In this document: one piece after another, positions 1 through 64,000 of the stretch | Layout: every line of letters begins with the position of its first letter | How positions within the stretch are numbered: position 1 is the stretch's first letter | Assembly (NCBI GenBank): GCA_009773565.1 | Contig: WSXY01000005.1 | Coordinates: 1 to 64,000, forward strand | From: Actinomycetota bacterium | GTDB taxonomy: Bacteria > Actinomycetota > Coriobacteriia > Anaerosomatales > Anaerosomataceae | DNA length: 64,000 nucleotides | Direction of reading: 5' to 3' | Program-made: the position numbers and the translations under genes | Notes under the pieces: model-generated | Told to the model about the DNA's origin: nothing | What the model saw: only the letters and a program-made list of their open reading frames with translations | Databases searched by the model: none

Positions 1-734
1 CCGTCGTCGCCACGTATTCGTACGATCCGTGGGGTCGCGTCACGAGCGTCTCAGGCTCCGACGCCGCGCTCGCCGCACGCAACCCGCTCCGGTACCGGGC
101 GTACTACCACGACGCCGAGACCGGCCTCTACTACATGCCCGCCAGATACTACGACCCGGCGACGTATCGGTTCCTGAGTGTGGACCCGGACGCGCCGTCG
201 GCGGGCGATCCTGCGAGCCTGAATGCGTTCGTGTACTGCGGGAATGACCCGATCGGGGCGACGGATCCGAGCGGGGCGCGTGCGGACCTGGACGGGGACG
301 GAAAGGTCAGTGTTGAGGAGCACAAGATACTCAACCTAAGGGACAAGATAGCCGCTAAAGCGCGCTCCAAAGCGGCGGCATCAGCGGCGGCCCAGCGCGC
401 GCAACAAGCAGCGGAGGCGAGGGCGGCAGCGATGGACGCGTACTACGCCGCGCTGTTAGGATTGAATCTGGTAACGCCAAGCATCGCAGCACCAGTGCCG
501 GACTCAGTCGCAGAACGTGATTACTTTCGGGACGCCAGGGAGGCTGCTGCACTTGTTGCGCTTGTTGCTGGATTTCCTCCGGCGTCACTCTGCATCACTG
601 CAATAGGCTTTGTGCTCATCGGTCTCGGCGCGGCAGCAACACTGCCCGTCGCAACGGCCGCGCTATTTGTTGTAGGTGCTATGACGATCGGGGCTGGAGT
701 ATTGTCCTTCGGTATCGAACGGAGGTGGTGGTGA
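1..734 (+). CDS. RHS repeat-associated core protein, C-terminal end (5' truncated)
   Basis: The open frame runs in from the left edge and ends at a TGA. It encodes the end of an RHS/YD-repeat protein: a YDPWGRV-type repeat, then the hallmark core with TGLYYMPARYYDP, RFLSVDP and a closing DPSG. After the core comes a variable tip of about 150 residues. The tip starts with a DLDGDGKVSVEEH stretch that fits a calcium-binding EF-hand loop, continues as an Ala/Arg-rich helix, and ends in two hydrophobic segments and the sequence ERRWW. RHS proteins form a large shell that carries a variable C-terminal toxin or effector. I do not recognise this tip. The next gene overlaps the stop codon, as expected for an immunity partner, which is inference only. 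The size of the whole protein is unknown. Confidence 0.85.
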   Translation, partial: VVATYSYDPWGRVTSVSGSDAALAARNPLRYRAYYHDAETGLYYMPARYYDPATYRFLSVDPDAPSAGDPASLNAFVYCGNDPIGATDPSGARADLDGDGKVSVEEHKILNLRDKIAAKARSKAAASAAAQRAQQAAEARAAAMDAYYAALLGLNLVTPSIAAPVPDSVAERDYFRDAREAAALVALVAGFPPASLCITAIGFVLIGLGAAATLPVATAALFVVGAMTIGAGVLSFGIERRWW

Positions 735-1090
735 TGATCCTATTCCCTGTAGACACGCTCATACCCGAAATCATTCTCGGGGTCATAGGCCTTGTGGGAA
801 TGTACCGTTTTGCTATCTCGCTCAGTATGGCTGTCCGCGAAGAACATCCGCAGAACGGGGAGCGTCAAGTTCGTCTTGGCTACAGATTGGCCGTCGGGCC
901 GATGTTTGCGATGTTCCTACTGGACTACACCGCCATTCAGCTGACGAATGTCCCGCACCTCGCCTTTGTCGCGTACGTGTTTCTGTTCTTGGCCTTCGGG
1001 TTCCTCGTCCTGATTCCTCTGAGAGTGCGCATTGCCCGCACTCGCGCCGCCAACGGATGGGCACCATGGCCTGGGAAGCTCATCATCTAG
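734..1090 (+). CDS. Small membrane protein downstream of RHS tip, possible immunity protein
   Basis: The product has about 118 residues. The ATG at 734 shares its A with the TGA of the RHS gene (TGATG), and a GGAGGTGG ribosome site lies inside the end of that gene, so the two are translationally coupled. GTG codons at 725, 728 and 731 are alternative starts. The protein has three or four hydrophobic segments (roughly residues 3-28, 52-70 and 72-98) and a basic segment before the C-terminus, so it should sit in the membrane. No family is recognised. The position directly after a variable RHS tip suggests an immunity protein, and a membrane immunity protein would suit a membrane-active tip. No sequence motif proves this. 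Confidence 0.6.
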   Translation: MILFPVDTLIPEIILGVIGLVGMYRFAISLSMAVREEHPQNGERQVRLGYRLAVGPMFAMFLLDYTAIQLTNVPHLAFVAYVFLFLAFGFLVLIPLRVRIARTRAANGWAPWPGKLII

Positions 1091-1199
1091 CACACAACTT
1101 CATCTGGTCTGCGCGGAAACAGCGGCGTGAGTTGCTTGCGCCATCGGGCTGCTTACAGGAGAATCCTCGGCAACCCTTGAGCAGCTGAGGAGGACGTGA

Positions 1200-2300
1200 A
1201 TGTCCCGGGACGAACTCATCCGACCCGACCTTGAGCCGCTCGTCGCGTACGCCCCCGGGCTACGCGCGAGCCAGGTACGCGAGCGCTCGGGTAAAGACGT
1301 CGTCCTGAAGCTCTCCAGCAACGAGCATCCCTGCGGTCCCGTACCGCTCGCCGTCACTGCGATGGAGGCCGTTCTCCACCGGCTCAACCGCTACCCCGAC
1401 GGCGCATGCGTTGCGTTGACGCGCAAGCTTTCCGAACAGCTCGGTGTGCCCGTGGAGAGCATCGTCGTCACCAACGGCAGCAACGAGCTGCTGCGCATCC
1501 TCGCGCAGGTCGTGCTTCGTCCCGGCGACGAAGTCGTCTTCCCGTGGCCGTCGTTCATCGTCTATCCGATGGTCACCGCGCTTTTTGGTGCGACCGCCGT
1601 GAGGGTTTCGCTCACCGCCGATGACGGCCTCGACCTCGACGCGATGCTCGCCGCGATCACCCCCGCGACGCGCCTGGTCTTCCTCTGCAACCCCAACAAT
1701 CCGACCGGCACGATCTATGGCCGGGAGGCTTTCGAGCGCTTCCTGGCGAGCGTTCCGCCGCACGTCCTCGTGTGCGTTGACGAGGCGTACTTCGAGTTCG
1801 TCACCCACGAGTCGTACCCTGATGGTCTCGCATATTTCGATGGCGAGCGACCCATCGTCGTGACACGCACGTTCTCGAAGATCTACTCGCTGGCCGGCCT
1901 TCGCGTGGGCTACGGCATTATGCCTGCGTCATTCGTGCAGGCCGTCAACAAGGTCCGCGAGCCATTCAACGTGAATACCGTGGGCCAGATCGCGGCCTAC
2001 TACTCGCTTGAAGATGAAGCCGAAGTTGCGCGCAGGCGCAAGGAGAACCAGGAGCAGAAGGTCTATCTGTATTCGTGCTTCGACCGGCTCGGTGTGAAGT
2101 ACGCGCTTTCGGAAACGAACTTTGTGTATTTCCATACAAAGAAGCCGGTCGAAGTCTTCGAGGCTCTCCTCGAGGAGGGCGTGATCGTTCGTGACTTCGG
2201 GAATGCTCCCGCACTGAGAGTGGGAATCGGAACTCCTGAGGACACGCAGCTGACGATCGCAGCACTACAAACGGTCGCCGCGCGTCTCGGCAGCATCTGA
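1200..2300 (+). CDS. hisC: Histidinol-phosphate/aromatic aminotransferase (class I/II PLP enzyme)
   Basis: This 366-residue fold-type I aminotransferase starts at an ATG preceded by GAGGAGGACGTGA. Family signatures are SSNEHP near residue 40, CNPNNPTGT, VDEAYFEF, and TFSKIYSLAGLRVGYG, where the Lys at about 227 forms the Schiff base with pyridoxal phosphate. The C-terminal RVGIGTPEDTQ carries the substrate-carboxylate Arg typical of HisC. HisC converts imidazole-acetol phosphate and glutamate to histidinol phosphate. Many HisC-like enzymes also transaminate prephenate or aromatic keto acids. The genes that follow (aroF, tyrA, aroA) favour an aromatic role, and a PHP histidinol phosphatase lies about 17 kb downstream. 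Substrate cannot be decided here, so the symbol reflects family, not proven reaction. Confidence 0.85.
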   Translation: MSRDELIRPDLEPLVAYAPGLRASQVRERSGKDVVLKLSSNEHPCGPVPLAVTAMEAVLHRLNRYPDGACVALTRKLSEQLGVPVESIVVTNGSNELLRILAQVVLRPGDEVVFPWPSFIVYPMVTALFGATAVRVSLTADDGLDLDAMLAAITPATRLVFLCNPNNPTGTIYGREAFERFLASVPPHVLVCVDEAYFEFVTHESYPDGLAYFDGERPIVVTRTFSKIYSLAGLRVGYGIMPASFVQAVNKVREPFNVNTVGQIAAYYSLEDEAEVARRRKENQEQKVYLYSCFDRLGVKYALSETNFVYFHTKKPVEVFEALLEEGVIVRDFGNAPALRVGIGTPEDTQLTIAALQTVAARLGSI

Positions 2301-2365
2301 CGTCGCGGCGGCCACCAGGCCGGAGTAGCGACGCACGCGATCGCGTGCCAGAGGAGTGAGACGCA

Positions 2366-3391
2366 ATGCTTATCATCATGCGCGACCACGCCAGCCAGGC
2401 GGAGGTCGACCACGTCGTAGAACGCTTGCGCGAAGCCGGTGCCGAGGCGCACCTGTCCGTCGGCGAGGTCAAGACGATCATCGGTGTCATCGGCGAGCGC
2501 GAGATCATCTATGCGCTCGAGATGGAAGGCGTTGCCGGTGTTGAGGAAGTCGTTCGCGTCCTCAAGCCGTACAAGCTCGTCTCGCGCGATTTCCAGCCTG
2601 AGGATACCGTCATTCGCGTCGGCACCACGACTGTAGGCGGGGGAGCGTTCGCGATGATCGCCGGGCCCTGCTCGATCGAATCCGAAGAGCAGCTCTTCTC
2701 CACCGCGCGCGCGGTCAAGGCCGCCGGTGCGACGATGCTGCGTGGCGGCGCGTACAAGCCGCGCTCGAGTCCGTACGCCTTCCAGGGCATGGGGCTCGAC
2801 GGGCTCAAGCTCCTGCGCGCCGCTGGCGACGAGGTTGGCCTGCCGGTCGTGACCGAGGTACTCGACGTTCGCGATGCCGAGAAGGTCGCCGAGTGGGCCG
2901 ACGTGCTGCAAGTCGGCGCGCGCAACATGCAGAACTTCATGATGCTCGATGAGCTGGGAACGTTCCGGAAGCCGATCCTCCTCAAGCGCGGCCTCTCGGC
3001 CACCATTGAGGAGCTGCTCTCGGCAGCGGAGTACGTCCTTAAGGGGGGCAACCGCGACCTCATCTTGTGCGAGCGCGGGATCCGCACCTTCGAGACGTAC
3101 ACGCGCAACACGCTCGACCTCGCGGCTGTCGCGGCGCTCAAGGCGCTCACACACCTGCCGGTCATCGTGGACCCCTCGCACGCAACCGGTCGCCGTGAGC
3201 TCATCTCGCCGATGTGCCGCGCGTCTGTGGCAACCGGCGCCGACGGTCTCATGGTCGAGGTGCACATCGATCCCGAGCACGCACGGTGTGACGGACCGCA
3301 GTCGCTTCGGCCCGAGGAGTTCTCGGCGCTCGTGCGAGACCTCGCGCCGCTCGTAACGCTCGAGGGACGCACCTTTGGCGGTGAAGCCTGA
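2366..3391 (+). CDS. aroF: 3-deoxy-7-phosphoheptulonate (DAHP) synthase, type I-beta with N-terminal regulatory domain
   Basis: This 341-residue enzyme catalyses the first step of the shikimate pathway, condensing phosphoenolpyruvate with erythrose 4-phosphate. Residues 1-70 form the ferredoxin/ACT-like domain found on Thermotoga- and Bacillus-type DAHP synthases, which mediates feedback inhibition by aromatic amino acids. The barrel follows, with AGPCSIES at about residue 100, GGAYKPRSSPYAFQG, GARNMQN, LLKRG, and a conserved DPSHATGRR metal and substrate region near the C-terminus. An AGAGGAGTGAG ribosome site precedes the ATG. The TGA overlaps the ATG of tyrA, so translation is coupled to the tyrosine branch. 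Confidence 0.95.
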   Translation: MLIIMRDHASQAEVDHVVERLREAGAEAHLSVGEVKTIIGVIGEREIIYALEMEGVAGVEEVVRVLKPYKLVSRDFQPEDTVIRVGTTTVGGGAFAMIAGPCSIESEEQLFSTARAVKAAGATMLRGGAYKPRSSPYAFQGMGLDGLKLLRAAGDEVGLPVVTEVLDVRDAEKVAEWADVLQVGARNMQNFMMLDELGTFRKPILLKRGLSATIEELLSAAEYVLKGGNRDLILCERGIRTFETYTRNTLDLAAVAALKALTHLPVIVDPSHATGRRELISPMCRASVATGADGLMVEVHIDPEHARCDGPQSLRPEEFSALVRDLAPLVTLEGRTFGGEA

Positions 3392-4512
3392 TGTTCAAGT
3401 CCGTGATGATCGTCGGACTCGGCCTCATCGGGGGATCGATCGCCGCTGCCGCGAAGGAACTTGATGACGCGCCGGTGATCTACGCCGTCGACACCGATCA
3501 GGTCACTCTTGCGTACGCCGTTGAGACCGGGTTGGCGGACGCCGCGGCGCAGCCCGACCAGGCGTTCCGGAGCGGCTGGCTGGACGCCGGGACCGTCGAA
3601 TTGGTCGTGCTCGCAACGCCCGCAGGCCTTGTGGCGGAGTGGATCGGTCGTCTCGCCGATGCGGGCTACCGCGGTATCGTGACCGACGTCGCGTCCACCA
3701 AGGCCGGCGTTCTTGCGGCCGCCCGTCATCATCACTCACAGGGACTGCTCTTCATCGGTGGTCACCCCATGGCGGGTTCCGAGCGCAGCGGTGTGAAGGC
3801 CGCCGACCCAAAGCTCTTCCGCGGCGCCTACTACGTGCTCGCGCCCACCGATGACGTCGATCTCGAGGCGTATCGCCAACTGCACGAGTTCGTCTCCGCG
3901 CTGGGTGCCCGGGTCATCTCGGTACCCGCCGAGGCGCATGACGAGGCGGTCGCGGTCATCAGCCACGTGCCGCATGTTGCCGCGGCCGCGCTTGTCGCGC
4001 TCGCATCGCGTCGCTCGGAGAGCAGCGGTCGCGACGTGCTGCGGCTTGCCGCCGGCGGTTTCAAGGACATGACGCGCATCGCGGCGGGCAGCCCGGACCT
4101 TTGGACCGGCATCTGCCTCGACAATGCGGAGCCCGTTGTCGCCGGCATCGAGGAGCTCCAGGAGGTTCTCGGGGAGTTCGCCGACAGCGTTCGCGAGGGC
4201 GATGCTGTTGCGGTTCGCGACTGGCTCGCCATTGCCGCCGAGGTCCGGACCGCGCTGCCCGCGCAGTGGGTGCCCGACACGGCCGCGCTCTTCGAACTGT
4301 CGCTGCCCATGAGCGACCGTCCCGGCGTGGTCGGCGAGATCACGACCGCCGTGTCACGGGCCGGGTGTAACATCGAAGACATCGAGATCGACCATCAGTC
4401 CGAGGACAGTGCTGTTCTTCGCCTGATCCTGACCGATGAGGGCAATCGGCGAGCACTGCTCGCGGATCTCTCGGAGGCGGGATTTGCGGCTGTTCTTCGC
4501 CCGCTCGAGTAG
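3391..4512 (+). CDS. tyrA: Prephenate dehydrogenase with C-terminal ACT domain
   Basis: This 373-residue NAD(P)-dependent enzyme oxidatively decarboxylates prephenate (or arogenate) on the way to tyrosine. A Rossmann GLGLIGGS motif lies at residues 9-16, and GHPMAGSERSG is the substrate-binding and catalytic loop of the TyrA family. The helical dimerisation domain contains FKDMTRIA. Residues 299-373 are an ACT domain (SDRPGVVGEI near its start), which usually confers tyrosine inhibition and is common in Gram-positive TyrA. The ATG overlaps the aroF stop, and the next gene, aroA, follows 11 bp later. The cofactor and the arogenate/prephenate preference are not determined. Confidence 0.94.
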   Translation: MFKSVMIVGLGLIGGSIAAAAKELDDAPVIYAVDTDQVTLAYAVETGLADAAAQPDQAFRSGWLDAGTVELVVLATPAGLVAEWIGRLADAGYRGIVTDVASTKAGVLAAARHHHSQGLLFIGGHPMAGSERSGVKAADPKLFRGAYYVLAPTDDVDLEAYRQLHEFVSALGARVISVPAEAHDEAVAVISHVPHVAAAALVALASRRSESSGRDVLRLAAGGFKDMTRIAAGSPDLWTGICLDNAEPVVAGIEELQEVLGEFADSVREGDAVAVRDWLAIAAEVRTALPAQWVPDTAALFELSLPMSDRPGVVGEITTAVSRAGCNIEDIEIDHQSEDSAVLRLILTDEGNRRALLADLSEAGFAAVLRPLE

Positions 4513-4523
4513 GAGGCCACACC

Positions 4524-5834
4524 GTGCGCTCTCACATCCGAAAGGCCGCAGCGCCCCTGGTCGGCGAGATTCGCGTTCCCGGCGATAAGTCGATCTCGCA
4601 CCGCGCGGTGCTCTTTGCCGCGATGGCCGACGGTACATCACAGTTGAACGGTGTCCTCGACAGCGCGGACGTTCGCTCCACAATGGCCGCCGTTGAGGCG
4701 CTTGGTGCGGTTGTCGAGGTGCTGGCCGAGACGGACCACGGGCTTGACCTGGCGGTTCACGGCTGGGGTTCCGACGGACCGATAGAGCCGGTCGGTGCGA
4801 TCGACTGCGGCAATAGCGGTACGACTGTGCGGCTGCTTCTCGGAGTGTTGGCTGGCTATGACGTTCATGCGGTGCTTACGGGCGACGAGTCGCTTTCTAA
4901 GCGTCCGATGAGCAGGGTCGCGACACCACTCGCTTCGATGGGCGCGCGTGTGGAAACCTCGGACGGCGGTGTGCTGCCGGTCGGCGTCAACGGCGGTGGC
5001 CTTGTCGGTGGCGATCACAAGCTGCCGATCGCCAGTGCCCAGGTCAAGAGCGCGCTCCTGCTTGCGGGCGTACGCGCGGAAGGCGTCACGCGCGTGTGCG
5101 AGCCCGCGCCCAGCCGCGACCACACGGAGCGCATGCTGCCCGCGTTCGGGATACCGGTCGGACGTGTCGGGCTGTGCGCGAGCGTGTCCGGGCCGCTCAT
5201 TCCGGCCTCAGCCGATGTCGGCGTGCCGGCGGATCCCTCGTCTGCGGCGTTTCTCGTCGGCGCCGCTCTCATCGTCCCTGGAAGCGATGTCACGTTGCCC
5301 GGCATCTCACTGAACCCGACTCGTATCGGCTTCCTGCGCGTGCTCGCACGCATGGGCGCGAGGATCGACATCACGACCGGTCCCGAGATGTGCGGTGAGC
5401 CCACCGGTGATCTCCGCGTGCGCTATACCGAGAACCTCACAGGCACGACCGTTGCGGCCGACGAAGTGCCGTCGCTTATCGATGAGGTGCCGCTCCTGGC
5501 TATCGTTGCCACGACCGTCCAGGGGAGTACGCTCTTCGAGGGCGTCGGGGAGCTTCGCGTCAAGGAGTCCGATCGCCTGACCGCTATCGCCGACGGCATC
5601 AACGCGCTCCAGGGCGGGGCTTTGGCGACCGAGGACACCCTCACGATCACCGGAGGACGCCCTCTTACCGGGGCGTCGCTTGACTCGCTCGGCGACCACC
5701 GGCTTGCGATGGCGTTTGCCGTGGCGGGTCTTGTCGCGTCTGGTGAGACGGTCATCGACGGCTTCGAGGCCGTTGACGTGTCGTATCCGGGATTTGCCGG
5801 GGACGTCGCGCAACTCCTTCTCGGCGCCAGCTAG
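4524..5834 (+). CDS. aroA: 3-phosphoshikimate 1-carboxyvinyltransferase (EPSP synthase)
   Basis: The product has 436 residues and starts at a GTG behind AGGAGGCCACACC. EPSP synthase transfers the enolpyruvyl group of phosphoenolpyruvate to shikimate 3-phosphate. Visible signatures are PGDKSISHRA (residues 18-27), the NSGTTVRLL stretch near residue 95, the RPMSRV region near 128, and a C-terminal LRVKESDR with SLGDHRLAMAFAVAGL. The substrate-binding Lys, Arg, Glu, Asp and His residues are all present, so the enzyme should be active. It closes the aromatic cluster and leads into cmk. The aroA-cmk neighbourhood is common in bacteria. Confidence 0.96.
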   Translation: MRSHIRKAAAPLVGEIRVPGDKSISHRAVLFAAMADGTSQLNGVLDSADVRSTMAAVEALGAVVEVLAETDHGLDLAVHGWGSDGPIEPVGAIDCGNSGTTVRLLLGVLAGYDVHAVLTGDESLSKRPMSRVATPLASMGARVETSDGGVLPVGVNGGGLVGGDHKLPIASAQVKSALLLAGVRAEGVTRVCEPAPSRDHTERMLPAFGIPVGRVGLCASVSGPLIPASADVGVPADPSSAAFLVGAALIVPGSDVTLPGISLNPTRIGFLRVLARMGARIDITTGPEMCGEPTGDLRVRYTENLTGTTVAADEVPSLIDEVPLLAIVATTVQGSTLFEGVGELRVKESDRLTAIADGINALQGGALATEDTLTITGGRPLTGASLDSLGDHRLAMAFAVAGLVASGETVIDGFEAVDVSYPGFAGDVAQLLLGAS

Positions 5835-5906
5835 CCGACGGTCGGACGACGGGCGCGTGCTAGAATCCACGTGTTCAGCACCTACGATTTCGCAGGAGTC
5901 TCCCGC

Positions 5907-6578
5907 ATGATCATCGCTATCGACGGTCCGGCCGCATCCGGCAAGTCAACCGTAGCCCGTGCGGTCGCGCGCAGGCTTCGCTACCGGTATCTCGACACCG
6001 GGGCGATGTATCGCGCGGTCGCCGCCGAAGCTATCTCGTGCGGCGTTTCCTTCGAGGACACCGTCGCACTCCAGGGCCTTGCCGAGGCGACGCACGTTTC
6101 CTTCACCTACCACGGAGACGATCCAGTGCCTTCGGCGGTCATGGTCGGTTCACGCGATGTGACCTCCGAGATTCGCACGCCCGCGGTCGACGCCGCTGTC
6201 AGTCTTGTCGCACGGATTCCGGGTGTTCGCAGCGCGATGGTGCCGATTCAGCAGAGCCTCGCCTTGACGGACGACACCGTCGTTGAGGGTCGCGATATCG
6301 GGACGGTCGTCTTTCCGGACGCTGCCGTGAAGGTCTACCTCACCGCCTCGCCCGAGGAGCGCGCCCGGCGCCGGTTCGGCGACCGTGAGGCCGCAGGTCA
6401 CGAGGCCGAGATCGCGGCAGTAGCAGCCGACATCACGGAGCGCGATCGCATCGATAGCACGCGCGCGGCAAGCCCGCTTGCGACCGCGTCGGATGCCACC
6501 ACCATCGATACGACCGGCCTGACGGTCGATGAAGTCGTTGATCGCATCGCAGAACTTGTGTCCGGGGTAGCGCGATGA
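5907..6578 (+). CDS. cmk: Cytidylate kinase
   Basis: This 223-residue nucleoside monophosphate kinase phosphorylates CMP and dCMP. The P-loop GPAASGKST begins at about residue 7, followed by LDTGAMYR and EGRDIGTVVFPDA, the usual Cmk signature. I place the start at the ATG that follows GCAGGAGTCTCCCGC. An in-frame GTG at 5871 would add 12 residues before the P-loop strand and lacks a good ribosome site. The stop overlaps the ATG of plsC (ATGA). Cmk here is the free-standing form, not fused to ribosomal protein S1 or Der. Confidence 0.95.
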   Translation: MIIAIDGPAASGKSTVARAVARRLRYRYLDTGAMYRAVAAEAISCGVSFEDTVALQGLAEATHVSFTYHGDDPVPSAVMVGSRDVTSEIRTPAVDAAVSLVARIPGVRSAMVPIQQSLALTDDTVVEGRDIGTVVFPDAAVKVYLTASPEERARRRFGDREAAGHEAEIAAVAADITERDRIDSTRAASPLATASDATTIDTTGLTVDEVVDRIAELVSGVAR

Positions 6579-7195
6579 CACTCTTCGCGTCGATAGCCCG
6601 ACCGCTCGCCTGGCCGCTCTTTATGGCGGCGTTTCGCGTACGCCTGATCGGTCGAGAGAACATCCCGAAGTCCGGTGGTGCGATTCTCGCCGGCAACCAC
6701 GTGTCCTACATGGACCCCGTCCTCCTCTGGGAGTTCGCGCCACGGCCAACGCACTTCATGGCCAAGAGCGAGCTCTTTCGAGGATTTCCCGGATGGGTGC
6801 TCAACAACGCGTACGCATTCCCGGTCGTTCGCGGAAGTGCGGACCGTACGGCGATTGCGACGGCCACGAAACTCCTGGAAGACGGCGAGCTCGTCGGCAT
6901 CTTCCCCGAGGGAACCCGTTCGAGTGACGGCTCGCCCGGGGAAGCGCATGGCGGCGTCTCGTTCATCGCGATGCGCGCCGGTGTCCCAGTCATCCCGGTC
7001 GCGTTCATCGGCACCGACAAGGTTTTGCCACGCGGGCAGAAGTTCATTCATCCGGCGCGCGTCACCATCAAGTTCGGCGCGCCCATCGACCCAGCAACGT
7101 TCACGGAAGGCTCCCGCAAGGAGCGGATGGAAGCGTTGACCGCTACAATCATGAAGCGTATTGCCGAAGAGCTTGAAGCTGCGAGGAGGCTGTAG
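6575..7195 (+). CDS. plsC: 1-acyl-sn-glycerol-3-phosphate acyltransferase
   Basis: This 206-residue membrane-associated acyltransferase adds the second acyl chain to lysophosphatidic acid during phospholipid synthesis. Motif I is NHVSYMDP, the HX4D catalytic pair, at about residues 47-54, and motif III is FPEGTRSSDG near residue 110. An N-terminal hydrophobic stretch would anchor it at the inner membrane face. It overlaps the cmk stop by 4 bp, and ispH starts 2 bp after its own stop. It forms a phospholipid pathway with plsY and gpsA downstream in the same run. Confidence 0.93.
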   Translation: MTLFASIARPLAWPLFMAAFRVRLIGRENIPKSGGAILAGNHVSYMDPVLLWEFAPRPTHFMAKSELFRGFPGWVLNNAYAFPVVRGSADRTAIATATKLLEDGELVGIFPEGTRSSDGSPGEAHGGVSFIAMRAGVPVIPVAFIGTDKVLPRGQKFIHPARVTIKFGAPIDPATFTEGSRKERMEALTATIMKRIAEELEAARRL

Positions 7196-7197
7196 CC

Positions 7198-8043
7198 ATG
7201 CGCGTGATCGTCGCAAAGCACGCTGGCATCTGCTACGGCGTTGAGCGCGCGCTTAATCTCGCCGGCGAAGCGGCAGCAGCGGGCGGCGAGGTTCGCACGC
7301 TCGGGCCGCTCATCCACAACCCGCAGGCCGTTCAGGCGCTCCGCGAGCAAGGTGTGGAGGTAGCCGCCGGTGTCGATGAGGTTTCCGGCGGAACGCTCGT
7401 GATCCGCTCGCACGGCGTCGATCCGGCAGTCATCGCGCTCGCTGAAGAGCGCGGCCTCACCGTTGTCGACGCGACGTGTCCGTTCGTTTCCACCGCTCAG
7501 CGTCATGCGGCGGACCTTGCGCAGCAGGGATACTCCGTCGTCATCGTCGGCGAGGCCGAGCACCCCGAGGTCGAGGGCATTCTCGCGCACGCGGGCGGGC
7601 ACGCGCTCATCGTGCAGCGCGCGGCCGATCTTCCGGCGAAGGTACCCTCGCGGCGCATCGGTGTCGTGGTGCAGACCACGCAGTCACCGTCCCGTCTCGA
7701 AGAGGTCGTGGCCGCGCTGTTGCCACGCGTGACCGAGCTCCGCGTCTTCAACACCATCTGCAGCGCCACGGCGCAGCGGCAGAAGGCTGCCGATGAACTC
7801 GCGCGCGAGGTCGATGTCATGGTCGTCGTCGGCGGCTACAACTCCGGGAACACGACCCGCCTGGCCGAGATCTGTCAGGCCGTGAACGACCGCGTTCACC
7901 ATGTCGAGACTGCAGCCGAGCTTGACCTCGCGTGGTTCGAGGGCGCGAGCGTTGTTGGTGTCACCGGCGGCGCATCCACGCCCGCCGAACAGATTCGCAG
8001 CGTCATTGCGGCGATTGAGGCGCTCGGCAGTAATGACGAGTGA
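7198..8043 (+). CDS. ispH: 4-hydroxy-3-methylbut-2-enyl diphosphate reductase
   Basis: This 281-residue iron-sulfur enzyme performs the last step of the methylerythritol phosphate pathway, giving isopentenyl and dimethylallyl diphosphate. The three cluster cysteines are in the N-terminal GICYGVERA (Cys at about 12), in DATCPFVS, and in NTICSATAQRQ. HNPQ and the two HG/HPE histidine motifs (SHGVD and EHPEVEG) match the family. The protein is of the short, free-standing type without an S1 fusion. It overlaps the next gene by 11 bp, so the two are co-translated. Confidence 0.96.
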   Translation: MRVIVAKHAGICYGVERALNLAGEAAAAGGEVRTLGPLIHNPQAVQALREQGVEVAAGVDEVSGGTLVIRSHGVDPAVIALAEERGLTVVDATCPFVSTAQRHAADLAQQGYSVVIVGEAEHPEVEGILAHAGGHALIVQRAADLPAKVPSRRIGVVVQTTQSPSRLEEVVAALLPRVTELRVFNTICSATAQRQKAADELAREVDVMVVVGGYNSGNTTRLAEICQAVNDRVHHVETAAELDLAWFEGASVVGVTGGASTPAEQIRSVIAAIEALGSNDE

Positions 8044-9346
8044 GCGCTATGGCGAGGAGCACTCGCCGAACGGTGGTCGGATCGTCTGGCTGGCCGACGA
8101 CGGGGCCGCATTCGAAGCGGGTATGCGTGTCGGCGACGCGGTTCGAGCCGTTGACGGACAACCAGTGCGCGACATTCTCGACTGGCAATGGCATTCCGAT
8201 GATGACGAGTTCATCGTAACCGTCGAGCGCGGGCCCGAGCTGCACGATCTCGAGGTCGAGCGCGTTCCCGGTGAGCCGCTCGGTATCGAATTCGAGGACG
8301 CCGTCTTTAACGGGGTGATGGAGTGCGCCAATTCGTGCGCGTTCTGTTTCGTCGCGCAGCTCCCGCCGGGACTCAGACCGGCCCTTTCCGTACGCGATGA
8401 CGATTACCGACTCTCGTTCCTGTACGGCAACTTCGTGACCCTCACAAATCTCGAGGAACTCGACGTCGATCGAATCCTCGAGCAGCGCCTCTCGCCGCTC
8501 TATGTCTCGCTGCACGCGGTCGATTCGTCTGTGCGGGCGCAGCTCGTTTGTCCGACTGTCGAAGACACCACGCTCGATCGCATCGACACGTTGCTGAACG
8601 GCGGGATCGACCTCCACATCCAGATCGTTCTCGTCCCCGGAATCAACGACGGTGACGTCCTGACCGAGACACTTTCGTGGCTCGCTTCTCCAGAGGGCGT
8701 GCTCTCGGTCGGAATCGTGCCGCTCGGCTTCACTGGACACCAGTCGCGCTTCAGTCGGTCCTTCACACCCGCCGAGGCGGCAGACCTCATCGCCTCGATC
8801 GCACCGCTCCAGACAAGCATGCGAGCCACTCGTGACTCCGCATGGGTCTACGCGGCCGACGAGTTCTACCTGAACGCCGGGCAAGCGCTGCCCGATGACG
8901 CTTCCTACGACGATTACCCGCAGTACGAGAACGGCATCGGTCTCGTGCGGTCATTCATCGATGAGTTCGCGGAGGCGTCTGATGGGCTCAGCGCTGCAGA
9001 TCACGCCTTTGTCACGCTGACCGGAACGCTGTTCGCGCCGGTCCTCAAGCGCGTCATCTCGGATGCCGGACTTGCCCACATCGTGCGCGTCGTAGCGGTC
9101 GAGAATCGTCTCTTTGGCGGCAATGTTTCGGTCACCGGGCTGCTCGGTGGCCATGACATCATCGAGGCCGTTCGGGCCGACGGGGGAGTGGGAATCTATC
9201 TCCTGCCCGATGTCGTGGTAAACTCCGACGGTCTGTTGCTGGATGATGTCCCTGCCGACGAGTTGTCCGTGCGCGCTGGCGCCGACCTGAGAGTCATCGG
9301 ATCGGATGCCGCCTCGCTCGTCGCGGCGCTCGCAACGGCCGGGTAA
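8033..9346 (+). CDS. DUF512 family protein: PDZ-like domain plus radical SAM-type cysteine motif
   Basis: The product has 437 residues. The ATG at 8033 lies within the end of ispH, and a longer frame from 7901 would be mostly antisense-like Arg/Ser sequence. Residues 10-55 resemble a PDZ-type substrate-binding fold (GAAFEAGMRVGDAVRAVDGQPV). The next part carries CANSCAFCF (Cys 98, 102, 105), a CX3CX2C motif that binds the 4Fe-4S cluster in radical SAM enzymes. The C-terminal half is DUF512. The family is conserved in clostridia and actinobacteria, typically next to der, plsY and gpsA, exactly as here. Its reaction is not known to me. The gene order suggests a housekeeping role tied to ribosome assembly or membrane lipids, which is inference. 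Confidence 0.85.
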   Translation: MTSERYGEEHSPNGGRIVWLADDGAAFEAGMRVGDAVRAVDGQPVRDILDWQWHSDDDEFIVTVERGPELHDLEVERVPGEPLGIEFEDAVFNGVMECANSCAFCFVAQLPPGLRPALSVRDDDYRLSFLYGNFVTLTNLEELDVDRILEQRLSPLYVSLHAVDSSVRAQLVCPTVEDTTLDRIDTLLNGGIDLHIQIVLVPGINDGDVLTETLSWLASPEGVLSVGIVPLGFTGHQSRFSRSFTPAEAADLIASIAPLQTSMRATRDSAWVYAADEFYLNAGQALPDDASYDDYPQYENGIGLVRSFIDEFAEASDGLSAADHAFVTLTGTLFAPVLKRVISDAGLAHIVRVVAVENRLFGGNVSVTGLLGGHDIIEAVRADGGVGIYLLPDVVVNSDGLLLDDVPADELSVRAGADLRVIGSDAASLVAALATAG

Positions 9347-9361
9347 GGAGGAACTACCCCC

Positions 9362-10669
9362 GTGAGCCTACCAATCGTAGCCGTGGTCGGTCGACCGAAT
9401 GTCGGCAAGTCCACGTTCGTCAATCGCATCATGCAAGGCCAGGACGCTATCGTGCACTCGTCGAGTGGCGTGACGCGTGATCGCAGCTATCACAAAGCCG
9501 ACTGGAACGGCGTCGACTTCATGTTGATCGACACCGGCGGCATCGATCTCCTCGACAACGACGAGTTCGGACCGTCCATTCGCGCCCAGGCCATGATGGC
9601 TGCCGAGCAGGCCGACATCGTGATCTTCCTCGTGGACGGCAAGGCAGGTGTCGCTTCCGGCGACGCCGATGTCGCCAAGCTGCTCCGCAAGTCGGGACGG
9701 CCGATCTTCCTCGTTGTGAACAAGGCGGATACGCCGGGCAATGACTCGATGATCCACGAGTTCTGGGCGCTTGGCCTGGGGCAGCCGTGGGCCGTCTCCG
9801 CGCTTCACGGCCACGGCACCGGCGATCTGCTCGACGAGATCGTCTCGAGCCTGCCGGAGACCGAGCCTGAGCCCGAGATCGATGCTATCAACGTTGCCAT
9901 CATCGGACGTCCGAACGCCGGCAAGTCGTCGCTCTTCAACCGCCTTCTCGGCCATGAGCGCTCGATTGTCTCCGAAGTTGCCGGGACCACTCGCGACGCC
10001 CTCGACACGCTCGTTGAGCACGAAGGTGTCATGTACCGCCTCGTCGACACCGCCGGCCTTCGCCGCAAGTCGCAGATCGACGAATCCGTCGAGTACTACA
10101 GCTTCGTCCGCGCGATGCGTGCGATCGACCGCGCGGATGTCGCCGTTCTCGTCATCGACTCGCCGCTTGGCGTGACCGACCAGGATCAGCGCGTAGCCCG
10201 TTTCGCCGCCGAGCGCGGTTCTGCGATGGTCGTCGTTCTCAACAAGTGGGATATCGTCGGCGGTCCGGAGATCAAAGCCGAGGTATCGGCCGTTGTTCCC
10301 GAGAAGCTCGGCTTCATCGGCTACGCGCCCGTTCTGCGCATCAGTGCGCTGACCGGCAGCGGCGCCGGCAAGATCTTCCCGGCGATCCACCGCTCGTATG
10401 TCTCGTTCACGCAGACCATCACCACGAGCGCGCTCAACCGCTTCCTCACCGATATCCGCGCGATCGGGCACACGATCTCGCAGGGACGCAAGACGCTGCG
10501 GCTCAACTACGTCACGCAGACTGGCAACAAGCCGCCGGTCTTCAGCTTCTTCGCGAACCACCCCGACCTGGTCGATGACAGCTACACACGGTATCTCGAG
10601 AACCGCATGCGAGAGACCTTTGACCTCACCGGAACACCCATCCGCATCAGGTTCAGGAAGAAGGTCTAG
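9362..10669 (+). CDS. der: Ribosome biogenesis GTPase Der (EngA)
   Basis: This 435-residue protein has two tandem GTPase domains and a C-terminal KH-like domain, the defining Der layout. G1 of domain 1 is GRPNVGKST (residue 9 on), with DTGG and NKAD following. Domain 2 starts with GRPNAGKSS near residue 182, followed by DTAGLRRK and NKWD. The KH region ends in GTPIRIRFRKK, the typical Der terminus. Der acts in 50S ribosomal subunit maturation. The GTG start is preceded by TAAGGAGGAAC, the strongest ribosome site in this run. Confidence 0.97.
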   Translation: MSLPIVAVVGRPNVGKSTFVNRIMQGQDAIVHSSSGVTRDRSYHKADWNGVDFMLIDTGGIDLLDNDEFGPSIRAQAMMAAEQADIVIFLVDGKAGVASGDADVAKLLRKSGRPIFLVVNKADTPGNDSMIHEFWALGLGQPWAVSALHGHGTGDLLDEIVSSLPETEPEPEIDAINVAIIGRPNAGKSSLFNRLLGHERSIVSEVAGTTRDALDTLVEHEGVMYRLVDTAGLRRKSQIDESVEYYSFVRAMRAIDRADVAVLVIDSPLGVTDQDQRVARFAAERGSAMVVVLNKWDIVGGPEIKAEVSAVVPEKLGFIGYAPVLRISALTGSGAGKIFPAIHRSYVSFTQTITTSALNRFLTDIRAIGHTISQGRKTLRLNYVTQTGNKPPVFSFFANHPDLVDDSYTRYLENRMRETFDLTGTPIRIRFRKKV

Positions 10670-10671
10670 CG

Positions 10672-11322
10672 TTGGATACCGTGTGGCGCATCGCCGCAGC
10701 TCTTGCGGTGGCCTTCGTCGCTGGCAGTATCCCGTTCGCGGTGATCATCAGCCGGACGTTCTTCCATTCCGACATCCGGGAGCACGGTTCCGGCAACCCG
10801 GGTGCGACCAACGTGCTGCGGACGTTCGGCCCGGCAGCGGGTTTTGCGGTGTTCGCGCTTGACGGACTCAAGGGCGCGGCCGGAGTGTACGTCGCACGTC
10901 TGCTCGTCCCTGCAGCCTGGGCAGCTGACGGACATGACTGGTTCATGATTGCCGCAGCGATGGCTGCGATCGCCGGCCACACGTTCTCGCCGTTCATCGG
11001 CTTCAAGGGCGGGAAGGGCGTTGCGACGGCCGCCGGTGCGATATCGATCATCATTCCCGGCGCGTTCGTCGTCATGTTCGTGACCTTCGCCGTCATCCTC
11101 GCGATCACGCGCATGGTGTCACTCGGGTCGATCGTTCTCGCGCTTGAGTTCCCGCTCCTGACCATCATCATGTACGGCGACCGTACCCCCGTGGTTCTCT
11201 TCGGTTTCGCGGCCGGCACGCTCGTCCTGTGGCGTCATCATGCCAATCTCAAGCGCATCTTCCTCGGACAAGAGCATAAGATGGGTACGAACAACGAGTC
11301 CCGGGAGGCGAGCCAGGCGTGA
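10672..11322 (+). CDS. plsY: Glycerol-3-phosphate acyltransferase (acyl-phosphate dependent)
   Basis: This 216-residue integral membrane enzyme transfers an acyl group from acyl phosphate to glycerol 3-phosphate. Family motifs are GSGNPGATN near residue 42, the GHTFSPFIGFKGGKGVATA loop, and a C-terminal WRHHANLKRI. About five hydrophobic segments are visible. The start is a TTG 2 bp after the der stop. A GTG at 10681 is an alternative. The hydrophilic tail after residue 200 (GTNNESREASQA) is a small extension, and its end overlaps the GTG of gpsA. It works with gpsA next door, which makes its substrate. Confidence 0.94.
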   Translation: MDTVWRIAAALAVAFVAGSIPFAVIISRTFFHSDIREHGSGNPGATNVLRTFGPAAGFAVFALDGLKGAAGVYVARLLVPAAWAADGHDWFMIAAAMAAIAGHTFSPFIGFKGGKGVATAAGAISIIIPGAFVVMFVTFAVILAITRMVSLGSIVLALEFPLLTIIMYGDRTPVVLFGFAAGTLVLWRHHANLKRIFLGQEHKMGTNNESREASQA

Positions 11323-12344
11323 GCATAGCGGTCATCGGCGCTGGATCATGGGGTACCGCGGTTGCGGCGCTTCTTGGCGGCAAGGGTATCGACGTCCAGC
11401 TCTGGGCGCGCGAGACCGAGATCGCCGAGGGTATCAACGCGGTTCACCGGAACCCGCTCTACCTGAAGGACATCGAGCTGCCCGCGCGTGTCGTTGCGAC
11501 GCACGAGATCGACGAGGCGCTCAACGGCGTCACTGCAGTTGTCATGGTCACGCCGAGCCACGGGGTTCGTGGCACGGCAGAGACGATGCTCCCGCACATC
11601 TCGAACACGCTCCCTATCGTGAACCTCTCGAAGGGCGTCGAGCGCGGCAGCGACATGCGGATGACGCAGGTCCTCGAGGATGTGCTCGGGAATTGTGCGC
11701 GTCTCGCGGCGCTCTCCGGCCCCAACCACGCCGAGGAAGTCAGCAAGCAGGTTCCCTCGGCAACCGTTATCGCCGCATACGACGAGTCCGTGGGACGCAT
11801 GTTCCAGGACCTTTTCATGTCACCGACGTTCCGCGTCTACACCAACCCTGATGTTGTCGGCGTCGAGTTGTGTGCGGCGTGCAAGAACGTCGTTGCGGTC
11901 GCCGCCGGGCTCTCTGACGGTCTCGGCTACGGCGACAACACCAAGGCGACCCTCATGACGCGCGGCCTCGCAGAGATGGCGCGTCTCGGCGCGAAGCTCG
12001 GTGCGAACCCGCTCACGTTCATGGGGCTTGCCGGTGTCGGCGACCTTATCGCAACGTGCACGAGCCGCCACAGCCGCAACCGCGGTCTGGGCGAGCACAT
12101 CGCACGCGGCGGCACGATCGAGTCGTATGCCGAGGAGACGCACATGGTCGCCGAAGGTGCGACGTCGTGCATCTCCGTCGATGACCTTGCACACCGAGAG
12201 GGTCTTGAGCTGCCGATCACCCATCAGGTTCGCGCCATCCTCTACGAGGGAGCATCGCCGCTCACCGGCGGGGAGATGCTGATGGGCCGCGCCGCAAAGG
12301 ACGAACTGCACGGCATGGGCATCGTCGTGGACGAGGAGGCCTAG
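11319..12344 (+). CDS. gpsA: Glycerol-3-phosphate dehydrogenase [NAD(P)+]
   Basis: This 341-residue enzyme reduces dihydroxyacetone phosphate to sn-glycerol 3-phosphate for phospholipids. The N-terminal Rossmann motif is IGAGSWGTA (residues 5-13). SGPNHAEEV (near 133), the catalytic-Lys region CKNVVAVAAG, and GLAGVGDLIATCTS are typical of GpsA. Translation starts at a GTG overlapping the plsY stop. The rpe ATG follows the TAG directly, with no spacer. Confidence 0.96.
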   Translation: MSIAVIGAGSWGTAVAALLGGKGIDVQLWARETEIAEGINAVHRNPLYLKDIELPARVVATHEIDEALNGVTAVVMVTPSHGVRGTAETMLPHISNTLPIVNLSKGVERGSDMRMTQVLEDVLGNCARLAALSGPNHAEEVSKQVPSATVIAAYDESVGRMFQDLFMSPTFRVYTNPDVVGVELCAACKNVVAVAAGLSDGLGYGDNTKATLMTRGLAEMARLGAKLGANPLTFMGLAGVGDLIATCTSRHSRNRGLGEHIARGGTIESYAEETHMVAEGATSCISVDDLAHREGLELPITHQVRAILYEGASPLTGGEMLMGRAAKDELHGMGIVVDEEA

Positions 12345-13019
12345 ATGGACCGCTCGCTCCTCATTGCACCGTCCATTCTGTCAGCGGATTTCACCCGGCT
12401 CGGTGAAGCGGTCGCCTTCATGGAAGCCGCCGGTGCAGATCTTGTCCACGTGGATGTCATGGACGGACGCTTCGTCCCGAATCTCACCATCGGCCCGCCG
12501 GTCATCAAGGCGCTCAAGCGTGTGACGAAGCTTCCCCTGGACGTGCATCTCATGATCGATAACGCCGATGAGACCGTCGGCTGGTACCTCGAAGCGGGCG
12601 CGGACATCGTTGTCGTGCATGCCGAGGCGTGCAACCACCTTCACCGGATCGTGCAGACGATCCACGAGGCGGGCGCGCAGGCGGGTGTTGCGCTCAATCC
12701 CGGAACGCCGGCAGATGTTCTCGAGGCGATCATCGCTGACCTCGATTACGTCTTGGTGATGAGCGTCAATCCCGGCTTTGGCGGGCAGGCGTTCATCGCG
12801 TCGGCAATCGACAAGGTTCGCGACGTTGCCGCGCTCGCTCGCTCAAAGGGCGCGCGGCCGCGGATTGCGGTTGATGGCGGCATCGATACCAGGACGGCTC
12901 CACTCGTCGTTGAGGCGGGTGCCGACGTTCTCGTCGCAGGGAGTGCGGTCTTCTGTGCTGCGGACCCTGCGAAGGCGATTCACGACATACGAACGGCGGC
13001 CGTTTCTAAGTTGGTGTAA
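12345..13019 (+). CDS. rpe: Ribulose-phosphate 3-epimerase
   Basis: This 224-residue TIM-barrel enzyme interconverts ribulose 5-phosphate and xylulose 5-phosphate. Signatures are APSILSADF near the N-terminus, VHVDVMDGRFVPN, LDVHLMI, MSVNPGFGGQ and the VDGGI phosphate-binding loop, with the catalytic Asp and metal-binding His residues in place. It begins right after the gpsA stop. Its product pool includes ribulose 5-phosphate, the precursor used by RibBA in the riboflavin operon that follows, so the neighbourhood makes metabolic sense. The FMN riboswitch starts 15 bp after its stop. Confidence 0.96.
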   Translation: MDRSLLIAPSILSADFTRLGEAVAFMEAAGADLVHVDVMDGRFVPNLTIGPPVIKALKRVTKLPLDVHLMIDNADETVGWYLEAGADIVVVHAEACNHLHRIVQTIHEAGAQAGVALNPGTPADVLEAIIADLDYVLVMSVNPGFGGQAFIASAIDKVRDVAALARSKGARPRIAVDGGIDTRTAPLVVEAGADVLVAGSAVFCAADPAKAIHDIRTAAVSKLV

Positions 13020-13033
13020 GATGAGCGCGCACT

Positions 13034-13148
13034 TTCTTCAGGGCGGGGTGAGATTCCCCACCGGCGGTGACAGCCCGCGAGCCTCGTATGAGGCAGACCC
13101 GGAGAATTCCCGGGGCCGACGGTAGAGTCCGGATGGGAGAAGGAAGGT
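13034..13148 (+). promoter_or_regulatory. FMN riboswitch (RFN element)
   Basis: The aptamer is nearly consensus: TTCAGGGCGGGGTGAGATTC, CCACCGGCGGTGACAGCCCG, a variable hairpin, GACCCGG, CCGGGGCCGACGGTAGAGTC and CGGATGGGAGAAGG. The ribosome site of ribD (GGGAGAAGGAAGG) lies directly at the 3' edge and ribD starts about 10 nt later. Control is therefore most likely translational, by hiding the ribosome site when FMN binds. No separate terminator hairpin with a T run is seen between aptamer and start. Confidence 0.97.
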
Positions 13149-13154
13149 CTGGGC

Positions 13155-14312
13155 GTGAGCCTGTTTCTTGATGACGCCTCGGCGATAGCCGATCCGTTTC
13201 TGCGGCGTGCGTTCACGCTGGCAGAACGTGGCCGCGGCACCGTGAGCCCCAACCCGATGGTCGGCTGTGTCATCGTTCGCGATGGCGTTGTCGTAGGCGA
13301 GGGCTATCACCAGCAGGCTGGCGGTCCGCACGCGGAGATCGCCGCACTCAGCGCAGCAGGCGATAACGCCGCCGGTTCGACCGCGTACGTGACGCTTGAA
13401 CCCTGCAACCACTACGGTCGCACACCACCGTGCACGAGCGCGCTGCTCAAGGCGGGCGTCACGAAGGTCGTCATCGGTCTGCGCGACCCCAATCCTGAAG
13501 TCACCGGCTCTGGTGCAGAAGCGCTTGCCGAGGCTGGCGTAGAGATCGTCTTCGTCACGGATGACGCGCCATTTCGCGCGCAGAACGAAGCGTGGCTCTG
13601 TCGTTTGCGCACCGGCCTTCCGTTCGTGAGGGTGAAGGTAGCCCTCACACTGGATGCGCGCCCGGGGCTCTTCGCGAGCAGGCGCGCGCGCATCACGGGC
13701 AGCGGCGGCGGAACGGTCACCATGCTCGTGCGCGAACGAGCCACGGCCGTCTTCGTCGGAGCTTCCACCCTGCAAGTCGACGATCCGCTCTTGACCATCC
13801 GGGATGCCGACGAGCGCGCGGCCCTTCGCCAGCCCATTCGCGGTGTCCTCTCGCGGACGTCTGTTCCCGCATCGTCGGCACGCATGCTGAGTGACGGAGT
13901 CGGGAAGACTCTCCTTGTCACAAGTGATGCTGCCGCTCCTGTTGCGACGGCCGCTCTCGCATCGCGCGGTACAGAGGTCCATCTCTACCGCTATGCTGAT
14001 GGTATCCGCGGCGCTCTTGCGGCGGTTGCAAACGCGGGTATCGATGACATGCTTGTGGAAGCAGGGCCGGCGCTTCTGACGGCACTGTGGAATGCGCGGG
14101 CGATCGACGAACTCGTCGTCGTGCACGCAGGGGGTATGGGAGGCAACGCGGCACCACCGCTCTTTCTTGGTGGTGGCGAGATTGCAGGGGGCTCCCTCAC
14201 GCCGACGTTTCGGGCGGTTGAGGCGGCTGTACGCGGAGATGATGCAGTCACGGTCTGGCGACCCAAGCTACAAGCGGCAGGGGAGTCACGGGCCATAGGA
14301 GGGAGTTCATAG
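13155..14312 (+). CDS. ribD: Bifunctional riboflavin deaminase/reductase
   Basis: The product has 385 residues and starts at GTG. The N-terminal deaminase has the zinc site GGPHAEIAAL (His-Ala-Glu) and LEPCNHYGRTPPC (two Cys), acting on the diamino-hydroxy-pyrimidine ribosyl phosphate. The C-terminal half is the NADPH-dependent RibD reductase domain (VKVALTLDAR, SSARML, VEAGPALLTAL). It catalyses the second and third steps of the GTP branch of riboflavin synthesis. The FMN riboswitch directly upstream controls it, and the ribE ATG follows its TAG without a gap. Confidence 0.96.
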   Translation: MSLFLDDASAIADPFLRRAFTLAERGRGTVSPNPMVGCVIVRDGVVVGEGYHQQAGGPHAEIAALSAAGDNAAGSTAYVTLEPCNHYGRTPPCTSALLKAGVTKVVIGLRDPNPEVTGSGAEALAEAGVEIVFVTDDAPFRAQNEAWLCRLRTGLPFVRVKVALTLDARPGLFASRRARITGSGGGTVTMLVRERATAVFVGASTLQVDDPLLTIRDADERAALRQPIRGVLSRTSVPASSARMLSDGVGKTLLVTSDAAAPVATAALASRGTEVHLYRYADGIRGALAAVANAGIDDMLVEAGPALLTALWNARAIDELVVVHAGGMGGNAAPPLFLGGGEIAGGSLTPTFRAVEAAVRGDDAVTVWRPKLQAAGESRAIGGSS

Positions 14313-14981
14313 ATGTTCACGGGTCTGATCGAGTGCGAAGGCATCATCACGCGTGCCGAGCGGGTCTCGGGAGGCATGCGGCTGGAGGTGTACGCTCCGG
14401 AGTTCGGCCGGGATATGGCCATCGGCGATTCGATCGCTGTTGATGGCGTCTGCCTTACCGTCATCAAGTTCATCCGGGGGGCGTTCCTCACGGACGTGAG
14501 CGGCGAGACGCTTGACCGAACAACACTCGGGACCCTCCGCCAGGGTGGCAAGGTCAATCTTGAGCGCGCACTCAGGCTCTCTGACCGCCTCGGCGGGCAT
14601 CTCGTCTCCGGACATATCGACGCGATCGGGAAGATCGCGCTCAAGCAGCCCAACGGCAAGTTCACCGTCTACCAGTTCCAGGCTCCACCAGAAGTGATGC
14701 AGTACGTCGTCGAGAAGGGCTCGATCGCCGTTGACGGCATTTCGCTGACCGTCGCGCGCGTCGGGGCCGACGGCTTCACGGCCGCGGTCATCCCGCAAAC
14801 CGAAGAGGTCTCGACGCTCAAAGAGAAGAGCTCGGGGGCACTCGTCAACCTTGAGGCCGACATGCTCGGCAAGTACGTCAAGCGGTTCGTCGCGCTCTAT
14901 GCGGGAGTGGATGACGAGACTCCTGCAGCTGGAAAGCGCGGCCTCGGCGACATGCTCCGCGAGTTCACGGACGGACGCTGA
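14313..14981 (+). CDS. ribE: Riboflavin synthase, alpha subunit
   Basis: The product has 222 residues, with two homologous lumazine-binding halves. It begins MFTGLIE, the near-universal start of this enzyme, and contains DGVCLTV in the first half and DGISLTV in the second. [11 protein letters not shown] and [10 protein letters not shown] are also typical. It dismutates two molecules of 6,7-dimethyl-8-ribityllumazine to riboflavin. The TGA overlaps the ATG of ribBA. Confidence 0.96.
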
Positions 14982-16201
14982 TGCCGATGAGCGACATCTT
15001 CACACCGATCGAGGAAGCCATCGAGATCATCCGTTCGGGCGGTATGCTCATCGTCGTCGATGACGAGGATCGCGAGAACGAAGGCGACTTCGTCATGGCC
15101 GCCGGCAAGGTGACACCCGAGGCGATCAACTTCATGGCGCAACACGGCCGTGGACTCATCTGCCTGCCAATGTCCGGCGAGCGTCTCGACGAGCTCCACA
15201 TCCCGCCGATGACGGACAACAACACGTCAGCACAAGGCACCGCCTTCCATGTGTCGATTGGCGCAAAGGGCCGCATAACCACGGGCATCTCGGCGAAAGA
15301 CCGTGCGGAGACCGTTCTGGCCGCAATCGACCCGACGTCGGGTCCGGACGATATCGCGATGCCCGGCCACGTGTTCCCGCTCCGCGCGAAGCCGGGCGGC
15401 GTGCTTGAGCGTGCCGGTCATACAGAAGCCTCGGTCGATCTCGCCCGTCTCGCAGGGCTCGCGCCTGCGGGCGTCATCTGCGAGATCATGAACGAAGATG
15501 GCACGATGGCCCGCCGACCCCAGCTTGAAGAGGTCGCAGCCCGATTCGGTCTCAAGATGGCGACGGTCGCCGATCTCATCCGCTACCGGCGTCGTACCGA
15601 GCGGCTTGTCGAGCGAACCTCGACGGTTCGGCTCCCCACGCGTCACGGTGAGTTCATCGCCCACGGCTATCACTCGCTCGTGGACGACTCGACCCATATT
15701 GCGCTCGTTGCGGGAGACGTCAAGGATCGCGAGGACGTTCTTGTTCGCGTCCATTCGGAGTGCCTCACCGGAGACGTCTTCCACTCGCTTCGGTGTGACT
15801 GCGGCGATCAGCTTGAAGAGGCCATGCGTCTCGTTCAGGAGGAAGGCCGCGGTGTCATCCTCTACATCGTCGGTCATGAGGGTCGCGGCATCGGCCTCGA
15901 GAACAAGCTGAAGGCCTACGAGTTGCAGGAGCAAGGCGCTGACACCGTCGAGGCAAACGAGGCACTCGGCTTTCCGGCCGATCTTCGCGACTACGGCATC
16001 GGTGCCCAGATTCTCGTCGACCTGGGTCTGACGAGCATGCGGCTTCTCACCAACAACCCGACGAAGATCGTCGGACTGCAAGGCTACGGTCTTCGAGTGA
16101 CCGAGCAGGTGCCGCTCCAGATCGGCTGCGGCGCCGACAACATCGAGTACTTGCGTACGAAGAAGGACAAGATGTCCCACCGGCTCGATCTGCCCGAGTA
16201 G
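14981..16201 (+). CDS. ribBA: Bifunctional 3,4-dihydroxy-2-butanone-4-phosphate synthase / GTP cyclohydrolase II
   Basis: The product has 406 residues. The N-terminal RibB half contains [11 protein letters not shown] and [14 protein letters not shown], and makes the four-carbon precursor from ribulose 5-phosphate. The C-terminal RibA half has [18 protein letters not shown] with its zinc-binding cysteines and HEGRGIGL, opening GTP. Both active sites look intact, so both entry points of the pathway lie in one protein, as in Bacillus and most actinobacteria. It starts within the ribE stop codon. ribH follows after 19 bp with its own AAAGGAG ribosome site. Confidence 0.97.
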
Positions 16202-16220
16202 GGACCGAAAGGAGACCATC

Positions 16221-16682
16221 ATGACCGTGTTCGAAGGCAACATGATCGGCACAGAACTCAAGGTCGGCATCGTGATCAGCCGCTTCAACGAGCTCCTCTC
16301 GTCCCGGCTGCTCTCCGGTGCGAACGATGCGCTCACGCGACACGGCGTGCTTGCAGACGACATCGATGTCGCATGGGTCCCGGGTGCGTTCGAAATCCCG
16401 CTCGTCGCTCAGCGCATGGCAGCAAGCAAGCGTTACGACGTTGTTCTGGCTCTGGGCGTTGTGATTCGGGGCGGCACGCCGCACTTCGAGTACGTTGCGT
16501 CCGAGGTCTCCAAGGGTGTCGCCTCAGCGTCGCTCGATACGGGCGTTCCGGTCATGTTCGGCGTCATCACGGCCGACAGCATCGAGCAGGCAGTGGAGCG
16601 CGCAGGAACCAAGTCGGGCAACAAGGGTTGGGATGCGGCGCTTGCCGGTATCGAGATGGCCAATCTCATGCGCGCCGTCTAG
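16221..16682 (+). CDS. ribH: 6,7-dimethyl-8-ribityllumazine synthase
   Basis: This 153-residue enzyme condenses the butanone phosphate with the pyrimidine diamine. It normally assembles as a pentamer or icosahedral 60-mer. Motifs are [14 protein letters not shown] near the N-terminus, VPGAFEIP (residues 53-60), [14 protein letters not shown] with the catalytic His, and GNKGWDAA near the end. It is the last gene of the riboflavin operon, and a clear terminator follows. Confidence 0.97.
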
Positions 16683-16717
16683 CTCCATCCAGCAGCACCG
16701 AACTACCCCGTGGAAAG

Positions 16718-16758
16718 CCGAAAGGCCCGGATCGCGTAAGCGTTTCGGGCCTTTCTTC
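16718..16758 (+). terminator. Rho-independent terminator of the riboflavin operon
   Basis: The 10-bp stem GAAAGGCCCG/CGGGCCTTTC flanks a 16-nt loop, and TTCT follows the stem. It lies 37 bp after the ribH stop and closes the operon. Confidence 0.85.
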
Positions 16759-17026
16759 TGGGCAATCCATTGGGCTCTCGCCACCCCGTGGCTATCAACC
16801 GTGGACGTCCGATCAACCTGTCCGCTCATGGAGCGGGAATACAACCTACCAAACGCTCAGAGGTGAAACAAGCGACAGTTTGTTCGATTTGATGAACGGT
16901 CGTTGCGCGCCTCTGTGTGGGAACTGTGAGGCGTTAAGTGGTGGCGGGTTTCGGTCGGAGCGGCTATCGGCTACGCTACTCGAGGGGAGCGTATGATGGC
17001 CGGGCTTGAGACGAGGAGATCGACTG
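16759..17026 (+). other. Intergenic stretch before the unknown gene; putative -10 element
   Basis: No convincing coding frame is seen here. Two things stand out. GTTC-N7-GAAC, centred near 16889, is a small inverted repeat that could be an operator. TATGAT at 16992-16997 could be a -10 box about 30 bp before the next start, without an obvious -35. Both are weak. Confidence 0.3.
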
Positions 17027-17746
17027 ATGAACGATGCCGACAGCGGCACCCCCAGAGAGGGTTCGCGCGCGGTTCTGAACGTGTTTGGGCTTACTCTCGA
17101 AGTCAGTAACCCGCGACTTGCCGAACTGCTAACCATGGATGCAAGAGACGCTCTCGTTACGGATGTTCGGGAGCTCACGTTGCGCTCAGACAACCCGGCG
17201 CCAACGGCCGCGGAGGTGGCCGAAGCGATTCCGGGCGTCGTCGTCTCCACGCCGACTCCACACGACGAGGACATCATCCGTATGCGTCGCGAATTCCGCG
17301 TACGCGTCGAAGGCGTTGGCAAGGCCCTCGGCTTTGAGACTCACGGCGATGGGCTCTGGGTGTCGCCCACGGGTGTGCACGTACTCACACGCGCCGTCGA
17401 TCGGCAGCTGTCCCTCGCGGCAGCATCGCATTTTGTCGGCGAGATGAACCAGCTTCTCGAGAGTCGGGATGATCGCAACGAGACCTCAGTTCTCTTCGTT
17501 GTCGATGACCAGCAGACCGCGGACGTCTTCAAAGTCGCCATCCGCCAGAGCCGCCTCCATAGTCAGATGCGCACCGCTAGTATCGAGAACCTCGAGGAGA
17601 TGCGCGCCATGATCCACCGAGGCGCCTTGCACCACAAGCAAGCTGTCGTTCTGCTTACCCCGGTCGCGAATATCGACGTCGGCGAGATCATCTCAGTCCT
17701 GAACGCGCAAGATGTGAGAAACGACTCTCCGCTTGATGTGTTCTAG
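17027..17746 (+). CDS. Hypothetical protein, no family recognised
   Basis: The product is predicted to be a 239-residue soluble protein, since no membrane segment or signal peptide is visible. The ATG follows ACGAGGAGATCGACTG. A start seven codons upstream is possible but poor. The middle region (FRVRVEGVGKALGFETHGDGLWVS) has alternating hydrophobic strands. The C-terminal part contains VLFVVDDQQTADVFKVAIRQSR and AVVLLTPVANIDVGEIISVL, which look like an alpha/beta fold with a receiver- or Rossmann-like strand pattern, but no catalytic motif is seen. The last 11 bp overlap mnmA, so the pair is probably one transcript. It might be a lineage-specific regulator or accessory factor. I assign no function. 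Confidence 0.75.
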   Translation: MNDADSGTPREGSRAVLNVFGLTLEVSNPRLAELLTMDARDALVTDVRELTLRSDNPAPTAAEVAEAIPGVVVSTPTPHDEDIIRMRREFRVRVEGVGKALGFETHGDGLWVSPTGVHVLTRAVDRQLSLAAASHFVGEMNQLLESRDDRNETSVLFVVDDQQTADVFKVAIRQSRLHSQMRTASIENLEEMRAMIHRGALHHKQAVVLLTPVANIDVGEIISVLNAQDVRNDSPLDVF

Positions 17747-18785
17747 TCTCAGCACGCAGCGTCCCGTATGGATCGGGATGAGCGGTGGCGTCGACAGTTC
17801 GCTTTCTGCGGCACTGCTGCTGGAGTCCGGCCGTGACTGTACGGGAGTCACCCTCGATCTTGGAAGAGGCGACTCCGAAGCGGTGTCGATTGCTGCCGCG
17901 GCTGCGGTCTGCGAGCACCTCGGGATCGAGCATCGCGTCGTCGATCTGGCTGCCGAGTTCCGTGAAGCAGTCGTTGACGCGACCGCAGCAGCCTACGCGC
18001 GCGGGCTTACCCCGAATCCGTGCGTCATCTGCAACGTGCTGATCAAGTTCGGGATGCTCTTTGATCTGGCGGCATCTGCCGGAGCGGACCTGGCCACCGG
18101 CCACTATGTGCGTCGAGTAGGCGAGGGCGCTCAGTCTCGCCTCGCGATGGCGGCCGATCCCACCAAGGACCAGTCGTACTTCATGTACCGGCTCACGCCC
18201 GATGTGCTCGCGGGCCTCACATTTCCTCTCGGTGAGCTCACAAAGGTCGAGGTCAGGGCGCTTGCTGCGGCCCGCGGTATTGACGCGATGCACACCGCCG
18301 AGAGCCAGGATGCGTGTTTCCTCGGCGCGGGCGGTTACCCGGCGCTGGTGCAGTCACTGTATCCGGACGCGTGCGCACGAGGATCTGTCGTGACCGCCGA
18401 CGGCACCGTTATCGGGACGCATGACGGCATCTGTCGGTTCACGGTTGGCCAGCGAAAGGGCCTCGGGATCGCGTCGACCGAGCCGCTCTATGTCACCCGT
18501 ATCGACGCTGCTGCCAACACCATCATGGTCGGGCCCTACAACGATCTGGAACGACGGACGCTCACCGCTTCTGACGCGGTATGGTCGGGCGGGGAGGGTA
18601 TCGTCGAGTGTGACGTCAAGGTGCGCTACAACTCGCCGACGGTGCCCGCGCGCGTGAGCCACGTGGGCTCAGGGCTTCATATCGAACTCGCGGTGCCCGT
18701 CTTCGGAGCCGCTCCCGGGCAGTCCGCGGTATGCTACCGGGGAGACACCGTCATCGGCGGCGGCTTCATCGGGGAGGATCTGTGA
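17736..18785 (+). CDS. mnmA: tRNA-specific 2-thiouridylase
   Basis: This 349-residue PP-loop ATPase thiolates uridine 34 in tRNAs for Lys, Glu and Gln. GMSGGVDSS (residues 14-22) is the PP-loop. The two catalytic cysteines are in NPCVICN and SQDACFLG. TGHYVR and KDQSYFMYRL are standard MnmA blocks, and the C-terminal beta-barrel follows. The start overlaps the preceding gene by 11 bp, and a TTG one codon earlier is an alternative. The stop overlaps the GTG of the PHP gene by three bases. Confidence 0.93.
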   Translation: MCSSLSTQRPVWIGMSGGVDSSLSAALLLESGRDCTGVTLDLGRGDSEAVSIAAAAAVCEHLGIEHRVVDLAAEFREAVVDATAAAYARGLTPNPCVICNVLIKFGMLFDLAASAGADLATGHYVRRVGEGAQSRLAMAADPTKDQSYFMYRLTPDVLAGLTFPLGELTKVEVRALAAARGIDAMHTAESQDACFLGAGGYPALVQSLYPDACARGSVVTADGTVIGTHDGICRFTVGQRKGLGIASTEPLYVTRIDAAANTIMVGPYNDLERRTLTASDAVWSGGEGIVECDVKVRYNSPTVPARVSHVGSGLHIELAVPVFGAAPGQSAVCYRGDTVIGGGFIGEDL

Positions 18786-19597
18786 TCGACCTACACATGC
18801 ACACGAGTCGCTGCGGGCATGCCGAGGGCACGCTTGAGGCGTACGTTGCGGCGGCACGCGCGGCCGGTATCGCCACCATCGCGTTCACCGACCACCTCCC
18901 TCTGCCAGCCGAGATCCTTGCGAGAGACCCCCACGCTGCGGAGTACGCCATGCCGGAGGAGCAGCTCGATGCCTACGTCGCTGACGTTTTGGCGGTTCGA
19001 GCGCTATCTGCAGCCTCCGGTGGTCCCGAAGTGCTTCTCGGCATCGAAGCCGACCTGCATCCCGGAAACGAGTCCCACGTCCGCCGGCTGCTGGAGCGGC
19101 ATCCCCTCGATATCGTCCTCGGGTCGGTGCACTTCGTGGACGGCTGGGCGTTCGACGACCCGGATCGCCGCGACGGCTACAGCGACTGGGACGTGCGCGC
19201 ACTCTGGGAACGCTACTTCGATGACCTCATCGCCGCAGCTCAGACCGGACTTGCCAACGTCATCGGTCACGCCGATCTGGTGAAGAAGTTCGGCTACGTG
19301 CCCGAAGGTGACCTTGCGCCGCTCTACGAGCGCGCGGCATCGGCGTTTGCCGCGGCCGGTGTCGTCGTCGAGGTCAACACCGCCGGGCTCCGTAAGCCGT
19401 GCGCTGAGCTCTACCCGTCGGCCGGGTTCTTGCGGGCTCTTCGTGCGGCCGACGTGCACGTCACGACCGGCTCCGATGCTCACACGCCGGCAGAGGTGGG
19501 CGCCGGACTTGCCGAGGCCCGTGAGGCGCTTCTCGCCGCCGGCTATGATCGCGTTACCATCTTTCGCAACCGTATCGGCGAGGAGATATCGCTATGA
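18782..19597 (+). CDS. PHP-family phosphatase, probably histidinol-phosphatase
   Basis: The product has 271 residues and starts at a GTG inside the mnmA stop region. The opening IDLHMHT is the PHP zinc motif, followed by FTDHLPL, GIEAD (metal Glu), LGSVHF, GHADL and a late GSDAHTP, giving the full set of metal ligands. Length and order match the HisJ/HisK type that hydrolyses histidinol phosphate in Gram-positives, and a HisC-like enzyme lies upstream in this window. Other PHP phosphoesterases share the motifs, so the substrate is a family-level assignment. The next gene overlaps by 4 bp. Confidence 0.82.
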   Translation: MIDLHMHTSRCGHAEGTLEAYVAAARAAGIATIAFTDHLPLPAEILARDPHAAEYAMPEEQLDAYVADVLAVRALSAASGGPEVLLGIEADLHPGNESHVRRLLERHPLDIVLGSVHFVDGWAFDDPDRRDGYSDWDVRALWERYFDDLIAAAQTGLANVIGHADLVKKFGYVPEGDLAPLYERAASAFAAAGVVVEVNTAGLRKPCAELYPSAGFLRALRAADVHVTTGSDAHTPAEVGAGLAEAREALLAAGYDRVTIFRNRIGEEISL

Positions 19598-20394
19598 GCG
19601 AATCCGTGACCGTCGGGCACGTGCTTGCCGCGCTCGGGCATGCGTTTCCGGTCGCCTGGGCCGAGGAGTGGGACGCCGTCGGTCTTCGGGTCGGCGACCC
19701 CTCGTGGCCCGCTACCCGGGCGCTGTGCACCCTCGATGCCAACCTCGGCGCGGTAGAGCGTGCGGTCGGTGCCGGATGCGACCTTGTCGTGACGCACCAT
19801 CCGCCGTTTCTCGACCCGATCGATACGCTCACGCCTGCGATCCCCAGCGGTGCGCTCGCGCTTGCGGCCGCGCGCGCGGGTGTGGCGATCATCAGCATGC
19901 ACACCAATCTCGACCGCTCGCCGGTTGGCGCCGAGGCATTGCCGCTGCTCCTCGGGCTTCCTGTGCTGCACCCGCTTGAGGAGCCGGTTCCCGGACTGCC
20001 GAAAGACGTACGTTACGGCCGCCTCTGCGAGATAGCTCCCGAGCGTCTCGCCGTCTTCGCTTCCCGGATGGGCGCAGCGCTCGGCGTGCGCCCGAGGGTC
20101 TGGGGAGACCCGGCGCGCGAGGTTCGTCTCGTCGCCGTCGGCAACGGCTCCGTTAGGTCGCTCATCCCCGCGGCGCTGGCCGCCGGCGCGGATGTCCTGC
20201 TGGGTGGCGAGGTGCGGTATCATGACGCACTGGACGCCGTCGAGAACGGGCTTGCTGTCATCGAAGCCGGTCACGACGCAACCGAGTGGCCGCTCGTACA
20301 CGTGCTCGCAGATTGTGCGAGATCGGTTCTCGGCGATACCGGCGTCATCGAGGAGCCCGCGCGCGCGGGATGGTGGATCGCGGAAGGGGCGTGA
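19594..20394 (+). CDS. Nif3-like dinuclear metal centre hexameric protein
   Basis: This 266-residue protein is of the Nif3/YqfO family (sometimes annotated GTP cyclohydrolase I type 2). Metal ligands are visible in THHPPF, in SMHTNLD, and in the C-terminal GHDATEW. The protein lacks the large central insertion found in Bacillus YqfO, so it is the short form. The family assembles as a toroidal hexamer with a dimetal site and has no firmly agreed function. It is coupled by ATGA to the PHP gene, and the zinc-ribbon gene starts 1 bp after its stop. Confidence 0.88.
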   Translation: MSESVTVGHVLAALGHAFPVAWAEEWDAVGLRVGDPSWPATRALCTLDANLGAVERAVGAGCDLVVTHHPPFLDPIDTLTPAIPSGALALAAARAGVAIISMHTNLDRSPVGAEALPLLLGLPVLHPLEEPVPGLPKDVRYGRLCEIAPERLAVFASRMGAALGVRPRVWGDPAREVRLVAVGNGSVRSLIPAALAAGADVLLGGEVRYHDALDAVENGLAVIEAGHDATEWPLVHVLADCARSVLGDTGVIEEPARAGWWIAEGA

Positions 20395-20395
20395 C

Positions 20396-21124
20396 GTGGA
20401 CCAGGCAATCGCTCTCGTTGCACTGTCCGAGAAAGACCTGGAGATCGTTCGCGCCACCAAGAAGCTCAGTGAGCTACCCGAGAAGCACGCGATTCTCGAA
20501 GTACGTCACAAACTGCGCGAGATCGAAGCCATCGCCGAGAAGGCCACGCTCTACGTCGCGCAACTCGAAGCCGCTCAGAAGCGCGCCGAGGACGAGACAG
20601 CCACGATCAGCGCGCACATCGTAGCCGAGCAGGCCAAGGTGGACTCCGGCGTCATCTCGAATCACAAGGAACTTCAGAGCCTCTCGCGCGAGATCGATTC
20701 TTTGTCGCGGCAGAAGGACAAGAAGGAGAACGAAGTCCTCACCGCCATGGAGAAGCTCGAGACGGGTAGGGCGCAGGCCGCGAAGGTGGCCGAAACCATC
20801 GAGAAGGGCCACGCCAAAGAAGCGCAGCTCATCGAGCGCTTTCAGAGCATCGGCGGCGCGCTCCAGCGAGAGATCGACCTGGCAACCAAGCAGCGCGCTA
20901 CGCTGGCTGGTGTGTTGAAGCCGGAGCTGCTGGCCCGCTATGAGGCCCTGCGTGTCTCGAAGCACGGTCTTGGCGTTGGAGTGCTTCACGGCCTTCAGTG
21001 CTCGGCATGCAGGATCGAGCTGCCGTCCGAGAGCGTACTGGCGCTGAACAATGCAGGCGTGCCGATCGCCGAGTGTCCCTCGTGCAAACGGCTGCTCGTG
21101 ATCGGTATGGAGAACGGATCGTGA
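20396..21124 (+). CDS. Coiled-coil protein with C-terminal C4 zinc ribbon
   Basis: This 242-residue protein is almost entirely helical from residue 20 to 190, rich in Glu, Lys, Ala and Gln in heptad-like patterns. It ends in a zinc ribbon with Cys at 202, 205, 227 and 230 (CSAC and CPSC). I start it at the GTG 2 bp after the Nif3 stop. A longer frame from 20192 overlaps Nif3 and is not credible. This class of C4-type zinc-ribbon coiled-coil protein is widespread next to nif3 and rnhA genes in actinobacteria. Nucleic-acid binding is likely from the ribbon but not proven. Confidence 0.85.
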   Translation: MDQAIALVALSEKDLEIVRATKKLSELPEKHAILEVRHKLREIEAIAEKATLYVAQLEAAQKRAEDETATISAHIVAEQAKVDSGVISNHKELQSLSREIDSLSRQKDKKENEVLTAMEKLETGRAQAAKVAETIEKGHAKEAQLIERFQSIGGALQREIDLATKQRATLAGVLKPELLARYEALRVSKHGLGVGVLHGLQCSACRIELPSESVLALNNAGVPIAECPSCKRLLVIGMENGS

Positions 21125-21582
21125 CCGTGCGCGGAACCCTCTACACCGACGGCGGTTCTCGCGGCAATCCCGGCCCTGCCGGTATCGGCATCGTGCTGCT
21201 CCGCGAGAGCGGTGATGTCTGTTGCTCGGGAGGACGTTTCCTTGGCGAGTGCACCAACAATGTCGCCGAGTATCGGGCACTCATCTGGGGCCTTAAGACG
21301 GCAGTCAACTGCGGTGTGACCGATCTTCTCGTGCGCGCCGACAGTGAGCTTGTCGTGAAGCAGATGCGTGGTGAGTACCGCGTGAAGCATCCCGGTCTCC
21401 AGCCGCTGTACGCTCGGGCCAAGGATCTTGCGCGTGAGTTTGCGAGTGTCCGCTACGAACACGTCCGTCGCGAGCAGAACACGCACGCGGATGAGCTCGC
21501 CAATGCGGCAATGGACGGACAGTGCGACGTCGGCGACGTTCCCGATGGCGCTGTCGGCAACGATCAGGGATCCCTCTTCTAG
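21121..21582 (+). CDS. Ribonuclease HI family protein
   Basis: This 153-residue RNase H fold protein carries the acidic active-site set in YTDGGSRGNPG, NNVAEYRAL, ADSELVVKQ and THADELAN. The start is the GTG that overlaps the end of the zinc-ribbon gene. It degrades RNA in RNA-DNA hybrids. The GSRGNPGPAG form and short length match the RnhA-like proteins of Gram-positives that have an RNase HI domain without an N-terminal hybrid-binding domain. queD follows 11 bp later behind AGAGGAGGCGG. Confidence 0.9.
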   Translation: MTVRGTLYTDGGSRGNPGPAGIGIVLLRESGDVCCSGGRFLGECTNNVAEYRALIWGLKTAVNCGVTDLLVRADSELVVKQMRGEYRVKHPGLQPLYARAKDLAREFASVRYEHVRREQNTHADELANAAMDGQCDVGDVPDGAVGNDQGSLF

Positions 21583-21593
21583 AGGAGGCGGCT

Positions 21594-21959
21594 GTGTACG
21601 AACTCAGCGTGAAGGACCATTTTGACGCCGCACATTCGCTCCGCGGTTATCCCGGTGAGTGTGCAAAGCTGCACGGTCATACGTGGGACGTCGAGGTGAC
21701 GGTCGAAGGGGAGACGCTCGACAACATCGACATCCTCTACGACTTCAAGCAACTGAAGATCGATCTCACGGCCGTACTTGAGCCGCTCGATCACGCGTTT
21801 CTCAACGACGTTCCGCCATTTGACGTGCTGAGTCCGACAGCGGAGAACATGGCGCGCGTTGTCTACGAGGCGCTGGCCGGTCGAGTAGGCGCGCAGGTCC
21901 GCGTCAAGGAAGTCACGGTCTGGGAATCACCGATCGCACGGATCACGTACCGGCCGTAG
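21594..21959 (+). CDS. queD: 6-carboxytetrahydropterin synthase (QueD)
   Basis: This 121-residue T-fold enzyme of the queuosine/7-deazaguanine pathway acts on dihydroneopterin triphosphate. Zinc histidines are in DAAHSLRG and in LHGHTW. The catalytic Cys precedes them in PGECAKLHGH. LDHAFLND and a Glu-containing SPTAENMA segment complete the fold. The GTG start follows a strong AGAGGAGGCGG. No queC, queE or queF is in the window, so the rest of the pathway must lie elsewhere. A close relative, 6-pyruvoyltetrahydropterin synthase, cannot be fully excluded. Confidence 0.88.
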   Translation: MYELSVKDHFDAAHSLRGYPGECAKLHGHTWDVEVTVEGETLDNIDILYDFKQLKIDLTAVLEPLDHAFLNDVPPFDVLSPTAENMARVVYEALAGRVGAQVRVKEVTVWESPIARITYRP

Positions 21960-21985
21960 GGCAGGCGGCACCATCGATGAAGACA

Positions 21986-22013
21986 ACAAGGGCGGCCATG
22001 TGGCCGCCCTCTG
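21986..22013 (+). terminator. Terminator-like hairpin after queD
   Basis: The 8-bp stem GGGCGGCC/GGCCGCCC closes a 4-nt ATGT loop, followed by TCTG. The T run is short, but the stem is very strong and sits just after the queD operon. Confidence 0.65.
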
Positions 22014-22022
22014 AATACAGGT

Positions 22023-22191
22023 GTCCCGAGAAACCTCGGCTGCGTTTGTCCTTAGTCCCAACTTCCCATTTCTTACCTTTGGAGACTCTCGACGCTCAGG
22101 ACGCTTACGCTAACCCATTGCGAAGATCGAACCCTCTGGCAGCTACTGGTACGCTGGTTTTCAAGACTCGCTCGCTCCGACCTCTCGGGAC
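22023..22191 (-). other. Possible structured RNA with tRNA-Ser-like 5' half, bounded by a 9-bp inverted repeat
   Basis: Reading the minus strand from 22191, the sequence begins GTCCCGAGAGG. It then contains TCTTGAAAACCAGCGTACC, which looks like the anticodon arm and variable arm of tRNA-Ser(TGA), and GAGGGTTCGA, like the start of a T arm. The T stem does not close and no acceptor partner is found at tRNA distance, so it is not a normal tRNA. A perfect partner of the first nine bases (TCTCGGGAC) occurs at the far end, near 22023, about 170 nt away. It is either a decayed tRNA-Ser or an unrecognised RNA. No coding frame of merit is present. Confidence 0.3.
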
Positions 22192-22249
22192 AACCACTAC
22201 GTTAAAGCACCCTGATTGGGGCGTCAATATGACTTCTCAAAATTGACCG

Positions 22250-22380
22250 AGTATGCGCTGACCGCGATGGTTTTGGTGTTGAGCGGTAGGTGCGGGAACC
22301 CCAGCGGTTCCGGACGGTCATGAATCTCTGCCGGATGGAAACACCCGGCGCCGTGTGAGCAACTCTACCCATCAGAATCA
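22250..22380 (+). other. Structured leader candidate upstream of the iron regulator
   Basis: Several stems can be drawn here: TGACCG with CGGTCA about 50 nt apart, GGGAACC with GGTTCC, and GCCGG-ATG with CAC-CCGGC closing a GAAA tetraloop. The layout recalls a riboswitch-type 5' leader. Some short blocks resemble the c-di-AMP (ydaO) class, but not well enough to name it. Confidence 0.25.
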
Positions 22381-22386
22381 GCGTGT

Positions 22387-22402
22387 GTTAGCATATGCTA
22401 AC
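22387..22402 (+). promoter_or_regulatory. DtxR/MntR-type operator palindrome
   Basis: The perfect 16-bp palindrome GTTAGCATATGCTAAC lies 60 bp before the DtxR-family gene. The TTAGCATATGCTAA core matches the general form of DtxR/IdeR/MntR boxes. It probably mediates metal-dependent autoregulation and control of the coupled feoB. Confidence 0.75.
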
Positions 22403-22462
22403 GCGCAATGTTAGTCGTTGGTACAGCACGGTATTGCATATAGCGAAGCCCTAGGAGTCGTC

Positions 22463-23146
22463 ATGCCGAGCCAAACTCTCGAGGAATACCTCGAAGCAAT
22501 CTACAAGCTTGCCGAGCACGGCGAAGCCCGCCCGTCGCGCCTTGCTGAGGCTATGGGCGTAGCCGCGCCGACGGTCACGTCCACGCTTAAGCGGCTCAAG
22601 ACGCGGGGCCTCATCACGCGTCCCGGCGGAGCGATTGCGCTCACGCCGACGGGCCGTTCGGAGGCGCTCAACATCATCCGGCGCCACCGCCTGGCGGAGC
22701 GCTTTTTGGTTGATGTGCTCGGTATGGCATGGGAGGACGTTCACGAGGAGGCCTGTAGGCTGGAGCATGCGCTCTCGCCAAAAGTGCAAGCCGCACTAGA
22801 GACGTATCTGGAGAATCCTGACGTGTGTCCGCACGGTCATCCGATCCCTTCCGCCGAGGGTGCTGTCGCAGAGGTAACCGGCGACCCGCTCTGCGGCTTT
22901 GACACCGGCGCGGATGTTCAGATCATCCGTATCGAGGAGGAAGATGAGCGCCTCCTGTCATATCTCGCATCGCTCGGGATGTATCCCGGAACGCGCGTGA
23001 AGGTCTGTGACGTTGCTCCGTTCCACGGACCGCTCATGGTCGAGATCGGTGGCTCCCGGTACGCTCTGGGGCGCGATGTCGCAGCGAAGATCGTCGTCGG
23101 CGCCTCGACGGCTCGAGCTGTCGCGAAGAAGTCTGCCCGCCGATGA
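22463..23146 (+). CDS. DtxR-family metal-dependent regulator with C-terminal FeoA-like domain
   Basis: The product has 227 residues. The start is the ATG after CTAGGAGTCGTC. Residues 1-65 form the winged helix (RPSRLAEAMGVAAPTVTSTLKRL), and residues 65-140 are the metal-binding dimerisation domain. Ligand positions can be read from HEEACRLEH (Cys 98, Glu 101, His 102), as in DtxR, but Glu 8 takes the place of DtxR Met 10 or MntR Asp 8. Cys and His in CPHGHPIP follow. Residues 145-218 are a FeoA/SH3-like domain. Both domain content and the coupled feoB point to Fe2+ (or Mn2+) sensing. It overlaps feoB by 4 bp (ATGA). Confidence 0.9.
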   Translation: MPSQTLEEYLEAIYKLAEHGEARPSRLAEAMGVAAPTVTSTLKRLKTRGLITRPGGAIALTPTGRSEALNIIRRHRLAERFLVDVLGMAWEDVHEEACRLEHALSPKVQAALETYLENPDVCPHGHPIPSAEGAVAEVTGDPLCGFDTGADVQIIRIEEEDERLLSYLASLGMYPGTRVKVCDVAPFHGPLMVEIGGSRYALGRDVAAKIVVGASTARAVAKKSARR

Positions 23147-25173
23147 GCAGCGTACGACTTGGTCCTGACGACGACCCGGTCGCCGCTGTCGCCTCGTTGC
23201 GCGATCGTGGCCCGATGGTGGCGCTGCTCGGTAATCCGAACGTCGGAAAGTCGAGTCTGTTCAACCGGCTCACCGGCATCGGCGTCGAGACCGCACACTA
23301 TCCAGGCACCACTCAGGTCATGAACCTTGGTGACACGCGGATAGGCGAGCGGGGCGCCGTGATCATCGACTTGCCCGGCACGTACAGCCTGAGTGATCAG
23401 GCCGCTGAGTCGACCATCTCACGTCGTGCGTTGGTCGAACTCATGCCGGACGTCGTGATCGTGGTTGTCGACGCGACGAACCTTGACCGTAACCTGTTCC
23501 TGACCGTGCAGGCAGTTGAACTCGGTCTGCCGCTCGTTGTGGCACTCAACCTGGTCGACGAGGCGGAACACAAGGGCCTCTCAATCAGCGTCGCGACCCT
23601 AGAAGAGCATCTCGGCGTACCGGTACTCTCGTGCGTCGCCACTACGGGTGAAGGCGTGGATGCGGTCGTTGAGCGCGCACTTCAGGTCGCAGACGCGGGG
23701 CGAACTGCCGCACCGCTGGCCTATGGTGTGTCATTCGAAACGATCATGAAGCCGGTTGTTGAGGCGGCGAACGCCCTTGTCGAGCGGCCTGGGGGTCTCT
23801 CTGCACGCGCGATAGCGTTGCTCCTCTTCGAGGGCGCGCCGGACCTACTGGGCATCTCGGGCGCGATGAGCGCCGTCGCTGGACCCGCAGCCGAAGCGCG
23901 AACGGCCAGTCAGGCCCGGTACGAGGAGCCACCGCAGGTCACGCTCGCGAGAGAGCGACATGCACTCGCCGGAACGATTGCTGCGGCCGCGACCAGCGCT
24001 CGTGAAGGCGGCCCGAGACGTGGCCCCCGCGATCTGTGGGCGTTCACAACATCCCCGAAGACGGGAGTGCCGCTCGTCGTGCTCGTGATGTCGCTCGTGT
24101 TCGGCTTCCTTTTCGTCGTCGGGGACTTCCTCGCGACCGGCTTCTCAAGTCTGTGGGCGACGTTCGCGTCACCGCTGATCGCCTCGGGGATACACGCGAT
24201 CGCGGGCAACGGTGCGGTTGCGGAGGTGCTCGGGTGGGGATTCGATGCCGGTATCGAAGCGTCCCTCGCAATCGGGCTGCCGTACATCCTCACGTTCTAT
24301 GTGCTGCTCGCCATTCTGGAGGATTCGGGCTACCTGAACTCGCTCGCATTCCTGACCGATCGGGTGATGCATCGCTTCGGCATGCACGGCAGGGGATTGC
24401 TCCCTTTGGTTGCCGCAGCCGGCTGCAACGTGCCGGCGATGCTTGCGGTCCGCAACCTGCCGACAAAGCGCGAGAGGCTCATCGGATCCACGCTTGTGGC
24501 ACTCGTGCCGTGTAGTGCGCGAACCGCTGTCGTACTCGGCGCCGTCGGGCACTATATCGGGTGGCAACCGGCACTTGGTGTGTTTGCGGTTGTCTTCGCC
24601 GTGGGGATCGCGACCGCGCTTGGTATGAACAGCCTCTTCCCCGGACATACCGGCGGACTCGTTATGGAGATGTTCGCGTTCCGGCGTCCACGGCTGGGCT
24701 CCATTCTCAAGAAGGCGTGGGCGCAGTTTCGGGAGTTCCTCTTTGTGGCGACGCCGATCGTCATCGTCGGAAGCCTCGTTCTCGGAACGCTCTACGAGAC
24801 TGGCTGGCTGTGGAAACTCACCGGCCCGCTCGAGCCGATCGTGGTCGGATGGCTCGGCCTGCCGGCGATTGCGGGACTCACGCTCGTACTCGGTACCTTG
24901 CGAAAGGAGCTCGCGCTGCAGCTACTCATCACGATGGCGGTGGTGGCGATGGGCTCCTCGGCAAGCAATCTCATGACGTTCATGACGCCGACCAACCTGT
25001 TCGTGTACGCGCTCGTCAATACGCTTGCGGTGCCGTGTGTTTCGACCATCACCGTGCTGGTGCGCCAACAGGGGTGGGCGAGGGCATCAGGCATCGTGGC
25101 ATTCACGGTCGCAGTCGCGCTTCTGACCGGCGGGATCTTCGCACGGTTGTTGCCGGCGCTCGGGTGGGCATAG
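23143..25173 (+). CDS. feoB: Ferrous iron transport protein B
   Basis: The product has 676 residues. The N-terminal G domain has GNPNVGKSSLFN, the PGTT switch, DLPGTYSL, and NLVD in the role of the NKXD box. A guanine-nucleotide dissociation-inhibitor-like helical region follows, then about eight membrane segments with the GCNVPAMLAVRNL and CSARTAVVLGA blocks that line the Fe2+ path in FeoB. The protein takes up ferrous iron, consistent with an anaerobic or microaerobic niche. No separate feoA or feoC is present. The FeoA-like domain is instead on the regulator encoded immediately upstream. Confidence 0.95.
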   Translation: MSSVRLGPDDDPVAAVASLRDRGPMVALLGNPNVGKSSLFNRLTGIGVETAHYPGTTQVMNLGDTRIGERGAVIIDLPGTYSLSDQAAESTISRRALVELMPDVVIVVVDATNLDRNLFLTVQAVELGLPLVVALNLVDEAEHKGLSISVATLEEHLGVPVLSCVATTGEGVDAVVERALQVADAGRTAAPLAYGVSFETIMKPVVEAANALVERPGGLSARAIALLLFEGAPDLLGISGAMSAVAGPAAEARTASQARYEEPPQVTLARERHALAGTIAAAATSAREGGPRRGPRDLWAFTTSPKTGVPLVVLVMSLVFGFLFVVGDFLATGFSSLWATFASPLIASGIHAIAGNGAVAEVLGWGFDAGIEASLAIGLPYILTFYVLLAILEDSGYLNSLAFLTDRVMHRFGMHGRGLLPLVAAAGCNVPAMLAVRNLPTKRERLIGSTLVALVPCSARTAVVLGAVGHYIGWQPALGVFAVVFAVGIATALGMNSLFPGHTGGLVMEMFAFRRPRLGSILKKAWAQFREFLFVATPIVIVGSLVLGTLYETGWLWKLTGPLEPIVVGWLGLPAIAGLTLVLGTLRKELALQLLITMAVVAMGSSASNLMTFMTPTNLFVYALVNTLAVPCVSTITVLVRQQGWARASGIVAFTVAVALLTGGIFARLLPALGWA

Positions 25174-25226
25174 CGCGGTTGGCGGGAGTTCGGAGTCTGG
25201 TAAGGCGGGCGCGCTAGTGTCGTGGC

Positions 25227-25574
25227 ATGGACACGCTACCGAATGCTCACGCGGCAATCATTCCAGCTGACAAGCTGCGATACTGCTTGGATCCGATTCA
25301 TCCGACTGGCAAACACAAGGCACGCGTGTTCGAGTCAGCCCTGGGAATCAGCCTCGACAACGTGCTCGTACTCGAGAGGATGCTGCGGGATGGAATCGTT
25401 TCACATCCGGCCAGGCTCAGGTGCACCTACACGGATGGAACCGAACGGTGGGTGGTAGACTGGGTAGTGCTGGGTCGCATGGGACCGCTCCGTTTTGTGT
25501 GTGCTTGGAACCGACCTCGAAGCGATCACTGCCCTCGCTTGGTATCGTGCTACTTGAAGAAGGTGAAGTCGTGA
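25227..25574 (+). CDS. DUF6883 domain protein
   Basis: The product has 115 residues. The pattern LPNAHAAIIPADKLRYCLDP, HPTGKHKARVFES, DNVLVLERML and a C-terminal LVSCYLKK matches my memory of the DUF6883 family. That family comprises small soluble proteins often found next to DUF4926 genes or as domains of polymorphic toxin systems. Its TGA overlaps the ATG of the DUF4926 gene, forming a two-gene unit. Function is unknown. A toxin-antitoxin-like or immunity role has been suspected from context only. Confidence 0.7.
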   Translation: MDTLPNAHAAIIPADKLRYCLDPIHPTGKHKARVFESALGISLDNVLVLERMLRDGIVSHPARLRCTYTDGTERWVVDWVVLGRMGPLRFVCAWNRPRSDHCPRLVSCYLKKVKS

Positions 25575-25798
25575 TGGTCGAGATCAAGGAACTGGATCTC
25601 GTTGAGGTGACCGAGGATCTGCCGAATGGCATTGTCGAAGGTGCTCAGGGGGTGGCAGTCGGCATTCAGGGCGACTCCTGTACCGTTGAGTTCATGGATG
25701 GCCAGGGCTACACCATCGGCCTGATCGATATCCCGAAAGGGTGTCTCGAAGTCGTCAATCTCCTTCCCTCAGGTGCATCGGTAGCCCGCGAGGATTAG
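25574..25798 (+). CDS. DUF4926 domain protein
   Basis: This 74-residue protein has an SH3-like pattern: LDLVEVTEDLPNGIVEGAQGVAVGI, then TVEFMDGQGYTIGLIDIPKGCLEVV. This is the DUF4926 signature as I know it. The ATG overlaps the preceding stop and is preceded by GAAGAAGGTGAAG. It is strictly paired with the DUF6883 gene. No biochemical role is known to me. Confidence 0.72.
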   Translation: MVEIKELDLVEVTEDLPNGIVEGAQGVAVGIQGDSCTVEFMDGQGYTIGLIDIPKGCLEVVNLLPSGASVARED

Positions 25799-25844
25799 TT
25801 CGTCGCACGACCTCCCTGTAGCCCGATTCCATGTCAGAGCCGTC

Positions 25845-25873
25845 TTGTATACCGAACATACGTTCGATATACT
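25845..25873 (+). promoter_or_regulatory. SOS promoter with LexA box in its spacer
   Basis: TTGTAT at 25845-25850 and TATACT at 25868-25873 are separated by exactly 17 bp. The spacer holds CGAACATACGTTCG (25853-25866), which fits the Bacillus/actinobacterial LexA consensus CGAAC-N4-GTTCG. A bound repressor would block RNA polymerase. It drives the DUF6504-dnaE2 operon. Confidence 0.88.
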
Positions 25874-25879
25874 GAACGT

Positions 25880-25919
25880 GCCGGGCGTGGACCCCCTGAG
25901 AACTCCTTCCACGCCCGGC
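25880..25919 (+). promoter_or_regulatory. 12-bp leader hairpin after the SOS start site
   Basis: GCCGGGCGTGGA and TCCACGCCCGGC form a perfect 12-bp stem around a 16-nt loop, starting about where transcription should begin, 25 bp before the DUF6504 ATG. A pyrimidine stretch TCCTTCCCTC follows, but no T run. It may be an attenuator or a 5'-stabilising structure. Confidence 0.6.
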
Positions 25920-25943
25920 TCCTTCCCTCAGAAGAGAGCTCCC

Positions 25944-26363
25944 ATGGGCCGCAATAGCGCTATCAAGGCGTTCGATCCCGCGAACAAGACCGGTATACCG
26001 CTTGATCTGTTCAGCGGCAGGGACACCCGACGACCGGTTATCGTCGAGCTGCTTCGAAGCCCGTGGATCGTTCGCGGCTCACAGGTCGCCTCGGGATCTT
26101 CAGGTCACGGCGGTAAGCGACGCGAGGAGGAGGTGGAGGTCTCCTGGGACGGCACCCGGCGGACGCCGGAGTCGTTCCGCATGCACGGGAAACGATATAG
26201 CGTTGATGCGCTTGTGCAGACGTGGGCGCTCGAGCGCGCATGGTGGGATCCTCGGGCACGACTCAGCCGACGGTGCTTCCGCGTGCTTGCGCGTGGCGGC
26301 CTCTACGACCTCGCCTACGACCGCATCACCGACAGATGGCTCCTCGTCGGCATTGTGGATTAG
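25944..26363 (+). CDS. DUF6504 family protein of the mutagenesis cassette
   Basis: The product has 139 residues. The ATG follows AGAAGAGAGCT. An upstream in-frame start at 25845 would lie inside the promoter and is rejected. The C-terminal half has the DUF6504 pattern: PESFRMHGKRYSVDALVQTWA, WWDPRARLSRRCFRVLARGGLYDLAYD, ending in a Trp-containing strand. In actinobacteria such genes travel with Y-family polymerase and dnaE2 genes. The role is unknown, possibly an accessory of translesion synthesis. dnaE2 begins 8 bp after its stop, on the same LexA-controlled transcript. Confidence 0.75.
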   Translation: MGRNSAIKAFDPANKTGIPLDLFSGRDTRRPVIVELLRSPWIVRGSQVASGSSGHGGKRREEEVEVSWDGTRRTPESFRMHGKRYSVDALVQTWALERAWWDPRARLSRRCFRVLARGGLYDLAYDRITDRWLLVGIVD

Positions 26364-26371
26364 CGGCCGTT

Positions 26372-29300
26372 ATGGGCGGTTTCGTGCACTTGCACGTACA
26401 TTCCCGGTTCAGCTTCATGGACGGAGCGGCTGATCTTGACGCGCTCATCGCCCGTGCGGTCGAGTTCGGTATGCCGGCACTCGCGCTCACCGACCACCAG
26501 GGGCTCTACGGTGCACTCCGCTTCTACCGCAAAGCGCTCAAGGCGGGCATCCGACCGATCATCGGCGTGGAGGTCGTTCTCGAGACCGCCGGACTCCCCG
26601 GTGAGGAAGGCGATCTGCCGCCCGAGGAGCGGTTACACCTTCCGGCGACGGTCGGCTTCGGGCGAGCAGCGGGGCGGGGTTTTCACCTCACGCTGCTCGT
26701 GAAGGACATGAACGGCTACCGCAACCTGTGCGGGTTGCTCTCGCGTGCGCACGTGCAGAGTCGAGACGAGCCGTCGGTCGTGTCGCTCGTGGATCTCGGG
26801 CGGCACTCGGAAGGCCTCATCGGTCTCTCGGGGTGCTCGAATGGCGAGGCGGGTGCTGCCGTGCTCGCGGGTCTCGGCTGGCGTGCCGAAGAAGCGCTCA
26901 GGCGCATCTCGCGGTGTTTCGCGTCTGGAGACTTCTACGTGGAGCTCATGCACACGCTCACTCCGGAAAGCCCGTCGTACGTGAGCGGCCTTATGGCGAT
27001 TGCAGAGCGGCTTCGTCTGCCGGTTGTGGCCACCAACAACGTTCACTATGTCGAGCGACGAGAGTTTCGATTGCACGATGTGCTCGCGGCAGCTGGTACG
27101 CATACCGAACTTCCGGGACCTTACGAGCGCCAGAACGCCGAGCTCTGGCTCAAGCCTGCCGGTGAGATGCGGCGGCTGTTCGCCGACATCCCGCAGGCAT
27201 GCGACGCCACACTTGAGATCACAGAGCGCTGCAACCTGGACCTTGGCCTGGGTGCGTTCCACTTTCCGGGCGCCGAGGTGGCAGTGGGAGAGACGCCGTA
27301 CTCGACGCTCGCGAAGGCGGCGTGGCAGGGGCTCGAGCGGCGGTACCGGCCGGTGACGCCGGCGTCGGTCGCGCGGCTCCAGCACGAGCTCTCGGTCATC
27401 CAGGACCTTGGCTTCTCGGAGTACTTCCTCGTGGTCAAGGACATCGTGGATTTCGCCCGTTCGCGCGGTATTCGCTACTCGGGACGGGGGAGCGCCGGCG
27501 ACAGCATCGTCACGTACCTCCTCGGCATCACGGACGCCGATCCTATCCGGCACGACCTGCTCTTCGAGCGTTTTCTCAATCCGAAGCGATGCCAGATGCC
27601 TGACATCGACGTGGACTTCGACTCGCGCCGCCGCGACGAGGTGATCGCCTACATCTACAGGCGCTTCGGGAACGAGCACGTGGCGATGGTGGCGACAGTG
27701 CAGAAGATGAGCGCCCGCAGTGCCGTCCGTACCGTCGCGCGCGCGTTCGACCTGCCAATCGCCGAGGTGAACGCCCTCTCGCGTCACCTGCCCTGGGTGA
27801 GCGCGCACCGCCTGCGTGAGGTGCTCGACACATACCCCGAGTGCGCGAGTCACCCGCTCAAAAACACCGCGCGTTATGGCCTGCTCACCGAGCTTGCCGG
27901 GGAGCTCTCGGGGTGTCCGATGCACCTGGGGACGCACCTCGGCGGCTTCATCATCACGCGGGAGCCGATCGCCACGTGGATGCCGCTGCAGTGGGCGGCC
28001 AAGGGCGTCGTCGTCTCGCAGTACGACAAGGACGACATCGAGATGCTCGGCCTCGCGAAGATGGACATCCTCGGCCTGCGGATGCACTCGGCGATCAGCG
28101 ACACCGTCACGCTCGCCCGCGCACGCGTGGGCGCCGACGCCGTGCCGGAGCCGTTCGACCTCACACCGGACGACCCGGCGGTCTACGAGCTCATCGCCTC
28201 GGCGGACACAGTCGGGATGTTCCAGCTGGAGAGTAGCGGCCAGCGTAACCTCGCGATGCGCCTCAAGGAGCGCACTTTCGAGGACATCATCGCCGCGATC
28301 TCGCTCTTTCGCCCCGGCCCGCTTGAAGCCGAGATGATCACGCCGTTCATCCGTCGGCGGCACGGCATCGAACCGGTGACCGTGCCACATCCCGCCATGG
28401 GTGAGATTCTGCGCGACAGCTACGGCGTCATCTTGTATCAGGAGCAGGTGCTCCGCGTGGCTCAGGCGATCGCGGGTTTCTCGCTCGCCGAGGCCGACAG
28501 CCTCCGCCGCGCGATGACCAAAGGCCGCTCCCGCGAGGAGATGGAGAAGATCCACGGTCACTTCGTGACGCGCGCAGTCGGTCTTGGCGTGCCACGAGCC
28601 GCTGCCGAGGAGGCGTTCCGGCAACTCGAGGGGTTCGCGGCGTACGGGTTCTGCAAGGCGCACGCGGCGTGCTTCGCGGTCGTCAGCTACGCAAGCGCGT
28701 GGCTCAAGCGCTACTACCCGGCCGAGTTCGCCGCATCGCTCCTCAACAACGAGCCGATGGGTTTCTACACGCCGCGCCTGGTGGTCAACGACGCGCGCCG
28801 TCACGGCATCGGCATCCTGCCACCGCACGTGAACGCGTCGCGCGGCACGTACACGGTCGAGGATGACGGCCGCTCGATCCGCGTGGGATTCCGCGACGTG
28901 CACGAGATGACGCATCGCCTTCTCGGCGTGATAGAACGTGAGCAAGACGTACGACCCTTCCGTGACCTCGCCGACTTTCTGCGCCGCACGCGAGCCGAGG
29001 CAAACGCAGCTGAGAGCCTCATCCGCGTCGGTGCGCTTGACGGCCTCGGCTCAACCGACGCCGGACGCCCGTCAACTCGCGACGAGCTTCTCGCGCTCCT
29101 GCCCGAGATGAAGGCGGTCATCGCGCGTGAGGGTGTTGCCGGCGACGACGTGCTCGTGCTCGCGCCAGCCAAAGCGCGCGAACCCGAGGACCCGACGCAC
29201 GTCTCGGGCTGGTCGCGGGCGCGGCGTCTCTCGGCGGAGCTTGAAATCGTCGGGCTTTCGCTCGAGTGTCACCCACTTGCGCTTGCCCGCGCGGACCTGG

Positions 29301-29752
29301 AGCGCCGTGGCGTCACGTGGGCGCGCGACCTGCCGCGCCTGGGTGATCGCACCCGCGTGCGCGTGGCGGGCGTACGCGAGCGCGCGCAAACCCCGCGGAC
29401 CCGCTCGGGCAAACGCACATGCTTCCTCACGCTCGAAGACCCGACCGGACTTCTCGACGTCGTCGTGTTCGAGAACGCGCTTAACCGGGCGGGGGAGACG
29501 ATCGTGAAGCATCGCGCATACATCATCGATGGCGTACTCCAGAACAACCACGAGCGCGGCATCGCGATCATCGCCGACCGCATCGAGCCGTACGTGGTGC
29601 GCACAGCTGGTGGCGCGCACGTGCGCATGCGTCGCGGTGTGCCGAGCGGCCCGATGGGTCCGTCACTCGGGGGCGCAGGTGCACCCGAAGAGGAGTCGTG
29701 GGCGGCAGCTGAAGCGGCGCTCGCGGGCGCGCCAACCGGCTACGACGGCTGA
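26372..29752 (+). CDS. dnaE2: Error-prone DNA polymerase III alpha subunit (DnaE2 type)
   Basis: The product has 1126 residues. The ATG at 26372 opens MGGFVHLHVHSRFSFMDGA, the PHP domain start. The C-family polymerase core includes PDIDVDFDSRRRDEV with the catalytic Asp pair, GRGSAGDS, and FQLESSGQ. Helix-hairpin-helix elements and a C-terminal OB-fold (TGLLDVVVFE) follow. Length, the MDGA PHP motif and the link to DUF6504 and a Y-family polymerase indicate DnaE2, the SOS-induced mutagenic polymerase, rather than the replicative DnaE1. It is the second gene behind the LexA-box promoter. Its 3' end overlaps dinB convergently by 13 bp. No epsilon-type proofreading domain is seen. Confidence 0.9.
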   Translation: MGGFVHLHVHSRFSFMDGAADLDALIARAVEFGMPALALTDHQGLYGALRFYRKALKAGIRPIIGVEVVLETAGLPGEEGDLPPEERLHLPATVGFGRAAGRGFHLTLLVKDMNGYRNLCGLLSRAHVQSRDEPSVVSLVDLGRHSEGLIGLSGCSNGEAGAAVLAGLGWRAEEALRRISRCFASGDFYVELMHTLTPESPSYVSGLMAIAERLRLPVVATNNVHYVERREFRLHDVLAAAGTHTELPGPYERQNAELWLKPAGEMRRLFADIPQACDATLEITERCNLDLGLGAFHFPGAEVAVGETPYSTLAKAAWQGLERRYRPVTPASVARLQHELSVIQDLGFSEYFLVVKDIVDFARSRGIRYSGRGSAGDSIVTYLLGITDADPIRHDLLFERFLNPKRCQMPDIDVDFDSRRRDEVIAYIYRRFGNEHVAMVATVQKMSARSAVRTVARAFDLPIAEVNALSRHLPWVSAHRLREVLDTYPECASHPLKNTARYGLLTELAGELSGCPMHLGTHLGGFIITREPIATWMPLQWAAKGVVVSQYDKDDIEMLGLAKMDILGLRMHSAISDTVTLARARVGADAVPEPFDLTPDDPAVYELIASADTVGMFQLESSGQRNLAMRLKERTFEDIIAAISLFRPGPLEAEMITPFIRRRHGIEPVTVPHPAMGEILRDSYGVILYQEQVLRVAQAIAGFSLAEADSLRRAMTKGRSREEMEKIHGHFVTRAVGLGVPRAAAEEAFRQLEGFAAYGFCKAHAACFAVVSYASAWLKRYYPAEFAASLLNNEPMGFYTPRLVVNDARRHGIGILPPHVNASRGTYTVEDDGRSIRVGFRDVHEMTHRLLGVIEREQDVRPFRDLADFLRRTRAEANAAESLIRVGALDGLGSTDAGRPSTRDELLALLPEMKAVIAREGVAGDDVLVLAPAKAREPEDPTHVSGWSRARRLSAELEIVGLSLECHPLALARADLERRGVTWARDLPRLGDRTRVRVAGVRERAQTPRTRSGKRTCFLTLEDPTGLLDVVVFENALNRAGETIVKHRAYIIDGVLQNNHERGIAIIADRIEPYVVRTAGGAHVRMRRGVPSGPMGPSLGGAGAPEEESWAAAEAALAGAPTGYDG

Positions 29753-30966
29753 GTGTCCGGGCCGGCGGGACCCTCGTGTCGCGAACTGATGCCCCGGCTG
29801 ATCGCCCCGTCACCGAAGCGCGCCTTGACCGCATCGACTCCCTCGGCAAGCGCTTTGCGCTTCGGACGCTCGTCGGCGGCTTTGTCGCCCCCGAACAGAT
29901 CGAGCTGCACGGCGGTCTCCTCGAAACCGCTCGTACCGAAGCCGATAAGCCGCAGTCCTGCTCCCGGCGACCACGACTGCCGGAGCAGTTCGATCGCCAC
30001 TGGCAGCATCTCCTCGGGCAGGTCGGTGGCGACATCGACGGTCCGGCGGATCGTTGGCGTCGTGAAGTCCGCATACCGCAATTTCACCGTGAACGTGCGT
30101 GCCGCAAGGCCGCTCTTTCTGAGACGTTCCGCCACGTGGGACACAAGTCCCGAAAGCGCCCGCTCGACCTCCGCCCGCTCGCGCACATCCGTAGCGAAGG
30201 TGTGCTCGTTCGAAACCGACTTCGGGTCGCGCTCGTAGTGAACGGGACGCGGGTCGATTCCGCGTGCACGCGCGGTGAGGTCCGGTCCGTATCGGCTGAG
30301 AAAGTCCCGGGCGGTGGCGTCATCGAGTGCGGCAAGCTCACCGAGGCGCCGAATCCCCACGCGCGCAAGTTGCGTGGCCGTACGTGCACCGACGCCAGGG
30401 AGCACCCTCACGGGAAGCGCTGCGAGAAACTCGGCTTCCTCGCCTGGCCACACGACGGTGATCCCGTGCGGCTTCTTGTGATCGGAGGCGATCTTCGCGA
30501 TGGTCTTGCACGATCCCAGGCCGATCGAACACGACAGCCCGAGCGTGTCGACCTCGGCCTGAATGCGGCGCGCGATCGAAAGCGGATGCTCGCCGGTGGT
30601 TCCTGGCGTGATATCGAGATACGCCTCGTCGATTGACGTTGGCTCCACGTGTGGCGTGTACGTCTCAAGAATCGCCCGCACCGCGCGCGACATCTCGCCG
30701 TAGCGCCCGAAGTGTGACGTCACCCAGACGGCATCCGGACAGAGCCGCTTCGCCTGCGCCGACGGCATCGCCGACCGAACGCCAAAGGCGCGCGCCTCGT
30801 ACGAGCATGTCGACACGACCCCGCGTTTCGTCGGGTCACCGCCGACGATGACCGCCTTGCCCCGCAACTCCGGATCATCGAGCTGCTCCACGGCGGCGAA
30901 GAACGCGTCCATGTCCATGTGGGCCACGGCGCGTCCGGTCCAGAGCCTCTCGGTCGGTTCACTCAT
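29740..30966 (-). CDS. dinB: Y-family DNA polymerase IV
   Basis: The product has 408 residues. Catalytic motifs are intact: AHMDMDAFFAAVEQ near the N-terminus and SIDEAYLD near residue 105, so this is an active polymerase and not the catalytically dead ImuB. Helix-hairpin-helix (VLPGVGARTATQLARVGI) and little-finger domains follow, and VQLDLFG at 353-359 is a canonical beta-clamp binding motif. I start it at the ATG at 30966. In-frame sequence upstream is intergenic. A -10 box sits only six bases upstream, so the mRNA may be leaderless. It converges on dnaE2 and probably works with it in translesion synthesis. Confidence 0.92.
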   Translation of the reverse strand: MSEPTERLWTGRAVAHMDMDAFFAAVEQLDDPELRGKAVIVGGDPTKRGVVSTCSYEARAFGVRSAMPSAQAKRLCPDAVWVTSHFGRYGEMSRAVRAILETYTPHVEPTSIDEAYLDITPGTTGEHPLSIARRIQAEVDTLGLSCSIGLGSCKTIAKIASDHKKPHGITVVWPGEEAEFLAALPVRVLPGVGARTATQLARVGIRRLGELAALDDATARDFLSRYGPDLTARARGIDPRPVHYERDPKSVSNEHTFATDVRERAEVERALSGLVSHVAERLRKSGLAARTFTVKLRYADFTTPTIRRTVDVATDLPEEMLPVAIELLRQSWSPGAGLRLIGFGTSGFEETAVQLDLFGGDKAADERPKRKALAEGVDAVKARFGDGAISRGISSRHEGPAGPDTQPS

Positions 30967-31045
30967 GCCTTCAGTGTAGTGCGCGCATGCGACACGGGTA
31001 ACCCACAGTGCCGTAGTCGGGTAACCCGGCCCTCGGTTAGACTGG
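30967..31045. promoter_or_regulatory. Divergent dinB/nfo promoter region with two identical 10-bp repeats
   Basis: CGGGTAACCC occurs at 30995-31004 and again at 31018-31027, 23 bp apart. Each copy is nearly self-complementary (GGGT-A-ACCC). For dinB, TACACT (minus strand, 30978-30973) is a -10 box six bases from the ATG, and one repeat covers its -35 position. For nfo, TAGACT at 31038-31043 is a -10 candidate. The repeats look like an operator shared by both genes. Confidence 0.5.
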
Positions 31046-31071
31046 ACACTCGCTTCCGAGAGGAGTCTCCC

Positions 31072-31950
31072 GTGTTGATTGGCGCACATGTCGGTGTCGG
31101 CGACGGCTTTCCTGGATCGATCTCCTACGCCGAGAGCGTGGGCTGCGAGGCCATCCAGGTCTTTGCCAAGTCGCCGCGTCAGTGGCGCGCGAAGTCGATA
31201 CCTCTTGAGACCGCAGCTGCATTCCGCGAGCGGCGCGCAGCCTCGGACATCGCGTTCGTGTGCACACATACGGCATACCTCATCAACCTCGGGTCAGAAG
31301 ACGACGAACTCTGGGAGAAGTCGTGGCGGGCACTTGCCGACGAGCTTGACCGCGCAGCACTACTGGGCGCCGACGCGACCGTCTCGCACATGGGCACGAA
31401 CCGCACGGGAGACCTCGCGCAAGGCGCGGCGCGTATTGCGGAGGGCATCACTCGGGCATTCGAAGCGGCCCCGACCGGCGTCCTGCTGCTCGAGAACACA
31501 GCCGGTGCCGGAACCACGTTCGGCAGCGGTCCCGATGAGATCGGAGCCGTTCTCTCGCTCCTCGATGCCCATTGGCGCGAGAGACTCGGCGTGTGCCTCG
31601 ATAGTTGCCACGCCCACGCTGCCGGATGGGACTTGTCGGATGCTCGTGGCTGGGATGGCTTTGTCGGCGGGCTCGAAGCCTGCTGCGGTCCAGGTCGCAT
31701 TCACGTCGTCCACGCCAACGACTCCACGTTCGCCACAGGCGAGCACCGCGACCGTCACGCGTGGGTGGGCGAGGGGACGATCGGTTCCGCCGGATTCGCA
31801 GCGATGTTCGCCGATACGCGTCTCGCGAATGCCGTTGCAATCCTCGAGATGTCAGGCGATGTCCCCGAGAAGGATCGTCTGAACGTCAGTCGGCTGCAGG
31901 AACTCCGTGCAGCTTCTTCGGCACCCGGGTCCTCCGCCTCGCGACCGTGA
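31072..31950 (+). CDS. nfo: Endonuclease IV (apurinic/apyrimidinic endonuclease)
   Basis: The product has 292 residues, a TIM-barrel trinuclear zinc enzyme that cuts 5' of abasic sites in base excision repair. The N-terminus LIGAHVGVGDGF, then VFAKSPRQW, CTHTAYLINLGS, LENTAG, VCLDSCHAHAAGWD and VVHANDST-HRDRHAWVGEG show the ordered metal-binding His, Glu and Asp residues. The GTG start follows CGAGAGGAGTCTCCC. A longer frame would run back into the dinB region. Its last 65 bp overlap the 3' end of the convergent DEDD/GIY-YIG gene. Confidence 0.93.
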   Translation: MLIGAHVGVGDGFPGSISYAESVGCEAIQVFAKSPRQWRAKSIPLETAAAFRERRAASDIAFVCTHTAYLINLGSEDDELWEKSWRALADELDRAALLGADATVSHMGTNRTGDLAQGAARIAEGITRAFEAAPTGVLLLENTAGAGTTFGSGPDEIGAVLSLLDAHWRERLGVCLDSCHAHAAGWDLSDARGWDGFVGGLEACCGPGRIHVVHANDSTFATGEHRDRHAWVGEGTIGSAGFAAMFADTRLANAVAILEMSGDVPEKDRLNVSRLQELRAASSAPGSSASRP

Positions 31951-33577
31951 TGATCTGCCCGACGAACTGAGCGGTGCTTCCCAGCAAGGGTACCTCTGCC
32001 GGCGATTGCTGCCGACGATACGTGTCAATCACAAAGACATCCCGTAGGTTTCGTTGTGAGATGTCGTAGGCATCTTCCGCAAGGCGCTCAGCAGAGTACA
32101 CGCGTGCAACCGCCCGTCGAAGTGCCTCTTCAAATGAACCGTCACTGACGCTTGTGCGTGTGAACCTCAGTGTTCGACCGAGACGTCCGTGACGGACAAG
32201 GTGAACGACGACCGAATCGTCAAGCCCCTCAATGATGGCGACTCCCGGTTCTGCGGCCGCCGCGCGTACCACCTCGAGACCCGACATCGTGCGGTCCAGT
32301 GCCCGTATTGCGTCGCGGTGCAAGATGGCTTCTTCATAGTGCAGGTCCGTGGCGGCGCGCTCTCGAAGTGCCTGTAGCGCCGCTCTCAGACGCAGTGCGC
32401 CTCCATCAAAGACCCCAAGTGCGGCCTCAACACGACGACGGTATTCCTCAGGGGTGATTGCGCCTGTGCAGGGCCGGGGACATCCGCTCGACGCGCGCTC
32501 GGTGCATATCGGCGGTGTGGAGTTCAGCCTCCGCGTGCAACGACGAAGTCCAAAGCGTTGCTTCAGCGTGTTAGCGAGCGTCTCGGCCGCCCATACGTTG
32601 GTGAGCGGCCCGATGGACTGTCCAGTTTTTGGCCGGCGCTTCACAACCCGGAAGGACGGATAGCGAGAGGTGACGTCCACGCGTATATACGCGGGCGTGC
32701 GGCCGCGTTGTTGGTCCTTGTTGAACCGCGGCTGATAGCGGGCAATCAGGCGGCTTTCAATCAGCAATGCATCCAGATCGGACGCACAGGCCAGATGCTG
32801 CACCGATGTGGCCTCACTCGCCGGGTGCGAATGTCCTGGAATTGTCGGGCCGTAGAAGTAGCCACGCACGCGCATGCGCAGGTTCTTTGCGCGCCCGATG
32901 TAGATGACCGCCCCTGCGGAGTCCCGGAAGAGGTAGACGCCGGACGAATCCGGTAGGTGCGTCGCCAGCACAAGCTTGCTTGCAAGAACGCCTTGCCGGG
33001 CCTGGCCGCAGAAGCGAGCGACATCCTCGGCCGTTGCAAAGCCCTGGTTCTCTAACTCGACAAGCATCAATTGAAGAATCTGGGCCGTTGCAAGCGCATC
33101 AGCAGGCGCCCGGTGGTTGGGAACGGCGTCGACTCCGTAATACGACGCAAGAACACGAAGGTTGTGCCGGTCAAGCTCCGGGTGGAGTCGCCGTGCAAGT
33201 GTGAGTGTGTCAAGAACCGGTCGCGAGAATGACGTACCCCACGCGCGTTCAGCTTCGTAGTCGAGAAAGCCCATATCAAAACGATGGTTGTGAGCGACGA
33301 GAACCGCATCTCCCACAAACTCGCGGAACCCGATCATGACTTCTTCGACCCGGGGCGCATCGGCAACCATCAGATCATTGATGCCGGTGAGCGCCTGGAT
33401 TGAGGCGGGGATAGGCTCGTCGGGGCAGACCAGCGCCTGGAAGTGATTGACGATGACGCCTGCTCGCACCATAACGGCGCCGATCTCGATGATTCCGCTG
33501 CTGCCGGGGCGGCAGCCGGTCGTCTCGATGTCGACGGCGACGAACTCTCCATGCGTGAGCGACGTAGCACCGAGCAT
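31886..33577 (-). CDS. DEDD 3'-5' exonuclease fused to a UvrC/Cho-like GIY-YIG nuclease
   Basis: The product has 563 residues. Residues 10-180 are a DnaQ-like exonuclease: DIE at 16-18, HNHRFD with Asp 101, and HRAPAD with His 155 and Asp 160, giving the DEDDh set. Residues 210-290 are a GIY-YIG domain (GVYLF at 213, VIYIG at 224-228, catalytic Glu in LLIESRLI). The rest resembles the UvrC middle region. The architecture is known in actinobacteria (for example mycobacterial homologues) and is thought to act in repair outside the main UvrABC pathway. It sits beside SOS-type repair genes here. The ATG has no strong ribosome site. Confidence 0.88.
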   Translation of the reverse strand: MLGATSLTHGEFVAVDIETTGCRPGSSGIIEIGAVMVRAGVIVNHFQALVCPDEPIPASIQALTGINDLMVADAPRVEEVMIGFREFVGDAVLVAHNHRFDMGFLDYEAERAWGTSFSRPVLDTLTLARRLHPELDRHNLRVLASYYGVDAVPNHRAPADALATAQILQLMLVELENQGFATAEDVARFCGQARQGVLASKLVLATHLPDSSGVYLFRDSAGAVIYIGRAKNLRMRVRGYFYGPTIPGHSHPASEATSVQHLACASDLDALLIESRLIARYQPRFNKDQQRGRTPAYIRVDVTSRYPSFRVVKRRPKTGQSIGPLTNVWAAETLANTLKQRFGLRRCTRRLNSTPPICTERASSGCPRPCTGAITPEEYRRRVEAALGVFDGGALRLRAALQALRERAATDLHYEEAILHRDAIRALDRTMSGLEVVRAAAAEPGVAIIEGLDDSVVVHLVRHGRLGRTLRFTRTSVSDGSFEEALRRAVARVYSAERLAEDAYDISQRNLRDVFVIDTYRRQQSPAEVPLLGSTAQFVGQIITVARRRTRVPKKLHGVPAAD

Positions 33578-33747
33578 CGGCAGCAGGTGTCCCTCGGTAG
33601 GCCCGAGAAGGGCGTTCGCAGATGAATGAATCGTAACATACGCAATGTATCTGCCCTGATGTGTTGCTCGTCACCGACGCTGCCACTAGCATGGGCATAT
33701 AAGAGAGTGCGGCTCTGCGCGCAATCGCCCCATGTGAGGAGCAAGTA

Positions 33748-35028
33748 ATGCCATTCTTCCTGGTTGGTCGGAGTCGGGACGATGAGTCACTGACTCTTCT
33801 CAGCACTGAAGTCTATGAAACGCGTGAACTTGCTGCGCGGGCTGTTCAGTCGATCGCCCTTAGCGGAGGAATCGATGTGGAGGCGGTCGATGTCTCGATC
33901 GCTGACCTCGGCGCTGCCGCACCCGTGGTGCTCGTTGGCCTTCCGACACTCACCCCGCCGGTCACCGATGAGGCGGCCGCAGGAGTTTGGGAGACACCGG
34001 AGTCGGATGTCGAGTCAGACGCAGAGCCTTACGAGACCGAATCCGATGTCGAAGAAGCCGAGGCGGATGTCGAAGAGGTCGCTTTTGAAGCCTCTGAATC
34101 CGATGTCGAGGAAGCCGTTCTTGAGCCGCCCGCGACGGATGTCGATGATGCGCTCGCAGAGGCGCTTGAGCGAGCCACCTCCAGCATGGAAGCTGACGGT
34201 ATCGTGCCGCCGGTCTCGGGTGGATTCTTCGCTGACCCTGAGGAAACTGCGTTCAGTTCTCCCGAAACCCCTGAAGTCGACGATTCACTCGACGAGCCGG
34301 TCGTTGAAGAGCCCCCGGTTGCGCCCGTTGAAGCGGTAGCGTTCGAGCCGTTCTTCACACCCATCGAGGTTGAGCCAGTCTTCGAGCCTGTCGAGACACC
34401 AGCATTCGAGCCGTATGCCCCCGTAGACGCGCTTCCCGAGGTCGAAGAAGAGCCCGTTCCGGCGACCAAATCGGAAGCCCTAACAGCTCCCGCGGACCAT
34501 CCTGAAGACATGACTTCGGTCATCGCCTCCTTGAGCGCACTCGGCGATCCCGCGCCGGAGCCCGTGACTGAGCCATCCGGACAGGCAACAGACGCTCCAG
34601 TCACCAACGAAGACGGCTCATGGCCGTGGCTCAATGTCGAAGACGTTGTCATTCCGAGCGTCGTCGAGGAGCTCGCTGCTTCTGTGGAGGAGGCGGCGGC
34701 TACTCCCGCGGACGAACTGATCGAGGCGCCGGAGCCTCTCGAATCTGTAGTTCCTGAGTATGTCCCGGAGCCGACGGCGGCAGTTGAAGAGCCCGTTATT
34801 GAGACGCTTGCGCCTGCGGATGACGAGTTTGTGCCGAAGCCGGTCATCATGGGCGATTACGGCAACACCACGGTCGTCCCCGAAGCACCTACCGTAGCGT
34901 ACGAACCAGCAGGCGATCTTTCCCTTGCTGATTACACGTGTTCGGACTGCATCTACTCGAACACGTGTCCCAAGGTGAACGAAAGCACCCCTGCGGAATG
35001 CGGTTCGTTCCAGTGGAAGGCTCTCTGA
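33748..35028 (+). CDS. Acidic Pro/Glu-rich protein with Cys-rich C-terminus, unknown
   Basis: This 426-residue protein starts at an ATG behind GAGGAGCAAGTA. Residues 1-70 form a compact-looking domain (FFLVGRSRDDESLTLLSTEVYETRELAARAVQS). From 75 to about 385 the chain is strongly acidic and rich in Glu, Pro, Val, Ala and Ser, likely disordered, with a short SDVEEA-type repeat near residues 86-135. The last 30 residues hold four cysteines (398, 401, 407, 418) in CSDCIYSNTC and AECGSFQW, which look like a small metal-binding or iron-sulfur module. No signal peptide or membrane segment is seen. I do not recognise the family. The domain-linker-module layout suggests a tethering or scaffold protein. 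Confidence 0.75.
   Translation: MPFFLVGRSRDDESLTLLSTEVYETRELAARAVQSIALSGGIDVEAVDVSIADLGAAAPVVLVGLPTLTPPVTDEAAAGVWETPESDVESDAEPYETESDVEEAEADVEEVAFEASESDVEEAVLEPPATDVDDALAEALERATSSMEADGIVPPVSGGFFADPEETAFSSPETPEVDDSLDEPVVEEPPVAPVEAVAFEPFFTPIEVEPVFEPVETPAFEPYAPVDALPEVEEEPVPATKSEALTAPADHPEDMTSVIASLSALGDPAPEPVTEPSGQATDAPVTNEDGSWPWLNVEDVVIPSVVEELAASVEEAAATPADELIEAPEPLESVVPEYVPEPTAAVEEPVIETLAPADDEFVPKPVIMGDYGNTTVVPEAPTVAYEPAGDLSLADYTCSDCIYSNTCPKVNESTPAECGSFQWKAL
34006..34150 (+). repeat. In-frame GATGTCGA repeat block in the acidic gene
   Basis: GATGTCGA occurs at 34006, 34045, 34065, 34102 and 34138. Two of the copies continue as GA(A/G)GAAGCC. They encode the Asp-Val-Glu/Asp core of the SDVEEA-like peptide repeats, so the acidic linker has grown at least in part by short tandem duplication. 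Confidence 0.7.
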
Positions 35029-35052
35029 CCACAAAATCTTGGTGACAGAAGC

Positions 35053-35087
35053 GACCTGCCTACCATATAGTGTAGGCAGGTCGATTT
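35053..35087 (+). terminator. 11-bp hairpin between the acidic gene and the chelatase-like gene
   Basis: GACCTGCCTAC/GTAGGCAGGTC is a perfect 11-bp stem with an 8-nt loop, followed by GATTTCTGTT. It may terminate the acidic gene. The next gene starts about 20 bp later, so it could also act on that gene's leader. Confidence 0.6.
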
Positions 35088-35106
35088 CTGTTGCAGAGGG
35101 GTGCGG

Positions 35107-37068
35107 GTGAACGCCGACCGCCGAATGTTCCCGTTTAGCGCGATCGTGGGGCAGCACGCCCTAAAGTCGGCTCTGTTGATCAACGCTGTCGATCCTCGTG
35201 TTGGAGGGGTACTCGTCAGGGGACAGAAGGGGACGGCGAAGTCCACGGCCGTTCGAGCTCTCGCCGATATTCTTCCCGAGATCGAGATCGTCGACGGCTG
35301 CGTCTACGGTTGCGACCCGCGCGATACCAGAGCCATGTGCGCCGCGTGTTCCGCGAGCGAGTCTCGCGAGACCGTGCGGCGTCGGCCTCGTCTCGTGAAC
35401 CTCCCGGTGTCGGCAACCGAGGATCGCGTCGTTGGAACGCTCGACCTTGAGCACGCTCTTAAGAGCGGCGAGCGTCGTTACGAGCCCGGCCTTCTCGCAG
35501 AGGCGAATCGCGGCATCCTGTACGTGGACGAAGTCAACTTGCTTGAAGACCATCTTGTTGACTCACTGCTCGACTCCGCAGCGAGCGGCGTCAACGTCGT
35601 TGAGCGCGAAGGCGTCCGACACGTCCATCCCGCAAGTTTCATCCTTGTGGGCACCATGAATCCTGAAGAAGGCGAACTGCGGCCCCAACTGCTTGATCGT
35701 TTCGGGCTCTGCGTTGATGTCGAGGGTATTGAGAATCCAGCCGACAGGGTCGAGGTCATGCGCCGTCGTCGGTCCTTTGAGGACGATCCCGAGGGATTCG
35801 CTCGCCAGTGGGCATCCGACGAACGGGCGCTGCAGCTCAAACTGGAGCAAGCGCAGAGGCGTCTCGCAGACCTCGAGCTTGATGACGACCTGCTGTTCCT
35901 GATCGCATCCGTGTGCTCATCGATGGGCGTCGACGGTCATCGCGCTGACCTCACGATGGCCCGCGCGGCCACATCGTTCGCACTGCTCGACGGCTGCAAT
36001 GAGGTCACGTCCGCCCATATCCGTGCGGTCGCACCGATGGTTCTCGCGCACCGCATGCGCCGCACGCCGTTCGAGGACGATCGCTTTGACGAGAACCGCC
36101 TCCAGAGCGCGCTGTCAGCTGCAGGTGCGTCCGCCGAGTCCTCGCCGTCTGCAACCGAAGGCGGACAGGCGGGTCCCGGCGACGGTGAGGTCGCGGTCCG
36201 CGGCGTCCGACTGGCTGTCGAGCAGGTCGGTACGTCCGGCGCGACTGACGACGTTCCTTCTCGTCTCGCGCTGGAGGTGGACCGGGTACGACGCTCATAT
36301 GGCGGCAAGCGCCAGGAGACGACCTCTGACGACCGTTCGGGTCGGTATGTGCGTGCCGAGCCACTGAAGCCCGGCGCACAGCGGGATATCGCATTTGACG
36401 CGACGCTCAGGGCGGCGGCTCCATTTCAGGCGACTCGAAAGAGCGAACTGGCGATCGCCCTTGAGCCCTCCGATCTCCGAAACAAAGTCCGGCGCCGCAG
36501 GGTCGGCGCTTCGATCGTCTTCTGCGTCGACGCGAGCGGTTCCATGGGTGCCGCCAACCGGATGGACGCCGCCAAGGCAGCGGTTCTCGAGCTGCTTGTG
36601 GATGCGTATCAGCGCCGCGATCGCGTAGGGGTAGTCGCCTTCCGTGGAGAAGGTGCGGAAGTCGTGCTCGCCCCGACTGCAAGTGTTGAACTCGCGCAAC
36701 TCAAACTGCGTGCGCTGCCGACCGGGGGAGCGACGCCGCTTGCACACGGACTTGTACGCTCGCTCGAGGTGCTTGAGACCGAGGCCCGTCGTAACGATGA
36801 TGTCATCCCGTGGCTGGTCCTGGTGACCGATGGTCGCGGCAACGTCGGCATCAACGGGGGACTCGGGAGCGACGACGCCAAGACGGCCGCACTTCGAATC
36901 AAAGATGCTCGCATCAACACCATCGTCATCGACACAACGGGCGTTCCCGGAGGCGGGACGGCTGCGCGAGAGATCGCCCGGACCGCAGGCGGGGAGTACA
37001 TCCGACTCGCGGCATTCAGCGCCGATACGCTTGCCGAGACGGTCAGGGAGCGGGTTTACAGCGCGTAG
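35107..37068 (+). CDS. Fused chelatase-type AAA+ ATPase (ChlI-like) and VWA domain (ChlD-like) protein
   Basis: The product has 653 residues. AGAGGG ends six bases before the GTG at 35107, so I prefer it over the GTG at 35101. The N-terminal AAA+ module has Walker A GQKGTAKST (about 39-47), a Cys cluster (VYGCDP-AMCAAC), and VDEVNLLEDH as Walker B. Residues 320-440 are a variable linker. From about 470 the VWA domain shows the MIDAS motif DASGSMG (475 on), TGGATPL and VTDGRGN. This I+D architecture drives metal insertion in Mg- and Co-chelatases with a large H/CobN subunit, which is absent here. It may serve a distant cobaltochelatase or a MoxR-like role. Confidence 0.85.
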   Translation: MNADRRMFPFSAIVGQHALKSALLINAVDPRVGGVLVRGQKGTAKSTAVRALADILPEIEIVDGCVYGCDPRDTRAMCAACSASESRETVRRRPRLVNLPVSATEDRVVGTLDLEHALKSGERRYEPGLLAEANRGILYVDEVNLLEDHLVDSLLDSAASGVNVVEREGVRHVHPASFILVGTMNPEEGELRPQLLDRFGLCVDVEGIENPADRVEVMRRRRSFEDDPEGFARQWASDERALQLKLEQAQRRLADLELDDDLLFLIASVCSSMGVDGHRADLTMARAATSFALLDGCNEVTSAHIRAVAPMVLAHRMRRTPFEDDRFDENRLQSALSAAGASAESSPSATEGGQAGPGDGEVAVRGVRLAVEQVGTSGATDDVPSRLALEVDRVRRSYGGKRQETTSDDRSGRYVRAEPLKPGAQRDIAFDATLRAAAPFQATRKSELAIALEPSDLRNKVRRRRVGASIVFCVDASGSMGAANRMDAAKAAVLELLVDAYQRRDRVGVVAFRGEGAEVVLAPTASVELAQLKLRALPTGGATPLAHGLVRSLEVLETEARRNDDVIPWLVLVTDGRGNVGINGGLGSDDAKTAALRIKDARINTIVIDTTGVPGGGTAAREIARTAGGEYIRLAAFSADTLAETVRERVYSA

Positions 37069-37069
37069 T

Positions 37070-37422
37070 CGGTGGAGTGGGCCTGTAAGCCGGATTCTGT
37101 AGTAGACGACCATCTATCTGGGACCGCCGTCGCCGACGGCCTCACGCGAGCATACCCGAGCGCCGGCCGGGCCAGCCTTAACCGCTCCTATTTGCTCTTG
37201 CTCCGGGTGGGGTTTGCCAAGCCGCCACGTTACCGTGACGCTGGTGCGCTCTTACCGCACCGTTTCAGCTTTTCCTCCGTCCAAAGACGGGGGAGTTTTC
37301 TTTTCTGTGGCACTTTCCGTCGCGTCGCCGCGCCCTGCTGTTAGCAGGCACCCTGCCCATTGGAGTCCGGACTTTCCTCACGCCTCACAAGGAAACGCGC
37401 GGCCGTCCGGCCCACTCCACCG
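37070..37422 (-). ncRNA. rnpB: RNase P RNA
   Basis: On the minus strand the RNA opens GGTGGAGTGGGCCGGACGGC and includes the CGTGAGGAAAGTCCGGACTC block after a short spacer, then the universal GAGTCCGGAC and later ACAGAATCCGGCTTAC core near its 3' end. The ends pair over 11 bp (37071-37081 with 37411-37421). Length of about 350 nt and the G-rich helices fit the bacterial type A form. It lies 60 bp downstream of glnS on the same strand and ends 2 bp from the convergent chelatase-like gene. Confidence 0.95.
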
Positions 37423-37481
37423 GGCATCATTGTAGCAGGTAGAAACGAGCGGACAGCCACCGGTGCTACTGACAGTCGCAA

Positions 37482-39173
37482 TCAGGGAGTGGTCTGCGCT
37501 TGGGCCTTCGCCCAGGAGTCTTTGAGTGTGAGCGTCCGGTTGAAGACGGGCGCTCCGGCTGTCGATTCGGGATCGACACAGAAGTAGCCGAGTCGCTCAA
37601 ACTGAACCGTCTCGCCAACCGTCGCGTCCGCAAGAACGGGTTCGACCAGGCACCCCTCAAGAACGGTCTCGGATTCGGGGTTCAGATCGTCGAACAGATC
37701 GCGTCCTTCGGATCCCGGGAACGGGCTCGCGAAGAGGTGGTCGTAGAGTCGAACCTCGGCGGGCACGGCATGCCCGGCCGAAAGCCAGTGCAGCGTCCCT
37801 TTGGGTCGACGATCGTCGGGAGCGGCGCCGCCGCGTGTGGCGGGATCGTAGGTGCACCGGAGTTCGATCACGTCGCCATCTGCGTCCTTCACGACGTCGG
37901 TACACGTCACGAAGTACGCCGAGCGCAGTCTCACTTCACGACCCGGGGCGAGACGGAAGAACTTCTTTGGTGCGTCTTCCATGAAGTCCTCGCGCTCGAT
38001 CCACAGCTCGCGAGAGAACGGCACCTTCCGGGTCCCCGCGGACGGGTCCTCCGGATTGTTCATGACGTCCATTTCCTCGACCTGTCCCGCGGGGTAGTTC
38101 TCGATAACGACCTTGAGCGGGTTGAGGACCGCGAACCTTCTCAGCGCCGTGCGATTGAGGACGCCGCGCACCGCGTGCTCAAGCATCTCAATCTCGACCA
38201 CGCTGTCGCCCCGAGCCACACCGATCATCGCTGCAAAGTCTCGGATTCCCTCGGCAGGGAAGCCGCGGCGCTGGATGCCGGTAAGCGTAGGCATGCGCGG
38301 GTCGTCCCAACCGCGAACGTACCCGTCTTTGACAAGGCGCAGGAGCACCCGCTTTGAGAGGACCGTGTGCGTGAGGTTCAGACGGGCGAACTCGTACTGG
38401 TGCGGCTTCGAAGGAACCGGGAGGTTCTCGATGAACCAGTCGTAAAGCGGCCGATGATCCTGGAACTCGAGGGTGCAGATCGAGTGTGTGATGCCCTCGA
38501 TTGCGTCAGACTGGCCGTGCGCGAAGTCGTACGACGGGTAGATGCACCACGCATCGCCCGTGCGCGGATGCGCAACGTGCAGGATCCGGTAGATCACCGG
38601 GTCACGGAAGTTGATGTTGCCCGAAGCCATATCGATCTTGGCACGCACGACGCGCGCACCGTCCGGGAACTCGCCCGCACGCATACGCGCGAACAGATTG
38701 AGGTTCTCCTCGATGGTGCGACCTCGCCAGGGGCTCTCGCGGCCCGGCTCGGTGAGTGTGCCGCGGTATTCGCGGATCTCATCGGCAGACAGGTCATCCA
38801 CGTACGCCTTGCCCTGACCGATGAGGTCTACGGCCCATGCGTAGAGCTGCTCGAAGTAGTCAGACGCGTAGTAGAGATGCTCGCCCCAGTTAAAACCGAG
38901 CCAGCGCACATCGGCCTCGATGGCGTCGATGTACTCCTGCTCCTCTTTAACGGGGTTCGTGTCATCGAACCTGAGATGGCAGCGCCCCGAGAACTCGGCC
39001 GCGATGCCGAAGTTGAGGCAGATGGATTTCGCGTGTCCGATGTGGAGGTAGCCGTTCGGCTCCGGAGGAAAGCGCGTGACGACCCCGCTCGCACGGCCGT
39101 CGCGCAGGTCGGCGGCGACGATGTCGCGGACGAAATCGCTCTTCTCAGATGTAGGTGCGGAATGTGTGTCCAT
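37482..39173 (-). CDS. glnS: Glutaminyl-tRNA synthetase
   Basis: This 563-residue class I synthetase charges tRNA-Gln directly with glutamine. The HIGH motif is [35 protein letters not shown], and the KMSKS-equivalent VLSKR in [13 protein letters not shown], follow, then the two beta-barrel anticodon-binding domains of GlnRS. FPPEPNG (rather than APSPTG of GluRS) and the tight DTNP block separate it from gltX. I use the ATG at 39173. An ATG at 39191 would add six residues, and neither has a clear ribosome site. Many actinobacteria lack GlnRS and use GatCAB transamidation, so its presence is notable. Confidence 0.95.
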
Positions 39174-39228
39174 GGTGGTCGAGGATAGCATAAAGCGTGG
39201 TCAAAACCGGCCGACTGGGCCGGAATAC

Positions 39229-39268
39229 AAGCACCCCCTGCAACGATTGCTGCAGGGGGTGCTTTGAG
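39229..39268 (-). terminator. Strong hairpin terminator after the tRNA genes
   Basis: A perfect 14-bp stem (39229-39242 with 39251-39264) closes an 8-nt loop. On the minus strand it follows the tRNA-Glu 3' end and separates the tRNA transcript from glnS. Confidence 0.85.
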
Positions 39269-39272
39269 TTGC

Positions 39273-39348
39273 TGGTAGCCCGTACGGGATTCGAACCCGT
39301 GATCTCCGCCTTGAGAGGGCGGTGTCCTAACCGCTAGACGAACGGGCC
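39273..39348 (-). tRNA. tRNA-Glu (CTC)
   Basis: The 76-nt tRNA includes an encoded CCA. The acceptor stem GGCCCGT/ACGGGCT has a G-U end pair, the D arm contains AGCGGTTAGGA, the anticodon stem CCGCC/GGCGG holds loop CTCTCAA with anticodon CTC, and the T arm has GGGTTCGAATCCC. It reads GAG, the common Glu codon of a high-GC genome. Confidence 0.96.
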
Positions 39349-39353
39349 GTGCT

Positions 39354-39429
39354 TGGCTGGGGTGCTAGGGCTCGAACCTAGACTCTTCGGAACCAGAATC
39401 CGACGTGTTGCCAGTTACACCACACCCCA
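39354..39429 (-). tRNA. tRNA-Gln (CTG)
   Basis: The 76-nt tRNA has an encoded CCA. The acceptor TGGGGTG/CACCCCA begins with the U1-A72 pair typical of bacterial tRNA-Gln, with discriminator G73. The anticodon stem TCGGA/TCCGA closes loop TTCTGGT with anticodon CTG. The T arm is CTAGGTTCGAGCCCTAG. It lies 5 nt from tRNA-Glu and between the two synthetase genes for these amino acids. Confidence 0.96.
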
Positions 39430-39502
39430 GTATGCGCATGCGCTGCCTGGGCGCGAAACGGTATGCTACCTGCGGCTCGGGGCAGTGTCAACTCGGATCG
39501 TG

Positions 39503-40972
39503 CTACTCGACGGCATATTTCCTCGCCACATCGATTCTCGCGAGAGTCTGCTCTCGGCCGAGGAGCTCCAGCACTTCGAAGAGTGGGGGACTGACGGTCG
39601 TTCCGCTCACAGCTACGCGCACGGCCTGGAAGACGACCTTAGGTTTGACGCCCACGCGTTCGGGCACTTCACGCAGCGCTGCCTCGATGGTTGCCGCGTC
39701 GAAGGCCGACAGTCCGGCGAGCGTCTCGCGACATGCGTCGAGCGCCACGCCCGCACCCTCTTTGCCGAGCACTTTCGCCAACGCGGATTCCTCGATGACG
39801 ACCGTATCGGCGAACAGGAACCCGACCATGGGAACCACTTCATCGAGTCGCTTCACGCGCTCCGAGATGAGGGGAGCAAGCCTGAGGAGCCAGTCGCGCC
39901 GAGTGGATACTTCTTCTGGCGAGAGGAATCCAGCCGCCTGCAAGTAGGGGACCATCTGGTCAACGAGCGTCTGGGCCGACATCTCCCGGACGTAGACGCC
40001 GTTCAGCCACTCGAGCTTCTCATCATCAAAGATGGCAGGGTTTCGCGAGACGCGATCGAGCGAGAAGTTCTCCGCGAGCGTCTCACGCGAAAACACGGTC
40101 GTCTCGCCGTCAAGCGACCAACCGAGCAGCGCCAGGTAGTTCATGACTGCCTCGGGGAGGAATCCCTGGTCGCGATATGACTCAACTGAGGTGGCACCGT
40201 GCCGCTTGGAGAGACGCTTGCCGTCAGCACCGAGGATCATCGACAGGTGCGCGAAGACCGGTACCGGCTCGCCGAGTGCCTCGTAGATGAGAATCTGCTT
40301 GGGCGTATTCGAGAGATGGTCGTCGCCTCGGATGACGTGGGTGATCGCCATCGTCACGTCATCGACCGTGACGGCGAAGTTGTACGTGGCGGTGCCATCC
40401 GTGCGGACGAGCACGAGGTCATCAACGGCATCGACCGGGAATGACACCTCACCGCGAACCGCATCAGGAAAGACGATGTCGCCGCGCTGCTCGGGTACCT
40501 TCAGGCGCCAGACATGCGGCTCACCGGCGGCGATGCGTGCAGCGGCCGTGTCGGCATCGATCGAGCGGCAGGTGCGGTCGTAGCCCGCGAAACCGCCCTG
40601 GATGCGGCCGGCCTCACGCTTGATCTCAAGGTCCGCCGACGTGCAGAAGCACGGATATGAGGCGCCGGCGGTCTTGAGCCGCTCAAGCGCGTCCGCGTAA
40701 CTGGCGAAACGCTGCGTCTGGAAGTAGGGACCGTACTCGCCGCCAACAACGGGGCCCTCGTTATAGTCGAGACCAAGCCACTCCATGGCTCGAAGGATCG
40801 CCTGGGTGTTCTCCTCGGTCGAGCGTTCGGGATCTGTGTCCTCGATACGCAAGATGAAAGTGCCGCCATGACGGCGGGCGAACGCCCAGTTGTAGATCGC
40901 GGTCCGGGCCCCGCCGATATGGAGGTGGCCCGTCGGACTCGGGGCAAAACGAACGCGAACGTGCTCGGACAC
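39503..40972 (-). CDS. gltX: Glutamyl-tRNA synthetase
   Basis: The product has 489 residues. The HIGH motif is PSPTGHLHIGGART, followed by FILRIEDTDPERS, FAHLSMILGADGKRLSKRHGA containing the KRLSKRHG form of KMSKS, and the alpha-helical anticodon-binding C-terminal domain of GluRS. With glnS present nearby it is probably a discriminating enzyme that charges tRNA-Glu only. The GTG start follows GGAAGGAGTCTC. The psiE-like gene lies 18 bp upstream on the same strand, and the tRNA pair follows 74 bp downstream. Confidence 0.95.
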   Translation of the reverse strand: MSEHVRVRFAPSPTGHLHIGGARTAIYNWAFARRHGGTFILRIEDTDPERSTEENTQAILRAMEWLGLDYNEGPVVGGEYGPYFQTQRFASYADALERLKTAGASYPCFCTSADLEIKREAGRIQGGFAGYDRTCRSIDADTAAARIAAGEPHVWRLKVPEQRGDIVFPDAVRGEVSFPVDAVDDLVLVRTDGTATYNFAVTVDDVTMAITHVIRGDDHLSNTPKQILIYEALGEPVPVFAHLSMILGADGKRLSKRHGATSVESYRDQGFLPEAVMNYLALLGWSLDGETTVFSRETLAENFSLDRVSRNPAIFDDEKLEWLNGVYVREMSAQTLVDQMVPYLQAAGFLSPEEVSTRRDWLLRLAPLISERVKRLDEVVPMVGFLFADTVVIEESALAKVLGKEGAGVALDACRETLAGLSAFDAATIEAALREVPERVGVKPKVVFQAVRVAVSGTTVSPPLFEVLELLGREQTLARIDVARKYAVE

Positions 40973-40990
40973 GAGACTCCTTCCGGAGTG

Positions 40991-41428
40991 TTAGGCGATC
41001 TGGTCGGTCGCGGCTTCGCCCTCGCAGATACCGGAGCGGCGCAGCAGGTACCACGTGAAGCCGACGGCAACGATAAGCAGCGCGAGTGCCCCGGCCTTCA
41101 TGAGGATGTACTGGGCGTCACCGGCCGTCTCGAAGATGACCAGCTTACGAACGACAGCCACAAGTCCGGCTTCCATGACGGTGGCAATGACGTTCCGGCG
41201 CTCCATGTACGCGAGAGCAATGCTGAACAGTTCGATGACGATGAACACGACGAGAACCGAGTCGAGTACTCGCAGGATTGAATCAGGTGTGAGGTAACCC
41301 TTCTCGGATATTGCGTTGTAGAGCTCGACGACAAGATCGATTGCGCCGAGCGCCGCAATCACGATGAGCAGAACGGCAATTGCACGTTCTATTAGTTCGA
41401 CAGCCTGATGCATGAGCTTGGTGAACAC
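40991..41428 (-). CDS. PsiE-family phosphate-starvation-inducible membrane protein
   Basis: The product has 145 residues, with four hydrophobic segments (about 15-38, 60-80, 88-105, 112-130), and AYMERRNVIATVMEAGLVAVVRKLVI, typical of the PsiE family. The GTG start is preceded by AAGGAGGGGCAGC. The function of PsiE is not established. Genes of this family respond to phosphate starvation in Escherichia coli, but no Pho box is obvious here. It is the first gene of a minus-strand run that continues into gltX. Confidence 0.8.
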   Translation of the reverse strand: MFTKLMHQAVELIERAIAVLLIVIAALGAIDLVVELYNAISEKGYLTPDSILRVLDSVLVVFIVIELFSIALAYMERRNVIATVMEAGLVAVVRKLVIFETAGDAQYILMKAGALALLIVAVGFTWYLLRRSGICEGEAATDQIA

Positions 41429-41520
41429 GCTGCCCCTCCTTGGGGTTGGTTACGTGACACCATGATAACAGCCCCGACCCGCCCCTCAATCACGACCAGG
41501 CACCGCGATGACGACCACGG

Positions 41521-41549
41521 TTGTGTGCTGGTACGGCGCGTGCTATCTT
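41521..41549 (+). promoter_or_regulatory. metK promoter
   Basis: TTGTGT and TATCTT are separated by 17 bp. Predicted transcription start lies a few bases before the SAM aptamer, as expected for a riboswitch-led transcript. Confidence 0.6.
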
Positions 41550-41557
41550 CCTGTGGA

Positions 41558-41691
41558 CTCATCACGAGGTGGCGACGCGAGAGCGGCGCTACAGAGGGCC
41601 TAGGGATCGCACCCGTTGAAGCCCCGGCAACCGAGGTCGAAAAAGACACACGGTGCCACGTTGCGACAGGCGAACGTGCCTGGCAGATGAG
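41558..41691 (+). promoter_or_regulatory. SAM-I riboswitch (S-box)
   Basis: The outer stem pairs CTCATC with GATGAG. Between them are ACGAGGTGG, the kink-turn region, GCACCCGTTGAAGCC, CCGGCAACC and CGGTGCCACGTTGCGACAGG, in consensus order. The leader of about 120 nt between aptamer and metK contains further pairing blocks that could form a terminator or sequester the AAGGAGG ribosome site. SAM binding should reduce metK expression. Confidence 0.93.
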
Positions 41692-41810
41692 GGAAGATCG
41701 GCGTGCACGCGCCTACCGTCCCTTGTCGATTACCGGCAGGGGATTTCCGTTGTTCCCACCGGCGTCATGACGGAGTGCGGGTCCAGTGCCCGTACAGATA
41801 AGGAGGATCT

Positions 41811-43055
41811 ATGTCACGCGACTATGTGTTCACTTCCGAATCTGTCACTGAGGGTCATCCAGACAAGATGTGCGACCAGATATCGGATGCCGTTCTCGAT
41901 GCGATTCTGAGCCGTGAAGCGGAGCTTGAAGCCGAGGGCTACGTCACCGACAAGGGCGTCAAGGCTTCGCTTGAGAACGTCCGTGTTGCCTGCGAGACCA
42001 TGACGACCACCGGTCTCATCGTCGTCGCTGGCGAGATCCGCACCCGCGCGTACGTGGACATCCCCACGATCGTTCGCGACACCGTCAAGGACATCGGCTA
42101 CACCCGGGCCAAGTACGGTTTCGACTACGAGACCTGCGGCGTCATCACTGCTATCCACGAGCAGAGCGCGGATATCGCGATGGGCGTGGACGAGGCACTT
42201 GAGGCCAAGAAGGGCGACACCGACCCGCTCGACCTCATCGGCGCCGGCGACCAGGGCATGATGTTCGGCTACGCGTGTAACGAGACCTCGCAGTACATGC
42301 CGATGCCGATCTACCTCGCCCACCGGCTCGCAGAACGCCTTACCGCGGTTCGTAAGGCCGAGGTACTCGACTATCTGCGTCCTGACGGCAAGACCCAGGT
42401 CACCGTCCGTTATGTCGACGGCAAGCCTGTTGCGGTCGACAAGATCCTCATCTCGTCGCAGCACGCAGAAGGCGTTGATATCGAGGCGCTCATGCGGCCT
42501 GACTTCATCGAGCACATCATCTCACCGGTGCTGTCACTCGAAGGTATCGAGTGGGAGGGTGCCGACATCTACATCAACCCGACCGGGCGTTTCGTCATCG
42601 GTGGCCCTATGGGCGACTCGGGTCTGACCGGTCGCAAGATCATCGTCGATACCTACGGAGGTATGGGTCGCCACGGTGGCGGCGCGTTCTCCGGCAAGGA
42701 CTGCACCAAAGTCGACCGCTCGGCCGCGTATGCCGCGCGTTGGGTCGCGAAGAACGTCGTCGCGGCCGGTCTCGCAGACCGCTGCGAGCTCGAGCTTGCA
42801 TACGCCATCGGCGTCGCACACCCGCTTTCGATCACGGTCGAGACGTTCGGCACCGAGAAGGTAGCTATCGAGAAGATCGAAGCCGCCATCGGTTCCGTCT
42901 TCGACCTGCGCCCGGGCGCGATCATCCGCGATCTCGACCTCCGTCGTCCGATCTACCGCAAGACCGCGGCATACGGTCACTTCGGTCGCGATGACGCTGC
43001 ATTCACCTGGGAGCGCCTCGACAGAGTCGACGCGCTGCTGGCGGCCGTCGAGTAG
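41811..43055 (+). CDS. metK: S-adenosylmethionine synthetase
   Basis: The product has 414 residues. Signatures are [21 protein letters not shown] (N-terminal metal/ATP site), [12 protein letters not shown], and [16 protein letters not shown] (P-loop-like). It forms SAM from methionine and ATP. The ATG follows ATAAGGAGGATCT. The product is the ligand of the upstream riboswitch, a direct feedback loop. A strong terminator follows the gene. Confidence 0.97.
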
Positions 43056-43072
43056 GCGGATCGACACACACG

Positions 43073-43111
43073 AGAAGGCCACCGGCGACTGCATGTCGGT
43101 GGCCTTCTGTA
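43073..43111 (+). terminator. Rho-independent terminator of metK
   Basis: The 12-bp stem AGAAGGCCACCG/CGGTGGCCTTCT has a 12-nt loop and is followed by GTATG. It ends 11 bp before the priA start. Confidence 0.8.
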
Positions 43112-43121
43112 TGCTGTGAAC

Positions 43122-45371
43122 ATGATGAATGATTCCAACAGTTGGCTTCGCATCGCACGGGTCGTCGTCGACGTTCGAACCAGGACGCTCGACGAGCCGT
43201 TCGACTACGCCGTTCCCGAGACGCTTTCGGATACGGTCGCAGTCGGGTGCCCTGTCCTCGTCCCGCTTGGCCCTCGCAATGTCGTCGGCTACGTCGTGCA
43301 GCGTGTGGCCACAAGTACGATTACGCGCCTTAAGCCGATCCAGTCAGTCCTCGGTACGCCGCTCTTCACCGAGAGCGCGTACCACCTCGCACGTTGGATC
43401 GCCGACGAGTATGCCGCCCCTCTCTCGGAGGCGCTGAGACTCTTTCTCCCGCCCGGCGGCGCTCCGCGCGTCACCCGTCAGGAAGGGCCCGAAGGCGTCT
43501 CGTGGAAGCTCGTCAGCCCCACGGTCAAGGCTGCGGAAGAGCGCCTCGTTACCCTTATTGACGCCACGTTTGAGCCTTCGAGAGCCTCGCATCTACAGCG
43601 CTCCGTTGTAGATGCGCTCCGAGAAGGGCCGGTGACAGTAGGGGAGCTGACCGCAGAACTCGGACCTGTCTCGGCCGCGCTCACTGCCCTAGAGAAGCGT
43701 GGGGCAGTCAGCCTTGTCTCGCGTCGCAGATGGCGTGGGGCGGGCGGCTCGCCGACCAGGCCTGATACCAGCCACACGTTGAGCGCAGCTCAGGAGAGCG
43801 CCGTCGCAGCCATCGCTGCGCACCCCGGATCGGTCTTCGTCCTCGAGGGCGTCACCGGCTCTGGCAAGACCGAGGTCTACCTGCGCGCTATCAGCCGTGT
43901 CCTCGCCGAAGGCGGTGGTGCGATCGTCTTGGTTCCGGAGATATCCCTCACACCTCAGACGGTCGGACGTTTCCGTGCACGATTCGGGCCAGCCGTCGCT
44001 GTCCTGCACAGCAGGCTTTCGGTCGGCGAGCGCTTCGACCAGTGGGATCTTCTCGCTAAGGGCGAGGCACAGGTCGTCGTAGGGGCTCGCTCTGCTCTCT
44101 TCGCACCGGTCAAGGACCTGCGGCTCATCATCATCGATGAAGAACATGAGACCTCGTACAAGCAGGGTTCGGCGCCGCGCTACCACGCCCGCGACGTCGC
44201 CGCGCGTATGTCCGAGTCCGGCATCACCGTCGTCCTAGGGACCGCAACTCCGAGCCTTGAGGCACGCGATGCAGTCGATTCAGGTCGCTGGCGGGGTCTC
44301 GCCCTGCCGGACCGCGTGACTGGCGCGGGACGGCCAGAGATCGTCGTCGTCGACATGGGTGCCGAGTTCGGTGACGGGAACCGCTCCATGTTCTCCACAG
44401 CCCTCGGTGAGGCGCTCGACGAGATCCTCGCACGCAAATCAAAGGCGGTCCTGTTTCTCAACAGGCGAGGGTTTGCATCGTTTCTGCTATGCCGTGAGTG
44501 CGGCTTTGTTCCCCGGTGTCCGTCGTGCAGCGTGTCACTTACGTACCACGAGCGCGGTGATCGACTCGTCTGTCATCACTGCGGACACAACGAGCCCTCA
44601 CCGATAGCCTGCCCCCGCTGTTCGAGCCCGTACCTCCGCCGCTTTGGCGCCGGTACCCAGCGTGTAGAAGATGAGCTTCGCGCTCGTTGGCCCGGGCTGG
44701 CGGTTGTCCGCATGGACGCGGACACGACAACCGGCAAGGGCGGTCACGATCGCGCACTGACAGCTTTTGAAGCCCTCGACAGCGGGGTCCTACTCGGTAC
44801 GCAGATGGTGGCGAAGGGGCTCGACTACCCCGAAGTCACGCTCGTCGGCGTCATCAACGCGGATACGACCATGCATCTGCCAGACTTTCGAGCGGCCGAA
44901 CGCACGTATCAACTCCTTGAGCAGGTGTCCGGCCGGGCCGGCAGGGGAGCCGAGCCGGGAACGGTCATCATCCAGACGTACTGGCCCGATCATCCCGGCG
45001 TTCGCGCCGTCGAATCACGCGATGCGAACATCCTCTACGACGAAGAACGCGCTCTTCGCAAGGAGCTCGGATGGCCGCCGTACTCCAGGCTCGCAAATGT
45101 CGTTGTCTCCGGTGAGGAGGAGAAGAACGTCCGGGCGGCGGCCGCTTCGATCGCTGATCAGCTCACCGCTTCAGCCGACGACGGCTGGCGCATTCTTGGT
45201 CCGGCCGACTCAGCACTTGCGAGGGTGAAGCGAGCCTACCGGAGGCACATCCTCGTCAAGGCGCCACCGGGCGCTCCGCTCGGAGCGGCGCTTCGCGATG
45301 CGCTTGCCGCAGTCACCCCCGCCAAGGGTGTTTCGGTTGCGCCGGATGTCGATCCGGTCGACCTGCTCTGA
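43122..45371 (+). CDS. priA: Primosomal replication restart helicase
   Basis: The product is a PriA helicase of about 749 residues. The N-terminal 3'-DNA-binding domain (VRTRTLDEPFDYAVP) is followed by helicase motif I GVTGSGKTEVY, DEEH in IIDEEHETSYKQG, and the double zinc module CRECGFVPRCPSC and CHHCG-CPRC. GTQMVAKGLDYPEVTLV and QVSGRAGRG complete motifs V and VI. The ATG at 43122 is used. ATG 43125 and GTG 43116 are alternatives, and none has a clear ribosome site because the metK terminator abuts. PriA reloads the replicative helicase at collapsed forks. Confidence 0.94.
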   Translation: MMNDSNSWLRIARVVVDVRTRTLDEPFDYAVPETLSDTVAVGCPVLVPLGPRNVVGYVVQRVATSTITRLKPIQSVLGTPLFTESAYHLARWIADEYAAPLSEALRLFLPPGGAPRVTRQEGPEGVSWKLVSPTVKAAEERLVTLIDATFEPSRASHLQRSVVDALREGPVTVGELTAELGPVSAALTALEKRGAVSLVSRRRWRGAGGSPTRPDTSHTLSAAQESAVAAIAAHPGSVFVLEGVTGSGKTEVYLRAISRVLAEGGGAIVLVPEISLTPQTVGRFRARFGPAVAVLHSRLSVGERFDQWDLLAKGEAQVVVGARSALFAPVKDLRLIIIDEEHETSYKQGSAPRYHARDVAARMSESGITVVLGTATPSLEARDAVDSGRWRGLALPDRVTGAGRPEIVVVDMGAEFGDGNRSMFSTALGEALDEILARKSKAVLFLNRRGFASFLLCRECGFVPRCPSCSVSLTYHERGDRLVCHHCGHNEPSPIACPRCSSPYLRRFGAGTQRVEDELRARWPGLAVVRMDADTTTGKGGHDRALTAFEALDSGVLLGTQMVAKGLDYPEVTLVGVINADTTMHLPDFRAAERTYQLLEQVSGRAGRGAEPGTVIIQTYWPDHPGVRAVESRDANILYDEERALRKELGWPPYSRLANVVVSGEEEKNVRAAAASIADQLTASADDGWRILGPADSALARVKRAYRRHILVKAPPGAPLGAALRDALAAVTPAKGVSVAPDVDPVDLL

Positions 45372-45458
45372 CGCTCAAGCGCGTTGTATACTGTCTCGGC
45401 AGGATTCTTGCATCAACCACTGCCCGTCTGGCGGTTTCCTCGAAAGGCCTCAGCGTCA

Positions 45459-45944
45459 ATGCAGATACTGACTCACCCGAATCCAGTGCTCGGAGTGCGT
45501 GCCGATGAGATCGATCCGGTCACGGACACCGATCTTCGCCAACTCGTTCGCCGCATGGCCGAGGCCATGTATGAACACCAGGGCGTCGGCCTCGCTGCGC
45601 CTCAGCTTGGCATTCACAAGCGCATCATCGTCTTTGACATCGAAGATGAGTTAGCCGCCATCTGCAACCCGGTCATCGTCGAGCGCTCAGAAGAACTCGA
45701 GACGGACGAGGAAGGGTGCCTTTCAGTGCCCGGGATCAGCGTTCCGATTGCACGGAACACCGCTGTCACCTGTGAGGGTCTGAACCTGGACGGTAGCCGC
45801 GTGGTGATCGTGGCCGAGGACCTTCTCGCGCGCGTTTTGCAGCATGAGATCGATCACCTCGACGGTGTCATCATTCTCGACAGACTCACCCCCGAGGAAC
45901 GTAAGGCCGCCGTGCGCGCCTACAATGAGGCCGCTAGCGAGTGA
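45459..45944 (+). CDS. def: Peptide deformylase
   Basis: This 161-residue metalloenzyme removes the formyl group from nascent proteins. The three motifs are GVGLAAPQ, EGCLSVP with the metal Cys, and QHEIDHLDG with the two metal His and catalytic Glu. The ATG gives the standard start MQILTHPNPVL. An extended frame from 45384 is not supported. A TATACT at 45388-45393 may be a -10 element between priA and def. fmt follows after 22 bp, the common def-fmt-rsmB order. Confidence 0.95.
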   Translation: MQILTHPNPVLGVRADEIDPVTDTDLRQLVRRMAEAMYEHQGVGLAAPQLGIHKRIIVFDIEDELAAICNPVIVERSEELETDEEGCLSVPGISVPIARNTAVTCEGLNLDGSRVVIVAEDLLARVLQHEIDHLDGVIILDRLTPEERKAAVRAYNEAASE

Positions 45945-45966
45945 AGGCGACCAAAGGGGGAGCGCG

Positions 45967-46887
45967 ATGAGAGTCGTCTTCATGGGGACGCCTGAGTTCG
46001 CAGTAGCGATTCTCGAGCGACTTGCTGACGAGTTCGATGTGATCTCGGTCTACACGCGTCCAGACGCCGCATCGGGCCGAGGCTCGAAGTTGTTACCCCC
46101 TCCGGTCAAGGTCGCCGCCGAGCGCCTCTCGCTACCCGTTCGACAGCCAGCGAGCCTCAAGACGCCCGAGGCGGTCGCGCAGCTCATCTTCGATGCGCCG
46201 GATGTCATAGTCGTTGCCGCCTACGGACTCATCTTGCCGTTGCAGGTTCTGGCGATTCCTCCGCACGGCTGCGTCAACGTCCATGCGTCTCTCCTGCCGC
46301 GCCACCGTGGTGCAGCTCCCGTCCAGCGAGCAATTCTCGCGGGCGACACGGAGACGGGTGTCAGCATCATGCTCATGGAGGAGGGGCTCGACACCGGCCC
46401 CTTCGCGCTGACGGCAGCTCTCGACGTCGGTGAACTCGACGTCGAGTCGTTGACGGCCTCCCTTGCTCACCTTGGAGCAGACGCACTTGTCGAGGTGCTC
46501 CGCCGTATTGAGGCTGGGACGGTCGACTGGACCATTCAGGATGAGTCGGCAGCCACCTATGCCGCAAAGGTCACCCGTAATGACGTCGCACTCGACCCGG
46601 GCATGACCGTGAGCAGTGCCATTCGACACATCCGTGCATCATCGCGACAAGCCAGCATCCGGATCCTGGCAGGCGACCTCGATCTGGTCGTCCTGCACGC
46701 GATACCGAGCCCCGAGCAGATCGCTCCCGGGATTGCCCGTCGCACACGCGAGGGCCTCGTCATCGGGTTGTCGGACGGCGGTCTGCTGCTCGATACGATC
46801 CGTCCCGCGGGCAAACCTGCATCAGATGGGGCCGCGTGGTCACGCGGCTCTCGACTCACGACCGACGTCACCTGGGAGCGTGGATGA
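45967..46887 (+). CDS. fmt: Methionyl-tRNA formyltransferase
   Basis: The product has 306 residues. It starts MRVVFMGTPEFA, the usual Fmt start, and contains NVHASLLPRHRGAAP with the catalytic Asn-His pair and the formyl-binding core, plus TGVSIMLMEEGLDTG. The C-terminal OB-like tRNA-binding domain follows. It formylates initiator Met-tRNA using 10-formyltetrahydrofolate. AAAGGGGGAGCGCG precedes the ATG. The stop overlaps the ATG of rsmB (ATGA). Confidence 0.95.
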   Translation: MRVVFMGTPEFAVAILERLADEFDVISVYTRPDAASGRGSKLLPPPVKVAAERLSLPVRQPASLKTPEAVAQLIFDAPDVIVVAAYGLILPLQVLAIPPHGCVNVHASLLPRHRGAAPVQRAILAGDTETGVSIMLMEEGLDTGPFALTAALDVGELDVESLTASLAHLGADALVEVLRRIEAGTVDWTIQDESAATYAAKVTRNDVALDPGMTVSSAIRHIRASSRQASIRILAGDLDLVVLHAIPSPEQIAPGIARRTREGLVIGLSDGGLLLDTIRPAGKPASDGAAWSRGSRLTTDVTWERG

Positions 46888-48248
46888 GTATCGTACCGGC
46901 ACGTCACGTTGCATTGCGCGTGCTCGCCGCTGTTCGTGAGCGAGAAGCGTACGTCTCTCCCGTGCTCGAGACGGAAGCCTCCCGCGCACAGCTCTCAGAC
47001 GCTGATCGAGCGCTTGCAAACCGGCTGTCGCGAGGGACGGTTGAGACCCTGGGGACGCTCGATGAGCTTCTTGATGCCAGGATCACCCGGGCGTCAGCCG
47101 TGGAGCCGCGAGTTCGGGACGCACTTCGGCTTGCTGCTTACGAGTTGCTCTTCATGCGCACCCCCGCGCACGCGATCGTCCACCAGGCGGTCGAGGCGGT
47201 CCGTGCAGTGCGCCCGCAGGCCGCAGGTCTCGCAAACGCGGTACTTCGCCGTCTTGCCGAGGATGCACCAACGTTCCCGTGGGGGGACCCGGATACTGAC
47301 CCGGACGCGCTTGCGCGCGCTACCGGTCACCCCCGGTGGATGCTCGACATGTTCACGCGCGATTTCGGAGCCGACACTGCTGCCTCAATTCTCAGGTCGC
47401 ACGGCGAGCCCGCGCCGCTCTTCGCACGCTACAACCCGTTCCTCTGCACAGCAGAAGGCGCGCTTGCAGTTCTGCGCTCTGACGGGGCTGATCCCTTCCA
47501 GGCACCACCGGATTCCGGCAGCCTGCTCCTGCGCAACGAAACCGCCGCTGTGCGCGGCCGTGCGGTCGCCGACGGCCTCGTCATCGTGACCGACGCCGCA
47601 GCACAACTTGCACCGCTCGCCATTGGCGCACACCCCGGTGGACGCATCCTTGACGCAGGGTCCGGCCGGGGAACAAAGACCGTCATGCTGCAGGCTCTCG
47701 CCGTCAATGCAGGCGCGCCAGCCGACATCGTCGGACTCGATATCCATGCGTTCAAGGCGCAGCTGCTGGAGCAACGGATGGCGGCGCTCGGCGTCCCTGG
47801 CATCAACGCTGTCACGGCTGACCTTCTCGATCCGTCCACACCGCAGCTCATGGGTGAGCTTTTCGACGCCGTACTGCTCGACGCACCGTGCACCGGTCTT
47901 GGCACGCTCCGTCGCCACCCGGAACAGCGCTGGCGCGTGACCGAGCCCGATGTCCTGCGCATGTCGGAGATCCAGCGGGACTTGCTTGCGTCCGCGGCCG
48001 CGCTTGTCCACCCGGGAGGCCTTGTGGTGTACTCTACCTGCAGCCTCGCTCGCACCGAGAACCATGACGTGGTTGCTGCGTTCTTGAACAGCGAAGGTGG
48101 ACGTGAGTTCGAAGCGAGCACCCTCGACGACGTGGTTCCGGCGGAGTGGGGACAGTATCTGACCGATGAGGGCTGGTTCCAGTCGATTCCAAGCGCTAAC
48201 GGACCAGACGGTCATTTCGTTGCACGACTTAAGAAGCGGGCCCAATAG
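46884..48248 (+). CDS. rsmB: 16S rRNA (cytosine-967-C5)-methyltransferase
   Basis: The product has 454 residues. Residues 1-140 are a NusB-like domain (RALANRLSRGTVETLG, HAIVHQAVEAVR). The C-terminal half is the SAM-dependent Rsm(F/B) catalytic domain: LDAGSGRGTKT, LDAPCTGLGTLRRHPE with one conserved Cys, and YSTCSLARTEN with the catalytic Cys. It modifies C967 of 16S rRNA. It is translationally coupled to fmt. A GTG at 46836 is possible but overlaps fmt more deeply. Confidence 0.94.
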   Translation: MSIVPARHVALRVLAAVREREAYVSPVLETEASRAQLSDADRALANRLSRGTVETLGTLDELLDARITRASAVEPRVRDALRLAAYELLFMRTPAHAIVHQAVEAVRAVRPQAAGLANAVLRRLAEDAPTFPWGDPDTDPDALARATGHPRWMLDMFTRDFGADTAASILRSHGEPAPLFARYNPFLCTAEGALAVLRSDGADPFQAPPDSGSLLLRNETAAVRGRAVADGLVIVTDAAAQLAPLAIGAHPGGRILDAGSGRGTKTVMLQALAVNAGAPADIVGLDIHAFKAQLLEQRMAALGVPGINAVTADLLDPSTPQLMGELFDAVLLDAPCTGLGTLRRHPEQRWRVTEPDVLRMSEIQRDLLASAAALVHPGGLVVYSTCSLARTENHDVVAAFLNSEGGREFEASTLDDVVPAEWGQYLTDEGWFQSIPSANGPDGHFVARLKKRAQ

Positions 48249-48285
48249 GCGTCCGAGACAATAATCACGAGTTGGGGAGGCACCT

Positions 48286-49251
48286 ATGCGCAGCACCCGT
48301 ATCGTCGAGATGCTCGAAGTCACCGAAGCTGCGGCTCTCGCTGCAGCTCGCTGGATGGGCAAAGGCGACAAGATGGCGGCAGACCACGCTGCTGTTGAAG
48401 CAATGCGCAAGGCGTTCGATATCCTCGACATCTCAGGTGAGATCGTCATCGGTGAAGGCGAGCGCGACGAGGCACCGATGCTCTTCATCGGCGAAAAGGT
48501 CGGAGCGGGCGGCGAGGAGATCGACATCGCTGTTGATCCCCTTGAGGGCACAAACCTTACAGCATACGGTCAGCCGAACTCGCTCGCCGTCCTTGCGTTC
48601 GGGCCCAAGGGTACGCTGCTGAATGCCCCTGACACCTACATGTGGAAGGTGGCCGCCGGCCCCTCGGCAAACGGCGCCGTCCATATCGACGCGACTCCGA
48701 CCGAGAATGTGAAGAATGTTGCAAAGGCTCTCAAGCGTCCGGTCGAGGACATCGTCGTGTGCATCCTCGAGCGCGAGCGCCATGAGGCTCTGATTGCCGA
48801 GGTCCGTGCGAGCGGGGCGCGTATCAGGCTCATCTCGGATGGTGACGTCTTTGGCGCGGTTGCGACGTCGATCGAAGGCACCGGGATCCATCTCTATATG
48901 GGCGCCGGCGGAGCACCTGAGGGTGTTCTCGCGGCCGCAGCCATGAAGTGCATCGGCGGCACATTCATGGGTCGCTTTGAATTCCGCAGCCCCGAAGAGC
49001 GCGAACGCGCTCTCACGATGTCGCAGTGCGATATCGACGGCGTGCTGACCATGGACTGCCTCGTGAACACGGATGAGGCCTCATTTATCGCAACCGGTGT
49101 GACCGACGGTGAGATGCTCCGTGGCGTGAAGTACTTCGGCCAGGGCGCGCGAACGCATTCGATCGCGATGGATAACAAGACCGGTACCGTGCGCTTTATC
49201 GAGACGGTCTACCGCACCGGAGCCGAGAAGTTCTGGGTCAGGATGGAGTAG
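48286..49251 (+). CDS. glpX: Fructose-1,6-bisphosphatase class II
   Basis: The product has 321 residues. GEGERDEAPMLFIGE and DPLEGTNL form the metal-binding and catalytic region of GlpX. SDGDVFGAVAT and GGAPEGVLAAAAMKCIGG complete the fold. It dephosphorylates fructose 1,6-bisphosphate in gluconeogenesis. TTGGGGAGGCACCT precedes the ATG, and an in-line TAATCA upstream may be a -10 element. It converges on the fmdB-type gene with a 3-bp gap. Confidence 0.95.
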   Translation: MRSTRIVEMLEVTEAAALAAARWMGKGDKMAADHAAVEAMRKAFDILDISGEIVIGEGERDEAPMLFIGEKVGAGGEEIDIAVDPLEGTNLTAYGQPNSLAVLAFGPKGTLLNAPDTYMWKVAAGPSANGAVHIDATPTENVKNVAKALKRPVEDIVVCILERERHEALIAEVRASGARIRLISDGDVFGAVATSIEGTGIHLYMGAGGAPEGVLAAAAMKCIGGTFMGRFEFRSPEERERALTMSQCDIDGVLTMDCLVNTDEASFIATGVTDGEMLRGVKYFGQGARTHSIAMDNKTGTVRFIETVYRTGAEKFWVRME

Positions 49252-49254
49252 CCG

Positions 49255-49548
49255 CTACTCAGAAGCGGCCGGGCAAGAAGCACAGGCCGGGGAGCTATCG
49301 CCTCCACAAGGAGCGGGCTTCTCGGCCTTTTCGCTGCCCTTTGCCTCCGGAGGAGCCGGGATGACCTTCTTCGCCCGGTAATCCGTATTGTGGAAGCCGG
49401 TGCCCTTGAAGTGGATTCCGACAGGGGAGAAGACCCGTTTAGCCTCTACTTCACACACGGGGCATACGACGCTCGACGTGTCGCCAAAGGAACGATTCAC
49501 TTCGAAGACATCGTCACACGTAGGGCACTTGTAGTCGTACGCTGGCAT
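49255..49548 (-). CDS. FmdB-family zinc-ribbon protein
   Basis: The product has 97 residues. The N-terminal MPAYDYKCPTCDDVFEV and VCPVCE form a CX2C/CX2C zinc ribbon with the FmdB signature (PxYxYxC). GIHFKGTGFHNTDY is also family-typical. The C-terminal tail contains a second Cys-rich run (PCGGDSSPACASCPAASE). The ATG follows GGAGGAACGT. FmdB was named as a regulator of formamidase/amidase genes, but most members are uncharacterised. Confidence 0.88.
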   Translation of the reverse strand: MPAYDYKCPTCDDVFEVNRSFGDTSSVVCPVCEVEAKRVFSPVGIHFKGTGFHNTDYRAKKVIPAPPEAKGSEKAEKPAPCGGDSSPACASCPAASE

Positions 49549-49642
49549 ACGTTCCTCCGTGGCATTCGAGGCGCGAGTTCGCGAGCGTGAAGAATACACC
49601 CCGGCGCATCGACGTGGCAAGGAACCCGCGAGGCATCGATGT

Positions 49643-49658
49643 TGCTATACTGGTACCC
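49643..49658 (+). promoter_or_regulatory. Extended -10 element directly before the PASTA gene (leaderless start)
   Basis: TGCTATACT is an extended -10 box, ending seven bases before the ATG at 49659. Transcription would start at or next to the A of the ATG, so the mRNA is probably leaderless. No Shine-Dalgarno sequence is present. Confidence 0.6.
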
Positions 49659-50711
49659 ATGAATGAACGTCCGCGCCGCCGTCCGCTTGTCCCGCGATGG
49701 CTCATCATATCCGTCATAGCCGCGATCGTTATCGTGATCCTTGCGGTCGCGGGAGTGGTGTTGACGCTTCGCTCAGGGCTAATCGCGGTGCCTGCACTGA
49801 CGGGACGCTCGGGAATCGAGGCACATGCGGTCCTCGAGAACGCAGATCTTAAGATGATCGACGGCGGTCAGCGATTCTCTGTCACGGTGCCCAGGGGCTC
49901 GGTCATTTCCCAGGAGCCGACCGCCGGCAGCCTCGTCCGCCGTGGCGACGTCGTGACGGTCATCGTGTCAGCTGGCTCCGAGTCGCAGTCGATGCCTGAT
50001 GTCGTCGGCCTGGCAATTCAGAAGGCGCAATCACAGTTGCAGTTGCTCGGTTTTCGCGTGACCGTCGAGACAATCGAGGCGTCAGCAACCGAGGGCACTG
50101 TCATGGAATCCTATCCTGCAGCCGGTTTTGAGGTCCGTAGTGGCACGAACGTGCGCCTGAGCGTCGCAGGTCGCTCGCTATCGTCATCAGCCCTGCTCCC
50201 GTACAAGATGGACGGAATCACGGTCCTTCTCGATCCGATTCCGGTTTCAAACGGCACCGATGTCACCCTCGAAGTCTCTCGCAGGCTTCAGGCACTTCTT
50301 GAGGCCTCAGGCGCACAGGTTGTCGTCACCAGAAGTGCTACCACAACCGCAACATCATCGGGCGATCGTGCCGCGGTTGCCCGGGAAACGACAGCGAACG
50401 TTGCGGTTGTGCTCGATCTCGCGCTCAGCGGTCCCGGTGGCCTCCAGGCGACCCTCAGTTCCTCGACCAACCCCAGTGCCACCGCACTTGCTGCAGCGAT
50501 CACCGAGGCAGTCCGTACGCCATCGCAAGTTGTTATCGCGCCCGGTACCTCCGCGAATCCCACGCTCGCTGCGACAACCGCACCGGGAGTCCGGGTCGTT
50601 CTCGGCAACCCTCGTGCTGCGGACGATACCGCACACTTCGCGGACCCGGCATGGGCTGATACTGTTGCACGCGCCATATACCGCGCTCTTGGCACAGGCT
50701 TCGGAAGGTAG
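49659..50711 (+). CDS. Membrane protein with two PASTA domains and a degenerate amidase_3 domain
   Basis: This 350-residue protein has an Arg/Pro-rich cytoplasmic start, one membrane segment (about 14-37) and an extracytoplasmic part. Two PASTA repeats follow (about 42-108 and 110-173; VPALTGRSGIEAHAVLENADL and MPDVVGLAIQKAQSQLQLLGF). From 185 on the fold pattern matches N-acetylmuramoyl-L-alanine amidase (LLDP, TLEVSRRLQALLEASGAQVVVTR, DRAAVARETTANVAVVLDLAL). The zinc ligands (GHGG His, Glu, and the His of SIHAN) are all replaced, so it should not cut peptidoglycan. It could sense or bind cell wall, or partner another enzyme. The M23 peptidase is next. Confidence 0.8.
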   Translation: MNERPRRRPLVPRWLIISVIAAIVIVILAVAGVVLTLRSGLIAVPALTGRSGIEAHAVLENADLKMIDGGQRFSVTVPRGSVISQEPTAGSLVRRGDVVTVIVSAGSESQSMPDVVGLAIQKAQSQLQLLGFRVTVETIEASATEGTVMESYPAAGFEVRSGTNVRLSVAGRSLSSSALLPYKMDGITVLLDPIPVSNGTDVTLEVSRRLQALLEASGAQVVVTRSATTTATSSGDRAAVARETTANVAVVLDLALSGPGGLQATLSSSTNPSATALAAAITEAVRTPSQVVIAPGTSANPTLAATTAPGVRVVLGNPRAADDTAHFADPAWADTVARAIYRALGTGFGR

Positions 50712-50749
50712 CGGATTCCTGTGAACGACATCAACGACATCGGACGATC

Positions 50750-51787
50750 ATGACGAGACTGAGCGGCACGCGAGCGTACAAATGGATTGTTGCGGTGTTA
50801 GTCGTCGCCGCAGTTATCGTGCCTGCCGCGTCCGCACTTGCAGCCAAGACTCAGGTCCAGCAGCTGAAGGATCAGCTTGCCGGGCTGCGCGCCGAGTCAA
50901 AGCGTGCAGGTGACGCCTACTCCAAAGCGTACTGGGCGCTCGACGCGACCAATGAGAAGCTCGCGAGCACGAACAGCCAGCTTGCCGACACCCGGGGGAA
51001 GCTTGCGAAGGCCTCCGCGCGCCTCGGAACACATGCCGCCGAGATGTACCGCCAGGGCGAGATTGATTACCTGGCGCTGCTCCTGACCAGCGATACGCTC
51101 GATGACATGCTCCTACGGCTCGAGTATGTCAGTCGTTTGGGACAACAGGAGGCCGAGGTAGTCGGCGAAGTCACAGCCCTCCAGACTGACCTCGTCCAGC
51201 GCAAGGCCGATATCCTCGCCATAAAGAACGATCAAAGTGCCAAAGCCAAAGAGCTCAAGAAGAAGGCCACGGCGCTCGACAAGAAGCTCAAGGGGGTTCA
51301 ATCCGACTACGAGCGAATCCAAAAGGCCCTCGACGCGGCGCTCAAGAAGGATAATCCCGGCGGTGGAAGCACACGACGCTATCCCGCCGGGCCGAACGGT
51401 ATGGTTTTTCCGGTTCAGGGCTCGTACTACTATTCGGATACCTGGGGTGCATCCCGCTCCGGTGGCCGACGAACCCACAAGGGAACCGACATCATGGCGA
51501 GGAACGGCACGCCCTGCGTCGCTGTCCTTGCGGGTACCGTTCGTGCAAAGAACAACTCTCTTGGTGGCAAGACCATCTGGCTCACAGCCAAGAACGGCTG
51601 GACATTCTACTATGCGCACCTGTCGTCGTTTGTTCGCTCGTCCGGCTCTGTCCAGGCGGGTGAACTGATAGGGCGAGTGGGATCGACCGGCAACGCGTCG
51701 GCAAGCTCTCCACACCTTCATTTTCAGATCCATCCTGGTGGTGGCTCTCCTGTGAACCCGTATCCGTACTTGCGGAAGATGGAATAG
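50750..51787 (+). CDS. M23 (LytM-type) peptidase with coiled-coil domain
   Basis: The product has 345 residues. A signal peptide or anchor occupies about 1-31 (WIVAVLVVAAVIVPAASALAA). Residues 33-200 are coiled coil, like EnvC/FtsX-partner and NlpD-type hydrolases. The C-terminal M23 domain has RTHKGTDIM (first zinc His and Asp) and SPHLHFQI (the HxH ligands), and YYAHLSS, so it looks active. It would cleave peptidoglycan cross-bridges outside the cell. The upstream PASTA/dead-amidase gene ends 38 bp before, so the two may act together at division or growth sites. Confidence 0.9.
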   Translation: MTRLSGTRAYKWIVAVLVVAAVIVPAASALAAKTQVQQLKDQLAGLRAESKRAGDAYSKAYWALDATNEKLASTNSQLADTRGKLAKASARLGTHAAEMYRQGEIDYLALLLTSDTLDDMLLRLEYVSRLGQQEAEVVGEVTALQTDLVQRKADILAIKNDQSAKAKELKKKATALDKKLKGVQSDYERIQKALDAALKKDNPGGGSTRRYPAGPNGMVFPVQGSYYYSDTWGASRSGGRRTHKGTDIMARNGTPCVAVLAGTVRAKNNSLGGKTIWLTAKNGWTFYYAHLSSFVRSSGSVQAGELIGRVGSTGNASASSPHLHFQIHPGGGSPVNPYPYLRKME

Positions 51788-51843
51788 TCGATCTTCCTTG
51801 CTCCACATGCTGTCGTGTGCCAGCATGTCTATCGTCCTGACAA

Positions 51844-51934
51844 CCGTATCGGGAGCTGCGTGCGCGGCTGAGAGGCGACCTTCCGGGGTCGCGACCGAGG
51901 GACCGTTCCGGTAATGCGGATCGGCAGCACGGTG
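51844..51934 (+). promoter_or_regulatory. TPP riboswitch (THI element)
   Basis: GCTGAGAGG forms the pyrimidine-binding motif. The second conserved block GACCGTTCCGGTAATGCGGATCGGCAGC matches the pyrophosphate-sensing arm (GGTAATGC). GCTGC and GCAGC close P1. A GGGTG/CACCC hairpin with CCTTC follows as a candidate terminator before thiT. The downstream thiamine transporter and kinase confirm the ligand. Confidence 0.85.
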
Positions 51935-51954
51935 GGTGTTCCCGCACCCCCTTC
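51932..51954 (+). terminator. Candidate expression-platform hairpin of the TPP riboswitch
   Basis: GGGTG-TTCCCG-CACCC, followed by CCCTTC, sits right after the aptamer. The stem is short and lacks a T run, so it may act on transcription only weakly. Confidence 0.4.
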
Positions 51955-52010
51955 AGTCCCATGCTCCTCACTGGTGCAGACTCACACTGCGCTGAGAGTA
52001 GGAGTGTCCA

Positions 52011-52583
52011 ATGTCAAAGCGTCAGCTGGTGGTGTTCGTTGAGATTGCACTCACCCTTGCTCTGGGTGTGGTTTTGGGTTCTCTAAAGATCTGGCAGATG
52101 CCTCAGGGCGGCAGCATTTCACTCGGCATGCTGCCTGTGCTTGTACTCGCGCTGCGAAGAGGACCCCTGGTGGGAGTAGCGGCAGGTGCGTTGGGAGGGC
52201 TGCTCGGCCTTATTGTGGAGCCGCCGTTCATTGTTCACCCCGTCCAGTTCATCCTCGACTACCCTGTGGCATTCGCTGCTGTCGGCCTCGCCGGGTTGTT
52301 CTCGGCGTCCTGGAGGTCGTCGGCGCGCACACAAGCATGGAGCCGGGGGATTGCACTCGCGGTGATTCCCGGGGTGGCCACAGGTGCGCTACTTCGATAC
52401 GCAGCGCATGTCGTATCGGGAATCGTCTACTTCGCCGACTACGCGCAGGGACAGCCGGTCATTCTCTACTCGGCCATATACAACTCGTATGTACTCGTCT
52501 CAGCGCTCTTGTGCATGGGAGCTGCGATTCTCGTGCTGCCTGCGCTCGAGCGCGTTGTCCCCTCTGAGAATGAACGCTCATGA
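52011..52583 (+). CDS. thiT: ECF thiamine transporter substrate-binding subunit
   Basis: This 190-residue membrane protein has about six hydrophobic segments. It matches ThiT, the S component that captures thiamine: KIWQMPQGGSISLGMLPVLVLALRRG is the family hallmark in the first loop, and YNSYVL lies near the C-terminus. The energising EcfA/EcfA'/EcfT module is not in this window. AGTAGGAGTGTCCA precedes the ATG. It is controlled by the TPP riboswitch 80 bp upstream and overlaps thiN by 4 bp. Confidence 0.92.
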   Translation: MSKRQLVVFVEIALTLALGVVLGSLKIWQMPQGGSISLGMLPVLVLALRRGPLVGVAAGALGGLLGLIVEPPFIVHPVQFILDYPVAFAAVGLAGLFSASWRSSARTQAWSRGIALAVIPGVATGALLRYAAHVVSGIVYFADYAQGQPVILYSAIYNSYVLVSALLCMGAAILVLPALERVVPSENERS

Positions 52584-53245
52584 GCTCAACACTTATAGTC
52601 GGCGCTGCACCAGTTACTGATTCCCGTGCGTTCTATCGCGCACTTCTCACCGCAGCGGATCGGGTGATTGCTTGCGACGGAGCGGGGGAGTGGTGCGTTG
52701 CTCTTGGCCGATACCCCGACCTTGTGGTTGGCGATTTCGATTCCTCTGTCGCTGGGGCCGAAGACAGATTGGGTGCGCTCGGAATCCCGATCGAGCGCCA
52801 TCCGTCAGCGAAGGATGAGAGCGATCTTGACCTTGCGCTCGCGGTGGCGAGGCGAATGGGTTCATCAGGCGTGACGTTCACTGCAGCGTTCAGTGAGAGA
52901 CTCGACCACACGCTTGGCGCTCTTGGCACGCTCGTTCGCGCACGCGATCTTGCTCCATCCATTGAGGAACCCGACTTCATGGCGATGATCGTGGATGCAA
53001 AGGCGCGCTCATCCGTTCAGATGTCCGTCGCCATCGGCGCGACCGTCTCAGTTCTCGCACTGCAGGCCGCTTCCGGTGTGACGCTTGAGGGCCTCGAGTT
53101 CCCGCTCGTCAACGGGACTCTCTCGCTTCTGTCATCGCACGGCCTGAGCAACATTGCTCAGGCCAAACGTGTCACGGTGTCCGTCGCGGAGGGTACGCTT
53201 CTCGTGATAGCCTCACGCGAGGCGGTGGATTCGACGCGGGACTGA
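52580..53245 (+). CDS. thiN: Thiamine pyrophosphokinase
   Basis: The product has 221 residues. CDGAGEWCVALGRYPDLVVGDFDSS is the catalytic and metal-binding region, KDESDLDLAL the second conserved motif, and RLDHTLGALGTL the third. It converts imported thiamine to TPP. With ThiT it forms a salvage unit under TPP control, so the organism can live on external thiamine. The ATG overlaps the thiT TGA. No de novo thi genes are in the window. Confidence 0.93.
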   Translation: MSSTLIVGAAPVTDSRAFYRALLTAADRVIACDGAGEWCVALGRYPDLVVGDFDSSVAGAEDRLGALGIPIERHPSAKDESDLDLALAVARRMGSSGVTFTAAFSERLDHTLGALGTLVRARDLAPSIEEPDFMAMIVDAKARSSVQMSVAIGATVSVLALQAASGVTLEGLEFPLVNGTLSLLSSHGLSNIAQAKRVTVSVAEGTLLVIASREAVDSTRD

Positions 53246-53319
53246 AGACAACTGATTCTCGTGCCGATAAGCCTTAGGCAGGCCGAATCGGGCTGCTGAC
53301 GGCACAGGCGGGGGAGAGC

Positions 53320-55083
53320 GTGGCACCAGTACGACCCATGAACGCTGTTCGATTCCGCGGGCGCGGTGATAGTGTGCTGCTCGCGGTACTTGCCTTGTTG
53401 TCAGGTATTTTCGCCGCAGTCGCCCATTCCCCAATCCTTGCGGCCTTGGCCTTCGGATCGCTTGTAGCTCTTCTCATTGCGTTGATCGTTCCGTCTCGAA
53501 GCCGCTCCGACGCGCAACACGTTGCAGCGGACGCGTCTGAGGCGTCGCCTCCTGCGTCTCCCGCTGAGCCTCGTACGATGCTCATTCCGCCGACATTGGA
53601 CAACACTGCGCTCCTGCACGTACTCGCCGGTGCACTCGGCGCCGAGGCGCCAGTCGTAGCGGTTCATCTCTGGCTTCAGGATCCGTCGTCTGCAACGCTG
53701 CGACTCGTCACCTCAATCGGCCCCATGAGCCCGTCGCCCCAGCCCGTAGCGCTCGATGATCCGATCCTTGGGGCGGCGGTTCGCAATGGCGTTGCCATGC
53801 TTCAACCGCTCGCGAAGGTGCAAACGGCCGAAACCTCGCAGATAATCTGGCGTTTTGCGCTCCCGCTGTGTCCGGGCGAGGCGAACGGCGTGGTGGCTGC
53901 AGACCTTTCGGTCGAGAACGACCCGGACGGCGGCAGTCTCGCACGACTCTCAGCTCCGCTTCTGGGGCCCCTTGCGGGTGGTCTGGCACTTCACGTCGCG
54001 CATATCGAGACAGAAATGGCGACCGCACTGCTTGAGGTCGCGAGAGATCTCAGCCGGCTGCTCGATCCGGACGAGGTTCTCGCCACGGCGCTCCGTACAG
54101 CTATGTCAATCTCCGAGGCGGCCACGGGCAGTCTCATGCTGATCGATCCGGACTCCGGCAAGCTTGTCATCGCCAAGGCACACGGACTCCCGCAGAAGGT
54201 GGTGGCCGAAACCAACCTCTCCGAGGGCGAAGGCATTGCCGGTTGGGTTCTCTCTACAGGCCAGCCGCTGCTCATTGAAGATCTCTCGACGCAACCACAG
54301 ACCGGTAGACGACATGGTGTGCGCTCGGCGGTTTCGGTACCCATTGCAGACAGTGACGGGGCACTCGGAGTCATCAACGTGGGGAGCAGGGGCTTCCCGG
54401 CGCGCTTCACCGAGTCACATATGCATGCGCTTGAGACGCTCGGTAAGCAGACTGCGGTTGCACTGCGCAACGCACGAGCACTCACATCAACCCGGGAACT
54501 CTACTTCGACACCCTCAAGGCACTCTCGCTGGCACTTGAGACCAAGGATCCATACGCACGCGGGGGTACGGAGCGCGTGCTCGCGCTTGCGACCGCCATA
54601 GGTGAGGCATACGGGCTGCCTGATGACGAGCAGGAAGCGCTCAGAGTCGCCTCCCTGCTGCATGACATCGGCATGTCCACCGCCGGGGATTCGCTCGGGT
54701 CCGGTCGACGCCCGCTCTCGACTATCGAGCACGGACTCGTCAAACTGCATCCCCAGATCGCAGCCGAGATACTCGATGAGCTTCCCGCACTCCGCAGCGT
54801 CGCGCCTATCGTCTACCACCACCACGAATGGTTTGACGGGCAAGGCTACCTCAATGGTCTATCCGGCGAGGCGATCCCACTCGGTGCGCGCATACTTGCT
54901 GTCGCGGACGCGTATGTCGCGATGACTTCCGGCCGTTCATATCGCGCGGCGCTTTCGCAGTCTCAGGCGATGGGTGAACTCCAGGAAAAGGCAGGAACCC
55001 AGTTCGACCCCGCTGTTGTTGATGTCCTTCGAGACATCCTCCGAGCGGGAAACGACCGGGCTCCTGATTGGATGCGATCCTAA
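53320..55083 (+). CDS. Membrane protein with GAF and divergent HD-GYP domains
   Basis: The product has 587 residues, starting at GTG (ATG 53338 is an alternative). Two membrane segments (about 19-38 and 40-57) are followed by a Pro/Ala/Ser linker, an N-terminal regulatory region, a GAF domain (about 230-385; LMLIDPDSGKLVIAKAHGLP) and a C-terminal HD-GYP phosphodiesterase-like domain. The latter has LLHDIGM, HPQIAAEIL, YHHHEWFDGQGYLNGL and VADAYVAM. The His before ERV in the usual DPYTxGHxxRV helix is Gly here (DPYARGGTERV), and GYP reads GYL. It may have altered metal use or be a sensor. If active it would hydrolyse cyclic di-GMP. Confidence 0.82.
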   Translation: MAPVRPMNAVRFRGRGDSVLLAVLALLSGIFAAVAHSPILAALAFGSLVALLIALIVPSRSRSDAQHVAADASEASPPASPAEPRTMLIPPTLDNTALLHVLAGALGAEAPVVAVHLWLQDPSSATLRLVTSIGPMSPSPQPVALDDPILGAAVRNGVAMLQPLAKVQTAETSQIIWRFALPLCPGEANGVVAADLSVENDPDGGSLARLSAPLLGPLAGGLALHVAHIETEMATALLEVARDLSRLLDPDEVLATALRTAMSISEAATGSLMLIDPDSGKLVIAKAHGLPQKVVAETNLSEGEGIAGWVLSTGQPLLIEDLSTQPQTGRRHGVRSAVSVPIADSDGALGVINVGSRGFPARFTESHMHALETLGKQTAVALRNARALTSTRELYFDTLKALSLALETKDPYARGGTERVLALATAIGEAYGLPDDEQEALRVASLLHDIGMSTAGDSLGSGRRPLSTIEHGLVKLHPQIAAEILDELPALRSVAPIVYHHHEWFDGQGYLNGLSGEAIPLGARILAVADAYVAMTSGRSYRAALSQSQAMGELQEKAGTQFDPAVVDVLRDILRAGNDRAPDWMRS

Positions 55084-55101
55084 ATACCGCGGTAGAACAG
55101 T

Positions 55102-55290
55102 CTAGCCGCGCACGACCTTGCCAGCCTTGAGGCACTTGGTGCACACGTTCATCTTCTTGGTGGTGCCTTCGACGACAACGTGTACCTTCTGGATGTTCGG
55201 GAACACCATACGGTTCGTGACGCGGTGCGAGTGGCTGACGTTGCGGCCGGCGGCCGGGTGCTTGCCACACACAGTGCATACCTGGGACAT
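55102..55290 (-). CDS. rpmB: 50S ribosomal protein L28, zinc-binding form
   Basis: The product has 62 residues. [27 protein letters not shown] is the L28 signature, with a CX2C pair near the start and a second CX2C pair in VCTKCLKAG, so it is the C+ (zinc ribbon) paralogue. Such forms are common in high-GC Gram-positives. A TTGCCC-17-TATTAT promoter lies 65 bp upstream on the same strand. It is transcribed divergently from the asp23 operon. Confidence 0.95.
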
Positions 55291-55357
55291 CGTCTAACTC
55301 CTGTCGTATATCATCGGCCCGCACAGAAGCAGGACCGGACGGGGCGAAAGCGCAGCG

Positions 55358-55386
55358 ATAATACCATGCGTGCACTTCACGGGCAA
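55358..55386 (-). promoter_or_regulatory. rpmB promoter
   Basis: On the minus strand TTGCCC (55386-55381) and TATTAT (55363-55358) are 17 bp apart. Predicted start is near 55351, giving a leader of about 60 nt. Confidence 0.65.
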
Positions 55387-55489
55387 GGCGAACACGCAGC
55401 GTAGCGACGGTGTGCATGTCCGCGACCTCCGCTATACTACACAACGCGCACAACTTGCGCGGTAACCGCTCTTCCAAGGAGGGCCTCCG

Positions 55490-55840
55490 ATGGCGGATGT
55501 TGTACAAGGAACCGTGACTATCGCGAACGATGTCCTGTGCGACATCGCCGGTTTCGTCGCGCTTGAGTGCTATGGCGTTGTCGGGATGGCGAGTCCCTCG
55601 CTTCGCGACGGTGTTGCTCAACTGCTTTCCAGAGATAAGTTGCGCAAGGGTGTCGCCGTGACAAATGTCGATGAACGAAAGATTCAAGTCGGCCTATACA
55701 TCGTCATAGAGCACGGAACGAACCTTGCCGAGGTGTCTCGCAACCTCACTGATCGCGTGAAATACGCTCTGACCCACGACGCGGATGTTCAGGTCGCTTC
55801 GGTGGATGTGCATGTCCAGGGCATCAAGGTCCGCAAGTGA
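55490..55840 (+). CDS. Asp23/Gls24 family envelope stress response protein
   Basis: The product has 116 residues. GTVTIANDVLCDIAGFVALECYGVVGM and DRVKYALTHDADVQVASVDVHVQGIKV match the Asp23 family. Members sit at the cytoplasmic membrane or regulate membrane-lipid functions. Asp23 genes next to fakA (yloV) are a widespread arrangement in Gram-positives. The ATG follows AAGGAGGGCCTCCG. A TATACT at 55433-55438 is a -10 candidate. Its TGA overlaps a possible GTG start of fakA. Confidence 0.88.
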   Translation: MADVVQGTVTIANDVLCDIAGFVALECYGVVGMASPSLRDGVAQLLSRDKLRKGVAVTNVDERKIQVGLYIVIEHGTNLAEVSRNLTDRVKYALTHDADVQVASVDVHVQGIKVRK

Positions 55841-55854
55841 CGCTGGAGACATCG

Positions 55855-57474
55855 ATGACCACCAAAGACGCAACTCCCGACGTTCTCGATCTCATCGCTG
55901 CCGCAGCCTCGGCCCTCAAAGAACGTCGAGAAGAGATCAACCGTCTCAACGTGTTTCCCGTTCCGGACGGGGACACCGGCACCAACATGAGCCTCACTAT
56001 GGACGCAGTAACCACGGCTCTCGCTGCGCTGGATCCCGATCCGTCCGTTGCCGAGATTTGCAAAGCTATCACTCACGGATCGCTCATGGGTGCGCGCGGC
56101 AATTCCGGCGTTATCCTGAGCCAGATACTTCGCGGCCTTTGTGAAGCAATCGGTGCAAGCACCGAGTCTTCATCATCAGTCCTTGCTGATGCGCTGCAGC
56201 GCTCGGTGACCGTGGCCTTCCAGGCGGTACGAAAGCCGGTGGAGGGGACGATGCTGACGGTTCTCAAGGATGCTTCCGAGGCTGCCACTGCCGGCGCCCG
56301 GGCATCGGCATCGCTTGACGAGGTTCTCGACATGGTCGTCAAGGCCTCCTTCGAGTCTGTCCGTCGCGGGCCCGACCTGCTTCCGGTTCTCAAGGAGCAC
56401 GGCGTGGTCGATGCCGGCGGCTTCGGACTTGCGATTCTCGCCGAAGGATTCGTCACCGGTATGGACGGACATGTGTTCTCCGAGCATGACATCGCGGTCG
56501 CCACAGGCGAGCTCGCTGTCAGCCCGGTGAATGACTGGGATGATGACGAGTACCTCTACTGCACCGAGTTCCTGTTGCATGACGCCGACGCTGACAAGTC
56601 GTCTGTCGCCGACTGGATTGCAGCAAAGGGTGGCTCGGAGCTTGTCGTAGGCGATAGAGAGACCTATAAGATCCACGTGCACACTGATGACCCCGGTGCC
56701 GTCTTGAGCTGGGCTACCTCGATTGGCGATGTGGCCGACGTCCATATCAATAATATGCGGCGTCAGACCGCGGAGCGCACCGAGCATCTCAAGGCCGAAG
56801 GTGCGGCGCCCACGCCGTTCAAGCCCGTCGGCTTTGTTGCAGTTGCAGCAGGAGACGGGTTGTCGGACATCCTTCGGAGCCTCGGCGTCGACGCGATTGT
56901 CAGCGGCGGTCAGACCATGAACCCTTCGACCGCCGAAATCTTCGCTGCGGTCGAGACCGTTCGAGCCGACAAGGTCGTTATTCTCCCCAACAACAAGAAC
57001 ATCATCATGGCAGCCCAGCAGGTTATCGGCCTCGATGAGCGTCCGGTTGCCGTGATTCCGACGACGTCGGTGCCCGAGGCCTTCTCGGCGCTGCTTGGTT
57101 TTGATCAGACACTCCCGTTTGATGAGGCCGTTGCCGAGATGACCGCTGCAGCCGAGGGCGTTCGTACCGGCGAAGTGACCACGGCCGTGAAGAACGCCAA
57201 GGGCAAGGTCGGCGCCATCAAGCAGGGGCAGGTAATCGGCATCTCCGACCATGAGATCGAAGTCGTTGGTGACGATGTTATCGACGTTGCACTCAAGCTA
57301 ATCGCCCTCCTTTCTGAAGACGCCGAGACCCTCACTATCCTTGCCGGCGAGGAGTTCGACGACGCTTCGCTGGCACGCCTCGCATCCGAAGCAGAGACCG
57401 CCAACCCGTCCCTTGAAGTCGAGACCCATCGCGGCGGCCAGCCGCTCTATCCCGTCATCATCGGTCTCGAATAG
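55855..57474 (+). CDS. fakA: Fatty acid kinase catalytic subunit FakA (DAK2/YloV family)
   Basis: The product has about 539 residues. The N-terminal DhaL-type ATP-binding domain contains NRLNVFPVPDGDTGTNMSLT and GARGNSGVILSQILRG, the nucleotide-Mg site. The middle and C-terminal parts carry the FakA family domains (KIHVHTDDPG, ILPNNKNIIMAAQQ). FakA phosphorylates fatty acids bound to FakB, feeding PlsY-type lipid synthesis, whose plsY/plsC genes also lie in this window. I prefer the ATG at 55855 behind GGAG. A GTG at 55837 overlapping the asp23 stop would add six residues. Confidence 0.9.
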   Translation: MTTKDATPDVLDLIAAAASALKERREEINRLNVFPVPDGDTGTNMSLTMDAVTTALAALDPDPSVAEICKAITHGSLMGARGNSGVILSQILRGLCEAIGASTESSSSVLADALQRSVTVAFQAVRKPVEGTMLTVLKDASEAATAGARASASLDEVLDMVVKASFESVRRGPDLLPVLKEHGVVDAGGFGLAILAEGFVTGMDGHVFSEHDIAVATGELAVSPVNDWDDDEYLYCTEFLLHDADADKSSVADWIAAKGGSELVVGDRETYKIHVHTDDPGAVLSWATSIGDVADVHINNMRRQTAERTEHLKAEGAAPTPFKPVGFVAVAAGDGLSDILRSLGVDAIVSGGQTMNPSTAEIFAAVETVRADKVVILPNNKNIIMAAQQVIGLDERPVAVIPTTSVPEAFSALLGFDQTLPFDEAVAEMTAAAEGVRTGEVTTAVKNAKGKVGAIKQGQVIGISDHEIEVVGDDVIDVALKLIALLSEDAETLTILAGEEFDDASLARLASEAETANPSLEVETHRGGQPLYPVIIGLE

Positions 57475-57510
57475 GCACGGTCCGTCCGGCAGCAAACAGG
57501 GAGGCTCCAA

Positions 57511-58362
57511 ATGGGCAAGGTCGGTCTCGTATGCGACAGCACCTGTGATCTCGGTCCCGAATGGCTTGCACAGCACGATGTGGTCATGGTGCCGCTTAAA
57601 GTCCTCTTCGGAGATACGACCTATCTCGACTGGATCGACCTTACACCCGAGGCGTTCTACGAGAAGCTCGCAACCTCACCGATCCTGCCTAAGACCTCAC
57701 AACCATCACCGGCTGAATTCGCCGCAGTCTATGCGGCTCTCGCGGAGCAGGGCTGCGAGGAGATCGTCTCGATACACCTGACGGCCGCGCTGTCCGGTAC
57801 GTTTGAATCTGCGATGCTCGCCGCCTCAGGGTCGAAGATTCCGGTACGCGTCGTTGACACTCACACCGTATCTGCCGGGCTCGCGATGACCATTCAGGCG
57901 GCGCTCGACGCACGTGCTGCGGGCGAGGATGCCGCTGGTATCGAGGCGGCTGCGCGCTATTCCGTCGACAACACGCAGCTCCTCTTCGCGCTCGATACGC
58001 TTGACTACCTCGTCAAGGGCGGGCGTGCCGGCAAGGCACAAGGACTGGCGGCGTCGCTCCTTAACATCAAGCCGGTGCTGACCTTCAACAACGAGGGCAC
58101 TATCGAGCCGTTCAAGAAGGTCAAGGGCACCAAGAAGGCACTTACGGAGATCGCTGCACGCGTCGCAGAAGCGTCGAACGGACGAAAGGTTCGCGTGTCG
58201 CTCCTCCATTCGCTCGCCCCCGAGCTCGCGAACGATCTGCTCGCAGAGATTGCAGCAACAGGCGTCGACTATGAACTGGTGCACACGACCATCGTTGGCG
58301 CAGTGATCGGCACGTACGCCGGCCCCCGAGCCGTAGGCGCGGTCTACTGCCCGGTACAATAG
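57511..58362 (+). CDS. DegV/FakB family fatty acid-binding protein
   Basis: The product has 283 residues. VCDSTCDLGPEW, LPKTSQPSP, SIHLTAALSGTFESA (the hydroxyl/backbone contacts for the fatty acid carboxylate), VVDTHTVSAGLAMTIQ, and a LFALDTLDYLVKGGRAGKAQ motif are DegV-typical. It presents a fatty acid to FakA, encoded 36 bp upstream. Which fatty acid it prefers cannot be told. The ATG is preceded by AGGGAGGCTCCAA. The recG ATG follows 7 bp after the stop. Confidence 0.9.
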   Translation: MGKVGLVCDSTCDLGPEWLAQHDVVMVPLKVLFGDTTYLDWIDLTPEAFYEKLATSPILPKTSQPSPAEFAAVYAALAEQGCEEIVSIHLTAALSGTFESAMLAASGSKIPVRVVDTHTVSAGLAMTIQAALDARAAGEDAAGIEAAARYSVDNTQLLFALDTLDYLVKGGRAGKAQGLAASLLNIKPVLTFNNEGTIEPFKKVKGTKKALTEIAARVAEASNGRKVRVSLLHSLAPELANDLLAEIAATGVDYELVHTTIVGAVIGTYAGPRAVGAVYCPVQ

Positions 58363-58369
58363 CCGCATC

Positions 58370-60490
58370 ATGTCATCTGCGGGTCAAACGAGATTCACAG
58401 CGGTTGAACCCGAAGCAATCGACCTGTGGGGCCAGCCGGTCTCCACACTCCGTTACGTCGACACCCGCCGCGCTGAGGCTCTCACGCGTCTTGGAATCGA
58501 GACGGTCGGTGACCTTGCGCGACACTACCCGTTCCGTTATCTCGACCTGACAACGGCTTCCGCCATTCGCGATGTGCCGCTTGGCGCCGATGCGACGGTT
58601 CTCGGCACAGTGCGCGATGTCCGCGTGAAACGGCCTCGACCGCGCCTGACGATCATAGAAGTCGCCGTCGCCGACGAGACCGGGGTTGTCGTCGGAGTGT
58701 GGTTCAACCAGCCGTACGTGGCGCAGCGGGTCAAGGTGGACGACCGCGTCGCAATGGCCGGAAGAGTCGAGATGGACTTCGGGCTGCGCCAGATGAAGTC
58801 ACCTTTCCTTGAGCGGATGGATGCAGCGGAATCGCCCAAAGAGCTGGGACGTGTCCTGCCCGTTCATCGTGCGACTGAGGGATTGTCTACCACCTGGATG
58901 AGGAAGCTTGTCGCGGAGGCGCTTTCCGAGGTAGGGGAGCTGCCGGATTCGCTTCCGTCGAGTGTGCGCATCGCTCGCGGACTGCCGCCGCTCAGATGGG
59001 CGCTGAACGCGATCCACTTCCCGGAGAGTACGCACGACGTCGAGCCCGCACGACGTCGCCTCGCCTACGATGAGTTCTTCGCCCTGCAGCTTGCGATGGC
59101 CACGCGCAGACACCGCACGGTACTAGAACGTCCGGGTCACGCGCACAAGACAACTGGTTCTCACCTGAAACGCATGAAAGCCGCGCTTCCATTCCCGCTG
59201 ACGAAGGATCAGACGAAGGCCCTCTCCGAGGTCTTCGCTGACATGAAGCAGGCGCGACCGATGAATCGCATGTTGCTCGGCGACGTCGGCACCGGGAAGA
59301 CGGCGGTTGCCGCGCTTGCGCTTGCCGCCGTTGCTGATTCGGGTTCGCAGGCCGCGATGATGGCACCCACCGAGGTGCTTGCCTCGCAGTATTCGCGTGC
59401 AGTTGGGCCCTGGCTCGACGCTGCCGGAGTCAAGTGGGAGATTCTCACGGGCAGCACGTCGGCCGCGGAGCGCAAGCGCATTCTCGCTGGCATCGCGGAC
59501 GGGTCCGTGACGGTTGCGTTCGGCACCCACGCCCTCATCCAGCCAGACGTCGATTACGCGACTCTGACCTTGGCGATCGTTGACGAGCAGCACCGGTTCG
59601 GTGTGCAGCAGCGTCTTTCGCTCCGAGAGAAGGGCGAGACCGCCGACCTGCTCGTCATGACGGCTACACCCATTCCGAGAAGCCTTGCGCTGACCGCCTA
59701 CGGTGACCTCGCCACGTCCTACCTGCGAGAACGTCCCGGCGCACGTCCTGCCGACCACGTCACGACGCGGCTCGTCCCGCGCGGCGGGCGGGCGGAAGCG
59801 TATGATGCGGTCCGAGCTGCTGTTGCGGCCGGTCGCCAGGCGTACGTCGTGTGCGCGCTCGTCGACGAGTCGGACTCTGCCGAAGCACGCGCGGCCACCC
59901 GGGAAGCAGAGCGCCTTCGCACGCAGGTCTTCCCGCAGCTTCGCGTCGGGCTCCTGACCGGAAAGATGCGTCCGGCCGAGAAGATCGCAAGCATGGAAGC
60001 GTTCAGGGCCGGTGAGGTTGATGTTCTGGTCGCCACGACGGTCATCGAGGTTGGCGTCGACGTCCCGAATGCGACGATCATGCTCGTTGAGGATGCCGAG
60101 CGTTTCGGTCTGGCACAACTCCATCAGCTCCGGGGTCGCATCGGTCGAGGCGACCATCCGGGAGAGTTCCTCGTGTTCGCAGATGCGAAGACGGAGGACA
60201 GTAGACGCCGGATGCAGGCAATCGCCACTACCAACGACGGATTCGCCCTTGCCGAGGAGGACCTCCTGCTCCGTGGAGAGGGAGATCTCCTCGGACTGCG
60301 TCAGAGCGGACTTCCCGGGCTCTGTGCCGCTTCACTCACCGGTGATCGCGATCTGTTGGAATTCGCCCGGGCCGACGCGTTCGAGCTCATCGCTAGCGAT
60401 CCCCACCTGGCGCGACCCGAGCACGCTCTGCTCGCCCGGGAGAACGCGAGGCTTCTGACGGATGCCGGAGAGTGGGTGCGCAGCGGATGA
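58370..60490 (+). CDS. recG: ATP-dependent DNA helicase RecG
   Basis: The product has 706 residues. An N-terminal wedge domain with an OB-fold (VLGTVRDVRVKRPRPRLTIIEV) is followed by helicase motifs: GDVGTGKTAVA (I), DEQHRFGVQQR (II, DEQH), TATPIPRSLA (III), and QLRGRIGRG (VI), ending with the RecG C-terminal TRG-like region. It reverses stalled forks and branch-migrates recombination intermediates. It overlaps rsmD by 4 bp. Confidence 0.96.
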   Translation: MSSAGQTRFTAVEPEAIDLWGQPVSTLRYVDTRRAEALTRLGIETVGDLARHYPFRYLDLTTASAIRDVPLGADATVLGTVRDVRVKRPRPRLTIIEVAVADETGVVVGVWFNQPYVAQRVKVDDRVAMAGRVEMDFGLRQMKSPFLERMDAAESPKELGRVLPVHRATEGLSTTWMRKLVAEALSEVGELPDSLPSSVRIARGLPPLRWALNAIHFPESTHDVEPARRRLAYDEFFALQLAMATRRHRTVLERPGHAHKTTGSHLKRMKAALPFPLTKDQTKALSEVFADMKQARPMNRMLLGDVGTGKTAVAALALAAVADSGSQAAMMAPTEVLASQYSRAVGPWLDAAGVKWEILTGSTSAAERKRILAGIADGSVTVAFGTHALIQPDVDYATLTLAIVDEQHRFGVQQRLSLREKGETADLLVMTATPIPRSLALTAYGDLATSYLRERPGARPADHVTTRLVPRGGRAEAYDAVRAAVAAGRQAYVVCALVDESDSAEARAATREAERLRTQVFPQLRVGLLTGKMRPAEKIASMEAFRAGEVDVLVATTVIEVGVDVPNATIMLVEDAERFGLAQLHQLRGRIGRGDHPGEFLVFADAKTEDSRRRMQAIATTNDGFALAEEDLLLRGEGDLLGLRQSGLPGLCAASLTGDRDLLEFARADAFELIASDPHLARPEHALLARENARLLTDAGEWVRSG

Positions 60491-61062
60491 GAATCGTCGC
60501 AGGCGAGTGGCGTGGGCGGATACTTCTCGCCCCGAAGGGTGCGGACACGCGTCCGACGTCCGACCGCGTCCGGGAGGCGGTCTTCTCCGCGCTGCAATCT
60601 CGCATTGGCAGCCTTGAAGGCGCTACAGTTCTCGACCCTTTCGCCGGGAGCGGAGCTCTTGTCTTGGAGGCACTGTCCCGTGGCGCCGATTCTGCGGTGG
60701 CAATCGATCAGGACCGCGCCGCGCGGGACGCCATAGCCCGTAATGCCGTTGCTCTCGGCTGCTCCGATAAGATCACCACATTAGGTGGGGACGCGTTCCG
60801 CCTCGCCCGAGGCGGCCTGCACGGAGGGGCCTTTACGTTGCTCTTTCTCGACCCTCCCTATAAAATCGTTCCGGCGCTGGTCAGCCAGCTTATGGAAGAC
60901 CTCGCCGAGAGTGGTGCGCTCGCTCCGGGCGCAGTCGTTGTGTACGAGCACGCGAGCCGGGCTGTTCCGGTATGGCCCGAGGGATTTGCCGTAACCGGGG
61001 AGCGTACGTACGGCACCACAGCAATCTCGTACGCGACCTATGAAGGGAAGCGACTGACGTGA
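60487..61062 (+). CDS. rsmD: 16S rRNA (guanine-966-N2)-methyltransferase
   Basis: The product has 191 residues. MRIVAGEWRGRILLAPKG is the RsmD opening, RPTSDRVREAVFSAL the second block, VLDPFAGSGALVLEALSRGA the SAM site, and LLFLDPPYK the catalytic DPPY motif. The ATG overlaps the recG TGA. A GTG at 60472 would add five residues. The 4-bp overlap with coaD is a classic rsmD-coaD pair. Confidence 0.95.
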   Translation: MRIVAGEWRGRILLAPKGADTRPTSDRVREAVFSALQSRIGSLEGATVLDPFAGSGALVLEALSRGADSAVAIDQDRAARDAIARNAVALGCSDKITTLGGDAFRLARGGLHGGAFTLLFLDPPYKIVPALVSQLMEDLAESGALAPGAVVVYEHASRAVPVWPEGFAVTGERTYGTTAISYATYEGKRLT

Positions 61063-61550
61063 GGCGCGCGCTCTGCCCGGGGACCTTCGATCCGGTCACG
61101 TCAGGTCACCTTGACATCATCGTTCGAGCCTCCGCGCTCTTCGACGAGATCGTCGTCGGCGTCGCGCTCAGCCCGGACAAAGGCGGGGGTCCGATCTTCT
61201 CGGTGGAGGAGCGTTGCGGGTTCATAGAAGTCGCGACGGCGCATCTCGGTAATGTTGTTGTGCAACCTTTTGATACACTGCTAGTGGACTTCGCTCAGAA
61301 GATGGATGCACGAGCAATCATCAAGGGCCTGCGAGCAGTCACAGATTTCGAACGTGAGTTTCAGATGGCACAGTTGAATTACCGGCTGGACGAGAGCATC
61401 GAGACGATGTTCATCATGTCGATACCGGAGTACGCGTACCTGAGTTCTTCAGCAGTAAAAGAGATAGCACGGCACGGCGGTTCAGTCCGAGGACTTGTGC
61501 CAGACGTAGTCTGCGAGGCTTTGGCTGCACGCTTGAAGCAGTCCCTCTAG
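61059..61550 (+). CDS. coaD: Phosphopantetheine adenylyltransferase
   Basis: The product has 163 residues, starting at GTG. CPGTFDPVTSGHLDII is the nucleotidyltransferase HIGH-like motif, and YLSSSAVKEIARHGG is the C-terminal ISS motif. It adenylates 4'-phosphopantetheine in coenzyme A synthesis. AIIKGLRAVTDFEREFQMA is also diagnostic. The next gene starts 14 bp later. Confidence 0.97.
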   Translation: MRRALCPGTFDPVTSGHLDIIVRASALFDEIVVGVALSPDKGGGPIFSVEERCGFIEVATAHLGNVVVQPFDTLLVDFAQKMDARAIIKGLRAVTDFEREFQMAQLNYRLDESIETMFIMSIPEYAYLSSSAVKEIARHGGSVRGLVPDVVCEALAARLKQSL

Positions 61551-61564
61551 GGAGGTTCACCACG

Positions 61565-62023
61565 ATGGATATCATGGCGCTTATCGACCGGATCGAAGAG
61601 ATGGTCGACTCTGGTCGTAACATGCCGTTCTCGGCAAATAAGATGGTCGACCCGGACAAGATCTATGAGATCGTTGACGAGATCCGGGCGAACTTCCCCG
61701 ACGAGCTCAAGCAGGCGCGCTGGATCGTCAAAGAGCGCCAGGAGATGCTCGAAGAGGCCGAGAAGGAGGCGAACCGCATCCTTGAGGAGTCGCGGGATCG
61801 CGCTCAGGCCATTGCGAGCGACCAGGAGATCGTCAAGCTCGCAGAGCAGCAGGCTGCTGACATCCTCGATAATGCACGCGCCCGTGAGCGAGAGATTCGC
61901 CTCGGCGCTGAAGACTACGCCGACGAGATGCTCGCCAACCTCGAAGTGAACCTCGGCAAGCTCCTCACGGCAGTCCAGCGCGGTCGCGATCGGCTCCAGG
62001 GCAAGGTCGGGCAGCGTGGCTGA
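61565..62023 (+). CDS. Helical coiled-coil protein, ATP synthase b/V-ATPase H-like in composition
   Basis: The product has 152 residues. After a short N-terminal part it is a continuous Glu/Arg/Ala-rich helix (residues 55-120), with NRILEESRDRAQAIASDQEI and AEQQAADILDNARAREREIR. This resembles the stalk subunits of ATPases and DivIVA/ SepF-era coiled coils, but no ATPase genes are nearby. Genes like this occur at the same spot between coaD and yceD in other actinobacteria, as far as I recall. A cell-division or membrane-shaping role is possible. Function unknown. It overlaps the next gene by 8 bp. Confidence 0.75.
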   Translation: MDIMALIDRIEEMVDSGRNMPFSANKMVDPDKIYEIVDEIRANFPDELKQARWIVKERQEMLEEAEKEANRILEESRDRAQAIASDQEIVKLAEQQAADILDNARAREREIRLGAEDYADEMLANLEVNLGKLLTAVQRGRDRLQGKVGQRG

Positions 62024-62567
62024 GGTTCTGCCACAGCAGTTCCTGGTCGACATCAAGTCCATACTCGACGAGTTGGCCGATTCAGTGGTCGTGGATGTCG
62101 AGTTTCCGCTCGAGCCGCTTGTCATCGGAACCGAGTCATTCGTTCCGGTCAGCCGCGCGCGAGTCGAAGTGACCGTCACATACACCGGGACCGGACAGGT
62201 CGTCGCCCTTGGGCGCGTAGAAGTCGATGTTTCGACGCACTGCTCGCGATGCCTTACCGAGTTCACGATGACCGCAAGCGGCGACGTTGAAGGCTTCTAC
62301 GTCAAGCCTGGTCATGATGACGAGATTCCCGAAGAGCAGGAAGTCGAGTTCATCACCGACCGGTCGATCGATATCCTGCCGGCGATCCGCTCGGCGCTCA
62401 TACTCGAGCTTCCGTTCGCCCCGCTGCACGACGAGTCGTGCCCCGGAATCTGCCTCACCTGCGGTGCCGATCTTGCTGATGGCGCGTGTGACTGCGAGCC
62501 AGTTCGCGCAGATTCACCTTTTGCCGCACTCCAGGGTCTGGTGGCCGAGTCGGACGACACGGCCTGA
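62016..62567 (+). CDS. yceD: DUF177 (YceD-like) protein
   Basis: The product has 183 residues, starting at GTG. VDVSTHCSRCLTEFTM with its CX2C, and CPGICLTCGADLADGACDC near the C-terminus, are the DUF177 signature. The gene is nearly always next to rpmF (L32), as here. The family is linked to 23S rRNA processing or ribosome assembly. The final Cys cluster suggests a metal site. rpmF lies 121 bp downstream with its own promoter candidate. Confidence 0.9.
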   Translation: MAEVLPQQFLVDIKSILDELADSVVVDVEFPLEPLVIGTESFVPVSRARVEVTVTYTGTGQVVALGRVEVDVSTHCSRCLTEFTMTASGDVEGFYVKPGHDDEIPEEQEVEFITDRSIDILPAIRSALILELPFAPLHDESCPGICLTCGADLADGACDCEPVRADSPFAALQGLVAESDDTA

Positions 62568-62570
62568 GGC

Positions 62571-62601
62571 TTGCCTCAACGGCGTTCTCGTGTGCTATCA
62601 T
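62571..62601 (+). promoter_or_regulatory. rpmF promoter candidate
   Basis: TTGCCT and TATCAT are separated by 19 bp, followed by a leader of about 80 nt. Spacing is slightly long, so confidence is moderate. Confidence 0.45.
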
Positions 62602-62688
62602 GTCGCTTTGCGCCTGCCCTCGTTGCATGGCGCTCGAACACGCAAGCATCGCACCCGTTCCCGGGTGCCTGAAGGGAGAGTCACCAGC

Positions 62689-62865
62689 ATGCCAGTCCCG
62701 AAGAGGAAGACGGGCCGATCCGTCACCCACTCGCGCCGCTCGTCCCATAAGCTTGAGGCTCCTTCCCGTTCTGTGTGCCCGCAGTGCCATCAGCCAAAGC
62801 TGCCGCATAGGGTATGTCCCGATTGTGGGTACTATGACGGTAAGGAAATCGTCGAAACGGACTAA
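62689..62865 (+). CDS. rpmF: 50S ribosomal protein L32
   Basis: The product has 58 residues. MPVPKRKTGRSVTHSRRSSHK is the classic L32 N-terminus, and CPQCHQPKLPHRVCPDCG is its zinc ribbon with four Cys. The ATG follows GAAGGGAGAGTCACCAGC. A longer in-frame reading upstream is not credible, since it would run through the yceD gene in another frame. Confidence 0.97.
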   Translation: MPVPKRKTGRSVTHSRRSSHKLEAPSRSVCPQCHQPKLPHRVCPDCGYYDGKEIVETD

Positions 62866-62869
62866 GAAC

Positions 62870-62897
62870 CCGGCGCCCCCTGTGGGCGCCGTTCTTC
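62870..62897 (+). terminator. Terminator-like hairpin after rpmF
   Basis: The 8-bp stem CGGCGCCC/GGGCGCCG has a 5-nt loop, followed by TTCTTCG. It lies 5 bp after the rpmF stop. Confidence 0.7.
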
Positions 62898-62918
62898 GTA
62901 AGGGGAGGGTGCGCACCA

Positions 62919-64000
62919 GTGCTCGAGCAGTTCTTCTCTCCTCGTTCTGTTGCAGTGGTCGGCGTGTCCCGAGAAGAGGGCAGGGTCGGCCACTACGTTT
63001 TCGATAACCTGCTCGCTGCAGGATTTGCCGGTTCCGTCTACCCGGTGAACCCCAAAGCGGATGAGGTCCACGGGCATCGCTGCTACGCCTCGGTCAAGGA
63101 TCTTCCGGCTCCCGTCGATCTCGCGGTCGTCGTCGTTCCCGCCAAGTTCGTTTCCGCGGTCATCGAAGAATGCGGCGAGAGCGGCATCCATGCGGTTGTC
63201 GTCATCTCCGCAGGGTTCAAGGAGTCCGGCCCCGCAGGGGCTGTGCTCGAGCGTGAGGTCATCGCTACTGCTGCCAAGCACAAGATCCGCATCCTCGGCC
63301 CGAACTGCCTCGGTCTCATCGCTACCGAGACGCACCTGAATGCCTCTTTCGCGCCCACGATGCCGTCTCCCGGCTCGATCTCGTTCATGTCACAGTCGGG
63401 CGCCCTGGGCACCGCGGTTCTTGACTGGGCGGCAGGGGAGTCCATTGGACTCGCGCACTTCGTCTCACTCGGGAACAAGTCCGATCTCTCCGAGGTCGAC
63501 CTGATCAAGACGTGGGAGGCGGACGCCGGCTGCAAGGTCGTCGCCGCGTATCTCGAGGCAGTGACCGACGGCTGCGCGTTCGTTGAGGCCGCATCGACGC
63601 TCACGCTCAAGAAGCCACTTATCGCACTTAAAGCCGGTGGCTCCGACGCCGGTGCCCGTGCTGTTTCCTCGCATACGGGCAGCCTCGCCGGATCCGAGCA
63701 GGCGTATAGCGCGGCGTTCCGCAAAGCTGGCGTCATCCGCGCCTCCAACATCCAAGAGCTCTTCGACTTCTCGGTGGGATTCTCCCGACAGCCACTACCG
63801 GCGGGACCCGGCCTGGTCATCCTCACGAACGCCGGTGGCCCTGCCATTCTCGCAACCGACGCCTGTGAGCGACTCGGGGTCTCGCTCGCATCACTCGAAA
63901 GCGAGACGATCACCGCCTTGCGCGAGGCCCTGCCACCCGCATGCGCGCTCTACAACCCTGTTGACGTGCTTGGCGACGCCGACCCTGAGCGCTATCGCGT
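62919..64000 (+). CDS. Acetyl/acyl-CoA synthetase (ADP-forming), N-terminal part (3' truncated)
   Basis: The frame starts at GTG behind AAGGGGAGGG and runs off the right edge after 360 codons. It opens VLEQFFSPRSVAVVGVSREEG, the CoA-binding Rossmann domain of the succinyl-CoA synthetase-like superfamily. NPKADEVHGHRCYASVKDLP, ILGPNCLGLI and SFMSQSGALGTAVLDWA follow. SSHTGSLAGSEQAYSAAFRKAG holds the phosphorylated His. The enzyme converts acetyl-CoA (or another acyl-CoA) plus ADP and phosphate to the acid plus ATP, typical of fermentative anaerobes. Whether an ATP-grasp domain follows is unknown, since the rest lies outside the window. Confidence 0.88.
   Translation, partial: MLEQFFSPRSVAVVGVSREEGRVGHYVFDNLLAAGFAGSVYPVNPKADEVHGHRCYASVKDLPAPVDLAVVVVPAKFVSAVIEECGESGIHAVVVISAGFKESGPAGAVLEREVIATAAKHKIRILGPNCLGLIATETHLNASFAPTMPSPGSISFMSQSGALGTAVLDWAAGESIGLAHFVSLGNKSDLSEVDLIKTWEADAGCKVVAAYLEAVTDGCAFVEAASTLTLKKPLIALKAGGSDAGARAVSSHTGSLAGSEQAYSAAFRKAGVIRASNIQELFDFSVGFSRQPLPAGPGLVILTNAGGPAILATDACERLGVSLASLESETITALREALPPACALYNPVDVLGDADPERYR

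Follow-up and report, generated by a model that had tools for sequence, protein, structure and literature searches.

Organization of the locus

The window considered here is the whole 64,000-nucleotide stretch of DNA that was analysed. All five genes reported by the initial annotation between 25845 and 33577 are present: DUF6504, dnaE2, dinB, nfo and a DEDD/GIY-YIG gene. The features of the region are:

25845-25873, + strand: promoter-like region, with TTGTAT at 25845-25850, a 17-nt spacer containing the SOS box, and TATACT at 25868-25873
25853-25866, no strand assigned: LexA (SOS) box CGAACATACGTTCG, exact match
25944-26363, + strand: DUF6504 gene, predicted stand-alone ImuB-C of 139 aa (PF20114)
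25995-26012, + strand: clamp-like motif IPLDLF, DUF6504 residues 18-23 (conservation across 54 orthologs)
26115-26360, + strand: predicted ImuB-C beta-barrel domain, residues 58-139 (AlphaFold model)
26372-29752, + strand: dnaE2, C-family polymerase of error-prone type (position in the tree, catalytic Asp triad)
29740-30966, - strand: dinB (Pol IV), with catalytic, clamp and RecA-NT-like motifs
31072-31950, + strand: nfo (endonuclease IV), a neighbour outside the proposed unit
31886-33577, - strand: DEDD exonuclease and GIY-YIG/UvrC-like protein, a neighbour outside the proposed unit

The DUF6504 gene most likely starts at the ATG at 25944 and not at 25845, so the stretch 25845-25943, with which the initially annotated region began, is upstream sequence carrying the exact SOS box. 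Besides this box, the annotation missed the clamp-like motif IPLDLF of DUF6504 and a motif resembling the RecA N terminus that follows the clamp motif of DinB. The dnaE2 gene starts 8 bp 3' of the DUF6504 end. Convergent with it is dinB, and 13 bp at the end of dnaE2 are shared by the two genes; nfo is divergent from dinB, and the DEDD/GIY-YIG gene is convergent on nfo.

In this genome, feoB and the SOS operon are separated by a gene for DUF6883 and, after it, one for DUF4926 (25227-25798). This arrangement is absent from the other loci examined and looks like an inserted two-gene cassette.

DUF6504 as a stand-alone ImuB C-terminal domain

Profile comparisons indicate that DUF6504 is the ImuB C-terminal domain (ImuB-C) made as a separate protein. 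PF20114 scores 30.3 bits on the window protein (cut-off 24.2) and 22.9 bits, just under that cut-off, on the C terminus of the Croceicoccus ImuB (E-value 1e-4); it has no match to the C terminus of the Janthinobacterium ImuB. Using hhalign, residues 70-138 of DUF6504 align to the last ~80 residues of four ImuBs (E-value 1e-4, probability 57%). This homology rules out DUF6504 as an ImuA substitute, contrary to the proposal that it replaces an ImuA-like gene. The ImuB-C domain was named by Aravind 2013 (PMC3765255), and stand-alone ImuB-C proteins with DnaE2 were described by Timinskas 2019 (PMC6511836) and Timinskas 2026 (PMC12926913).

In the AlphaFold model of DUF6504, six strands form a barrel (residues 58-139), with pLDDT values of 80-96 in most blocks and 69 in one loop block, preceded by an N-terminal tail of low confidence. 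Foldseek and VIA-align returned no significant PDB match for the ImuB-C model; the best, monellin (Z ~5), is not meaningful. When ImuB-C was modelled as a fusion with the DnaE2 PHP domain (locus L213, stop read through), the pTM was 0.64, the linker was disordered and the model did not support docking.

Conservation and joint loss of DUF6504 and DnaE2

Of 296 genomes of the class Coriobacteriia, 57 have a protein above the PF20114 cut-off, all of them in the order of the window; the named relatives are Coriobacteriia and Anaerosomatales MAGs. In all 54 loci with room for it, dnaE2 lies downstream of DUF6504 on the same strand (at most ~35 bp away in 51), and the DUF6504-DnaE2 linkage noted in the window thus holds in relatives. 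Three loci of family f3 have 1.1-3.9 kb between the two genes (L064 in G053, L065 in G037 and L072 in G061).

The PF20114 genome search missed a clear DUF6504 ortholog in genome G047 (L292, 7008-7424; 69% identical), where both DUF6504 and dnaE2 are present. PF20114 therefore under-reports the clade, and since it can miss true members, absences called from this profile alone carry less weight. DnaE2 was undetected in six genomes of the order that are >90% complete (G069, G059, G063, G071, G022 and G129), in which PF20114 also had no significant match. DnaE2 and DUF6504 co-occur: by these searches, neither was found in these six genomes, in 21 Coriobacteriia outside the order or in two genomes of the Rubrobacter family.

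We did not detect ImuA or ImuB in the genome of the window (98.5% complete), in which one Y-family and one RecA protein exceed the cut-off. A canonical imuA'-imuB locus elsewhere, which would have offered this DnaE2 another partner, is therefore not apparent.

SOS-type promoter

In 53/54 orthologous loci, the 200 bp upstream of DUF6504 contain an exact LexA box, compared with 0.01 expected from base composition. Its flanks are conserved at a fixed distance, with a -10 element TATACT in 34/53 and a -35 element TTGTAT in 36/53; a generic promoter scan reported nothing at its threshold. LexA boxes occur at recA and lexA of this genome as well. SOS-like boxes are found at 13 places genome-wide versus 12 for a reversed-pattern control, and so are not enriched; they are informative only by position, at recA, lexA and the DUF6504-dnaE2 operon. 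By the criterion of a promoter box, DUF6504 and dnaE2 are predicted to belong to the LexA regulon.

The polymerase and its relatives

The best NCBIfam model for the window polymerase is a DnaE1 model, and its class is therefore decided by the tree, in which it falls in the DnaE2 clade, apart from 18 DnaE1s (four further DnaE1 rows were left out). The genome has its own DnaE1 on contig C14. The catalytic Asp triad is kept in 43/43 DnaE2s, and the DnaE2s whose partner ImuB-C is extended group together in a single clade (SH-aLRT 98.7, from a short search).

At the PHP metal-ligand site, ATN(D/N)VHY, Asn replaces Asp in 24/43 DnaE2s, including that of the window (ATNNVHY), the others having Asp. 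The proofreading exonuclease activity of the PHP domain may thus have been lost in part of the order. The DnaE1 match in G047 is split in two (contig C10:2071-5200), probably owing to a frameshift or an assembly error.

A clamp-like motif in the tail of DUF6504

The tail of DUF6504 is variable across the 54 orthologs save for a few spots, one of which has the order consensus GQPLDLF (IPLDLF in the window) and is a candidate beta-clamp motif of the QxxLF / QxLxLF type. Conservation is highest at L22 (54/54), D/E21 (51/54) and F23 (49/54); the first motif position, residue 18, is Q in 34/54 and I in the window protein. A similar extension occurs in Rubrobacter tropicus (L183), two genomes of family f36 that group with it, and G298, with the motif reduced to 'LF' in Rubrobacter and G298. 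We refer to f36 as Rubrobacter-family because it groups with R. tropicus, a named genome. No such extension is present in the stand-alone ImuB-Cs examined from other actinobacteria, in which the protein begins at the barrel.

The motif resembles the QLDLF or QLDLL found near the C terminus of DinBs from the same genomes. A profile comparison of the DUF6504 tail with DinB tails aligned only the clamp motif (p 0.006, probability 6%), and a RecA-NT motif in the tail past it was rejected on this basis.

An internal QxxLF/MF/IF motif is present in 14/18 DnaE1s (QVSMF in this genome). Among 20 sampled DnaE2s of the order, 19 have no match at the site of the DnaE1 clamp motif, and the remaining one has a chance-like QLALL.

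Alternatively, LDLF may not be a clamp motif, and ImuB-C may recognise damaged DNA, as suggested in Aravind 2013 (PMC3765255), or only regulate a DnaE2 that reaches DNA clamp-free. The lack of a fold match pointing to function and the variable first motif position speak for this. However, the motif fits the clamp consensus and is conserved amid variable surroundings in a low-order tail, and DnaE2 itself lacks such a motif; we consider this alternative improbable.

DinB and the nuclease genes as probable bystanders

The DinB of the window looks catalytic from its motifs and has a VQLDLFG clamp motif and then the RecA-NT-like motif, in line with the initial description of a fully catalytic polymerase with its own clamp motif. 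Exactly one Y-family protein was found in each genome of the order tested, with clamp and RecA-NT-like motifs wherever these were read.

The initial annotation proposed a two-polymerase module with nuclease partners, which the comparative data do not support. The dinB-nfo gap has no exact SOS box in any of 38 loci (three have one with a single mismatch). Gene order across the order could suggest a five-gene repair and mutagenesis island that includes DinB, Nfo and the DEDD/GIY-YIG nuclease, but the collinear block takes in PTPS and the DtxR/FeoA regulator on one side and a gene for a Mg-chelatase-like protein on the other. Because these unrelated flanks are equally collinear, the dinB-nfo adjacency carries little weight and was ruled out as a sign of function. 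The SOS box also stands solely at DUF6504, and the pair has been lost where the other genes were kept, making such an island very improbable.

The loss of the pair is seen most directly at the locus of G069 and G059, where the DtxR gene adjoins dinB-nfo and both the pair and the SOS box are gone. The presence of DinB was tested in three of the six pair-less genomes, and it is kept in all three: in G069 and G059 and, at the genome level, in G063. Furthermore, no Y-family protein was detected in four Rubrobacter-family genomes (G334, G416, G306 and G320) or in G298, and the pair, with an extended ImuB-C, is found in three of these five (G334, G416 and G298). G334 and G306 are single contigs; the absence from G298 is less certain because that genome is in 150 contigs. 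On the basis of the collinear block, the missing exact box, the retention of dinB-nfo where the pair is gone and the pairs in Y-family-free genomes, DinB, Nfo and the DEDD/GIY-YIG nuclease are probably bystanders and not members of the unit.

In several other actinobacterial families (L168, L178-L182), a stand-alone ImuB-C gene is followed directly by a PolY gene, without DnaE2, an arrangement that fits the known ImuB-C-PolY association.

DinB may still help within the order, as each genome tested has one, with clamp and RecA-NT-like motifs wherever these were read. The fullest version of this reading would be a four-part mutasome of DnaE2, ImuB-C, RecA and a DinB supplied by the convergent neighbour, in line with the DnaE2-[ImuB-C]-PolY-RecA system proposed for Tessaracoccus in Timinskas 2026 (PMC12926913). 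DinB looks catalytic, has both motifs and adjoins the pair in most of the order, and in related actinobacteria the genes for ImuB-C, DnaE2 and a PolY that looks active share a strand. Against this, dinB is convergent and without an exact SOS box, it persists where the pair is lost, and extended ImuB-C/DnaE2 pairs occur where no Y-family protein was detected. We therefore regard the four-part mutasome as unlikely.

Proposed mechanism

Given the analyses presented above, we propose that the SOS box, DUF6504 and dnaE2 constitute a LexA-controlled two-gene operon in which ImuB-C links DnaE2 to the clamp and no polymerase-like ImuB takes part, and we put the probability of this at roughly 60%. DNA damage would take LexA off the box within the promoter spacer, and DUF6504 and DnaE2 would then be co-expressed. 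The barrel would hold DnaE2, itself without a clamp motif; the barrel of Mycobacterium tuberculosis ImuB has been modelled to bind the DnaE2 PHP domain (Timinskas 2026, PMC12926913). The flexible N-terminal tail would bring the pair to the sliding clamp at a stalled fork, where synthesis is expected to be mutagenic. DinB, whose gene has no exact SOS box, would act independently as a Pol IV, and Nfo and the DEDD/GIY-YIG nuclease would be unrelated. A more tentative proposal, to which we give slightly less than even odds, is that DnaE2 and a clamp-binding ImuB-C form a two-protein minimal mutasome with neither a Y-family polymerase-like protein nor ImuA, in its purest form in those Rubrobacter-family genomes where no Y-family protein was detected.

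In known mutasomes, DnaE2 is thought to need ImuB, a dead polymerase, for access to the clamp. If a 139-residue ImuB-C with a clamp hook suffices, the essential part of ImuB would be the C-terminal end, with the polymerase core dispensable. DnaE2 mutagenesis could then be reconstituted from two proteins, and lineages without Y-family polymerases would provide a natural test.

Comparison with known systems

As in the lexA-imuB-C-polY operon of Geobacter sulfurreducens (PMC6511836), a stand-alone ImuB-C is under SOS control, here as judged by the box; the polymerase is Y-family there and C-family here. With the ImuA'-ImuB-DnaE2 mutasome of M. tuberculosis, the locus shares SOS control, DnaE2, the ImuB C-terminal domain and a clamp or clamp-like motif on the ImuB-side protein with none on DnaE2, whereas the ImuB-like protein here has no Y-family core and there is no ImuA.

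The putative DnaE2-[ImuB-C]-PolY-RecA system (exemplar Tessaracoccus lapidicaptus; PMC12926913) likewise combines DnaE2 and ImuB-C, in a genome that has a PolY which looks active and bears a RecA-NT-like motif. Unlike that system, PolY here is convergent, has no SOS box and is kept without the pair, and PolY was not found in the four Rubrobacter-family genomes and G298.

The closest likeness is to the putative DnaE2-[ImuB-C] system (subgroup DnaE2B, exemplar Arthrobacter alpinus; Timinskas 2026, PMC12926913), which is also restricted to Actinobacteria and has DnaE2 and a stand-alone ImuB-C without ImuA or ImuB. In the window, both genes lie in one putative operon, as in a DnaE2-[ImuB-C] operon, and the absence of detectable ImuA and ImuB fits DnaE2B. 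The locus is thus a variant of this described, itself putative, system. The ImuB-C here differs in its extension and clamp-like motif, the comparison being with the main-text description and not with the A. alpinus sequence. The main texts of Aravind 2013, Timinskas 2019 and Timinskas 2026 do not mention a clamp motif in stand-alone ImuB-C. An ImuB-C with a conserved N-terminal extension and a clamp-like motif, while its DnaE2 has no counterpart of the DnaE1 motif, looks new.

Follow-up and report, generated by a model that had tools for sequence, protein, structure and literature searches.

The window analysed here, a 64,000-nucleotide stretch at the start of one contig (C17) of a 2.27-Mb genome, encodes a PASTA pseudo-amidase (PSA) whose C-terminal domain is predicted to keep the Amidase_3 fold and to have lost its catalytic residues (Table 1). 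We favour the reading, with a probability of about 0.55, that PSA is a conserved pseudo-amidase acting as a membrane-anchored, peptidoglycan-engaging, non-catalytic scaffold or regulator. A non-catalytic role is probable because the domain has a real Amidase_3 fold, lacks the catalytic residues in alignment, is conserved and evolves under purifying selection. In the proposed mechanism, the hydrophobic helix would anchor the protein, with the Arg-rich tail probably in the cytoplasm, while the two PASTA domains and the dead Amidase_3 domain on the outside would engage peptidoglycan, muropeptides or a wall enzyme without cutting. Most likely, PSA would thereby localise or tune wall remodelling without catalysis of its own, as a scaffold or regulator, and one frequent, dispensable partner may be the adjacent M23 peptidase.

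Table 1. Positions of PSA, its domains and replaced residues, and neighbouring features in the window
Feature	Position	Strand	Remarks
Divergent promoter-like site (TTGCCA, 18, TATTCT)	49591-49620	-	Points to the fmdB-like gene
Extended -10 element TG-C-TATACT	49643-49651	+	Seven bases before the PSA ATG; predicted leaderless or near-leaderless start
PSA gene	49659-50711	+	ATG start, 350-aa ORF
Short Arg-rich tail of PSA	49659-49694	+	Probably cytoplasmic (inferred topology)
Hydrophobic membrane helix of PSA	49695-49775	+	Model helix 13-39
PASTA domain 1 of PSA	49785-49970	+	Pfam
PASTA domain 2 of PSA	49992-50168	+	
Predicted Amidase_3-fold domain without catalytic residues	50211-50708	+	Residues 185-350; Pfam, alignment, superposition
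P195 at zinc His1 position	50241-50243	+	Alignment
G199 at zinc Glu position	50253-50255	+	Alignment, ambiguous here
D253 at zinc His2 position	50415-50417	+	Alignment
V314 at catalytic Glu position	50598-50600	+	Alignment
M23 peptidase	50750-51787	+	345 aa, probable coiled coil; metal motifs intact; frequent, not obligatory neighbour

Domain architecture and predicted fold

Pfam detects PASTA in two stretches of PSA (E 3.7e-27), in agreement with the two domains claimed in the earlier note. These domains lie beside the hydrophobic helix 13-39, as in a PASTA-domain membrane protein; the PASTA and amidase parts are probably extracytoplasmic. The short tail before the helix has the consensus RERPxRRPLIPRW among PSA relatives. 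The C-terminal domain matches Pfam Amidase_3 (PF01520) with an E-value of 9.5e-12 and 45.7 bits against a cut-off of 27, and the match spans residues 200-344, corresponding to profile positions 23-172 of 174.

An AF2 model of PSA built with 28 sequences reached a mean pLDDT of 85.9, while its pTM of 0.51 leaves the mutual arrangement of the domains uncertain. Residues 185-350 of the model superpose on the Amidase_3 crystal structure 4rn7 with a Z-score of 23.4 (rmsd 2.0 A over 165 residues) and on 5emi with a Z-score of 22.2 (rmsd 2.0 over 161). The amidase-like fold proposed in the earlier note is thus borne out by structure prediction and superposition on Amidase_3 crystal structures.

Loss of the catalytic residues

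The same note had described the domain as lacking all three zinc ligands. Alignment confirms their replacement by P195, G199 and D253, and the catalytic Glu is gone too, with V314 in its place. Across 73 aligned PSA loci, which include the window's own and omit from the total of 75 two loci cut by contig ends (L064 and L083), neither His1 nor His2 occurs at all; the zinc Glu appears in seven, in a column that is ambiguous, and the catalytic Glu in one. The intact PASTA-amidase paralogue was compared at 30 loci, a subset of the matches found in 56 of the 69 genomes of the order, with at least one locus (from G047) taken from a genome that lacks PSA. It carries His1, His2 and the zinc Glu in all 30 and the catalytic Glu in 29. 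In 2 of the 73 PSA loci a different His is found no more than four columns from the His1 position, and in 4 this is so for the His2 position; 38 of the 73 have no His anywhere in the domain.

The loop from the DP of strand 1 to helix 1 has a median of 8 residues in PSA (range 7-21) versus 38 in the intact paralogue, and in a second intact amidase of the window's genome it has 17. Given this last value, we do not claim that the loop was cut from 38 to 8 residues as an event. Taken together, alignment and model predict an Amidase_3 fold without catalytic residues.

Distribution, conservation and selection

Orthologues of PSA were identified in 75 of the 296 genomes of the class. Within the order, 63 of 69 genomes have one, in four cases truncated by a contig end, and the family contributes 25 of its 27 genomes to this number; a further two are found in family f17, eight in f20 and two in f21. 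No PSA was found in the remaining six of these 69 genomes, and four of the six are 73-90% complete. In the other two, G047 (96% complete) and G022 (99%), the locus itself lacks the gene, so PSA is not required everywhere.

Purifying selection maintains PSA across the order. Whole-gene dN/dS lies between 0.06 and 0.26 in 12 of the 13 computable pairs; values of 0.07-0.16 come from the four pairs whose dS is below 1, and those of the other eight of the 12, with dS above 1, are rough. For the amidase-like domain, dN/dS is 0.04-0.27 in 10 of the 13 pairs. Decay to a pseudogene was rejected as an explanation, because the gene is conserved in 75 genomes and its dN/dS is far below 1.

Residues were compared between 61 PSA rows of the order and 30 rows of the intact paralogue. 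Several positions are retained in common with intact amidases, namely D192 (61/61), R225 (60), R237 (60), G261 (61) and G316 (61). A second set characterises PSA, being common in the dead form and outside the four commonest residues of the intact form: R208 (57/61), R312 (59/61), W332 (59/61), Y341 (59 of 60) and P195 (54/61). D201 (61/61) and R209 (59) are likewise well conserved in PSA, each being present also in 5 of the 30 intact amidases. The conserved PSA residues could serve folding alone.

Among the matches listed in a search of the phylum (396 genomes), those outside family f1 cover the PASTA region only and end at or before profile position 197 of 356. Four genomes of this set with short PASTA frames were inspected by eye (G575, G491, G560 and G457) and represent an intact amidase, a truncated kinase and, in two cases, unrelated PASTA proteins. 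Among the matches listed in the class search, full-length PSA occurs only in families of the order and in f17, f20 and f21, with the caveat that a distant form could hide among the PASTA matches of kinases. In 10 genomes from other families of the class, no called ORF after rsmB matches PSA at E <= 1e-8, a threshold that also missed a mini form in genome G014. This mini form, of 242 residues (L160, 8486-9214, minus strand), occupies the gene place of PSA and by eye has a single PASTA domain and an amidase-like part that is much shorter, a reduction that fits a structural role as well as binding. At another locus (L066, 5182-8563), what reads by eye as the start of a leucyl-tRNA-synthetase-like ORF occurs at both 5182 and 6020, and a partial match to PSA separates the two copies; the repeat is either a tandem duplication or a misassembly.

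Genomic context and the M23 neighbour

Reading of the ORFs between 43116 and 60490 of the window gave the order priA-def-fmt-rsmB-glpX-PSA-M23-thiT-TPK-asp23-DAK-recG, which we take to recall a Bacillota cluster with prkC at the place of PSA. The surroundings are stable: of the 72 loci for which 1.2 kb upstream of PSA is available, 71 have rsmB or glpX on that side, and of the 67 with 1.2 kb downstream, 60 have thiT, TPK, an HD-GYP gene, asp23 or DAK there.

The gene that follows PSA after a gap of 38 nt encodes an M23 peptidase with an intact PF01551 domain (E 1.7e-23), in which the motifs THKGTD, YYAHLS and PHLHFQ, presumably the metal motifs of the M23 family, are readable. As far as sequence can predict, the active neighbour described in the earlier note is therefore present. 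For its probable coiled coil the matches found are weak, with CC_PcsB at E 9.4e-4 and 19.4 bits, below the cut-off of 27.

The earlier note had further suggested that PSA regulates this enzyme, in the manner of known activator and hydrolase pairs. In its strict form, PSA would be the dedicated activator, inhibitor or tether of the adjacent peptidase, a reading we consider unlikely, although it stands first among the alternatives. M23 lies directly downstream of PSA in 44 of the 75 loci, and the short gap in the window points the same way. However, 25 loci whose downstream sequence extends for at least 1 kb do not have it next to PSA, and the other 6 of the 75 stop at a contig end or close to one. 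A full-length M23 homologue, assigned by similarity, is encoded on a different contig in 10 genomes, namely 8 of the 9 of family f3 (43-46% identity), G087 and G143. At E <= 1e-40 no M23 homologue was found in f6 (4/4), G095, G105 or the PSA-bearing genomes of f20 (8/8) and f17 (2/2), several of the genomes with a separated or missing M23 being incomplete. Conversely, G047 keeps M23 between fmdB and thiT and has no PSA, and G022 has neither gene at the locus. The pair is therefore common and not obligatory, since adjacency holds in 44 of 75 loci and each gene occurs without the other. A fixed or obligate pair was rejected as a rule, the genes having separated in both directions, and M23 is a frequent but dispensable neighbour of PSA.

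Two further observations bear on this regulatory reading. Coiled-coil hydrolases have a better-known type of activator in FtsX, and an FtsX extracellular domain is encoded in the window's genome (E 3.7e-21), which speaks against this reading. In genome G575, from another class, an intact Amidase_3 protein with two PASTA domains, a lipoprotein by eye, is encoded directly upstream of an M23 peptidase related to that of the window (L167, 2795-5200). Such pairing is thus possible, but G575 is the only one of 23 related intact-amidase loci to show it; the short flanks of the 22 further loci in that class contained no M23 match.

Alternative roles of PSA

Second among the alternatives, and doubtful, is a modulation of the PASTA kinase PknB, in which PSA would compete for or present the same muropeptide ligand. 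The PASTA-kinase model NF033483 matches residues 13-171 at E 6.2e-27, although its 94.8 bits fall below the cut-off of 450. The PASTA part also matches PknB structures, and a 625-residue frame on another contig has four PASTA domains and, by eye, a kinase-like beginning. Against this role, PSA shares the possession of PASTA domains with further proteins encoded in the genome, including the intact amidase.

Gene position suggests a related idea. Bacillota keep the PASTA kinase prkC at the corresponding gene place, and PSA might act as a kinase-free peptidoglycan receptor, its PASTA domains and dead amidase sensing wall fragments outside and its conserved tail signalling to a cytoplasmic partner. 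We regard this as improbable and rank it third.

Less likely still is a partnership with the intact PASTA-amidase paralogue in which PSA would be the non-catalytic member, for example in a heterodimer or as a competitor for substrate sites. The two proteins share their layout of tail, helix, PASTA and amidase fold, and the paralogue is widespread in the order (56 of 69 genomes). Against this, its gene lies on another contig, and none was found at E <= 1e-20 in five near-complete genomes that bear PSA (G025, G043, G051, G065 and G073).

That PSA is still an enzyme, with a different chemistry in a rewired pocket, is very improbable. In its favour, the conserved charged residues D192, D201, R225 and R312 lie near the former active site in sequence, D192 and R225 being common to intact amidases. 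Against it, the zinc histidines are absent with few or no His left in the domain, the loop where two ligands should sit is short, and the G014 domain appears further reduced. For the preferred reading of a non-catalytic scaffold or regulator, we infer peptidoglycan binding from the domains only.

Relation to known systems

The nearest precedent found is CwlM (Rv3915) of mycobacteria. It is described as an amidase homologue with unconserved key zinc-coordinating residues and an essential role that is regulatory; a mutant with none of the four zinc-coordinating residues still complements, and the protein works in the cytoplasm, on MurA (PMC4946905). A second source notes that two essential catalytic residues are absent and that activity is disputed, with hydrolysis in a 2005 report and none in a later one (PMC6180346). 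CwlM and PSA thus share a degenerate Amidase_3 site. Whereas CwlM is cytoplasmic and regulates MurA, PSA has the membrane helix 13-39 and PASTA domains, and all four of its catalytic positions are changed; it is probably an extracytoplasmic variant of the pseudo-amidase theme.

EnvC-type activators have the LytM/M23 fold, not Amidase_3. EnvC activates amidases, whereas in the case of PSA the dead protein is itself the amidase. The likeness lies in the lost hydrolase site and in a regulatory role, which for PSA is a proposal; for the degenerate LytM activators both features are described in the case of EnvC (PMC4946905). PASTA kinases (PknB/PrkC) resemble PSA in having a single helix followed by PASTA domains, but PSA has no kinase domain and carries a dead amidase at its far end. 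The intact paralogue (contig C8, L087 4265-5368) is alike in its Arg-rich tail, membrane helix, PASTA and Amidase_3 fold; it differs in having one PASTA domain, an intact zinc site at 30 of 30 loci, another tail signature and the 38-residue loop.

To our knowledge, few regulators built from dead wall hydrolases are known, CwlM and EnvC being examples. No description of a PASTA pseudo-amidase was found in the titles and abstract openings searched, which cover the literature in part. As PSA is conserved across an actinobacterial order, usually together with an intact paralogue, it offers a natural comparison for the role of a non-cutting amidase fold. The first cultivated members of Anaerosomatales, which is probably this order, have been reported (PMC9686372), so genetics may become possible.

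Probable cytoplasmic tails

In 50 of 66 PSA tails, the stretch just ahead of the helix carries a pattern of R, 0-3 residues and [LFM][IVL][PSA], versus 3.3 (maximum 9) in shuffles; 9 of the 75 loci gave no usable tail. Since this predicted tail is conserved, a cytoplasmic contact through it is possible. Another pattern, R[PSEL]x(1-2)R, fails to separate PSA (53/74) from the intact paralogue (15/30).

The tails of the intact paralogue (L118-L147) show [ST]RxxR in 20 of 29 related rows, versus 6.1 (maximum 14) in 500 shuffles. The strict form [ST]RxxR[RK] occurs in 7 of 29 and stays within its control (2.2, maximum 8). The [ST]RxxR signature resembles the GpsB-docking motif, given as SRxxR(R/K) in PMC6335420. 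A DivIVA-family protein is encoded in the window's genome, and connecting either tail with DivIVA or GpsB would be a guess.

Transcription start and promoter region

A leaderless start had also been suggested for PSA in the earlier note, from an extended -10 box seven bases before the ATG. The arrangement is as described, with TG at 49643-49644, TATACT at 49646-49651, seven bases and the ATG at 49659. A longer ORF from a GTG at 49587 was discarded, as relatives and the conserved -10 box favour the ATG. In family f1, an in-frame start codon is preceded at 6-8 nt by TATA(A/C)T with a TG extension at all 25 loci, 19 of which have a spacing of 7 nt, and a Shine-Dalgarno-like tetramer is present at none of the 25. 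This supports the suggestion, as a prediction from sequence only, and PSA transcription fits a leaderless or near-leaderless mode. Leaderless transcription is common in actinobacteria.

Beyond this family the signal is less regular. A -10 box at 4-10 nt was present in 47 of 74 PSA loci, versus a mean of 4.4 (maximum 10) when the upstream sequence was shuffled 200 times. Both scan and control accepted any start in frame close to the expected position, and the loci, being related, are not independent. Outside f1 the box occurs in 22 of 49 loci, and 27 of the 74 overall have none. In the window, a box of this kind lies 6-8 nt ahead of some start for 5 of the 47 called genes, of which PSA alone has a full match. 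On the minus strand, the divergent promoter-like site, for which one was found versus 0.7 expected in shuffles and which is thus weak alone, sits upstream of the PSA -10 box.
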